Virus record (IMG/VR): IMGVR_UViG_3300042479_000392
Location: 1 to 31,999 of that record
DNA length: 31,999 nt
From: a virus
Reading direction: 5' to 3' (one strand)
Under the pieces are notes generated by a model. It searched no databases and was not told the origin of the DNA. It saw only the letters and a list, made by a program, of their open reading frames with translations. Position 1 is the stretch's first letter; each line of letters starts with the position of its first letter. Made by a program: the position numbers and the translations under genes. Positions 1 to 31,999 of the stretch are shown one piece after another.

Positions 1-1435
1 TTAATAATAATATAGCAGTAGCCCCAAGCGAAACGCCCGTAGTTGCAGTAAATCGAGTAATCGAAGCCGCCGAACCAAACGCCCAAACTTGCCCCGTTGC
101 AGCTACATAAACAAGCCCCGAAGCACCAGTAACCGTTGTTGTGCTTAAAGTTGCCGAAGTTGAAGTATCATAACAAACAACGGTTGCAGTAGTGGTGTTT
201 GCGACAAAAATTACATTACTACCCGGTATTTTTACAATTGCATTTGCCCCTGAAAAACCGATATATTCACGTTCAACATAGGGAATCGCACCCGTTAAAA
301 CAACCGAAGGTAAATCTAATCTCTCAATTGTTCGCCACCCTCGCGCCGCGCTTCCATTGGTTGAATAAAACTTTCGAGCCGTTGGGCTTGTTTCGTCATT
401 TACTAATTCAAAAGTTCTGTTTGCGGTTAAATCCCCGCCGCCTGAAATGGATTTTGCGCCGCTTAAATCTCGCGCATCCGTTACGGGCGTGAATCCTAAA
501 GCCGTCGCAATTGTTTTATTTTTCCAAAGCGAAGTTGAACTTTCATAAAATAAACCTTCATTATTTGCAACCGAAGTTATTAAAACATTATGAAGTTCCT
601 GTAATTCGTAGCCGTTTTGAATTTTAAAAACAATTCGCCCCTGTGTTGGATGAGAACGCGCGCAATACCCAATAAAAACCGCGTGGTTTGGTTGAACGGG
701 AACCGTTGAAGTAATACCGCCCGCAACCGTTGGAGAAAGCCACAAAGCATCCCCCGCCGTAAACGCAGAAGTATTTAAATCGTGGGCGCTTCCCGAAACT
801 CCAACATAACCGTCTGAATTATTATTTATGTTTGCAAAAACCCAGCCGATTGTTTTTGAGCTTGTTGCTTCGGCGTTTGCTTGGGCTAAAACTGCATTCG
901 GGCGGTTTCCCGTTGCACCCGATAAATAAACAATTTGCCCTTTTGTTAATGTTACGCCCGTCGAATTACGAACCTGAATTTGCACCGTTTCCGCTTTGTC
1001 TACAACCCCATCGTTATCGGTATCGTAAACGGCTTTAAACATATCCCCGCCGCCCGGTGCCGAAGTATTAACCCATTTTGATAAAGCGGAATCATAAATT
1101 AAAACCTCTCCATTTGCAACCGAAGTAATTTGAACGTCGGTTAAATCTTCTAAAGCCGTTGCACCACCGCCGCCGCCGAAATCCCCTAAAATTACATTTA
1201 ATTCATTCAGGAAATCCACGCCCGAAATAGGAAAAATGGAAGTTGCGCCGTTAATTAGTTCAACTTCATTATAATTTATTTCAATGTTTCTTCGGTTTAT
1301 GAAAGTTATTCGAACAATATCGCCCAAATTAAACAACCGCAAACCGTCTTTTAAAACATCGTAATTATTAGTCAAATCATTTCTTAAATCGATTATTTCT
1401 ATTCGACCGCCCGCGTTCGTTATTGTAACGTCCAT
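1..1435 (-). CDS. Tail fibre / receptor-binding protein, 3' end cut by window edge
   Basis: The reading frame opens with ATG at 1435, directly after the stop of the upstream gene, and stays open for 478 codons to the window edge, so the C-terminus is missing. The motif TALGFTPV (residues about 311-318) is a hallmark of phage tail fibres. Residues 98-123 and 281-306 are two copies of one module (ITSVANGE..IYDS..SKW and ITSVANNE..FYES..SLW). Residues about 155-275 form a domain with KGQIVYLSGATG and GDALWLSP, of a kind seen in phage fibre proteins. The visible end (about 384-470) is rich in short beta segments such as VIFVANTTTATVVCYD and LVYVAATGQVWAF, resembling beta-propeller blades and perhaps forming a receptor-binding tip. 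It is the last visible gene of the late operon. The fibre call is firm; the propeller reading is an inference. Confidence 0.85.
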   Translation of the reverse strand, partial: MDVTITNAGGRIEIIDLRNDLTNNYDVLKDGLRLFNLGDIVRITFINRRNIEINYNEVELINGATSIFPISGVDFLNELNVILGDFGGGGGATALEDLTDVQITSVANGEVLIYDSALSKWVNTSAPGGGDMFKAVYDTDNDGVVDKAETVQIQVRNSTGVTLTKGQIVYLSGATGNRPNAVLAQANAEATSSKTIGWVFANINNNSDGYVGVSGSAHDLNTSAFTAGDALWLSPTVAGGITSTVPVQPNHAVFIGYCARSHPTQGRIVFKIQNGYELQELHNVLITSVANNEGLFYESSTSLWKNKTIATALGFTPVTDARDLSGAKSISGGGDLTANRTFELVNDETSPTARKFYSTNGSAARGWRTIERLDLPSVVLTGAIPYVEREYIGFSGANAIVKIPGSNVIFVANTTTATVVCYDTSTSATLSTTTVTGASGLVYVAATGQVWAFGSAASITRFTATTGVSLGATAILLL

Positions 1436-1975
1436 TTAAAAAGTGTTTCGATTGAAAATACTTCTATTCCCACGAACCGCGCCTAAATAAGCCGTTCCCG
1501 TTTTGTTTATTCTACCGCGAAAATTGCAGCTTGTTTCCCATTCGGGGTACGTTTCCGAATTATCGTTTAAGAAATCAATTAATCTTTTTGCGTATTCCTG
1601 AGCCGAACCCCGCGCCGCTTGAATGGTTCTTTGCAAAGTTGGTTCAGGTACTAAATCGCTGAAATCCGTTTTCTTTGAAACAACCCCGTAAGCGGTAACC
1701 GTTGTTTGGTTTTGCGAAAGTAAACGAGCGTAAGCCGAATAACAAAGAAACCCCGCGTATTCGTTTTTCAATTCGGGGTAAAAGTAAGTCGCTGGAAATG
1801 TAGGCGGCGAAACTTCGGTAAAAAGTTTTAAATATAAATCCTTTCCTAAAAGTTCGTATAAATCTAATTCCTGAGCTTCGATAATATACGGATCCAAACG
1901 CGCTTCGGGTACATTATCGGAAATTGCCCGAAACAATTGAATATCTGAAACCGAAATTAATTTAATTGTTTGCAT
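1436..1975 (-). CDS. Head-tail connector-like protein (DUF6712-like)
   Basis: This 179-residue protein lies immediately downstream of the portal gene, overlapping it by 14 bases, and upstream of the fibre. The N-terminal half has the pattern DPYIIEAQELDLYELLG, followed by a helical stretch with KNEYAGFLCYSAYARLL. That pattern is typical of small proteins beside portal or capsid genes in Bacteroidota phages (DUF6712-like), thought to act as head-completion or adaptor proteins. There is no signal peptide or membrane segment. Its position beside the portal supports a ring protein between portal and tail. The family match is from memory of the pattern and the function is inferred. Confidence 0.55.
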   Translation of the reverse strand: MQTIKLISVSDIQLFRAISDNVPEARLDPYIIEAQELDLYELLGKDLYLKLFTEVSPPTFPATYFYPELKNEYAGFLCYSAYARLLSQNQTTVTAYGVVSKKTDFSDLVPEPTLQRTIQAARGSAQEYAKRLIDFLNDNSETYPEWETSCNFRGRINKTGTAYLGAVRGNRSIFNRNTF

Positions 1976-3311
1976 TTTTTCTGAATGGGTTTAAAATTTG
2001 TTCGATTTGCTCAACACCTAAAACAGGAAACGAAGCCCCGATTATTGCCTTTGCAGTTTCAAAAGGGTAAACGCCGTTTGCAACGTTCGTTAATATATCA
2101 GTCAATAAATTGATTTGAACGCGATTTAAAGCGTTTTGCGGGGTTTTAATATCCGTTTCAATATTCTTTATTAAATTATTATTTTGAGCCGTTAAAACGT
2201 TTGTTTCAACATTTGCCCCCGTGTTTAATTGTAAAGGCAAAATAGAAACTACTTTTCCAATCAAACGCGAAAATTGTTCTTCGAAAACAATTCTATCGGG
2301 TTCGGTTTCGGAATTATAAATAATATACGCTTCTATTAATTCGGAACTTGTTGCTAAACTACCCGGCTGCAATACACCCGCCAAAATATTAGGAATAGCA
2401 AAGCATTTAACAATCGCCTGTTCAACGCTTTTTTCGTGATATTCGAAACGTGTATCCACGCCCGAACCCGCGTTAAAAGGTGTAAACGTTGGCGCTTGTT
2501 GACCCGGCTCGACCTCAACGTACATTATATTTCCAGCCCCGTCCGCGCCTTGAAATTCCGTTAAAACTTGTTGCTTTTCAAAACGTATTTTTTCAGATTC
2601 CGAAACCCCGTAATCGATATACATTCCCGAAGAAGTAAACGAAGTTCGAATATTTTTGTTTTTATATAATTTCGCTTGGTAATCGGTTTCAATGTCTTCG
2701 GCTACGGGATCCGCTAAACCTACGGGGTAAGCATTAAAACCCGCTTGCGAATACCAAAGAACTTGACCGGGATATTTTGCGGCTTTTTCAGCATAACTAA
2801 TACCTTCAAGTTCGTTTATTTCCTCAATAACTTTCGAAGGATCAAAACGGTTTAAATAAACAATATCCGCGCGATTAAATTTACTTATTTGGCTTGAGCC
2901 GTCCCAATTGTTATAATATGCAATTTGCCCGTTTAAAGCTAAACGAGTGTCTTGGAACGGCATATAATTTCTCTCGATAATTTGCCCCAAACCGTTGTAT
3001 TTTACGTGGACCGCAAAACCATATAACGCGGCGTAATCATTCGCGCATAAATTCAAAAGTTTATCCATTGTAACCCCGTTGCGATTTGTTACCGCTTTGT
3101 ATATTAACGGATCGGAAAAACCGCGCCCAACGATAAACCTTCTAAATCGATTTACGCAACGTGTCGCAACACCTGAACACGCGATTAAATCAACCATTCT
3201 TTGCGGGTAACTATTATCGGAATCCCAACCGAGAATTTTCTCCTGTTTTAATGAAGTTATAATTAATCTTTTATTACTTCGCGGGATTGTTATTCGGCTG
3301 CCGTGTTCCAT
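1962..3311 (-). CDS. Portal protein
   Basis: The 449-residue product has the layout of a phage portal, the dodecameric ring through which DNA enters and leaves the capsid. Early residues contain KILGWDSDNSYPQRM and SGVATRCVNRFRRFIVGRG, resembling the N-terminal wing of portals. The later segment GVLQPGSLATSSELIEAY followed by the region around EPDRIVFEEQFSRLI matches the stem/clip region that follows the portal helix. Length is normal for a siphovirus portal. The gene overlaps its downstream neighbour by 14 bases. The oddity is position: in most tailed phages the portal follows the terminase, whereas here it lies after the capsid and tail tube genes and over 12 kb from the large terminase. 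Confidence 0.8.
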   Translation of the reverse strand: MEHGSRITIPRSNKRLIITSLKQEKILGWDSDNSYPQRMVDLIACSGVATRCVNRFRRFIVGRGFSDPLIYKAVTNRNGVTMDKLLNLCANDYAALYGFAVHVKYNGLGQIIERNYMPFQDTRLALNGQIAYYNNWDGSSQISKFNRADIVYLNRFDPSKVIEEINELEGISYAEKAAKYPGQVLWYSQAGFNAYPVGLADPVAEDIETDYQAKLYKNKNIRTSFTSSGMYIDYGVSESEKIRFEKQQVLTEFQGADGAGNIMYVEVEPGQQAPTFTPFNAGSGVDTRFEYHEKSVEQAIVKCFAIPNILAGVLQPGSLATSSELIEAYIIYNSETEPDRIVFEEQFSRLIGKVVSILPLQLNTGANVETNVLTAQNNNLIKNIETDIKTPQNALNRVQINLLTDILTNVANGVYPFETAKAIIGASFPVLGVEQIEQILNPFRKNANN

Positions 3312-3330
3312 TTCGAAAAGAATGATTTAA

Positions 3331-3894
3331 TTAAATTGTTTTTTTTGGTAATCTCCCGCCCTTTTTTTTTGTAATCTTTGAAAGTTTCGGAGCTTCAAAT
3401 TTACTTGAATCAATGTGAGTTTCGTTTATTACTTCAGGTGTAATTTCTTCGGGTAAAGTTTCTAAAACCTTTTCCGCTTTTGCTGGCTTTTCAATTAACT
3501 GAAAAAACTTTGAAAATTGCGGGTTAAGTTTTAAAATTGCTTCTATTTTTTCATCCGTTGCGTTTTCGGGTGTAATCGTATCGGGGCTGCCAAACATTCT
3601 AAAACGTGTGGTAAGCATTTTATATTTCTTTAAATTTCCCATTTGTTTTTTATTAGATTTTTTAAATTCAGAATTCAAATTTACTGAATTATCCCATCCC
3701 TCGCCCGAAGTCGAAATTTTCTTTAGTTCGAAGTAAGCATCAACCGCGCATTGAAAACAACGTGCGCCGCGTGGTTCGCGCCCTGTAACCGCTTTATAAA
3801 TTACAAAAACCCTTTGCATTGCATCCCCTTTTCGAGAATGTAGCAAAGGGCTTTTCAATTCGTCCAGCTCGCGTTTTAGCTGGTCTAAAATCAT
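3331..3894 (-). CDS. Uncharacterised virion-region protein between tail tube and portal
   Basis: This 187-residue protein starts in a 4-base overlap with the upstream stop codon, so it is probably translationally coupled. The N-terminal part contains GREPRGARCFQCAVDAYFEL with a CxxC pair that could bind metal. The middle has YKMLTTRFRMFGSPDTITP followed by an acidic helix and NPQFSKFF, a pattern met in small structural-region proteins of Bacteroidota phages. The last 15 residues are very basic (KITKKKGGRLPKK), which may allow nucleic-acid or capsid-interior contact. I do not recognise a named family. Its place suggests a head-assembly or connector role, which is inference only. Confidence 0.6.
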   Translation of the reverse strand: MILDQLKRELDELKSPLLHSRKGDAMQRVFVIYKAVTGREPRGARCFQCAVDAYFELKKISTSGEGWDNSVNLNSEFKKSNKKQMGNLKKYKMLTTRFRMFGSPDTITPENATDEKIEAILKLNPQFSKFFQLIEKPAKAEKVLETLPEEITPEVINETHIDSSKFEAPKLSKITKKKGGRLPKKTI

Positions 3895-4475
3895 ACTGTA
3901 AATAAAGATTCCAAAAACGATTTTGTAGTTGCGTAATCCGTATCGAATAAAGTAGCTGGTAAATACGGTTCTTTGATTTGCTCCGAAGAACTCAAAGTAA
4001 TCGTATAAGCTCCTTGAGTTTCTGCATCGTTTACAACACGCGTTAAAACGTTAATTGTTAAACCTGAGCGCAACCCGTAGATTTCGAAAGGAACCTCACC
4101 GTTAGAACCTTTGAAATTGTTTTCTACAATCGCAACCATTTTAACGTTAGTCATATATTCCAACTGTTGTTTAATCGAACTTGCATTATCGAAAACGCGG
4201 AAAATACATTCGTGATTAAAGGTGTTTGAATAACGCGCTTTTACCAACGAACTTGTTGGATCAATTGAGTTATTTTTCCCCTCAACGCGATAAAGAAAAG
4301 CACCCGCCGCAAGTGTGAAACTTTCAATTAAATTCGGGTTTGCAATATCTTCAACGATTGAATCAATATCGGCGAAATTCACCAAATACAACATATCTTT
4401 TACACCCGCCGAAATCGGCTTGGTGCAATCTAAAAAAATATCGGAATTAATTCCGGGACAAGTTACCGTAGGCAT
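3891..4475 (-). CDS. Probable major tail tube protein
   Basis: This 194-residue protein follows the major capsid gene after a terminator hairpin. The sequence is beta-rich. The C-terminal half, with KMVAIVENNFKGSNGEVPF, FEIYGLRSGLTIN and then TQGAYTITLSSSEQIKEP, resembles the tail tube subunits found next to structural genes of Bacteroidota siphoviruses, where an E-x-Y-G-x-x-x-G-L turn is common. Length is right for a tube subunit. Because the terminator lies between capsid and this gene, it may be translated from a smaller share of transcripts, although tube proteins are also abundant. An alternative is a head decoration protein; I favour tail tube with moderate confidence. Confidence 0.55.
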   Translation of the reverse strand: MPTVTCPGINSDIFLDCTKPISAGVKDMLYLVNFADIDSIVEDIANPNLIESFTLAAGAFLYRVEGKNNSIDPTSSLVKARYSNTFNHECIFRVFDNASSIKQQLEYMTNVKMVAIVENNFKGSNGEVPFEIYGLRSGLTINVLTRVVNDAETQGAYTITLSSSEQIKEPYLPATLFDTDYATTKSFLESLFTV

Positions 4476-4500
4476 ATTTTTAAATTTTTTATTAGTGAAT

Positions 4501-4529
4501 AAAAAGCGGGGAAAAGTTAATTTCCCCGC
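4501..4529 (-). terminator. Terminator after major capsid gene
   Basis: A perfect 9-bp stem (4506-4514 with 4521-4529, GCGGGGAAA and its complement) with a 6-base loop is followed on the minus strand by TTTTTATT. It starts 7 bases after the capsid stop codon. It probably works as a partial terminator or as an mRNA 3' stabiliser that sets capsid expression above the genes downstream. Confidence 0.85.
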
Positions 4530-4535
4530 AATTAA

Positions 4536-5588
4536 TTAATAAGCTGCTTGAATTAAATAATCTTGCAAAAGTTTTGCATCTACGCGATACTTTCCTTTGA
4601 AATTATTTAGCTCAGTATCTTCGGAATAATAAACTTTGAAACTTTCCGCATCCGCTAATTTATCGCTTCCAACCGCTAAATTCATTTTAGTTGTTAATAA
4701 CGCGCGGTGTGGCAAATCGTAGGTTGTACCATTATCAAAATCCGCTTGTATTGTGCGATCCCAAAAATCAATTCCGTAAATCGTAACGTTACGGAAACGA
4801 AGCGTGGAATAGCCGTTTTCAATGCGAATAAATGAAGCATCGGTTCCCTGAGTTTCTAAATAAACCGCGTAATTTTCTAACAAAGTAGTAGTACATAGTA
4901 GAATTTTATCCGGTGCGCTTTTTAAACGTGAATCCGCCGCAGCCATCATTTTTTGAAAAGTTGTAAACGCTTTTCCAGCCGCTAAATTTAATTGAGCAAC
5001 TTTAGAAACACCCGCATTTTCAGAAATTGCAGTTAAACGCGCTGGCGTTGCAGCAACAACCGCGAAAATTTGTTTCCACAAACCATCGATAATATCGTAA
5101 TCTGTTAAAGAAACGCCGTTTTTAATTACACCGCCACCCGAAACATTATCCGCATCTTTATCATTAAACCAAATAATACGAAGTAAATCTTCTTGAGCCG
5201 CCGCCGTCATACGTTCAACAACAAAACTTGCGATTGTGGTTCCCGTAACGTCCGAACGATCCATTCCTAATTTTTGAGCGTAAACCCAAAATGAATTTAA
5301 TAAATCTTCGGCGCAAAGTTGCAACCAAATTTTTAAGTTTTCAGGTTCCCAAAACTTTTCAGTCATTGGAATATTATTTGCGGAAACACCCGAACCGCAA
5401 CCCGCGTCTTTTTTGGTAATTTTTGACAAAGTACCTAAAAACGGAATTTGTTTTTTCGTAACGATTCCATCATAAACCGTCATTAAATCCGCAACCGCTG
5501 GATTTTCAAAAATACTTTCTATTACTGCTTCGCCTATGTCGCGAGCTTCTTGACCGTTGAAGGTCAAATCTGAAGGATCTAAAATCAT
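4536..5588 (-). CDS. Major capsid protein
   Basis: The 350-residue protein follows the ClpP-like prohead protease gene and is followed by a strong terminator, the usual setting of a major capsid gene. It has no signal peptide or membrane segment and is an alternating alpha/beta protein. Recognisable stretches include VTKKQIPFLGTLSKIT in the N-terminal arm, TEKFWEPENLKIWLQLCAED in the middle, and RIENGYSTLRFRNVTIYGID near the C-terminus, the last resembling a P-domain or A-domain strand with a site for solvent contact. The leader is A-rich (AAAAAAATAAAAAAATG), a strong Bacteroidota-type initiation region fitting high expression. An HK97-like fold is expected from context but cannot be proven from sequence by eye. 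Confidence 0.8.
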   Translation of the reverse strand: MILDPSDLTFNGQEARDIGEAVIESIFENPAVADLMTVYDGIVTKKQIPFLGTLSKITKKDAGCGSGVSANNIPMTEKFWEPENLKIWLQLCAEDLLNSFWVYAQKLGMDRSDVTGTTIASFVVERMTAAAQEDLLRIIWFNDKDADNVSGGGVIKNGVSLTDYDIIDGLWKQIFAVVAATPARLTAISENAGVSKVAQLNLAAGKAFTTFQKMMAAADSRLKSAPDKILLCTTTLLENYAVYLETQGTDASFIRIENGYSTLRFRNVTIYGIDFWDRTIQADFDNGTTYDLPHRALLTTKMNLAVGSDKLADAESFKVYYSEDTELNNFKGKYRVDAKLLQDYLIQAAY

Positions 5589-5616
5589 TTTTTTATTTTT
5601 TTAAAAGTTAATTAAA

Positions 5617-6684
5617 TTAGTTTTTTGCTCTTTGGTTTGGTTTGATTGCGCTTTTATCAAAAGACGAAACCGCCTTTGTTTTTGCTGCACCTTCAGCGCG
5701 TCCCGGTCCCGTTTGTACGGTTCTTTGAGATTTTGCGCTTGGTGTAAATTCGCCTGTAATATTCGAAAGGTTTGCAATGATCGGTTGAACTTCAGCTAAA
5801 GCCGTTTCAAGTTCCGAAATGCGAGCTTGTAAATCTTCGATAGATTGAGCTGCTACGGGGTTAATTTCCGTAATAACACCAGCAACCGTTACGATTACCA
5901 TTCCTGAATCCAAAGTGTGCGCCGCATCGGGTGCTGGTTCGCCTGTTTCAGCGATAAAAACCGCCATTCCTACGGCTGGCTCGCTTTCTTCGGTGTCAAT
6001 AAATAACGCGGTTCCGTCTTCCAAAAAGGCATCGAGATTTTTTACCGCTTCGCCTGAAAGGGCTTTCAAAGCACGTTTTGCAATTGCTTTAAAATTTTGT
6101 AAATTAAAGTTTGGCTTGTTCATTTTTAGATTAATTAAATTATTGTTTGAATTGTTTTCGTTATATAATGCAACCGCTTTCATTGTATCAATTACCTCAG
6201 TTGCAAAACCCATTTTAACCGCTTCCGAAGCGGAATAATAAGTTTCTGTTTTCATCCAGCTTAAAATATCTGCAATATCAATTCCGATTTTTTTAGAATA
6301 AAACTTTGCTAACATTTTTTCTTCTTCTTTTAGCATCGACGCGTATTTTTGCATCGAAGCCGCATCCCCTTCATTCGCGCCCCACGGGTTATGAATCATA
6401 AATTCGGAATTGCTTGTAATTTTTCGAACGGGAGCCGCTAAAAAAATGACCGTTGCAATGGATTTACATTCGCCTTCCGCAATTGTTTCAAGGTTAAAAC
6501 CTAATTGTTTGGACTGAGAAACTAAGTAATCGTAAATCGCGTAACCCTCCGAAACAAAACCGCCCGGCGAATGAATGTGAGCCGTTACCGTTTCCCCTGA
6601 ATGTACCGCGCCCATTTGTTCAATAACATTTTTTAAAAAAACGTCTTGCCCGATTACGCCGTATAAATAAATATGATGATTCAT
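5617..6684 (-). CDS. ClpP-like prohead protease fused to a scaffold-like C-terminus
   Basis: Residues 1-165 form an S14 (ClpP-type) serine protease. The oxyanion segment HSPGGFVSEGYAI is at 38-50, the nucleophile S75 lies in GECKSIATVIFLA, and H98 lies in FMIHNPWG. The third residue is less clear: the position matching the ClpP catalytic Asp holds E147 (KTETYYSASEA). The remaining 190 residues include an acidic linker, a predicted coiled coil around 280-305 (IEDLQARISELETALAEVQ) and a basic, Ser/Pro-rich tail, which fits a delivery or scaffolding domain. Such proteases cut the scaffold and capsid N-termini during maturation. The gene sits directly before the major capsid gene. An internal ATG at the linker (near 6123, MNKPNFNLQNFK) could produce scaffold alone, as in lambda-type phages; this is inference. 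Confidence 0.85.
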   Translation of the reverse strand: MNHHIYLYGVIGQDVFLKNVIEQMGAVHSGETVTAHIHSPGGFVSEGYAIYDYLVSQSKQLGFNLETIAEGECKSIATVIFLAAPVRKITSNSEFMIHNPWGANEGDAASMQKYASMLKEEEKMLAKFYSKKIGIDIADILSWMKTETYYSASEAVKMGFATEVIDTMKAVALYNENNSNNNLINLKMNKPNFNLQNFKAIAKRALKALSGEAVKNLDAFLEDGTALFIDTEESEPAVGMAVFIAETGEPAPDAAHTLDSGMVIVTVAGVITEINPVAAQSIEDLQARISELETALAEVQPIIANLSNITGEFTPSAKSQRTVQTGPGRAEGAAKTKAVSSFDKSAIKPNQRAKN

Positions 6685-6688
6685 TTGC

Positions 6689-6696
6689 CAAAAGTA
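6689..6696 (-). promoter_or_regulatory. Possible -7 promoter box before the protease gene
   Basis: Minus-strand TACTTTTG fits the Bacteroidota -7 consensus TAnnTTTG. It ends only 4 bases before the protease ATG at 6684, so a transcript from it would be nearly leaderless. No TTG is visible at the expected -33 distance, so this is weak. It could be an internal late promoter feeding the head genes. Confidence 0.25.
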
Positions 6697-6737
6697 TTTT
6701 ATTAATTAAATTAAAAGTTTATCATTAAGATTGTAAA

Positions 6738-6989
6738 TTACTTTTCGGAGATCCATTTTAAAGCCCGATAAATAGTTTGAATTCCGCATTGATATTTTTG
6801 AGCCGCGTTATAAATCGCATCCATTCGAGATTGACCGATTTTTTGGTAGGTGTCAACATCGAAATAAATGTTTCGGTATTTAATCGCAAACGGTTCTATT
6901 AATCCCGCTTTGTAAAGTGAAATTATTTCGCCCGAATCGCTCAGGCGTTTTATAATTTCTAATCGAGTTTCTTGTTTAGATCGTTCCAT
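6738..6989 (-). CDS. Small helix-turn-helix-like protein between tape measure and protease
   Basis: This 83-residue protein starts in a 14-base overlap with the end of the tape-measure gene. Its C-terminal third (SRMDAIYNAAQKYQCGIQTIYRALKWI) has the spacing of a helix-turn-helix, with an AAQKYQCGIQTIYRAL core. The N-terminus is a charged helix and there is a middle segment IKYRNIYFDVDTYQKIG. Similar small HTH proteins related to Mor-like regulators occur in phages, but I cannot assign it to a family. Its place inside the late structural block is unusual for a DNA-binding protein. Possible roles are late-gene regulation or DNA packaging. Confidence 0.6.
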   Translation of the reverse strand: MERSKQETRLEIIKRLSDSGEIISLYKAGLIEPFAIKYRNIYFDVDTYQKIGQSRMDAIYNAAQKYQCGIQTIYRALKWISEK

Positions 6990-9897
6990 TTACGCGAACC
7001 TCCGAATAATCGGATTGTTTTTTGTTTATATCCGTAACCCTTACAATTGGAGAAATGCCCGAAATAGCCGAAATAAGGCGCTCAGTTGAATCATTTGTTG
7101 CCGTTGGGATACTTGCACCGCCGAAATTAATAACGCCCGTTGCGAAGCGATTTCGAGTATTGAGAAATTCTAATAAGCCGGGATAATTACTTTGCGCGAA
7201 ATTAGTTCCATTTGCGGTAATTACCGATTCTCCCCTTGAAAGTCTCGCGGGTATCGAATCGCTCGTTTCGGTTCCGGGTCCGTTTAAATCAATAACACCC
7301 TTTGCAAAGCCCGGAGCCGCTGGGGGTTTCTGTGATCTAATAACATTAATTTGTGCGGCGGTTGTTGCTCCTACAATAATTGCAGCGATAGCACCCGCAA
7401 CGGGTCCAAGTTGAAACGCTTGAATAATACCCTGAGCCGCACCGATTAACGCTTGTCCAATTTGAAACGCCTTTTGTGTTTCGAATTCTTTTTTTGCTAC
7501 TTCGTAACGTTCCGCCGCCGCCTTTCTATTTATTTCACTTATTGCGGCTTTCTTTTGTTCTTCATTTAATTTTGAATTGTTAACGGCTTCGATTTCGGCT
7601 TGTTCGTTTTTATCAATTTCATTTTTTTGTTCTTCGAATCGTAAAGCAACAAGCTCCTGAACTTTTGCTAATCCATCGCTAACGGCTTGAATAGCTTTTT
7701 CCGCTTCTTTGATTCCTTCAGGCGAAAGCCCCAACGCTTCCCCGAATGTAGGTTCGTCGGGTTTTACTTCGCCTAATCCTTTTCGAGCGGCGGCTAAAGC
7801 GTTTTTAATTGTTTCGATTCCTTGAAGTTCGGCTTTTGTAATTACCCCGTCCGCGCCCGCAAACTGTTCTGTTAACGCAAGTTGTTGCTCTAATGCTTTT
7901 ATTTGAATATCTAATTTCGCTTTTTGCTTTTCGGCTTCGGTTTGGGTGCTTAAATCGACCGCATCCTGATCTAACTTTAATTGCGCGTTGATTGCTGCAA
8001 CCTGATTGTTAAAATCTTCGGCGGCGAAACCATCTTTAATTTTTTGAATTTCCGCTTGTTTAATTTTTTCAATTTCGACTTCGGTTGCCCCTTGCTTTTT
8101 TAATGCAGCGGAACGCCCAGCAAATGAATTTTCAAATACCGCTAAACGATTCGTTAAACTATCTTTTTCGATTGCTAATAATTGCGCCTGAACGCTTAAT
8201 TCGTTATCAACCCGCGTTTGTTCTAAATCATCAGCCGCTTTTTTTGCATCAGCATCAAATTTTAATAACGCGGCTTGTTTTTTGGCTTCGATTTCAGCGC
8301 GTAATTTAATTTCCTTTTCTCCATTTCCTTTTAACACGGCGGCTTTATCGTCAAAACTTTTGGCTAACTTTTGGCGTTCGTTTAAATTGAATTCGTTTTC
8401 TAGCGAAGCTAAAGTTTCAGCGTATTTTTTACGTTCTGCAATTGCTTTTTCATTTGCCTTTTTATTTTCTTCGGCGATTTTATTATTTTTTTCGGTTTCT
8501 AATTCGATTTCTTTCGCGGCGGTTTCTGTTTTTGAATCTAAAACTTTGCCCTGTAAATCCTGAATTTCGCGACTTAAAGCGATTTGGTCCTTTGCGCTGG
8601 CTTTTGCCGCTTGAGCAAGTTTTAATTGCGCTTGCAATTGAAGAATTAATTTGTTTGTCGATTCCTCGAAACTTTTCGCTTTCAGTTTTTCGAGTTCAAC
8701 CGTACTTTTTCCAGCCGCCGCAACTAACTTTATTTCCCGATCGTAAGTCGACCCCACAATGGACGAATAACGCTCGTAAGCATCCCGCGCTTGTTCGATT
8801 GCCACCGCTTGTTTTTTGTATTGTTCGGCTGCTAAAGTTGCGGCGCGTGTTTGTTCGCTTGTTACACCGAGAAAATCGGTTACCGCGTTTTTAATATCGT
8901 CAAAATAAATAACTAAAGCCGCAATTCCAGCAATTAATAAAACAATCCCACCCGTTGCGATTGCGTACGCTTTAGCCGAAGTAACCCCGAAAAATTCCGT
9001 TATCCCTGTTAGTACCGTAGTACCAAAAGCCAAAATAGAATTTCCAGCTATTAACGCTTTTTGATTAATTAGCGTGAAAGTGTCAGCAATTGCGCCCTTT
9101 TCTTTTACAATGTTTGCGATTTGTTGCCCGATTGCAAGGGCTTTCGTGCTTTGTGCGAGTGCTTCGGTAACGTTTTTATTATCGCTAAATGCAAGCGTTA
9201 CCAATTGCGAAGCCGAAGCCGCCGCGCCCGCCGTTGCTATTGTATCTTCGAAAGTTCTTTTCGCTGGGTTCTTCGGTTCTTTATTTCCGAATTCATCCAA
9301 CTTACCTTCGAGCTGCCCGATTGATAAACCTAAATTTTCCGCTTCGGTTTTTGCTTCGCTAAATTGTAATGAATTAACATCGGTGCTTTGAATTACTTTT
9401 TGTAGATCGGATAATTTAGCCCGCATCCCTTCCAAAGTATTACCATAATTTCCTACGTTTTGCGTTCCAACGCTTATTCCCGAATTAAATAATAATATTC
9501 CTTGCTTTGCCTGATCGACTTGTTTTTTTGCGTTAAAATACGCCTGAGTAAATTCGGTGGTTCCGTCTGCATTTTGTTGAAGCGTTCCCGTTAAATTTTT
9601 TAACTCGACTTCGGCTAACTGAAAGTTTCTTAATAATTGTTCGTAGCTTCCAGCGTTGGCGTTTACCGCTTGGGCTTGCACTAATAATTGTCTTTCGTTA
9701 TTGGAAATTTCTTTCGTTAATAATTTAATTTCCGTTGCCGTTTTTACATAAGCATCTGTAATTTCCCCTTCGCTTTTTAAAAGTTCTGCATTTGCGGTTT
9801 TTAATCCCGCAACTTGGTTTTTTAATTCAGCCGTTTTTTTAATTACGTCCTCGCTTTTAAATTGGATGTCTAATATTAAAGTTTGCGTTTCTGCCAT
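6976..9897 (-). CDS. Tape measure protein
   Basis: At 973 residues this is the longest gene in the window. The protein is dominated by long Ala/Lys/Glu/Gln-rich coiled-coil segments (about 10-200 and 350-830). A hydrophobic segment at about 312-331 (ATGGIVLLIAGIAALVIYF) and a second hydrophobic, glycine-rich stretch near 855-895 could enter the host membrane during DNA injection. The C-terminal region with PGFAKGVIDLNGPGTETSD and ARLSRGESVI resembles the terminal segment common in tape measures. By the usual rule of about 1.5 angstroms per residue the tail would be roughly 140-150 nm long. Unusually, in transcription order two large baseplate-type genes precede it. Confidence 0.93.
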   Translation of the reverse strand: MAETQTLILDIQFKSEDVIKKTAELKNQVAGLKTANAELLKSEGEITDAYVKTATEIKLLTKEISNNERQLLVQAQAVNANAGSYEQLLRNFQLAEVELKNLTGTLQQNADGTTEFTQAYFNAKKQVDQAKQGILLFNSGISVGTQNVGNYGNTLEGMRAKLSDLQKVIQSTDVNSLQFSEAKTEAENLGLSIGQLEGKLDEFGNKEPKNPAKRTFEDTIATAGAAASASQLVTLAFSDNKNVTEALAQSTKALAIGQQIANIVKEKGAIADTFTLINQKALIAGNSILAFGTTVLTGITEFFGVTSAKAYAIATGGIVLLIAGIAALVIYFDDIKNAVTDFLGVTSEQTRAATLAAEQYKKQAVAIEQARDAYERYSSIVGSTYDREIKLVAAAGKSTVELEKLKAKSFEESTNKLILQLQAQLKLAQAAKASAKDQIALSREIQDLQGKVLDSKTETAAKEIELETEKNNKIAEENKKANEKAIAERKKYAETLASLENEFNLNERQKLAKSFDDKAAVLKGNGEKEIKLRAEIEAKKQAALLKFDADAKKAADDLEQTRVDNELSVQAQLLAIEKDSLTNRLAVFENSFAGRSAALKKQGATEVEIEKIKQAEIQKIKDGFAAEDFNNQVAAINAQLKLDQDAVDLSTQTEAEKQKAKLDIQIKALEQQLALTEQFAGADGVITKAELQGIETIKNALAAARKGLGEVKPDEPTFGEALGLSPEGIKEAEKAIQAVSDGLAKVQELVALRFEEQKNEIDKNEQAEIEAVNNSKLNEEQKKAAISEINRKAAAERYEVAKKEFETQKAFQIGQALIGAAQGIIQAFQLGPVAGAIAAIIVGATTAAQINVIRSQKPPAAPGFAKGVIDLNGPGTETSDSIPARLSRGESVITANGTNFAQSNYPGLLEFLNTRNRFATGVINFGGASIPTATNDSTERLISAISGISPIVRVTDINKKQSDYSEVRVNGTI

Positions 9898-9919
9898 TGT
9901 AAAAAGTTTTTAAAATTAA

Positions 9920-11929
9920 TTATCCAATTCTTAAAAGTTCAACCGAAGTGCTTTCGCTTGAGCTGGTAAAATCTTTAATCTCCTGAACGTAATAAAACCC
10001 CGAAGGATTTTCCAAATAAATAGGAATTGAAAAATCGAAATCTTGAATGTCGAATTCAGTTAAACGAAAAGTTAATTCGATTTTTAAAATATTATCAGTA
10101 ACGCCGTTAAATAAACTTTTATAAAATCTTTCGTACAAATATTGCCATTCAAAATTGAAATCCTGAAAACTTTGTTCTTCAAAACCTAAAAATGGAATAT
10201 TAAAATTTATTGTAACGTTTGATTCTCCAAAACTTGAATAAATCAATTGTGTATCTTTTGTAAATAAAAAAGCTATTCGCGGTTTGTTGTTAAATCTAAG
10301 CATATTAGAATAACTATAATCCGAATTTACATCTGTACTTTCATTGTAATTATCTAAAAAAATTGTATTAAACGGCTTTTTTAATATTCGTGTTGTAATT
10401 GAATAATTAAATTCAGATTTAACGTATTCAATTTCTTTTGGCAAACTTTGATTTAAAATATCGATTTCATAATTAAATAAATCCCCATCAGGCGAATATT
10501 CAAATTTGTTTTTTTGCCCATAACCATCAATTTTAAAAGTGTAATTTATCTCATTTGATAAATCTATTTTGTTTTGCCATTGTTTCGCAATTGGTTTATT
10601 TTCATTCAATTCATTAACCATCATTAAACGAATTTCTTTTGTGTATTCGTTAACAATTGGAATAATACCGAATAAATTCGATATTTCTTTAATAAACTTT
10701 CCGCACGTCCAATTGGGTAAATTTGCTTGAATATTAAATAAACGATTAAAATGTGAATTTTGGGCGTTTAGTATTTCATCAATTTTAAAACTTAAATCGT
10801 TTACCTGTAAGTTTGTATGTGTTGCGCCTGAATTAATACTAAAATACTCTAAATAAAGATTAATAAAAGTATTTTCAGACCCCGTTATATTAGGGTTTAA
10901 AGTTGTTTCGACGTAAGCCGTAAACGGAACGTTTAAAATTAATTCACCAGCATAAGAACCGCCGAAAATAAAAGTAATTGTTTCTTCAGCTAATATTGAA
11001 ACTTCATTATTTAAAGTTTGTTGAGCTTTAATTTTAAATCCAGCCGAAACAGTATCTCCCGGACTGATAGGCGAAACATTTATATCATAACTTAATATTA
11101 CTCGATACGTTCCGGGAATTTGTAAATAATAATCGTTTCCGAATGGATTAACATTCCATTTGTCCACGAAAACCCCGCCTTCCGTATTTTCAACAACATC
11201 GAAGAAAGTATAAACCGCCGAACCACTGCCCGTGTTTGGCAATAAAACCGAAGTGTTTGTAATAAAATTACATTTTAATTCATCAATACTTCTTGAATTT
11301 ATATTGCACGCCACGGCTGGCATTACTAAATTTTCGAAAAAGTTTTCATTGTAAATTGAACCCGTGAAAGTATAACCGAAAAGCAATCCAATTTTTTGAA
11401 ATATATATTTAACAAAAACCGAAGGAACGATTCCATAACAAAACAACGATCCATTAAAGCCCGTTTGGTAACCTGAATCGTGAATCCCGTAAATATAACC
11501 GTCCTCGTAAGTATTACCGATTGAGTTAATGAATTCGGCTTTTGTCCATACGTGATCGAGTTCGCTTAAATCTAATTCGCGCAAATTTGTTTTTTTAATT
11601 AAATCAAAAAAAACCGCGTTATCGGAATTAATCATTACCTCTAATCGTTCCCCTAAACTTTCAAAAGTAAATTGCGCCGCGTTCATTATTTCGATTCCAT
11701 TTGCAGAAACCGAACCCAATTGTTTAATATATTTTTTTGTCGAATTATCGCTCCCTTGAACCATTCCGATCGCGGCTAAATTTTTCGCCGTTGCTGGTAA
11801 GTTTAGTTTATTTGTAAAACTCGATTGCCGTTCCAGCGTTCCAATATTTGCCACGCGCTTAGTTGTGGAAATAATAGTTCCCGAATCTAAATCTAAAGGC
11901 GTTTCACCTATTTTAATTTCTTGACCCAT
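9920..11929 (-). CDS. Large tail tip / baseplate protein
   Basis: This 669-residue protein overlaps the gene before it by one base. The N-terminus (TLERQSSFTNKLNLPATAKN, residues about 32-51) shows a pattern seen in baseplate-type proteins of Bacteroidota phages, in which a numerical tail domain is followed by a long beta-rich body. The body is rich in Asn, aromatic and beta-branched residues, and the C-terminus (ENPSGFYYVQEIKDFTSSS) looks like a closing beta-sandwich. There is no signal peptide. Its position beside the tape measure supports a tail-tip or tail-associated role. I cannot name a conserved family, so the call relies on size, composition and context. Confidence 0.6.
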   Translation of the reverse strand: MGQEIKIGETPLDLDSGTIISTTKRVANIGTLERQSSFTNKLNLPATAKNLAAIGMVQGSDNSTKKYIKQLGSVSANGIEIMNAAQFTFESLGERLEVMINSDNAVFFDLIKKTNLRELDLSELDHVWTKAEFINSIGNTYEDGYIYGIHDSGYQTGFNGSLFCYGIVPSVFVKYIFQKIGLLFGYTFTGSIYNENFFENLVMPAVACNINSRSIDELKCNFITNTSVLLPNTGSGSAVYTFFDVVENTEGGVFVDKWNVNPFGNDYYLQIPGTYRVILSYDINVSPISPGDTVSAGFKIKAQQTLNNEVSILAEETITFIFGGSYAGELILNVPFTAYVETTLNPNITGSENTFINLYLEYFSINSGATHTNLQVNDLSFKIDEILNAQNSHFNRLFNIQANLPNWTCGKFIKEISNLFGIIPIVNEYTKEIRLMMVNELNENKPIAKQWQNKIDLSNEINYTFKIDGYGQKNKFEYSPDGDLFNYEIDILNQSLPKEIEYVKSEFNYSITTRILKKPFNTIFLDNYNESTDVNSDYSYSNMLRFNNKPRIAFLFTKDTQLIYSSFGESNVTINFNIPFLGFEEQSFQDFNFEWQYLYERFYKSLFNGVTDNILKIELTFRLTEFDIQDFDFSIPIYLENPSGFYYVQEIKDFTSSSESTSVELLRIG

Positions 11930-13668
11930 TACGCGAACTGATTAAAATATTTCGGTTTAACAAAAGTTAATTCGATATTAAAGTAATCGTCTTTCGTTGA
12001 ACGAACTTGAAACGTTCCCGGCTCAACACGAACCCCGATCCATTTTGAAAGGTCTTCATTATACCAATAAATTTTTGGGGACGTTGGTAAAACTTTTAAC
12101 CCTTCGGCTTCGTTTTTTGTTAGGGTATTCGAACCAACTTGCACCGCTGGAGAAACATTTTTAAAAGTTACGTTTTCGAAATCTTTTGTGTCGGAAATAT
12201 TGTCAAAATAACTTTCGTAATTATTCCCGTTTTCAACTTTAAAACCTTCGTAAATTTTCCCCTCAAATAACCAATAATCCCAACCGCCTAAGGTATTAAG
12301 CCACTTAACAAAGAAAGTGTTACAGGATTGCTCTAAAGGGCGTTTAACGTTTAATGTAATCGGGGCGAAAGCATCCAAAAACAAAGGAGAATCTAAACGT
12401 CCAAATCTAATTTCAATTTTCTTTGCGTTTATAATTGTCAAATCTTCGCTTAATAATTCTGAAATATTTAACCTTGCTAAAGAAATAAATTCAGTAAAAA
12501 CAAACGGATCTGTTGAAACGGTTGTAGTAGTTCCATCCGCCTGTGTTACTGTATAACGAACGTAATAGTCGGCAAAATCAGTCATTTGAGAATTACCCAA
12601 AAATGAAAGCGAAAAAGGAAAGCCGAAAAAGTAAACAGGGTTTTCAAATTGTGTAATCCATTGCGGCATCAATTCGGGATAAACTTTCGTTCCTTCGGTA
12701 TTTCCAAAATATTTATTATAATAACCGTTGTTCGGGTCCCCGATTTGAAAGGCTCCAGCAATGCAGTATTTAACGTCCTCAGGATCAAAATAATTTACCC
12801 AGCTTTCAGAGCTTCCAATCCAATTATCTTTTGTCGCAAAATAAAAGGGGGAATATAAATTCAAATCTTCGGTTCTTATTTCAGTTTCAACAATTTGAAA
12901 ATCGGTAAAGTTTAAATTCAATAAGCTGCGTAACGCCCCCGAAATTTCCGCGCGCATTATTCCGCTGGCACCGGGTGTAAATCTTAATTCTCGTGTTTGT
13001 GGATTAAAAGCATTATCGGTAATTTTTAAAGTAACGTAAAAATTTAATCGACTTAAAATATTTACGATAGCTAAAAAGAAAGGACTAAAAACGCTCCACG
13101 TTTTATCGAATGTTGCGTAAATAATGCCGCTTAAACTCGAAATATTTAAAATTGTAAAGTTTTGCGCCAAACCGCTTTCCGTAATTATCTGAACAATTGC
13201 CCCCACTTCATATCCGGGATCAATAACCGATTCACCCATTACAACCGTTCCGCACGGCACTTGATAATAAGTCCCGTTCCAATTACTTTGCGTTGCTAAA
13301 TGCTCATAATCCTTTCGTTGCATCACAATTACAACGGGATTAAATGCCGCAACTACGTTAACATCGATATTTACGCTTCCCGTATCAGGCGGCAAAACAA
13401 CAAAACGTGTAAATGTTGGCGGGTATAAAATAAAAATTAAAGTGTTTATCGTAACATTAGAACCCGTTATATCAATTATTTCAGCTTCGATGTAATTGCT
13501 AATTGTGTATAAAACGAAAACTTTATCCCCTACGTTTAAATCGCCGGGGCTTGTATAAAAAAACTGAAAAAAAGCGGGTGCAAAAGTCGATTGAACAAAA
13601 CTTGCAGAAACTCGAATTCCTTTTTGTTGAAGTACCGAATTAATATTAGATAATATTTCCGTTGCCAT
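11929..13668 (-). CDS. Large tail / baseplate protein
   Basis: The 579-residue product is beta-rich and full of aromatic and Asn residues, like its downstream neighbour. It starts in a 23-base overlap with the gp10-like gene and shares one base with the next gene, so the tail genes form a tightly packed coupled cluster. The C-terminal third contains QSCNTFFVKWLNTLGGWDYW, a pattern found in baseplate-type proteins of Bacteroidota phages. No signal peptide, membrane segment or enzymatic motif is visible. It probably forms part of the distal tail or tail tip together with the 669-residue protein. The function is from context. Confidence 0.6.
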   Translation of the reverse strand: MATEILSNINSVLQQKGIRVSASFVQSTFAPAFFQFFYTSPGDLNVGDKVFVLYTISNYIEAEIIDITGSNVTINTLIFILYPPTFTRFVVLPPDTGSVNIDVNVVAAFNPVVIVMQRKDYEHLATQSNWNGTYYQVPCGTVVMGESVIDPGYEVGAIVQIITESGLAQNFTILNISSLSGIIYATFDKTWSVFSPFFLAIVNILSRLNFYVTLKITDNAFNPQTRELRFTPGASGIMRAEISGALRSLLNLNFTDFQIVETEIRTEDLNLYSPFYFATKDNWIGSSESWVNYFDPEDVKYCIAGAFQIGDPNNGYYNKYFGNTEGTKVYPELMPQWITQFENPVYFFGFPFSLSFLGNSQMTDFADYYVRYTVTQADGTTTTVSTDPFVFTEFISLARLNISELLSEDLTIINAKKIEIRFGRLDSPLFLDAFAPITLNVKRPLEQSCNTFFVKWLNTLGGWDYWLFEGKIYEGFKVENGNNYESYFDNISDTKDFENVTFKNVSPAVQVGSNTLTKNEAEGLKVLPTSPKIYWYNEDLSKWIGVRVEPGTFQVRSTKDDYFNIELTFVKPKYFNQFA

Positions 13669-14146
13669 ATATTTCCGTTTTTGCGCTCTTTACAAAATCC
13701 AAAATTAATCTTTTACTTAATTGCTCAATTCTCCCATCATTGATAACATCGTTTATTATTCCTGTGGGTGCTTTCATTTTTCGAAAGTTTTGTTTAGTTC
13801 TGTGCAATAAATCCCCTTCCTCGTGAATTTTACGCGCAATTAAAAACGCTAAAGTATTTTTTGAAATCTTATCGCGGGGAATTATTCCTTTGTCATTAAT
13901 CCATTTTAAAATAATTCCTTTTAAACTTCCATTCCCGCCGCCCGATGTGGGTTTTCGTCCGTATTCAAGCCCATAAATAAAAGCCCGCCCGAAAAGTTTA
14001 TAAGAACCTAAACTAATTTTAGAATTTAAACTTTCTTTCGTTTTTCCGCTGGCAGTAGTTCCCGCCGCGTCTAAACTTTTACGCAAATCGGAAATTAACT
14101 TTTTATCGAAATCTTCGAGCGTTTTTTTATCCAGCGACAAACTCAT
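13646..14146 (-). CDS. HK97 gp10-like tail completion / head-tail joining protein
   Basis: This 166-residue protein fits the pattern of HK97 gp10-like proteins. A basic N-terminal helical part leads to FGRAFIYGLEYGRKPTSGGG (residues about 52-71), which corresponds to the conserved YA.yvEfGR segment. It is followed by ILKWINDKGI and then LAFLIARKIHEEGDLL, matching the family's RkI..eG motif. Such proteins terminate the tail or join it to the connector. The gene lies between two tail genes, with one base separating it from the upstream gene and a 23-base overlap with the downstream one. Family recognition is by motif order. Confidence 0.65.
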   Translation of the reverse strand: MSLSLDKKTLEDFDKKLISDLRKSLDAAGTTASGKTKESLNSKISLGSYKLFGRAFIYGLEYGRKPTSGGGNGSLKGIILKWINDKGIIPRDKISKNTLAFLIARKIHEEGDLLHRTKQNFRKMKAPTGIINDVINDGRIEQLSKRLILDFVKSAKTEIYGNGNII

Positions 14147-14147
14147 T

Positions 14148-14876
14148 TTAATCCAATAAAATCGTTAAACAATTCTCAAAAGTAAATTGCATTAAATCGG
14201 GATTGATAACCGTTATTGATCGGGTGCCAATTAAAGCCAAAATATTGACCGTTATATTTATTTGAATTTCGCCCTCTGCAATAAATTCCGTTGAATTGAT
14301 TGTAATTAATTCGCCATTAATTTCAACTGTTGCGCCGTCTTCGAAACGTTTTCCAAAAATTGAAATTGTCAGCGTTTGACCTTGGTAAATTGAATCTTCA
14401 ACTATCTGCTCAATAACAGGATCAGAATAATAAAACGGCGGTTGTGGGCAAATTGCTTCTTCGTGAATTAATTTAACTTGAAATTGTAAAACAACGCCCG
14501 TTAAATTTTGATCGAGAAAATTAAAAACATCGTTTAACGCTACTTCGCCCACTTCGGAAACTTCGGGATGCGCGATTAAATTCGTAATGAATTGATAAGC
14601 AATTAAACGCCGCGTTTCAATTATTTCGTTGTGCTGGTCCTGTGTGAATTCAGGTTGCGACTTATCGCAAAATAAAATAATCGGGGAATACTGTTCGTTA
14701 ATCTGTGCAAACTTTGAAACCCGAAGAAATTTAAAATCTATCGGCTGGTCCATAAATACGCACGGCAAAGAAACATTATCGGCTTGGACGTTTTGAAGCC
14801 ACTTCGGACCCGAATAAAATAAGCCCGCGCCCATTATCGGGTTTGAACAACTTTTTAAAATTTCAACTATTCTCAT
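14148..14876 (-). CDS. Tail protein with C-terminal IPT/Ig-like domain
   Basis: The 242-residue protein starts 4 bases after the frameshifted end of the tail chaperone gene. Residues about 1-150 look like a small tail-completion domain (ILFCDKSQPEFTQDQHNEII and a helix RRLIAYQFITNLIAHPEV). Residues about 160-240 have the signature of an IPT/TIG Ig-like fold: QGQTLTISIFGKRFEDGATV, then GEIQINITVN and GTRSITVINP. Ig-like domains on virion proteins often bind carbohydrates on the cell surface. The gene probably encodes a tail terminator or minor tail protein decorated with such a domain. The Ig-like assignment is fairly clear; the tail role is contextual. Confidence 0.6.
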   Translation of the reverse strand: MRIVEILKSCSNPIMGAGLFYSGPKWLQNVQADNVSLPCVFMDQPIDFKFLRVSKFAQINEQYSPIILFCDKSQPEFTQDQHNEIIETRRLIAYQFITNLIAHPEVSEVGEVALNDVFNFLDQNLTGVVLQFQVKLIHEEAICPQPPFYYSDPVIEQIVEDSIYQGQTLTISIFGKRFEDGATVEINGELITINSTEFIAEGEIQINITVNILALIGTRSITVINPDLMQFTFENCLTILLD

Positions 14877-14880
14877 AATT

Positions 14881-15157
14881 TTATTTTTGGTGTTTTCTTT
14901 CGTGTTCTTGCATTATTAGTTTTTCGTACCGCTGGTTAAATTTCCGAAGCTCTGAGCGCATTTTAAAAGTTAAATTAACTTCATACATTGTTAAATCTAA
15001 AACCGCGCTAAACCTCAACGGGTCCCCCTCTGCGAGACTATAGACCGTGCCGAATTTACCAAATTTCTCCAGCTGCTTAATTCCAGCGCGGGTTTCGAGT
15101 TCGGAATATCCTTCATTGCTTCCCGCTGATTTTGAACTGAAATCTGCAATTTGTTCA
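14881..15157 (-). CDS. Tail-assembly chaperone C-terminal extension, reached by -1 frameshift
   Basis: The interval between the chaperone stop (15015) and the next gene (14876) looks non-coding, but the -1 frame is open from the T9 run at 15165-15157 to TAA at 14881-14883. The product would join the first protein at ALA-Phe-Phe and continue as a natural-looking sequence, including GYSELETRAGIKQLEKFG and KFGTVYSLAEGDPLRFSAV, ending in a charged helix. The pattern of a glycine-aspartate turn after a YSLA-type segment matches frameshifted chaperone C-termini. In contrast the zero-frame tail after the run looks like out-of-frame sequence. The fused protein would be 268 residues. A homopolymer error missing one base would look the same. 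Confidence 0.7.
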
Positions 15158-15686
15158 AAAAAAAAGCGGAAACGGGATAAGCAATGTAAACGGGCATATT
15201 CATTACCTCGTTGTTTGCAATATTTTCAATATCCTTTCGGGCTTCTATTTCGCGATCCCGAAACTTTCCTTTGTAAATCATTGAAGCAAGCATCAAAGGT
15301 ATTTTTTCGCAAAAGTTAGTGGATTCGTTCGAAATTGTTTTTTCGAATATTTCCATACAACCGTAATTCATTAATCCCGGATCGATTGACGTTTTATAAA
15401 CGTTTTCCCCGCATTTAAATTCTTTCGGGCATAACCATTCGTCCTTATCTAATTTCGTTTCTAAAATGAAATTATAAGCGGGTGCCGCTATTTTCGTAAT
15501 CGCTTCAAAAGAATAATCTAAAAGTTCAGATTTATCGAGCGTGGAAACAATCGCCGCAAGGGTTACTAAATCCTTTTCGTCCCCGTTCGCCCATTGCAGC
15601 AAATCGATTGTTTGCCCTACGGTTAAATCTTCCCAGCTTCCCGCAATTAAAATAGTTTTTCCGTTAATTTCAAAAGGTAAATTCAT
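15015..15686 (-). CDS. Tail-assembly chaperone (gpG-like), zero-frame product
   Basis: The 223-residue zero-frame product is soluble and mostly helical, with MNLPFEINGKTILIAGSWED at the start and a central domain with KEFKCGENVYKTS. It lies after the terminase genes and upstream of the tape measure, as the lambda G gene does. A run of nine T (15165-15157) reads GCT TTT TTT TTG in frame, a perfect X-XXY-YYZ slippery site. A -1 shift opens a continuous frame to 14881. The last 46 zero-frame residues (after AFF) look unlike family sequence. Chaperones of this type bind the tape measure during tail assembly, with the short and long forms made at a fixed ratio. The alternative is a sequencing error in the homopolymer. 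Confidence 0.65.
   Translation of the reverse strand: MNLPFEINGKTILIAGSWEDLTVGQTIDLLQWANGDEKDLVTLAAIVSTLDKSELLDYSFEAITKIAAPAYNFILETKLDKDEWLCPKEFKCGENVYKTSIDPGLMNYGCMEIFEKTISNESTNFCEKIPLMLASMIYKGKFRDREIEARKDIENIANNEVMNMPVYIAYPVSAFFLNKLQISVQNQREAMKDIPNSKPALELSSWRNLVNSARSIVSQRGTR
15157..15165 (-). other. T9 slippery site for -1 frameshift
   Basis: On the coding strand GCT TTT TTT TTG AAC gives the heptamer T TTT TTT, which lets both P-site and A-site tRNA-Phe re-pair in the -1 frame. No stimulatory hairpin was identified by eye just downstream. Confidence 0.65.
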
Positions 15687-15696
15687 AAAGTTTTGT

Positions 15697-16923
15697 TTAT
15701 CGTTTTCCGGGTGTTGTAATTATTGATTCTTTTGTTTTTTTTCCTACTAATCCCGTAACGCCGTAACGAATCGCATCTAAAGCGTGGTTGAATCGGTCGA
15801 CGGGTTTATTGATTGTTTTGCCTTGTTTATCTATTTGCCAAATGTAGTTTTTTATTTCCTTTTGGATATTCGGGCTGCGAACTAAAAAAACGGGATATTG
15901 TTTTATTTTTTGAATACCCTGAATAATACTATCGGGTCCTTTGATTGTCGATTGAATATTAAAGCCGCTGGTTAATATTTCTTTTATTGATTTCGGTTCG
16001 GCGGAATCCGCAAATATTACATCGTTTCTTTTTATCCCGGCTTCGCTCATTCGCTTGCAAATTTCGGGGTTCGTTAATCCGTAATCATAAATTAATTCCT
16101 GAATATAAATTGCGCCCTCTGAAAGTCGAATGTGAACTAATGCGCTGGGATCGTTCGTGAAACCGAAATCCAGCCCGTAACATTCCATTTTAAAGTTTTC
16201 AGGCATTGAATCGACTGATTGCCAATTTTCGAAAACTTTTCCACGTTTGCCGCCGCCCCAAAAGCCGAAAACATCGGACCGCGCCGCTTCGGGATCGTCT
16301 TTAATCATTCGCTCCAAAACTCGAATGTAATCGGGGTGCAAATTTTTAAAATTATCTTTATACGTGGCGTGAATTAAAAGCGTGTCTTCGGGTCTTACTT
16401 TATCGTGAAATTCCGATTTTAAAAAACAGTCTTCATTATCCGTATTGTAAGTAAATATTATTTCGAGTTCCGCGCCTTTTACCGAACGCAAACTTTTATC
16501 CAATTTATCGAAATCGTCCTTATTAACTTCGTCCGCTTCCTCAATCCAAACGAAAGTCGCTTCCGTAATCGATTTCATTTTAGCCGTTGAATTTCCCGAA
16601 GCCGCCCGAAACCCTTTTGCAAATATTCGATTCCCCGTTTTTAAATGGGTAATTTGCATCGTATTTTCCAAAATATGAAAATCGTTTTGCAATTCTTTTT
16701 CCTCGATTATATCAATTATTTGCTGAAAGCTGGATCCGCGAATATCCGCAAAATGTTGGCGGGCTAAAATTCCCCTGAAATATTCAGGTGAATAAAGTTT
16801 CGTTATAGCGTATTGTGCGACCTCGAACGACCTTCCAGCCCCGCGACCTCCGAAAAGGTGCTTATATCGTTTCTTTGCCCTATACAAATCGACGTAAGCG
16901 GAATTGACATTAAGTTGTTTCAT
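15697..16923 (-). CDS. terL: Terminase large subunit
   Basis: This is the packaging motor ATPase-nuclease, 408 residues. The ATPase has a Walker A GGRGAGRS at 25-32, Walker B FVWIEEAD at 124-131, and coupling motif TYN at 158-160. The Walker A lysine is replaced by arginine (R31), which occurs in some terminases of this PBSX/Terminase_3-like class. The RNase H-like nuclease shows D252 in YGLDFGFTNDPSA, D306 in FADSAEP, and D376 or D383 in VDRFNHALDAIRYG. The gene overlaps the small subunit gene by 14 bases, and the start at 16923 gives a natural N-terminus. Length and motif order are normal. Confidence 0.96.
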   Translation of the reverse strand: MKQLNVNSAYVDLYRAKKRYKHLFGGRGAGRSFEVAQYAITKLYSPEYFRGILARQHFADIRGSSFQQIIDIIEEKELQNDFHILENTMQITHLKTGNRIFAKGFRAASGNSTAKMKSITEATFVWIEEADEVNKDDFDKLDKSLRSVKGAELEIIFTYNTDNEDCFLKSEFHDKVRPEDTLLIHATYKDNFKNLHPDYIRVLERMIKDDPEAARSDVFGFWGGGKRGKVFENWQSVDSMPENFKMECYGLDFGFTNDPSALVHIRLSEGAIYIQELIYDYGLTNPEICKRMSEAGIKRNDVIFADSAEPKSIKEILTSGFNIQSTIKGPDSIIQGIQKIKQYPVFLVRSPNIQKEIKNYIWQIDKQGKTINKPVDRFNHALDAIRYGVTGLVGKKTKESIITTPGKR

Positions 16924-17251
16924 TCATGTTTTGGAATATAACGCGTAATGGTTCCCCGTCTTTTCCTGTGTGTTCAAAACTTTGAACGGCTTTCCCGTGT
17001 GCGGAATCCATTAATTCTTTAAACGCGGCGGTGTCCCCTTCGCGCGCTTTTTTAATTTGAGCTAAAGTAATAATATCTTGTTGCTCTAATTTTTCAGTTA
17101 CGCCCGTAATCGGGTTTTTAATTTCCTGTTCAACTTCCAGCCATTCACGAACGATTGTACTTCGGTTACGCGTTCCTTTCGGGCGCCCGTTTGGGTTTCC
17201 TGATTCGCCTTTTGTAAATGGGTTTAGTGTACCCCCGTTTCTACCTTCCAT
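16910..17251 (-). CDS. Terminase small subunit-like (DUF5681)
   Basis: The 113-residue protein has the DUF5681 signature KGESGNPNGRPKGTRNRSTI at residues 14-33, a Gly/Asn/Arg-rich basic segment that can bind DNA, followed by a helical region with EKLEQQDIITLAQIKKAREGDTAAFKEL. Proteins of this family usually sit directly before terL and are taken to be the DNA-recognition subunit. It overlaps terL by 14 bases and follows the methyltransferase gene with a 10-base gap. The small-subunit role is strongly supported by position; a pac/cos site was not identified. Confidence 0.8.
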   Translation of the reverse strand: MEGRNGGTLNPFTKGESGNPNGRPKGTRNRSTIVREWLEVEQEIKNPITGVTEKLEQQDIITLAQIKKAREGDTAAFKELMDSAHGKAVQSFEHTGKDGEPLRVIFQNMNETT

Positions 17252-17261
17252 AACTCTGTTT

Positions 17262-18458
17262 TTACATTGTTATCCCGTTACGTTTAATTATTATTTCAGG
17301 TTCTAATTTTTTCATTCGATCTATAATTACTTGGCAATACTTCGGGTCGAGTTCCATACCGAAACATTTTCTTTTTAATTGGTGCGCTGCGACCATTGTT
17401 GTACCGCTTCCCGTAAACGGCTCAAATAAAATCATATTTTCTTTAGTAAATAATTTAATTCCGTTTGAAGGTAATTCAACAGGAAAACACGCTTTGTGAT
17501 TTTCAATTTGTGATTTAGCATTTGAAATTTCCCAAATGTTTTCGTTATAAGAATTTTTTTCCTGATATGAAAAATCTAATTCATCTTTTTGAAATATGAA
17601 AATAAATTCAAAAGCCCTTGATAAACCTTTTGATAATGGAATTGCATTTTTTTTCCAAATAATTGTTTCGCTTAATAATAATCCCGATTCAATAAATCTA
17701 TTTACATTTTTAATAAATGATTGCCTCGAATTATTGTTATACATAATATTCCAGCAAACAATTCCTTTTGATTTTAATATTAAAAAAAAAGTATCTTTTA
17801 TTTCATCTAAAAAATTTAAATATTCATCTTCGGTTTTATTATCTAAATCATTATTTTCATAAAGTTTATTTCCGTTAACGTGAGTATTTCCATTATACGG
17901 CGGGCTTGTAAATATTAAATCTGCTTTTTTACCGTCCATTAATTTAGCAACCGAATCCGAATCCGTAGAATCCCCGCACATTAAACGGTGTTCGCCTATT
18001 TCGAATAAATCGCCCAAAACAATATCTGTTTCAATTCCATTTTCAGGAACTTCGAAATCGTCCTCAACTGCTTCTAAATTATTTATTTCTAATTCGGGCA
18101 AATCTAAACCCCACGTTCCGAGTTCTTCGGAATCCCAATTTTGCGCTAAATCTTGAAAATCCCATTCGCCAAAACCGATATTATCTTTTATAATAAATTC
18201 ACGTTGCTGAGCTTCGGTTAGATCGCTTGCCATTATAACGGGAATTTCTTTTAGTTTGGCTTCCTTGCACGCTTTTAAGCGCATATTTCCGCCAAGAACT
18301 ATATTATCCTCATTAATAACAATCGGGCGTATTTTAAGCATTTCGGGAAATTCTTTTATAGAATTAACCAGCTTTAAAAATTTATCGTCCTTTATTATTC
18401 GGGGGTTGTTTGGGTTCGGTTTAATATCCGAAATTTTATAAAGTTTAGTTTCGATCAT
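17262..18458 (-). CDS. ParB-like nuclease domain fused to DNA methyltransferase
   Basis: Residues 1-110 are a ParB/Sulfiredoxin-like domain with KPNPNNPR at 13-20 and the GGNMRLKA motif at 56-63 (GGHRR-like). Residues about 145-390 are a beta-class DNA methyltransferase. The catalytic motif TSPPYN is at 184-189, and the SAM-binding motif FEPFTGSGTT follows at 345-354. The order IV before I is typical of beta-class enzymes, and TSPPY is compatible with N4-cytosine or N6-adenine methylation. There is no partner restriction enzyme, so it probably protects phage DNA from host restriction. Phages often carry this fusion. It is the first gene after the terminator at 18474-18503, so it may belong to the late transcript. 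A possible -7 box lies 4 bases before its ATG. Confidence 0.93.
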   Translation of the reverse strand: MIETKLYKISDIKPNPNNPRIIKDDKFLKLVNSIKEFPEMLKIRPIVINEDNIVLGGNMRLKACKEAKLKEIPVIMASDLTEAQQREFIIKDNIGFGEWDFQDLAQNWDSEELGTWGLDLPELEINNLEAVEDDFEVPENGIETDIVLGDLFEIGEHRLMCGDSTDSDSVAKLMDGKKADLIFTSPPYNGNTHVNGNKLYENNDLDNKTEDEYLNFLDEIKDTFFLILKSKGIVCWNIMYNNNSRQSFIKNVNRFIESGLLLSETIIWKKNAIPLSKGLSRAFEFIFIFQKDELDFSYQEKNSYNENIWEISNAKSQIENHKACFPVELPSNGIKLFTKENMILFEPFTGSGTTMVAAHQLKRKCFGMELDPKYCQVIIDRMKKLEPEIIIKRNGITM

Positions 18459-18462
18459 TAAA

Positions 18463-18470
18463 CAAAGTTA
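18463..18470 (-). promoter_or_regulatory. Possible late promoter -7 box, leaderless geometry
   Basis: Minus-strand TAACTTTG matches TAnnTTTG and lies directly after the terminator's U tract and 4 bases before the methyltransferase ATG. A start here would make a nearly leaderless mRNA for the packaging and structural genes. A clear TTG at -33 is absent, perhaps because a phage-encoded activator is used. This is a position-based suggestion. Confidence 0.35.
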
Positions 18471-18472
18471 AA

Positions 18473-18546
18473 TAAAAAAAGCCGAACGAATTAACGTCCG
18501 ACTTTTCGAAACTAAGTGAAACCCCTTTCACTAATTACCCAAAACC
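18473..18546 (-). ncRNA. Possible short RNA with GGGG loop and terminator
   Basis: Between a -7-like box (18552-18559) and a terminator (18474-18503) lies a roughly 73-base untranslated segment. It contains a perfect hairpin at 18516-18531, GTGAAA-GGGG-TTTCAC on the minus strand, whose GGGG tetraloop plus the stem's UUU reads GGGGUUU. That 7-mer is exactly complementary to AAACCCC, repeated before several early start codons of this phage (see sites at 28281-28287 and others). The segment could act as a trans-acting antisense RNA. It could equally be only the 3' untranslated end of the early transcript. There is no sequence homology evidence for it being an independent RNA. Confidence 0.35.
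18474..18503 (-). terminator. Rho-independent terminator closing the early operon
   Basis: On the minus strand a 9-bp stem AGTCGGACG / CGTTCGGCT (18503-18495 with 18488-18480) with loop TTAATT is followed by TTTTTTT. Two pairs are G-U in the minus-strand RNA and would be A-C mismatches in the plus-strand RNA, so the sequence has been kept as a minus-strand hairpin. It separates the replication block from the methyltransferase and packaging genes. Confidence 0.88.
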
Positions 18547-18551
18547 GCAAA

Positions 18552-18559
18552 CAAATATA
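18552..18559 (-). promoter_or_regulatory. Possible -7 promoter box
   Basis: Minus-strand TATATTTG fits TAnnTTTG and starts two bases after the stop of the upstream gene, the same box as the one at 22064-22071. No TTG lies 17-23 bases upstream. Alone it is weak evidence for a promoter. Confidence 0.3.
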
Positions 18560-18560
18560 A

Positions 18561-18893
18561 TTAATTTTCTATTGCTGCTCTGTTTAAATAATTTTCTTCG
18601 GGGAAAATTTCTATTTCGACTTCACAATAATCGAAGTTAATTAATTCGCTATCAGGGTTTCCGTTGCAAAAAAAGTAATTTATTTCAATGTGTATTCGGT
18701 CCGATATTTTTTTGAATACCTGATCTGAGTTAAAAAGAAAATCAATTCCGAGTTTATTAAATGCAAGTGCTTTAATTCCAATATCGATTTTATCTTCATT
18801 GAATAAATCCGTTAGGTTACAATTCCAATTTTGGAGCTGCTGGATAAGTTCAACTTTCGTAAAAGTTAAAGTTTGTTTAGTGTACCCTTTCAT
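18561..18893 (-). CDS. Small acidic protein of unknown function
   Basis: This 110-residue protein overlaps the stop of the upstream gene by 4 bases (ATGA-type coupling). The N-terminus is basic (KGYTKQTLTFTKVELIQQ) and the rest acidic and beta-rich, ending with EVEIEIFPEENYLNRA. No known domain, membrane segment or catalytic motif is visible. It is the last gene before the terminator of the replication operon. I do not recognise a family. Confidence 0.6.
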   Translation of the reverse strand: MKGYTKQTLTFTKVELIQQLQNWNCNLTDLFNEDKIDIGIKALAFNKLGIDFLFNSDQVFKKISDRIHIEINYFFCNGNPDSELINFDYCEVEIEIFPEENYLNRAAIEN

Positions 18894-19198
18894 CTATCGT
18901 AGCCTTTAAAAAATAATTTTTCTTCAATTTTATAATAGTTTCCTTTCGGCTCCATTTCTTGATTTTCAAATTTCAAATTTAAATATTTTTGAAATCCGAT
19001 TTTAGTTCCGTAGGTATCGCAAACGAACGCTTCGAATAATTGCTCCTTTTCAAGTTCAAGTGATTTTTCAACTAATTCATAAAATAAATCTAAATCTATT
19101 GTAATTATTTTCTGAGCTTGAGTATTTGAGAAATCATTTTCAGATTTATTAATTAACTCTATTGCTAAAAAACTAACGGCGGTTGTTTTATTTTTCAT
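18890..19198 (-). CDS. Small protein with E-K-E-Q helix motif, unknown function
   Basis: The 102-residue protein overlaps neighbours at both ends by 4 bases. It contains the segment LELEKEQLFEAFVCDTYGTK (residues about 47-66), which resembles the MEKEQI-D-A helix found in many small genes of Bacteroidota phages whose role is unknown. The C-terminus is charged (KGNYYKIEEKLFFKGYD). No membrane segment is present. It lies in the tail of the replication operon. Confidence 0.6.
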   Translation of the reverse strand: MKNKTTAVSFLAIELINKSENDFSNTQAQKIITIDLDLFYELVEKSLELEKEQLFEAFVCDTYGTKIGFQKYLNLKFENQEMEPKGNYYKIEEKLFFKGYDR

Positions 19199-19617
19199 AG
19201 TTCAAATGCTTCGGGTTTTGTTTGCATTCCTAAATTATCAATCGTTTCGGGCGAATCGTTCCAGCTACAAATTAAAGTTTCGTTTGCGGTTCGGAAATCT
19301 GAATAAAGCACGTTTAATGGGTTCGGGTTTCCGTGTTTTGAAATAATGGTTTCGTCCCTTCGGATTTCGCAGCGGGTTGTTAAAAACTCAACCATTGCGT
19401 TATGATCTATAAATTCAAAGCCGTTTTTTTTCAGGGCTTCCCGAATTCCGTTTTCTACAAATCGGGTGTATTGTTCGTGCGTTGAATTTAATATTTCGAT
19501 TGCGTCGGGATTATCTTTTAATTTAGTTTTTAGTAAATCGTTCCCGTAAATTTCGGCGGTAAATTTTAGCGCGCCTTTTATTTTTTCGCGTTTGTTGAAG
19601 TTTGGTTTTGCTTTCAT
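19195..19617 (-). CDS. Uncharacterised early protein
   Basis: This 140-residue protein follows the helicase gene and overlaps the next gene by 4 bases. It starts with a basic helix (MKAKPNFNKREKIKGALKF), has a helical middle with ATREALKKNGF-like spacing (GIREALKKNGFEFIDHNAMV) and a polar C-terminus with SKHGNPNPLNVLYSDFR. No domain family was recognised. Its position suggests a role in DNA replication or regulation of it, without direct support. Confidence 0.55.
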   Translation of the reverse strand: MKAKPNFNKREKIKGALKFTAEIYGNDLLKTKLKDNPDAIEILNSTHEQYTRFVENGIREALKKNGFEFIDHNAMVEFLTTRCEIRRDETIISKHGNPNPLNVLYSDFRTANETLICSWNDSPETIDNLGMQTKPEAFEL

Positions 19618-19628
19618 AGTATTTTTTT

Positions 19629-21026
19629 TTAAAATGGTAATTCTCGATTGACTTCGTAAAATGATTTATTCGGTTGCAAATTACTTTTAATTTCTTGAAA
19701 TTGGTTTGGGCTTTCATTCATTCCGTGAAAACTGCTCATTGTAGAATTGTGCCGAAAACCTACGGAACCCGTAGCTCCTTGCCTATGTTTTTCAAATAGT
19801 AAAAATATTTCGTTCGTATAAGGCGCGCCCGTGTCCTCGTTTTTTAGATCGTAATATTCAGGTCTCCAAATAAACGCGACCGTGTCCGCGTCCTGTTCAA
19901 TGGATCCTGATTCGCGTAAATGAGATAAGGACGGTTTTTTGTCGGTTGTTTCTTCGCATTTTCTGTTTAACTGAGCCAAAACAATAAACGGAATGTTTAA
20001 TTCCTTTTGCGCGGCTTTCAATGTGCGGGATATTTGCGAAACTTCCGCTTCTCTGTTACCACCTTTAAAGCCCTCTAATGTCATCAATTGCAAATAGTCG
20101 ATAATTACCCATTGACACTCATTTAAACGCGCGTGCCGCTTTATTATTCGAATTGCTTCGTTTACACCGCATCCAGCTTTGTCGTAAATTTTAAAAGGTT
20201 TGTTTTCAACTATTCCGATTGTCTTTTCAAAATATGTTAATTCATCAGGGTTTAGGGTTCCGTCGCGAAGTGCCGAAGATCGGATTCGTTCGTTTGAGTT
20301 TTGGAGAATTAAACGCTGGGTTAATTGGGATTGCGACATTTCGAGATTAAAATATATTCCGGGCTTTCCTGTTTGCATTCCGAAAAATAAAGCTAAAGCG
20401 GTTTTTCCCATACTTGGACGCGCCCCGATTATAATTAATTCGTTTTGCCAGCCGCCTGTAAATTTGTTTACTGATTCAATCCCCGTTTCTAAGCCGCTTG
20501 TTTGCCCTGACTTCGCTAATTCAGCGCGCCTATAATATGCTTCCCGTTCGTTTGTGGTTAGTTCAGGCATTTCAACTATCTTTTGAAGTTCGGAACCTTC
20601 TTCGGTTAGTTTGGTTAAGCGTTTAATCATTTCTTCGGCTATATCTCGACCGGGTTTCTTTTCGTGCAAACCTATTCCGACCTCGTAATAGATTTTCGTA
20701 ATATTTCGCGTTATTAAGGCGTTATGCAGCGTTTCAATTAGTTCGGGTATATTCTCGTTATAAGTAACGTTTTGACTTGTTTTAAGAGCTTCGGCGTATT
20801 CATCCATCGAAAAGGATTCCGAACTTTTCCACGCGTTCAAAAGTGAAACGGGATCGGGGCGTTTTCCTTCGTCGTTTATTTTTTTTATGAAATGGAATGT
20901 TTTTTTGCAAAGTTCGTTTTCAAAATGGTGCGGTCCGATTTGCGAAATAATTTCTTTGTAAATTTCATTTGGGCTTAAAAGGATTCCGATTAAGGTTTTT
21001 TCGATTTGATCGTTTGGGTTATTCAT
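19629..21026 (-). CDS. dnaB: Replicative DNA helicase, DnaB family
   Basis: This 465-residue hexameric helicase unwinds the template at the replication fork. The N-terminal domain (1-115) is the DnaB-N fold that contacts primase or loader. The RecA-like core has Walker A GARPSMGKT at 201-209, a catalytic region around FNLEMSQSQLTQRL (226-239), and Walker B VIIDYLQL at 307-314. These are followed by AQLNRKCEET and SHLRESGSIEQDAD, the arginine-finger region of the family. It starts 8 bases inside the end of the replication initiator gene, typical of an initiator-helicase pair. Length matches bacterial DnaB. No DNA polymerase or primase gene is visible in the window, so the phage probably relies on host enzymes for those. 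Confidence 0.95.
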   Translation of the reverse strand: MNNPNDQIEKTLIGILLSPNEIYKEIISQIGPHHFENELCKKTFHFIKKINDEGKRPDPVSLLNAWKSSESFSMDEYAEALKTSQNVTYNENIPELIETLHNALITRNITKIYYEVGIGLHEKKPGRDIAEEMIKRLTKLTEEGSELQKIVEMPELTTNEREAYYRRAELAKSGQTSGLETGIESVNKFTGGWQNELIIIGARPSMGKTALALFFGMQTGKPGIYFNLEMSQSQLTQRLILQNSNERIRSSALRDGTLNPDELTYFEKTIGIVENKPFKIYDKAGCGVNEAIRIIKRHARLNECQWVIIDYLQLMTLEGFKGGNREAEVSQISRTLKAAQKELNIPFIVLAQLNRKCEETTDKKPSLSHLRESGSIEQDADTVAFIWRPEYYDLKNEDTGAPYTNEIFLLFEKHRQGATGSVGFRHNSTMSSFHGMNESPNQFQEIKSNLQPNKSFYEVNRELPF

Positions 21027-21750
21027 AATAGATTTTAGATTTTGAAGGGGATTTTATTTCGTATTTGCCAGCGTTTTGAGTGTTTCCAATCCATTGTTGC
21101 AATTTATTTTGGATTCCAAAATTCCTTTGATGGTTTAATTCTATTCCGCCGTCTTTGTGCGGGGTTGAATAATAGTTAATGAAGTCTTTGTAAAGAATTT
21201 CAGGATAACCGCTATTCGGGTGTTCTTCCTTAAATTTATTTATTCGCTCTGTAAATTCTTCGGGGCTTGCTTTCACGAACCAATTATGCAAACCTAAATT
21301 AGAACTTTTTGAAACTTGATTTTCATTTTCTGCAAAAAAGTCTTTATTGTTTATATTGTCTATATCCTCTTTAATAGTCTTATGATTATGGGCGTTGCTT
21401 TCGCTTTGCTTTTTCTTTGCTTCGGGCTTGCTTTGGTTTTGCTTTGGACTTGCTTCGGTAAATTTTACCAACCCAAAAATATTACATTGATATTGATTTT
21501 TGCTTTGAACAACTATTTTAATTAAGCCGTTTTCAACTAATACATCGAGATTCTTTTTATAAGTTTTATAATTAGAAACACCGACCGCGCTAATTATCTG
21601 AGTTGAACTAAGCCCGAAGGATTCCTTCCAGCGTAATTCATTTGCAACGTTCAAAATATAAAAATAGATTGCCGTTGCCGTTGGGTTATTTTTCTCAGGA
21701 TTATTTAAAGCCCAATTCCAAAAGCCGTTAAAATACTCAAACATAACCAA
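21019..21750 (-). CDS. Replication initiator / helicase loader-like protein
   Basis: The 243-residue protein begins with a winged-helix domain (about 5-90): the segments NPTATAIYFYILNVANEL, LSSTQIISAVGVSNYKTYKK and LDVLVENGLIKIV match phage replisome organisers of the DnaD/rep-org N-terminal type. A low-complexity linker rich in Gln, Lys and Ser follows (about 95-140), then a helical C-terminus with a charged end. It precedes the DnaB helicase and overlaps it by 8 bases, the classic initiator-loader order. An alternative start at the third residue (21744) is possible; the upstream gene ends at 21737. The role in origin recognition is inferred. Confidence 0.75.
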   Translation of the reverse strand: MVMFEYFNGFWNWALNNPEKNNPTATAIYFYILNVANELRWKESFGLSSTQIISAVGVSNYKTYKKNLDVLVENGLIKIVVQSKNQYQCNIFGLVKFTEASPKQNQSKPEAKKKQSESNAHNHKTIKEDIDNINNKDFFAENENQVSKSSNLGLHNWFVKASPEEFTERINKFKEEHPNSGYPEILYKDFINYYSTPHKDGGIELNHQRNFGIQNKLQQWIGNTQNAGKYEIKSPSKSKIYYE

Positions 21751-21940
21751 CGCAATCTAAAATAATAACATCTAAATCGAAAGCACAATCATAAATAAAA
21801 GACTCCATTAAATCGATTTTCATCTTGTCGTTATTATCGGGAAATTCTTTATTCAAGCGATTTAATCTTTCTCTGATATAATCTCTTTTAATAATTACAA
21901 TCAATTGTTCTTTAGTAAGTTCTTCGAGTTTATAAGCCAT
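21737..21940 (-). CDS. 67-residue protein, paralogue of 22077-22280
   Basis: I start this gene at 21940 (MAYKLEELTKEQLIVIIKR), not at the earlier ATG at 22021, because from here it aligns with the protein of 22077-22280, also 67 residues: KLEELTKEQLIVII against KLEELKKHQLIEIV at the start, and DVIILDCVGY against KNILDYFGY at the end. The earlier ATG would place coding sequence over the structured RNA. It is soluble, helical and acidic, with no known domain. It ends overlapping the replication initiator gene by 14 bases. Its function is unknown; the paired arrangement suggests a duplication. Confidence 0.7.
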   Translation of the reverse strand: MAYKLEELTKEQLIVIIKRDYIRERLNRLNKEFPDNNDKMKIDLMESFIYDCAFDLDVIILDCVGYV

Positions 21941-21944
21941 TTTT

Positions 21945-22060
21945 TTAAAATTAAAAAGCCCGTTAAAAGCTGCGGTAGTAGCGAAACAGTTTTCCCGTTT
22001 CTCGCAGCCCTCAACGGGCAAAATGTTTTTAGATCATTCGAGCTACTACCTCCGAACGTT
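21945..22060 (-). ncRNA. Candidate structured leader / small RNA with pseudoknot
   Basis: This untranslated segment (minus strand, about 116 bases) lies between tandem paralogues and after a promoter. Four perfect helices are visible in plus-strand positions. Helix b is 22019-22013 with 21964-21958 (GCCCGTT/AACGGGC). Helix c is 22008-22003 with 21974-21969 (GCTGCG/CGCAGC). Helix d is 22001-21997 with 21987-21983 (GAAAC/GTTTC). Helix a is 22050-22042 with 21982-21974 (GGTAGTAGC/GCTACTACC). Helix a pairs upstream sequence with bases inside helix b, giving an interleaved pseudoknot a-b-a'-b'. The 3' end is GGGC followed by TTTTTAATTTT, a terminator-like tail just before the next ATG (21940). It could be an attenuator, a riboswitch-like leader or an independent RNA. 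Confidence 0.65.
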
Positions 22061-22063
22061 TTA

Positions 22064-22096
22064 CAAATATACTTTTTTATTTATTCGGATAACCAA
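22064..22096 (-). promoter_or_regulatory. Bacteroidota-type promoter before the structured RNA
   Basis: Minus-strand TATATTTG (22071-22064) is a full TAnnTTTG -7 box. A TTG (22096-22094) lies 22 bases upstream, within the 17-23 base spacing known for Flavobacteriia. It starts right after the stop of the paralogue at 22077, so the -33 element overlaps that gene. It would start transcription at about 22058, in front of the structured RNA. Confidence 0.6.
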
Positions 22097-22280
22097 AATA
22101 ATCTAAAATATTTTTATCGATTTCTAAAGCCGTTTCCAAAATCATTTCTTCGAGCTGGTCAATTCTTGAATGTTCATCGACTGAAACGTTTTCAATATGT
22201 TTTAATTTTTTTTCAATCCAAAGCGATTTAACTATTTCGATTAATTGGTGTTTTTTTAATTCTTCAAGTTTTAGTTTCAT
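22077..22280 (-). CDS. 67-residue protein, paralogue of 21737-21940
   Basis: This protein begins MKLKLEELKKHQLIEIVKSL and ends DKNILDYFGYPNK. It is a clear paralogue of the protein of 21737-21940, with the same length and matching start and end motifs. It is helical and acidic with no known domain and no membrane segment. Its 3' end carries the -33 box of the promoter for the structured RNA. The gene follows 22285-22515 with a 4-base gap. The function is not known. Confidence 0.65.
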   Translation of the reverse strand: MKLKLEELKKHQLIEIVKSLWIEKKLKHIENVSVDEHSRIDQLEEMILETALEIDKNILDYFGYPNK

Positions 22281-22284
22281 AGTT

Positions 22285-22515
22285 TCAACATTTTAAATTA
22301 CAAATTATTTTTCCGTGTATTACTTTTGCGTTTTCGCATTTACCCGCCCGAATATCGTAATAGTTAAAATCACATTCGAGTTTCCACATTTGCCGAAATG
22401 AATAATTATTTAAAAACATTTCGCAGAATTGTTCAAAGTTTAAATCCATTTCGTCCAACATAACGAAAGGTTCGGTTTTGTGCTTTGCTAAATAGTTTTC
22501 AAATTCCGCTTTCAT
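22285..22515 (-). CDS. Small early protein of unknown function
   Basis: This 76-residue protein overlaps the nuclease gene by 17 bases at its start. It is acidic in the N-terminal half (FVMLDEMDLNFEQFCEMFLN) and has five cysteines and a short beta-like C-terminus (KCENAKVIHGKIICNLKC). The CxC-rich end could bind metal but no canonical zinc ribbon is complete. No family is recognised. It is part of the recombination and replication operon. Confidence 0.55.
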   Translation of the reverse strand: MKAEFENYLAKHKTEPFVMLDEMDLNFEQFCEMFLNNYSFRQMWKLECDFNYYDIRAGKCENAKVIHGKIICNLKC

Positions 22516-22828
22516 TCAATAAAAATTTTAAATCATTTAATAAATCCTTTGAATTTTTTGCCGTGTATCTGAGTAATTTAAAACCCATTAACGAAGCACG
22601 GTTATACTTTTCACAATTCGCCGTGTAACCCGTTAAAGTTTGGTGTCCTCCCATACCGCTCCAATGGTTCCCGCCCATTCCCTCGAATTCAATTAAACAA
22701 TTAAACTCTAAAATGTAATAATCCGATTTCCAGCGCCGCGAAGTATCAAAACGAAATTCCTGTGCAAGCGTTAAATTATACGCGCGGCAAAATAAATTAA
22801 TATCGATTTCGAAAACCTTTTTACTCAT
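22499..22828 (-). CDS. PD-(D/E)XK-type nuclease
   Basis: The 109-residue protein resembles small phage endonucleases of the VRR/RecU-like PD-(D/E)XK group. The pattern RRWKSDYYILEFNCLIEFEG (residues 31-50) matches the family's R-W-x-x-D-x-x-x-P-x-x-x-x-x-x-E-x-x-G core, with D36 and E47 or E49 as likely catalytic acids. It is followed by GYTANCEKYNRASLMGFKLL (68-87), equivalent to the family's D-x-E-K-Y-N-x-A-x-L-x-G segment. It overlaps the exonuclease gene by 8 bases, so it probably acts in processing recombination intermediates or junctions. The precise family is not certain. Confidence 0.7.
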   Translation of the reverse strand: MSKKVFEIDINLFCRAYNLTLAQEFRFDTSRRWKSDYYILEFNCLIEFEGMGGNHWSGMGGHQTLTGYTANCEKYNRASLMGFKLLRYTAKNSKDLLNDLKFLLNESGI

Positions 22829-23519
22829 TGCTAAATAGGTTTAAATTCATCCATTCGCGGCATTCTAAAACACGTTTGTTAATTGCTTCGATAGTTTCTT
22901 CGTTCCGTTCTATTTCAATCTCAAAAACGCGCTCATTAACGGGAATATCCTCATAAATGGAAAGCCGTTCGATTTCTTCGCAGCCCTTTAAATATTCAAT
23001 AGCTTCGTGATCGGGGCAATTCATTTTAAACCAAAGCGATTTTTTTTCCTGTTCAATTAAATTTAACGGGGTATTGACTAAGCAATAAGCAAGGGTCGAA
23101 GATTTCGCGCCCGTCAAACTCATGTAACCGTGAAGCTGGAAATAGTAATCTTTGTTCAATGGTTCGTTTTTCGCTTTGAAAAAAGAAAATATATCCCAGC
23201 TTGTTTTTATATCGGTTACAATATCGTTTTTCAAAATATCCCATTCGCCCGTTATAAATTCGTTACTCATTCGGGCTTTATTATTCACGAAATAGTTTTT
23301 CTTAAACTTCGAATAAAGCGTTATCGATTCTTCTTCCTGTGAAATACCTTTTTCAAGATATTTGTTTTGAATCGATTTTGTTCGCCCGTATTTTTCGTTA
23401 ATAAAAACCTTTATCAATTCACTTTTGCAAGTTTCTGAAAGTTGCCCGGATTTCGTCCGGGCTTCAGTCATCAAAGCCCCTAATGAGCTACAACGGAATT
23501 TTATATTATCTGCATTCAT
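22821..23519 (-). CDS. RecT-partner exonuclease (PD-(D/E)XK, YqaJ/lambda Exo-like)
   Basis: The 232-residue protein is encoded immediately after recT, overlapping it by 4 bases. The N-terminal signature FRCSSLGALMTEARTKSG resembles YqaJ/lambda Exo-type recombinases, and KYLEKGISQEEESITLYSKF fits the conserved segment. The catalytic core shows GEWDIL with D94, and VTDIKTSW with D103 and K105 (D-x-K). It would degrade the 5' strand of double-stranded DNA ends so that RecT can load onto the 3' overhang. The pair is a standard phage single-strand annealing system. The C-terminal helix (EATIEAINKRVLECREWMN-like, about 208-226) is typical. The family call is sound. Confidence 0.85.
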   Translation of the reverse strand: MNADNIKFRCSSLGALMTEARTKSGQLSETCKSELIKVFINEKYGRTKSIQNKYLEKGISQEEESITLYSKFKKNYFVNNKARMSNEFITGEWDILKNDIVTDIKTSWDIFSFFKAKNEPLNKDYYFQLHGYMSLTGAKSSTLAYCLVNTPLNLIEQEKKSLWFKMNCPDHEAIEYLKGCEEIERLSIYEDIPVNERVFEIEIERNEETIEAINKRVLECREWMNLNLFSNE

Positions 23520-24376
23520 TTTTCGGACGGGGTTAAACTCATATATTTTTCCTGAAATAGCTGGTTAAGTTCTTCGGGAATTGAACTTGCATAAACTTCT
23601 AATTCGTCAATTGTTTCGGAGCTTTCAATTAGTTGTTTCAATCGCTCGATTTCGGGGTTAATTACGATTTCTTCGTGATCTACATAGGTTACATTTTCGC
23701 CCGTTTCGTCGTTAATAACCGATTGGTCGATTTTAACGGCGGTTTGCATTTCAATCGATAGTATTCCCCACTTGCTCAAAGTTGATTTTAGAACGGTCTT
23801 TTTTGCCATTGCGTCAAAATCGGTTTTCCACGGTCCATTGTTAAACGATTTTGAATAACGTTTCCCGTGCTGAATTACTTTTTCGGTGGTCCAAAAGCAA
23901 GTCTTTTCGAATCCGTTTATTAATTTGAAATAAGCCGCGTAACCGATTATTTTTCCTTCGCCCGGTAAATCAAATTTTGCATTTAGGTTTTCCGTTAACG
24001 TGTTGAATGATTCAAATTGATTTTCGTAAACCTCAATTACATTAATGTTTAGGTATTGTCCCGAACGCTGGGCAAGTTGAACCAAACCTTTAACGCCTAA
24101 CTGAAATTGCGCGGCTTTTCCGTAGGGTACAATCCAAGCAAAGCCCAAATTTTGGTTAATGGGTAAATCTAAAGTTGCAGCCATTAACGCGGCGTTATAA
24201 ACCGAAATCGGATCGGCGTTTTTTAACATCGAGTTATTAGCGGTAATTTGTAGAATCGAGCTTATAAACTGTGTTGAACGTTTGCCTATTACTTCCTGAA
24301 ATTTATTCTTTACGGCTGGTTTTTCGAAAAACGTTTTAATGGTATTTTCGATTTTTACGGGGGTTTTGTTTTCCAT
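23516..24376 (-). CDS. recT: RecT single-strand annealing protein
   Basis: This 286-residue RecT promotes annealing of complementary single strands and strand invasion for phage recombination. The diagnostic region includes PISVYNAALMAATLDLPINQ (residues about 56-75), then LGFAWIVPYGKAAQFQLGVK (about 77-96) and GLVQLAQRSGQY. The C-terminus is acidic and variable (SIPEELNQLFQEKYM). Length and order are normal. It is followed by its exonuclease partner, coupled by a 4-base overlap. An AAACCCC motif (24383-24389) lies 6 bases before its ATG. Confidence 0.95.
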   Translation of the reverse strand: MENKTPVKIENTIKTFFEKPAVKNKFQEVIGKRSTQFISSILQITANNSMLKNADPISVYNAALMAATLDLPINQNLGFAWIVPYGKAAQFQLGVKGLVQLAQRSGQYLNINVIEVYENQFESFNTLTENLNAKFDLPGEGKIIGYAAYFKLINGFEKTCFWTTEKVIQHGKRYSKSFNNGPWKTDFDAMAKKTVLKSTLSKWGILSIEMQTAVKIDQSVINDETGENVTYVDHEEIVINPEIERLKQLIESSETIDELEVYASSIPEELNQLFQEKYMSLTPSEK

Positions 24377-24382
24377 TTTACA

Positions 24383-24389
24383 GGGGTTT
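24383..24389 (-). promoter_or_regulatory. AAACCCC leader motif before recT
   Basis: Minus-strand AAACCCCTGTAAAATG: AAACCCC lies 6 bases before the recT start codon. It is one of six such sites in the early region. Confidence 0.5.
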
Positions 24390-24395
24390 TAATTG

Positions 24396-24758
24396 TTAAA
24401 AGTTGAATTTAAAGTTAATGATTTTGCTTGAATTATCGTTTAAATCGTTGGCTTTTTTTATAGTTATTAAGCCGCTTTTTTCGTGAAATTGCAAGGTCTT
24501 TGAAAGGTTTGAAACCTGATATTTAAAACGTAAATCGTTTACCTTTTTATCGTTTCGTTTAATCTCGTTTTTGATTCCGTAATGATCGCGAAGCTCCTTT
24601 AAAAAATCCCGCGTTTTATATTGGACTTTGTGCAAACAATCTTCGAAACGTTTAACGGGTTCGATTTCTTCCAGCGGTAAAACAGTTTGAAAGTTTGCGA
24701 TTTCTTCGGGGCGGAATGTTATTTGTATTTCGCCGTTTGCAAGTTTTTGAATTTTCAT
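24396..24758 (-). CDS. Small early protein, unknown function
   Basis: This 120-residue protein lies between a membrane-anchored protein and recT, with a 19-base gap to recT. It has a beta-rich N-terminus (MKIQKLANGEIQITFRP), a central helix with charged residues (FLKELRDHYGIKNEIKRN) and a basic end. No known domain is visible. Being just upstream of recT it may act in recombination or its control, but nothing in the sequence proves it. An AAACCCC motif is 8 bases before the start. Confidence 0.55.
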   Translation of the reverse strand: MKIQKLANGEIQITFRPEEIANFQTVLPLEEIEPVKRFEDCLHKVQYKTRDFLKELRDHYGIKNEIKRNDKKVNDLRFKYQVSNLSKTLQFHEKSGLITIKKANDLNDNSSKIINFKFNF

Positions 24759-24766
24759 TTTTGTTT

Positions 24767-24773
24767 GGGGTTT
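24767..24773 (-). promoter_or_regulatory. AAACCCC leader motif, spacing 8
   Basis: Minus-strand AAACCCCAAACAAAAATG: the motif lies 8 bases, not 6, before the start at 24758, and is followed by A not T. Confidence 0.4.
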
Positions 24774-24777
24774 TGGT

Positions 24778-25194
24778 TTAGTTAAAATGCTTTGCTAAAA
24801 TTGGTTCGAATGATTTTGTGATTTCAATATTTACCGAATTGAATGCGTGAACAAAATTCGCTTCGGTTGTTTTTTCGTAGTTCCTGAATAACTCTAAACG
24901 GCATTCGTTGAAATAGTCTTTTATAATCCGTTCGGCGTTCATTGCGTTGCTATTTCGAACGTTTATTCCGTAACGGTCCATTATATTAATAACCTCAATA
25001 AACTGTTTTAAAATAGGGTTGTAAGCGTAGTAATTTAATTCGCTGGCATTGGATTTAAAAAATATCCATTCCTTAAACTTGTTTGCTTTGTCGCAGCTTG
25101 TTTGGGGTTTTGGCTTTCTGTTTTTAGATCGAGCCGTTAAAATACCGCCGAAGATTAAAAGCGCGGTTCCTGTTAAGATAAAAAGTGATTTCAT
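24778..25194 (-). CDS. Membrane-anchored early protein
   Basis: The 138-residue protein has one N-terminal membrane segment (residues about 4-20, LFILTGTALLIFGGILT) followed by a positively charged stretch (RSKNRKPKPQ), which places the C-terminal 115 residues in the cytoplasm. The rest is helical with a charged acidic pattern and no known fold. It lies in the early operon just upstream of the recT neighbourhood. An anchoring role for early phage functions at the membrane is possible but unproven. An AAACCCC site is 6 bases before its start. Confidence 0.55.
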   Translation of the reverse strand: MKSLFILTGTALLIFGGILTARSKNRKPKPQTSCDKANKFKEWIFFKSNASELNYYAYNPILKQFIEVINIMDRYGINVRNSNAMNAERIIKDYFNECRLELFRNYEKTTEANFVHAFNSVNIEITKSFEPILAKHFN

Positions 25195-25200
25195 TTTTTA

Positions 25201-25207
25201 GGGGTTT
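25201..25207 (-). promoter_or_regulatory. AAACCCC leader motif
   Basis: Minus-strand AAACCCCTAAAAAATG: the motif sits exactly 6 bases before the start at 25194. Confidence 0.5.
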
Positions 25208-25219
25208 TTTAGTTTTGAA

Positions 25220-25501
25220 TTATCCGATTATTGCGTTGCTGGAATCGTAGTTAATAAATTCGCCGGGTAAGTAACTAAAATCCCCGCGCGTTTTTGGTGT
25301 TGCTGGTTTGTTACCTTGCTCGATTAAATAACTCTTTGCATTCGATAGGGCTTTTTTTGCTTCGGTTTTAGAATTGAAATAAATAATAAAACCGTTGAAT
25401 CGTGAATCCTGAATTGAGAAAGGAATATTTTCCGAAGTGATCGCGTTTTTTAAAGTAAAATTTCCGCTTGCTTGACCTGAAATTAAAATTGCCGTTTGCA
25501 T
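25220..25501 (-). CDS. Small early protein, unknown function
   Basis: The 93-residue protein is neither membrane-bound nor secreted. Its first half resembles a small alpha/beta fold with strands FTLKNAITSENIPFSIQ and FNGFIIYFNSKTEAKKALS, a spacing seen in ferredoxin-like folds. The C-terminus is loop-like (PATPKTRGDFSYLPGEF). Similar short proteins are common in early regions of flavobacterial phages, but I cannot name the family. It belongs to the operon driven from the promoter at about 25800 and is preceded by an AAACCCC site. Confidence 0.55.
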   Translation of the reverse strand: MQTAILISGQASGNFTLKNAITSENIPFSIQDSRFNGFIIYFNSKTEAKKALSNAKSYLIEQGNKPATPKTRGDFSYLPGEFINYDSSNAIIG

Positions 25502-25507
25502 TTTTTA

Positions 25508-25514
25508 GGGGTTT
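25508..25514 (-). promoter_or_regulatory. AAACCCC leader motif
   Basis: Minus-strand AAACCCCTAAAAAATG: the motif sits 6 bases before the start at 25501, with the same following T and A tract as at 25201-25207. Confidence 0.5.
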
Positions 25515-25538
25515 TGAGGTTTGAATTATTTTTATTTA

Positions 25539-25748
25539 TTATGCTAAAGAATCTCCTAAATTATAATCTACTCCACCAATTGCGTTTGCTTCTTTTTCAA
25601 ATCGGTTAAGGAGTGTTTGATACTTTTTTGTGTTAAATTTATCTGTGTTATACCCTTTACCTCCATATAAATACTCCCAAGCACTATCTTTTATTTTATC
25701 TAACTTAATGCTTGTTTTAACTCCGTATTGATTAATATAACTTTCCAT
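25539..25748 (-). CDS. First gene of second early operon, unknown
   Basis: This 69-residue protein is the first gene after the operator-controlled promoter at 25783-25811. The sequence is basic and polar (SIKLDKIKDSAWEYLYGG, FNTKKYQTLLNRFEKEAN), with a Gly-rich turn GGKGYN and no membrane segment. Its nucleotide composition looks slightly different from its neighbours, with fewer CpG and different Gly codons, which may mark a recent arrival. Being the most promoter-proximal gene it is probably expressed first and strongly, like many early host-takeover genes. No family is recognised. Confidence 0.55.
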   Translation of the reverse strand: MESYINQYGVKTSIKLDKIKDSAWEYLYGGKGYNTDKFNTKKYQTLLNRFEKEANAIGGVDYNLGDSLA

Positions 25749-25782
25749 TTTTTTAAAGGTTTTGTTTCCGTTTTGGTATATT

Positions 25783-25811
25783 CAAAGATAGATTAATTCT
25801 ATCATATACAA
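25783..25811 (-). promoter_or_regulatory. Early promoter P2 of the second operon
   Basis: Minus-strand TATCTTTG (25790-25783) matches TAnnTTTG. A TTG at 25811-25809 lies 18 bases upstream, the right spacing. It drives the gene starting at 25748 with a leader of about 30 bases. The same -7 box with the same palindrome is found at 28300-28320. Confidence 0.75.
25787..25803. promoter_or_regulatory. Palindromic operator overlapping P2
   Basis: The 17-base sequence GATAGATTAATTCTATC has inverted arms GATAG/CTATC with 6 pairs in each arm (GATAGA/TCTATC). It overlaps the -7 element at the same offset as its twin at 28304-28320. It probably is the binding site of a dimeric repressor, perhaps the XRE protein at 26990-27190. 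Confidence 0.65.
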
Positions 25812-25885
25812 CACATCGCAAAAAATAATTTCAAAATAGTGTTAACTTACTGAAAATCAATGCGCCTAAATTCATTTTGAACCGG

Positions 25886-25920
25886 AAAAAAGCCCGAAAA
25901 GGTTAGGTTTCCGGGGCTTT
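25886..25920 (-). terminator. Terminator closing first early operon
   Basis: The minus strand shows a 7-bp outer stem AAAGCCC/GGGCTTT (25920-25914 with 25895-25889), extended by a bulged C and five further pairs including one G-U, then TTTTTT. It follows the 28-residue gene (25947) by about 27 bases and precedes promoter P2. The T tract is on the minus-strand side, giving orientation. Confidence 0.85.
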
Positions 25921-25946
25921 AATTCTTCAAAATCGGCGTGTTTTGC

Positions 25947-26033
25947 TCATTCCGAATCGAAATCGGTTAAATGGATTGTTAAAAATAGCATCGAAACCGC
26001 CGCGGCAAATGTAAAGATTATAAATCCTAACAT
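25947..26033 (-). CDS. 28-residue single-membrane-span protein
   Basis: A short frame starts with ATG at 26033, overlapping the stop of the upstream gene by 7 bases, and ends at TGA 25947. The product MLGFIIFTFAAAVSMLFLTI followed by an acidic tail (HLTDFDSE) is one hydrophobic helix with C-terminal negative charges, like the tiny membrane proteins many phages carry. It is directly followed by the operon terminator. The stop codon and overlap pattern fit its neighbours, which supports it being real. It could be a membrane effector or an inhibitor. The existence of the protein is moderately likely. Confidence 0.5.
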   Translation of the reverse strand: MLGFIIFTFAAAVSMLFLTIHLTDFDSE

Positions 26034-26320
26034 ATAACTTCAAATAAATGATGAATTATATTTCCTTCGTGCTGGCTTAATGTCGCAACGTGCTTTAAAA
26101 AGTAATCGGGATCGGAATTATTAAAAGGTCGACCCGTTCCAATGTCCTGAAATATTCGAACCTCTGTTTCTTTTTCTTCCTGATTGCATAAAAAATAAAC
26201 AGAAATCGTTTGGTCCTTTTCGTTTATAATTGAACTTAGGAATGTAGCCCCGCGCAATACGTTTAACGTCCAGCGTTGATCGTTTTGGGGTAAACTGTGT
26301 TTAATAATAACCTTATTCAT
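26027..26320 (-). CDS. DUF7352-like phage protein
   Basis: This 97-residue protein resembles a short phage family with the pattern K-x-x-L-P-x-x-D-x-x-x-x-x-x-x-x-G-A, a hydrophobic middle, G-T-G-x-P and a final H-x-F. Here it reads IKHSLPQNDQRWTLNVLRGA, then ISVYFLCNQ, IGTGRPF and HHLFEV. I believe it is DUF7352; the role of that family is unknown. The gene overlaps its upstream neighbour by 4 bases and the 28-residue gene by 7 bases. Confidence in the family is moderate because it is based on motif order only. Confidence 0.6.
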   Translation of the reverse strand: MNKVIIKHSLPQNDQRWTLNVLRGATFLSSIINEKDQTISVYFLCNQEEKETEVRIFQDIGTGRPFNNSDPDYFLKHVATLSQHEGNIIHHLFEVIC

Positions 26321-26586
26321 AGCTTAGAGATTTTCCACGCGTTAACCTTCGTAAAATACTTATCATTGTATTCGCGGGATTCCAAATTAATCGAAACGCT
26401 TAATTTATCGTTTAGCTGGATTCCGTTTAATAGGTTTATTTTATCCCCGAATAAAGTAATCGAAACGGGTTTTGGATATTGTCCCTCTTGCTCAACTATT
26501 ATATTTTGGCTGGACCATTCGCCGCCGTCCTTTTTTGCGCCCGATTCAATCGGTAAAATTTTAATTAGAGTTCCCTGAATTTCCAT
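26317..26586 (-). CDS. OB-fold protein, DUF3127 family
   Basis: The 89-residue protein matches DUF3127. MEIQGTLIKILPIESGAKKD is the first strand region, then SSQNIIVEQEGQYPKPVSIT, and SINLESREYNDKYFTKVNAW near the end, corresponding to the family's SFDLESRE..G+WYT...AW pattern. DUF3127 proteins are OB-fold proteins of Bacteroidota and their phages, thought to bind single-stranded DNA. It may serve as an SSB-like partner for the recombination and replication genes downstream. It lies in the first early operon with overlapping neighbours. Confidence 0.8.
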   Translation of the reverse strand: MEIQGTLIKILPIESGAKKDGGEWSSQNIIVEQEGQYPKPVSITLFGDKINLLNGIQLNDKLSVSINLESREYNDKYFTKVNAWKISKL

Positions 26587-26588
26587 TT

Positions 26589-26990
26589 TTAGTTTGTTTT
26601 AGTTTTGAATTCGTAAATCGGTTTATCTGTTTTGGTTTGGGTTGCTTTTTTTTGCTTGCCGTTGTAAATTCGTTTATCAACCAGCGTATCAATTTTGTCT
26701 AATAGTTCGTTATTTAAACGCTGGTATTTTGATAAAATCGTTTTCAAGTAATCCACGTTTATAAATTGGTTTTCCATCTGTGAACGTAGATCGGAAATTG
26801 TTTCGGCTTGCTCGCTAATTACAAAATTTAAATGCGCCCGGTGTTTTTTTAGTTCGGCGTTTTCTAAAAATAAATTGCTTTCCATTTTTTGAAGTTTTGA
26901 ATTTTTGTTTTTTAAATAGGTGTTTTGAATTGATTGAACTGAAATCGCAATTGCAGCCCCTGAATAGATTATAATGTTTAGCGCGTCCAT
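26589..26990 (-). CDS. Membrane-anchored coiled-coil protein
   Basis: The 133-residue protein has a hydrophobic N-terminal segment (residues about 4-22, LNIIIYSGAAIAISVQSI), then about 80 residues of predicted coiled coil (LQKMESNLFLENAELKKHRA and beyond), and a basic tail (YNGKQKKATQTKTDK). It starts in a 1-base overlap (TAATG) with the XRE gene stop. It looks like a membrane-linked coiled-coil protein with its tail in the cytoplasm. Role unknown; possibly links phage DNA or proteins to the membrane. No family was recognised. Confidence 0.55.
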   Translation of the reverse strand: MDALNIIIYSGAAIAISVQSIQNTYLKNKNSKLQKMESNLFLENAELKKHRAHLNFVISEQAETISDLRSQMENQFINVDYLKTILSKYQRLNNELLDKIDTLVDKRIYNGKQKKATQTKTDKPIYEFKTKTN

Positions 26991-27190
26991 TACTTCGATT
27001 TTTTAGTTTTTAGTTTGTTTAAAGCGTTAATAATTATTTCGGCGTAATCATTTGAACAGTTACGAAACCCGCTTTCAATGTGGGAAATATATTTTCCGTT
27101 TTGTAAACCGATTGCTTTTCCTATTTGGTCCTGTGTAACGTCCAATTCGCGCCGAAGTTTTCTGATTTTCATTCCGTTTTCTGTTTTCAT
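26990..27190 (-). CDS. XRE-family HTH transcription regulator
   Basis: This 66-residue protein is a single HTH_XRE (Cro/CI-like) domain. Residues about 9-60 contain KLRRELDVTQDQIGKAIGL with the first HTH helices and KYISHIESGFRNCSNDYAEI with the family's S-x-x-E-x-G turn. It has no dimerisation or effector domain, like phage Cro-type proteins. It is translationally coupled to the upstream gene by an ATGA overlap. It lies inside the operon driven by P1, whose -7 box overlaps a palindromic operator shared with P2. It is the best candidate in the window for binding those operators, which would give self-repression and timing. That link is inference. Confidence 0.85.
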   Translation of the reverse strand: MKTENGMKIRKLRRELDVTQDQIGKAIGLQNGKYISHIESGFRNCSNDYAEIIINALNKLKTKKSK

Positions 27191-27642
27191 ATATCGCCGT
27201 TTTTTCTCATATCGTAATAATAATCGGGGTCGGGTCCATCGTCCGAAGGATCGTCCGATTCCAGCGCTAAAATCATTTCTTCGATTTCATTTAAACTATC
27301 AATTGAAAGTAAATAGGTAATATTTCGCCCCTTGTAAATTACTGAATGAAATTCGAATTCAATCGAATCGGGATGCGACATTAAGCCGGGATAAAATTCG
27401 TAATTATAATAAACCGTAATCATTCGGTTCTGAAAAATTATGCTTCTATTATTCATTTTTAAAAGTTGTTTTCGTTTAAGTTCTTTTGAAATATGGACGT
27501 TTAATGTACCTACGGGAACCTTGAATTTTTTTGAAATTGATTCGACCGTTTCGGATCCGTGCTTTCTAAAATAGTATTTAACCGCGTTTGCAAGTTCAGT
27601 TAATGAGTATCTAAGCGGCTGCATAAAATCGCTCATAAACAA
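27187..27642 (-). CDS. Putative HTH-containing regulator
   Basis: The protein (up to 151 residues) has a possible helix-turn-helix at about 32-58: SETVESISKKFKVPVGTLNV followed by HISKELKRKQLL. The rest is beta-rich with a hydrophobic core (FQNRMITVYYNYEFYPGLM) and a very acidic C-terminus (LESDDPSDDGPDPDYYYDM). Three ATGs near the start (27642, 27636, 27624) are possible; all overlap the 58-residue gene before it. The last gives a 14-base overlap, closest to the usual overlaps in this operon. It ends overlapping the XRE gene by 4 bases. It may be a second DNA-binding regulator; the HTH reading is moderate. Confidence 0.55.
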   Translation of the reverse strand: MFMSDFMQPLRYSLTELANAVKYYFRKHGSETVESISKKFKVPVGTLNVHISKELKRKQLLKMNNRSIIFQNRMITVYYNYEFYPGLMSHPDSIEFEFHSVIYKGRNITYLLSIDSLNEIEEMILALESDDPSDDGPDPDYYYDMRKNGDI

Positions 27643-27787
27643 CCCGCGCGTTCGTTAAATCCGTTAGGGCTTCGATTAAATTATTTGCTTCGGTTCTTTG
27701 TTCGCTGGTTAAATAATCGAGCTGCATTAAATGGAAAAGTTGCGATTTGTAATTTTCGATTATTAAATTGAGTGTTTTATTTTTCAT
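27611..27787 (-). CDS. 58-residue early protein
   Basis: A short frame from ATG 27787 to TAG 27611 fills what otherwise would be a gap of about 140 bases. The start overlaps the preceding stop by 4 bases (ATGA), the same coupling as elsewhere in the operon, which is strong support. The product is helical and charged (NLIIENYKSQLFHLMQL and SEQRTEANNLIEALTDL), with no membrane segment. No family is recognised. Its end overlaps the following gene. Confidence 0.65.
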   Translation of the reverse strand: MKNKTLNLIIENYKSQLFHLMQLDYLTSEQRTEANNLIEALTDLTNARVVYERFYAAA

Positions 27788-28026
27788 AGGGACGTTATTA
27801 ATTTAATTAAATTAATTTTTATTGCGTCCATTAAATAAGCCGCTTCGATAAATTCCTTTGAATTTACATATTGAAAATCCAAACAATTTTTATTTTTTTG
27901 GGTTTCAATAACCATTAAAAGCATTTTCAATTCTTCGGCTATTTCCAAACCTTTTTCGTTTCGTTCGCAATAATTAGAAAGCAAAAAAATAATATTTTCG
28001 TGCCTTTCTGAAATTTCGTTTTTCAT
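27784..28026 (-). CDS. Small helical early protein
   Basis: This 80-residue protein is mainly helical (LSNYCERNEKGLEIAEELKM, then EFIEAAYLMDAIKINLIKL). No membrane segment or known domain is visible. Its start at 28026 is preceded by an AAACCCC motif with 6-base spacing, and its stop overlaps the next start by 4 bases. It is the second gene of the first early operon. The function is unknown. Confidence 0.55.
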   Translation of the reverse strand: MKNEISERHENIIFLLSNYCERNEKGLEIAEELKMLLMVIETQKNKNCLDFQYVNSKEFIEAAYLMDAIKINLIKLITSL

Positions 28027-28032
28027 TTGATC

Positions 28033-28039
28033 GGGGTTT
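28033..28039 (-). promoter_or_regulatory. AAACCCC leader motif
   Basis: Minus-strand AAACCCCGATCAAATG: the motif is exactly 6 bases before the start at 28026 and directly follows the hairpin at 28043-28061. Here the next base is G rather than T. Confidence 0.5.
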
Positions 28040-28042
28040 AAA

Positions 28043-28061
28043 GGGCGGTTATTAGCCGCCC
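28043..28061 (-). other. GC-rich hairpin between first two early genes
   Basis: GGGCGG (28061-28056 on the minus strand) pairs with CCGCCC (28048-28043) around a 7-base loop CTAATAA, followed by TTTAAA. The T tract is short, so it is more likely a stabiliser or weak attenuator than a full terminator. It lies 6 bases after the stop of the first early gene. Confidence 0.5.
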
Positions 28062-28067
28062 GATTTA

Positions 28068-28274
28068 TTAATTATTTATTGCGATAAATGTTACGCTTTG
28101 ATTGCACGGGGTACGGTAAACGAAACAATCGACGCCCATTGACTGAAGTTTAATTTGTCTTGCATTCGCTTGTTTTAAATTACAATATCCAACGGGATTA
28201 ATTCCGTATTTATCATTTTTTGCGAATACCGTTACGCCGTTTCTAAGTTTGAATGTTAAAATTTGAGTTTTCAT
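28068..28274 (-). CDS. First gene of first early operon, unknown
   Basis: This 68-residue protein is the promoter-proximal gene of operon 1. It is basic and has a compact beta/alpha pattern: ILTFKLRNGVTVFAKNDKYG, then YCNLKQANARQIKLQSMGVD and CFVYRTPCNQSVTF. Several cysteines are present but no canonical zinc motif. The second half is a small repeat-like fold (K-Q-A-N-A-R) that I cannot assign to a family. It is preceded by an AAACCCC motif 6 bases from the start and by promoter P1. Early expression and position suggest an immediate-early function. Confidence 0.6.
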   Translation of the reverse strand: MKTQILTFKLRNGVTVFAKNDKYGINPVGYCNLKQANARQIKLQSMGVDCFVYRTPCNQSVTFIAINN

Positions 28275-28280
28275 TATGTA

Positions 28281-28287
28281 GGGGTTT
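28281..28287 (-). promoter_or_regulatory. AAACCCC leader motif
   Basis: Minus-strand AAACCCCTACATAATG: the motif is exactly 6 bases before the start at 28274, just downstream of P1. Confidence 0.5.
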
Positions 28288-28299
28288 AAATTGGTTTGT

Positions 28300-28333
28300 C
28301 AAAGATAGTAAAATACTATCATACAAAACACAA
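28300..28333 (-). promoter_or_regulatory. Early promoter P1 of the first operon
   Basis: Minus-strand TATCTTTG (28307-28300) matches TAnnTTTG. TTG triplets lie 16 bases (28326-28324) and 23 bases (28333-28331) upstream; the latter fits the usual 17-23 range. The leader to the first gene is about 20 bases. It resembles P2 at 25783-25811 over about 30 bases. Confidence 0.7.
28304..28320. promoter_or_regulatory. Palindromic operator overlapping P1
   Basis: The 17-base GATAGTAAAATACTATC is a perfect inverted repeat with 7-base arms (GATAGTA/TACTATC) and a 3-base spacer. It occupies the same position relative to its -7 box as the P2 operator, with GATAG-N7-CTATC plus ATA following in both. It is a likely binding site for a dimeric regulator. 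Confidence 0.7.
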
Positions 28334-28387
28334 AGCATTGAAAATATTTTTTATTTTGTTCTGTAAAGCCCGTAAATATTGAGAAAA

Positions 28388-29059
28388 TTATTTTGCCGTT
28401 GCCAGCCCAAAACCTAAGAAAACCCCGAAACCGATTTTAAAAGCGGTCGTTTCAAACCATTTTTTGCGGTCCTTAATATATATATTAGTCATTCCATGTA
28501 ATTGAATGTTAGGGTTATCAATATGCAACCTAACAACTTGATCCGATTTTTTAAATAAACGATTAATAAAGCCGTTTCGCAGCGTGTCCCCAAGTGAATA
28601 GGTAAATTGTGCGGGCGCAATTAAAGAATCGATTAAAAGCGTTCCATTGGACAAAATTTGTCCATTTATAGAAAACCATCGTTCACCCTTTGAAAAGGAA
28701 ACAGGAACCCGAAGATAATTAATTGAATCGATTTGTTCAGTTTCCGCGATCGGGATTTCCGTTTTAATAATGTACCGCGTTTTAAATTGAATTACCTCTT
28801 TCGGGTTTTTTATTTTCATTACCCGCAAAGCGAAAATTTCCTGTTCGTTTTTCTGCAGCTCCAAATCTTTTATTTTAATATTTACGTTTTGCGTATAAAT
28901 CAAACTTGAATCTAGCAACCGGGAAACCTTAAAACTTTCAATTTCGGAATCTTGTTTTTTTAGTTCGGAAATATATTCGCGGTTTAAACTGCAACTTCTA
29001 AATAAAAGAATTATTAAAATAATGCAAGCAATCAAAACAAAATTAATTCCCTTATACAT
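28388..29059 (-). CDS. Membrane protein with two ends anchored; spanin candidate
   Basis: The 223-residue protein has an N-terminal hydrophobic segment (residues about 5-20, INFVLIACIILIILLF) followed by RSC at 21-23, which could be a loose lipobox with C23, although Arg at that position is unusual. Residues about 25-80 look like a coiled coil (ISELKKQDSEIESFK). The middle is beta-rich, and the C-terminus (about 207-222, FKIGFGVFLGFGLATA) is a second hydrophobic segment. The layout matches a unimolecular spanin (lipid anchor, periplasmic rod and C-terminal membrane helix) or another Rz-like lysis protein. The gene ends the lysis-region block and lies directly before the P1 operon. The spanin function is inference. 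Confidence 0.5.
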   Translation of the reverse strand: MYKGINFVLIACIILIILLFRSCSLNREYISELKKQDSEIESFKVSRLLDSSLIYTQNVNIKIKDLELQKNEQEIFALRVMKIKNPKEVIQFKTRYIIKTEIPIAETEQIDSINYLRVPVSFSKGERWFSINGQILSNGTLLIDSLIAPAQFTYSLGDTLRNGFINRLFKKSDQVVRLHIDNPNIQLHGMTNIYIKDRKKWFETTAFKIGFGVFLGFGLATAK

Positions 29060-29249
29060 TGGTTCCCGTTATTAATAATAATTGAATCCAAAATTTAGCG
29101 AAATCGTTTTTATTTCTAAGATTGTTTTCTAAAACATTTTTGGCAAAACTTAACGGCATTTCTTTTTCCAATACATAATTAGAAACAACCATTATTAAAC
29201 GTTCGTCCGCTTCTAAATCGTTTTTCGGTAAATATGTTTCAAGCTCCAT
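29052..29249 (-). CDS. Small protein in lysis region, unknown
   Basis: This 65-residue protein lies between the PAS-HisKA gene and the spanin candidate, overlapping the latter by 8 bases. It is acidic at the start (LETYLPKNDLEADERLIM) with a helical end (NDFAKFWIQLLLITG) that may be amphipathic. It is not an ATPase: no N, G1 or G2 box is present, so it does not complete the upstream kinase. No family is recognised. Confidence 0.5.
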   Translation of the reverse strand: MELETYLPKNDLEADERLIMVVSNYVLEKEMPLSFAKNVLENNLRNKNDFAKFWIQLLLITGTNV

Positions 29250-29253
29250 TATT

Positions 29254-29823
29254 TTAAATTTGCCGCGTGGCTTTTTTAACTAAGTTATGAATTGATTTAT
29301 CGAGCTGTTCAACTGATAGGTTGACCATTTCGAGCAATTTAACATTTTCTTCGTCAGTTTGTGAATAATCCGTTTCAATTAACATTTTAACAAGCCCCGC
29401 AATGCTGGTTAACGGTTGCCGTAATTCGTGCGAAAGCATAAAGCGGAAATCCTCCAAAAGTTGTTTTTGTTTTTCGTATTCGTGGGATGTTATCGAAGTA
29501 ACATCGGTGATGGGTAAACCTACAAAATGCAAGGAATTTAAAATGAAATAAATATTCCACAGGTTCCAGCGCATTGACCCGTTTTTTTGTTTCGTTTTCG
29601 CATAAAATCGAATCGGTAAAGGTGCGCGGTCCTTTGCTCTTTTAACGGATTCTGAAAACTCGCTAAAATCGGAATCGTCCGAAATCATTTCGGAAACGTT
29701 TTTAGGTTTTATGTGGCTCGAATATTCTTTGAATAAATCGTTACTTCCAATAATAACCCCGTTTTCGTCGGTTACTACGTAAAATAAATCGATTGAATTA
29801 GTTAGAATATATCTCGCGCTCAT
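29254..29823 (-). CDS. PAS-HisKA protein lacking the kinase ATPase domain
   Basis: The 189-residue protein reads as a sensor fragment of a histidine kinase. Residues about 5-115 are PAS-like: LFYVVTDENGVIIGSNDLF at 13-31 and GSMRWNLWNIYF near 82. Residues about 125-185 are a HisKA dimerisation domain with H-box SHELRQPLTSIAGL, phospho-acceptor H132, and a second helix NVKLLEMVNLSVEQLDKSI. The HATPase_c catalytic domain is missing; the frame ends at 29254 and no N, G1, F or G2 box follows in the next gene. It could receive phosphate from a host kinase, dimerise with one, or act as a decoy. It lies among lysis genes. A -7-like box is at 29884-29891. Confidence 0.85.
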   Translation of the reverse strand: MSARYILTNSIDLFYVVTDENGVIIGSNDLFKEYSSHIKPKNVSEMISDDSDFSEFSESVKRAKDRAPLPIRFYAKTKQKNGSMRWNLWNIYFILNSLHFVGLPITDVTSITSHEYEKQKQLLEDFRFMLSHELRQPLTSIAGLVKMLIETDYSQTDEENVKLLEMVNLSVEQLDKSIHNLVKKATRQI

Positions 29824-29869
29824 TTATTTAAAATAAAAGCGCAAATTAATTTAATTAAATCTTAATTGT

Positions 29870-30346
29870 TTACGATTTCAATGCAAAGTTAATTTTTGAA
29901 AACATTGTAAACCACGAATTGAAAGAGTTTAACAAATAAACCATAGTGCAAATAAGCATCAAACCAAATTCAACACCCATACAAAGCCTGTTTAAATCGT
30001 TTTGAACGCTTATCGTTTCCTTTTTAGGGTGCAATACTATTAATTCATTTGCGCTTCGTGTATCGCCTTGTTTTAAATATTGCAAATCATTTAGTTTTAA
30101 TGTATCGGAATATCGAATAATTACTTTCGGGATTTCGAAATTATAATTAACGGCGGTTGTTTCCTTTTCAGCAAAAAATATTTGCCCCGATTCCGAAATA
30201 AAGTAATCGTTTTTAAAATCGAAATATTGATTCGAATAAATATTATCTAAGTCGGAAATATAACCGTGCGAAATATCCGAAAAATGAAATGATAAAAGCG
30301 TATCGTTAGAAATTTGAACGATTGAATCGCGCGTTTCTTTAATCAT
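29870..30346 (-). CDS. Tail-anchored membrane protein, unknown
   Basis: The 158-residue protein has no N-terminal signal. The soluble part (1-115) is beta-rich with acidic segments (FHFSDISHGYISDLDNIY). A hydrophobic segment at about 121-140 (LCMGVEFGLMLICTMVYLLN) anchors it near its C-terminus, leaving a short tail. It begins in an 8-base overlap with the holin candidate, so it could modulate the holin (an antiholin-like or accessory lysis factor), but no motif shows it. No family is recognised. Confidence 0.55.
   Translation of the reverse strand: MIKETRDSIVQISNDTLLSFHFSDISHGYISDLDNIYSNQYFDFKNDYFISESGQIFFAEKETTAVNYNFEIPKVIIRYSDTLKLNDLQYLKQGDTRSANELIVLHPKKETISVQNDLNRLCMGVEFGLMLICTMVYLLNSFNSWFTMFSKINFALKS
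29884..29891 (-). promoter_or_regulatory. Possible -7 box for the PAS-HisKA gene
   Basis: Minus-strand TAACTTTG fits TAnnTTTG and lies inside the 3' end of the upstream gene, about 60 bases before the PAS-HisKA start. No TTG is visible at -33, so it is weak, but it could allow separate expression of that gene. Confidence 0.25.
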
Positions 30347-30545
30347 TTTGCACCCCCTTTTCTTTTGGTTTCCACACCCATTTCAACGTAATAACCGCAC
30401 CAATAATATAAGCAAATGTTTCTTTGTCGATTTGTTTTAAAAAAAATAACCAAAACCCCGTAATTATTGCCATCGATCCGACGCAATAATTCCAATATTC
30501 AAAAACAATATTTAAAACGGTTTTAATTTTGCGCGGCTCAATCAT
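30339..30545 (-). CDS. Holin candidate, two membrane segments
   Basis: I start this gene at 30545 (MIEPRKIKTVLNIV), because a longer frame to 30665 would run inside the preceding secreted protein. The 68-residue product has hydrophobic segments at about 19-36 (NYCVGSMAIITGFWLFFL) and 43-57 (TFAYIIGAVITLKWV), with basic residues at both ends (EPRKIK and KPKEKG). This two-helix layout with a charged C-terminus is that of a class II holin, which forms membrane lesions so that the lysozyme can reach peptidoglycan. The gene overlaps the end of the preceding gene by 8 bases. Its place in the lysis cassette is the main support; no holin family signature is seen. Confidence 0.55.
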   Translation of the reverse strand: MIEPRKIKTVLNIVFEYWNYCVGSMAIITGFWLFFLKQIDKETFAYIIGAVITLKWVWKPKEKGVQND

Positions 30546-31314
30546 TTCGAACGATTTTAAATTGTGTATTTCCTGAAACCGAACGCCCCGATAAATCAAA
30601 ATAACTTTTAAAAGTTTCTTTTTTGTTTCTGCATTCAAAATAAGCAATTTCCGAAACCGTTGCATTCCCGTTTAAGTCAATTTCCCTAATTGCTAAATAA
30701 TTAATTCCGTTTTCGAAATTATTAGTTTGAATATTATAAACGCTTTCGCTAGAATTGTTTTCGATTTGCGGCTGGATAGTTTCCGCAACGTTCCAGCTTA
30801 TTAAATCCTTTGAAATTATAAGCTCGAAACGATCCGTATTCGTATTCGAACACGTTTTAAATTGAACGTTTAATAATTCCGCACCCATTACCGCACTAAG
30901 CCCGCAAAATTCAACTGCTAAAGGCGAAATTATTAACGCGTAAGGGCAAAAATTGTCGACTAATTCGGACGAAATCGAATAACAAATTACAACCGAATCA
31001 ATTCCCGCATCGATTAAATTCCCATATCCAATAAAAATACAATCCGAATTATATTGTCGAATTTCATTAACTATTAATGGGCTTCCGAATGGGCTTGAAT
31101 AACTGAACCGCGCTTGTTGTGTTGCTAAAATCTGTTTGACTTTTACGCAAATAGTTGTATCGGTAATATTTGCCGCGATACATTGCCCCGTGTTGTTTAA
31201 AGAATTAAACGAAGGGAAACCCCAAAAAGATTTTACAACTTTTGCCGAATCGCATTGAGCGTTTCCAATGTTTACAAAAGTTAAAAAGGCGAATAAAGTA
31301 ATTAGGTTTTTCAT
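30538..31314 (-). CDS. Secreted protein with T9SS-type C-terminal segment
   Basis: The 258-residue protein has a signal peptide (MKNLITLFAFLTFVNIGNAQ, 1-20) with a Bacteroidota-type cleavage site. Eight or so cysteines suggest an oxidised periplasmic or surface protein. The C-terminal third has the pattern of host T9SS cargo: RFELIISKDLISWNVAETIQ, NFENGINYLAIREIDLNGNA, and the final YFDLSGRSVSGNTQFKIVRN, which resembles the Y-x-L-x-G-R core of type A sorting domains. It is shorter than a standard sorting domain at the end. A phage carrying such a protein in the lysis region is unusual. It may be sent to the cell surface to alter receptors or adhesion. The function is inferred. Confidence 0.7.
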   Translation of the reverse strand: MKNLITLFAFLTFVNIGNAQCDSAKVVKSFWGFPSFNSLNNTGQCIAANITDTTICVKVKQILATQQARFSYSSPFGSPLIVNEIRQYNSDCIFIGYGNLIDAGIDSVVICYSISSELVDNFCPYALIISPLAVEFCGLSAVMGAELLNVQFKTCSNTNTDRFELIISKDLISWNVAETIQPQIENNSSESVYNIQTNNFENGINYLAIREIDLNGNATVSEIAYFECRNKKETFKSYFDLSGRSVSGNTQFKIVRND

Positions 31315-31367
31315 ACCCTCTTTACGAACTTAATCGCATTCGGGTTTATTACTTTTTCAATTATTAA

Positions 31368-31823
31368 TTACATAAAGTAAAGTTTCGATTCGGCTTTTCT
31401 TCTTTCAATTAATCCCTTTGATTTTTTGCCGCCTGAATTAATCCATTTATTGAACTCTAATTGAATCGATTTATCGTTGGAATTTACTTTTGCTTTTTTT
31501 AATAAAGTTGAAGCCGCAAACGCGTTAGGACCAATATTATAAACAAAACAAACCAGCGCGTCGAATTGATTTTGATTTAAAGTAATATTATAAAATAAAC
31601 CGTTAATTGTGCTTTCAAAACTTTGCAAAGTAACTTTTAAAAGTTCTTCGGCGGCTTGCTTATCTTTTAATTTATCGCCCATTTTAACGGGGCTTTTATC
31701 AGCGTAAAACGTGGAACCGAACCCAATTGTAGCAACACCCGACGTACACAAATAAGCGTTTAATTTCAAGCCCTCAAAACCTTTTAATAAATCTATTCCA
31801 GCTTGACTAATTTTCATTTTCAA
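31368..31823 (-). CDS. Endolysin, T4-type lysozyme (GH24)
   Basis: The 151-residue protein is a GH24 lysozyme that cuts the glycan chain of peptidoglycan. The catalytic triad follows E-8-C-5-T: E17 in KGFEGLKLN, C26 in AYLCTSGVAT, and T32 before IGFGSTF. The Asp-to-Cys change is the known variant of this family. The segment NQFDALVCFVYNIG with NP-like turn matches the core helix, and a basic C-terminus (LIERRKAESKLYFM) is typical. There is no signal peptide or SAR segment, so it should depend on a holin. The start at 31823 overlaps the upstream gene by 17 bases, and 31817 is an alternative. Confidence 0.95.
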   Translation of the reverse strand: MKMKISQAGIDLLKGFEGLKLNAYLCTSGVATIGFGSTFYADKSPVKMGDKLKDKQAAEELLKVTLQSFESTINGLFYNITLNQNQFDALVCFVYNIGPNAFAASTLLKKAKVNSNDKSIQLEFNKWINSGGKKSKGLIERRKAESKLYFM

Positions 31824-31995
31824 TTAATTTAAAACCTTCGGGATTAAATACGCCCTGAATAATTGATGTGTAATTATATTTTCCGAATTCAAAATCTTCT
31901 GGAATTAAAAAAACATTTTCCGATTCGCTCATTTCATTATAAGCTAAACCATAGCTAACAATTTCGTCCGTTTCAGGTGAAAATAAACCTTTCAT
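31807..31995 (-). CDS. Small protein before the lysozyme, unknown
   Basis: This 62-residue protein starts at the right edge (ATG 31995) and is complete. It is acidic and not membrane-associated (MSESENVFLIPEDFEFGKY, then GVFNPEGFKLIENEN). The end resembles short proteins found after tail fibres in Bacteroidota phages, but no family is assigned. It overlaps the lysozyme gene by 17 bases. If the genome is circular, it may follow the fibre gene that leaves the left edge; this cannot be seen here. Confidence 0.45.
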   Translation of the reverse strand: MKGLFSPETDEIVSYGLAYNEMSESENVFLIPEDFEFGKYNYTSIIQGVFNPEGFKLIENEN

Positions 31996-31999
31996 TATG

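Follow-up and report, generated by a model that had tools for sequence, protein, structure and literature searches.

Plasmid incompatibility is a working model of self-specific control by RNA (PMC5703833), and in plasmid control UNR motifs in the loops are known to speed the kissing of antisense RNAs (PMC4485353). A comparable arrangement in the phage world is the CI RNA of P4, an untranslated leader of a replication operon in which RNA-RNA pairing leads to premature termination (as summarised in PMC4825925). Here we describe an RNA of about 105 bases from Bacteroidetes phages that was previously uncatalogued, in which a loop and its exact complement are carried by the same transcript and switch together as an 8-9 base tag. 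There is a real chance that this tagged RNA may be a new kind of system, beyond the RNA-RNA replication control known so far. It was found in a 31,999-nucleotide stretch of viral DNA (IMG/VR record IMGVR_UViG_3300042479_000392, positions 1 to 31,999), hereafter the window.

Results

The original prediction placed on the minus strand of the window a pseudoknotted RNA of four helices, with a TAnnTTTG promoter before it and a U tract and an ATG after it. Read from the sequence, all of these lie where they had been placed: helix a pairs GGTAGTAGC (22050-22042) with GCTACTACC (21982-21974) over 9 bp, helix b pairs GCCCGTT (22019-22013) with AACGGGC (21964-21958) over 7 bp, the inner helices pair CTGC (22007-22004) with GCAG (21973-21970) and GAAAC (22001-21997) with GTTTC (21987-21983), and the next ATG is at 21940. 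A further helix, P1, which that prediction missed, pairs CGTTCGG (22058-22052) with TCGAATG (22041-22035) on the same strand; because P1 makes arm a a hairpin loop, the pseudoknot would be a loop-to-internal-loop (kissing-type) pairing. The features are as follows, in the direction of transcription.

22077..22280, minus strand: upstream 67-aa paralogue, its stop codon just before the promoter
22064..22071, minus strand: -7 promoter element TATATTTG, Bacteroidetes-type, by direct reading
21953..22059, minus strand: predicted RNA of about 105 nt, from just before P1 to the end of the U tract, both ends inferred from promoter spacing and terminator
22052..22058, minus strand: P1 5' strand CGTTCGG, two-sided changes in 6/7 pairs, 95.3% paired
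22042..22051, minus strand: P1 loop A-GGTAGTAGC, of which 22050-22042 is the displayed tag (arm a), with a loop consensus in 93 members
22035..22041, minus strand: P1 3' strand TCGAATG, from the covariation analysis
22020..22034, minus strand: A-rich linker ATCTAAAAACATTTT, several A columns invariant or near-invariant
22013..22019, minus strand: P2 5' strand GCCCGTT (helix b), base of the terminator-like stem, two-sided changes in 6/7 pairs, 98.8% paired
22004..22007, minus strand: P3 5' strand CTGC, 100% paired and mostly invariant, the invariance partly set by the search pattern
22002..22003, minus strand: conserved GA facing the tag partner, 0 changes on the tree, partly set by the search pattern
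21997..22001, minus strand: P4 5' strand GAAAC, covariation in the first three pairs (tag side), the other two not general
21983..21987, minus strand: P4 3' strand GTTTC, from the covariation analysis
21974..21982, minus strand: tag partner GCTACTACC (arm a'), 96.6% paired, massive two-sided change in 4 columns, 0 G-U
21970..21973, minus strand: P3 3' strand GCAG, from the covariation analysis
21958..21964, minus strand: P2 3' strand AACGGGC, from the covariation analysis
21953..21957, minus strand: U tract of the predicted terminator, also present in BLAST-found homologues, whose discovery did not need it
21737..21940, minus strand: downstream 67-aa gene, paralogue of the upstream one
21019..21738, minus strand: DnaD-like/O-like replication gene, 239 aa (PHROG 186, E 3e-7; PHROG 18020, E 4e-5)
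19629..21026, minus strand: DnaB-type replicative helicase (Pfam DnaB_C, E 2e-72)

With the pseudoknot left out, the window RNA has a minimum free energy of -43.7 kcal/mol against -26.5 +/- 3.1 for shuffled sequences (z -5.55). A descriptor made of promoter, hairpin and loop complement within the terminator stem scores 44.5 at this site, while dinucleotide shuffling of the entire window, repeated 100 times, yielded 20 matches with a maximum of 37.0 and none at 40 or above. The evidence for the fold from comparison of homologues is, however, far stronger than that from shuffling the window. The U tract adjoins the terminator-like stem directly, as in intrinsic terminators, and the predicted terminator lies just ahead of the start of a replication gene, as in attenuators of the pT181 type.

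We obtained 17 alignable loci from related phage contigs by searching with the neighbouring replication proteins and with the RNA; in these loci the conserved block runs from the promoter to the U tract and the flanking genes differ. Both strands of helices a, b and P1 change together among the homologues (GGTAGTAGC/GCTACTACC, GGTCGAAGC/GCTTCGACC, GTGAGACC/GGTCTCAC), so that the covariation which the original prediction proposed to look for is present in its helices a and b and in P1 as well. A degenerate pattern search yielded at least 120 stretches, representing 94 distinct sequences (alignment A1); one of them, L046, is misaligned in A1 and was left out of the tag counts, which cover 93 sequences. 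In the collection pattern TGCGAG, part of the 3' arm (T and ACC), GCA and the U tract were prescribed, and the invariance of these elements is not independent evidence because the pattern itself set it; no constraint was placed on the promoter, on P1, on the 5' arm, on the 5' strand of P2 or on the four variable tag positions. The features of the pattern-collected set recur in the 17 homology-found loci. In the 94-row alignment the promoter TA is invariant and TTTG is kept in about 90%, the element being absent from the search pattern.

P1, the pseudoknot and the terminator-like stem are all retained, with massive compensatory change, among 93 distinct homologues in phage contigs. Pairing in A1, pseudoknot included, holds in 93.3% of 3008 cells against 78.7% after shuffling, cells changed on both sides number 402 against 114, and none of 500 shuffles reached the real values; the covariation score is 0.426 against 0.143, again unmatched in 500 shuffles. 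Sliding the partner by 1-3 columns leaves at most 42% paired. P4 is supported solely in the three pairs beside the tag. Judged by these comparisons, family A is a real conserved structured RNA family. It has at most one strong copy per contig in 31 phage contigs; a weak plus-strand model match in the window (31.6 bits) overlaps the RNA and was taken as its mirror image. A diverged member, L046 (1900-2029, minus strand), has a TATAAT-like element in place of TAnnTTTG, which suggests a host outside Bacteroidetes.

G-U cells exceed A-C cells in P1 (67:4), P2 (37:0) and P4 (18:2), 122 against 6 in total, which identifies the minus strand of the window as the transcript strand. The same asymmetry, being the mark of a transcript, led us to reject a role as an origin or primosome assembly site folded in single-stranded DNA, an explanation suggested by the adjacent replication genes; a promoter element conserved at a fixed distance likewise speaks against it, and we find it scarcely credible.

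The pseudoknot is the most variable element of the fold. Eighteen eight-base tag words occur among the 93 sequences, all of the form G-U-X-Y-Z-A-W-C with XYZ limited to nine triplets (CGA, AGT, GGA, CAG, GAG, AGA, AGG, CGT, GAA). On a backbone tree built without the tag columns the word changes 45 times, with 28, 15, 24 and 23 changes at the pairs X, Y, Z and W, whereas P2 pairs change 6.4 times and unpaired columns 8.1 times on average, although some P1 and P4 columns are nearly as fast (up to 23 changes). Every tag change is complete on both sides, and G-U pairs occur in 0 of 837 tag cells. Different tags are found on RNAs with just 1-3 backbone differences, such as L056 (GTCGAAGC) and L064 (GTAGTAGC), or the nearly identical pair L051 and L127, and window-like phages with 94-98% identity in DnaB show six different tags. 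Recombination alone was rejected as the cause of switching, since both arms change together across about 60 intervening bases that do not. In this pattern of change the pseudoknot behaves like a hypervariable tag, and its frequent switching with perfect self-complementarity would be expected of a self-recognition label and not of ordinary drift.

Outside the RNA, the contigs show no enrichment of the tag or of its complement (3 and 3 occurrences, against 5.2 and 5.7 for the average other word), so the partner is the RNA, either in cis or through a second copy. By eye, no tie was seen between tag and type of downstream gene. The displaying loop is standard: in the 93 members the 10-nt P1 loop follows A-N-G-U-N-R-N-A-N-C, where U and R of U-N-R are kept in 93/93 (R being G in 71 and A in 22) and the base before U is G in 93/93, in place of the pyrimidine of a strict YUNR.

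The original prediction also offered a riboswitch, which these data do not support. A pseudoknot with invariant-looking unpaired bases (TGCGAG, the A-rich linker) might suggest a metabolite riboswitch or a ribozyme, but TGCGAG/ACCGCA owe much of their invariance to the search pattern, variation is centred on the pseudoknot, and inspection of the alignment showed no alternative pairing that could serve as an expression platform, such as a mutually exclusive antiterminator. In the pistol ribozyme a 5' hairpin loop also pairs with a strand inside a second helix; that strand lies 5' of the inner hairpin in pistol and 3' of it, on the other side, in the tagged RNA, which moreover ends in a terminator and has no Rfam match. 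We regard this explanation as very improbable.

The 67-aa proteins flanking the RNA in the window are paralogous (39% identity, E = 2e-12). Its predicted position between two tandem paralogues is a peculiarity of some phages: the flanking genes vary freely, and in other phages the slot of the downstream gene is taken by DUF6291, HNH, methyltransferase or helicase genes. Across family A contigs a start codon follows about 0-20 nt after the U tract, and the first genes are DnaD/O-like loaders, DUF6291, HNH nucleases, methyltransferases, helicases or small 67-aa-like proteins. Since these first genes vary, the RNA is the fixed head piece of a replication module whose first gene is freely exchanged. 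The comparison of homologues, with DnaD-like/O-like loaders, DUF6291 and DnaB downstream, bears out the original view of a pseudoknotted RNA with its own promoter ahead of replication genes. In the contigs L008, L011, L013, L016 and L025, compared with the window, the RNA allele and the first downstream gene are swapped while DnaB remains 94-98% identical; the exchange is a local hotspot among window-like phages.

Elsewhere in the window, all on the minus strand, lie a small HTH (XRE-like) repressor-type protein (26990-27190; PHROG transcriptional regulators), a 189-aa ORF that by eye looks like a PAS and histidine-kinase dimerisation domain (29254-29823), odd for a 32-kb phage, and an ORF that by eye resembles a ParB-like N-terminus fused to a DNA methyltransferase (17262-18458). 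No integrase was noticed in the window ORF list.

A search of viral contigs for GCTTCGAC..GTCGAAGC..TTTTTT found 29 stretches, compared with 2 for a control word. Most of the 29 form a second family, B, in which the arms are exchanged: the P1 loop carries the complement and an apical hairpin of the terminator displays the tag. The 10-nt display loop has the same constant A-N-G-U-N-R-N-A-N-C as the P1 loop of family A, and the stem of the displaying hairpin covaries (GCG/CGC, TCG/CGA, ACA/TGT, AGT/ACT, GAG/CTC, TTG/CAA, TAG/CTA). A search pattern free of the tag brought in members that carry GTGAGAGC, GTGAGAAC or GTGGAAGC, each self-complementary, on an unchanged scaffold, and the helices of family B exceed shuffled controls in compensatory changes; tag frequencies in family B are meaningless because most members were found through one tag. 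By eye assignment, family B likewise lies ahead of DUF6291-like and helicase genes.

Because B displays the exact complement of A tags, the two families could bind each other, and the tags could be the outcome of an arms race with antagonist RNAs of competing phages or satellites. The occurrence of A and B in apparently Bacteroidetes phages, the words common to both with exchanged arms (GTCGAAGC/GCTTCGAC) and the rapid two-sided switching would fit such a contest. Family B is, however, also placed ahead of replication genes and built as a cis-regulator of its own, and common words may equally follow from a common loop grammar, so that we consider an arms race improbable.

Weak covariance-model matches in isolated Bacteroidetes phages are different in sequence and share one plan: TAnnTTTG, hairpin, A-rich linker, terminator stem with the exact loop complement, U tract and ATG. 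A descriptor scan of 814 kb gave 12 matches against 2.3 per shuffled set. Flavobacterium phage snusmum6-1 (NC_048841) has three tagged RNAs, at 9722, 13659 and 14697, with the tags GTCGAAGC, GTCGTCG and GTGGAACG; hattifnatt9-1 also has three, the last compensatorily changed to GTGAGACG/CGTCTCAC, and 11b, phi10:1 and FCL-2 have one each. At its sensitivity, and with some genomes partly covered, the scan was negative for lambda, phi14:2, phi38:1, B124-14, RAP44, 6H, P2559S, P12024L and phi18:1. In L224 (MN812207) the tagged RNAs are at 9372, 13309 and 14346; this genome, snusmum6-1 (L184) and L252 each have three, all with different tags, preceding different early genes (helicase, HNH endonuclease, and the gene before helicase-primase). 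One candidate, L182 (G011:34306-34383), was dropped, its hairpins being present without the loop complement; this promoter-hairpin-terminator cassette is perhaps a simpler relative of the tagged class.

At the curated gathering threshold, Rfam has no family for RNA A, RNA B or the snusmum6-1 genome; in the Infernal/Rfam comparison named with the original prediction, the sub-threshold list is noise of miRNA, snoRNA and sRNA models. When the RNA region was compared by BLASTN with 50,697 phage records, only chance matches came back, and a pattern scan of 84,980 GTDB genomes gave 15 matches where by our own estimate about 14 are expected by chance, the other helices being, by eye, in none of the 15. 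A covariance-model scan of 296 Bacteroidota genomes gave 0 matches, a weak negative owing to stricter filters and no positive control. We found no published description of the tagged RNA; closed-access or unpublished work may hold one, and unlabelled entries in large microbiome motif lists (e.g., PMC8040213) may include it.

Discussion

The original prediction of a pseudoknotted RNA stands, and its attenuator or small phage RNA may hold; besides P1, the tag with its hypervariability, family B and the broad distribution had escaped it. Comparison among relatives shows the conserved promoter element, the RNA structure, the terminator-like end, the location and the self-complementary, diversifying tag. 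Our preferred reading, held at a little short of even confidence, is that the RNA is both leader and small RNA of a phage replication operon, a self-terminating attenuator whose tag serves phage-private RNA-RNA recognition. Transcription would start at P1, the tag loop would kiss its partner while the terminator stem is completed, and the polymerase would mostly halt in the U tract, with the first replication gene starting 0-20 nt further on, which would give an abundant small RNA and limited read-through. Less certainly, finished copies could present these tag arms in trans to copies still being transcribed, in which case the RNA would report the number of phage genomes and restrain replication genes that share its tag. 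Escape from cross-control by other phages might then be selected for, which would diversify the tags and keep them self-complementary; diversification with strict complementarity is expected if pairing must be specific to the own RNA. The several differently tagged RNAs of one isolate genome, and the arm-exchanged family with the same loop grammar and switching tags, are in line with this mechanism. No simple either/or attenuator is evident, because the pseudoknot and the terminator stem are mutually compatible. Mumin phages are reported to be capable of lytic replication only (PMC7077304), so lysogenic immunity is not the reason in those with three RNAs. The diversity of tags could also stem from something else, for instance competitor RNAs or host factors.

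A serious rival, if an unlikely one, is a free-standing small RNA acting outside the operon on a host RNA, a host protein or a defence system, where the tag pseudoknot merely compacts the fold and the terminator just ends the RNA. Its own promoter and terminator, the compact fold without an alternative, and downstream genes that are non-homologous between phages, so that no fixed cis target is required, all suit such an RNA. Yet both families precede replication or nucleic-acid genes, and a helix with a purely structural role would have no need of 45 tag switches free of G-U. The most far-reaching reading would be a phage-borne system of RNA self-recognition, in which one or more RNAs per phage, each with a private tag in a standard loop, recognise own copies but not those of rivals and so control entry into replication during co-infection, with two structurally different families sharing an arm-exchanged code; this we hold possible but rather doubtful.

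Were the tag to act between molecules, RNA incompatibility groups of the plasmid kind would exist among virulent phages, together with a rule readable from sequence for which phages co-replicate in one cell. Even if it acts only intramolecularly, Bacteroidetes phages, laboratory-cultivable ones included, carry here an abundant and so far uncatalogued class of RNA. The 18 interchangeable 8-base pairings on near-constant scaffolds form a natural set useful for studies of co-transcriptional kissing, termination and RNA orthogonality.

Among known systems, the pT181 and pIP501 attenuators share with the tagged RNA a replication leader whose terminator immediately precedes the start codon, as well as kissing hairpin loops and self/non-self groups (PMC5703833). 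They are plasmid systems and use a separate antisense RNA from the opposite strand and a pre-emptor hairpin, whereas the phage RNA holds both arms in one transcript, inspection of its alignment revealed no pre-emptor, and no antisense unit on the opposite strand was noticed. As with the CI RNA of satellite phage P4, an untranslated RNA heads a replication operon, with a terminator (here predicted) before the replication genes; but CI RNA is processed from a leader, pairs with two sites and confers immunity, while the tagged RNA is one promoter-terminator unit with one self-complementary tag and occurs in lytic mumin phages. U-N-R within the recognition loop (93/93 members) recalls the YUNR U-turn loops of the CopA and hok-sok type, which differ in having a pyrimidine where the tagged loop has G; here, too, the pairing is intramolecular and engages 8-9 of the 10 loop bases. 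The prohead RNA of phi29 has variable loops that are kept complementary between relatives. Its pairing is intermolecular and its role is in packaging, whereas the tagged RNA adjoins replication genes, in phages that have an ordinary terminase.
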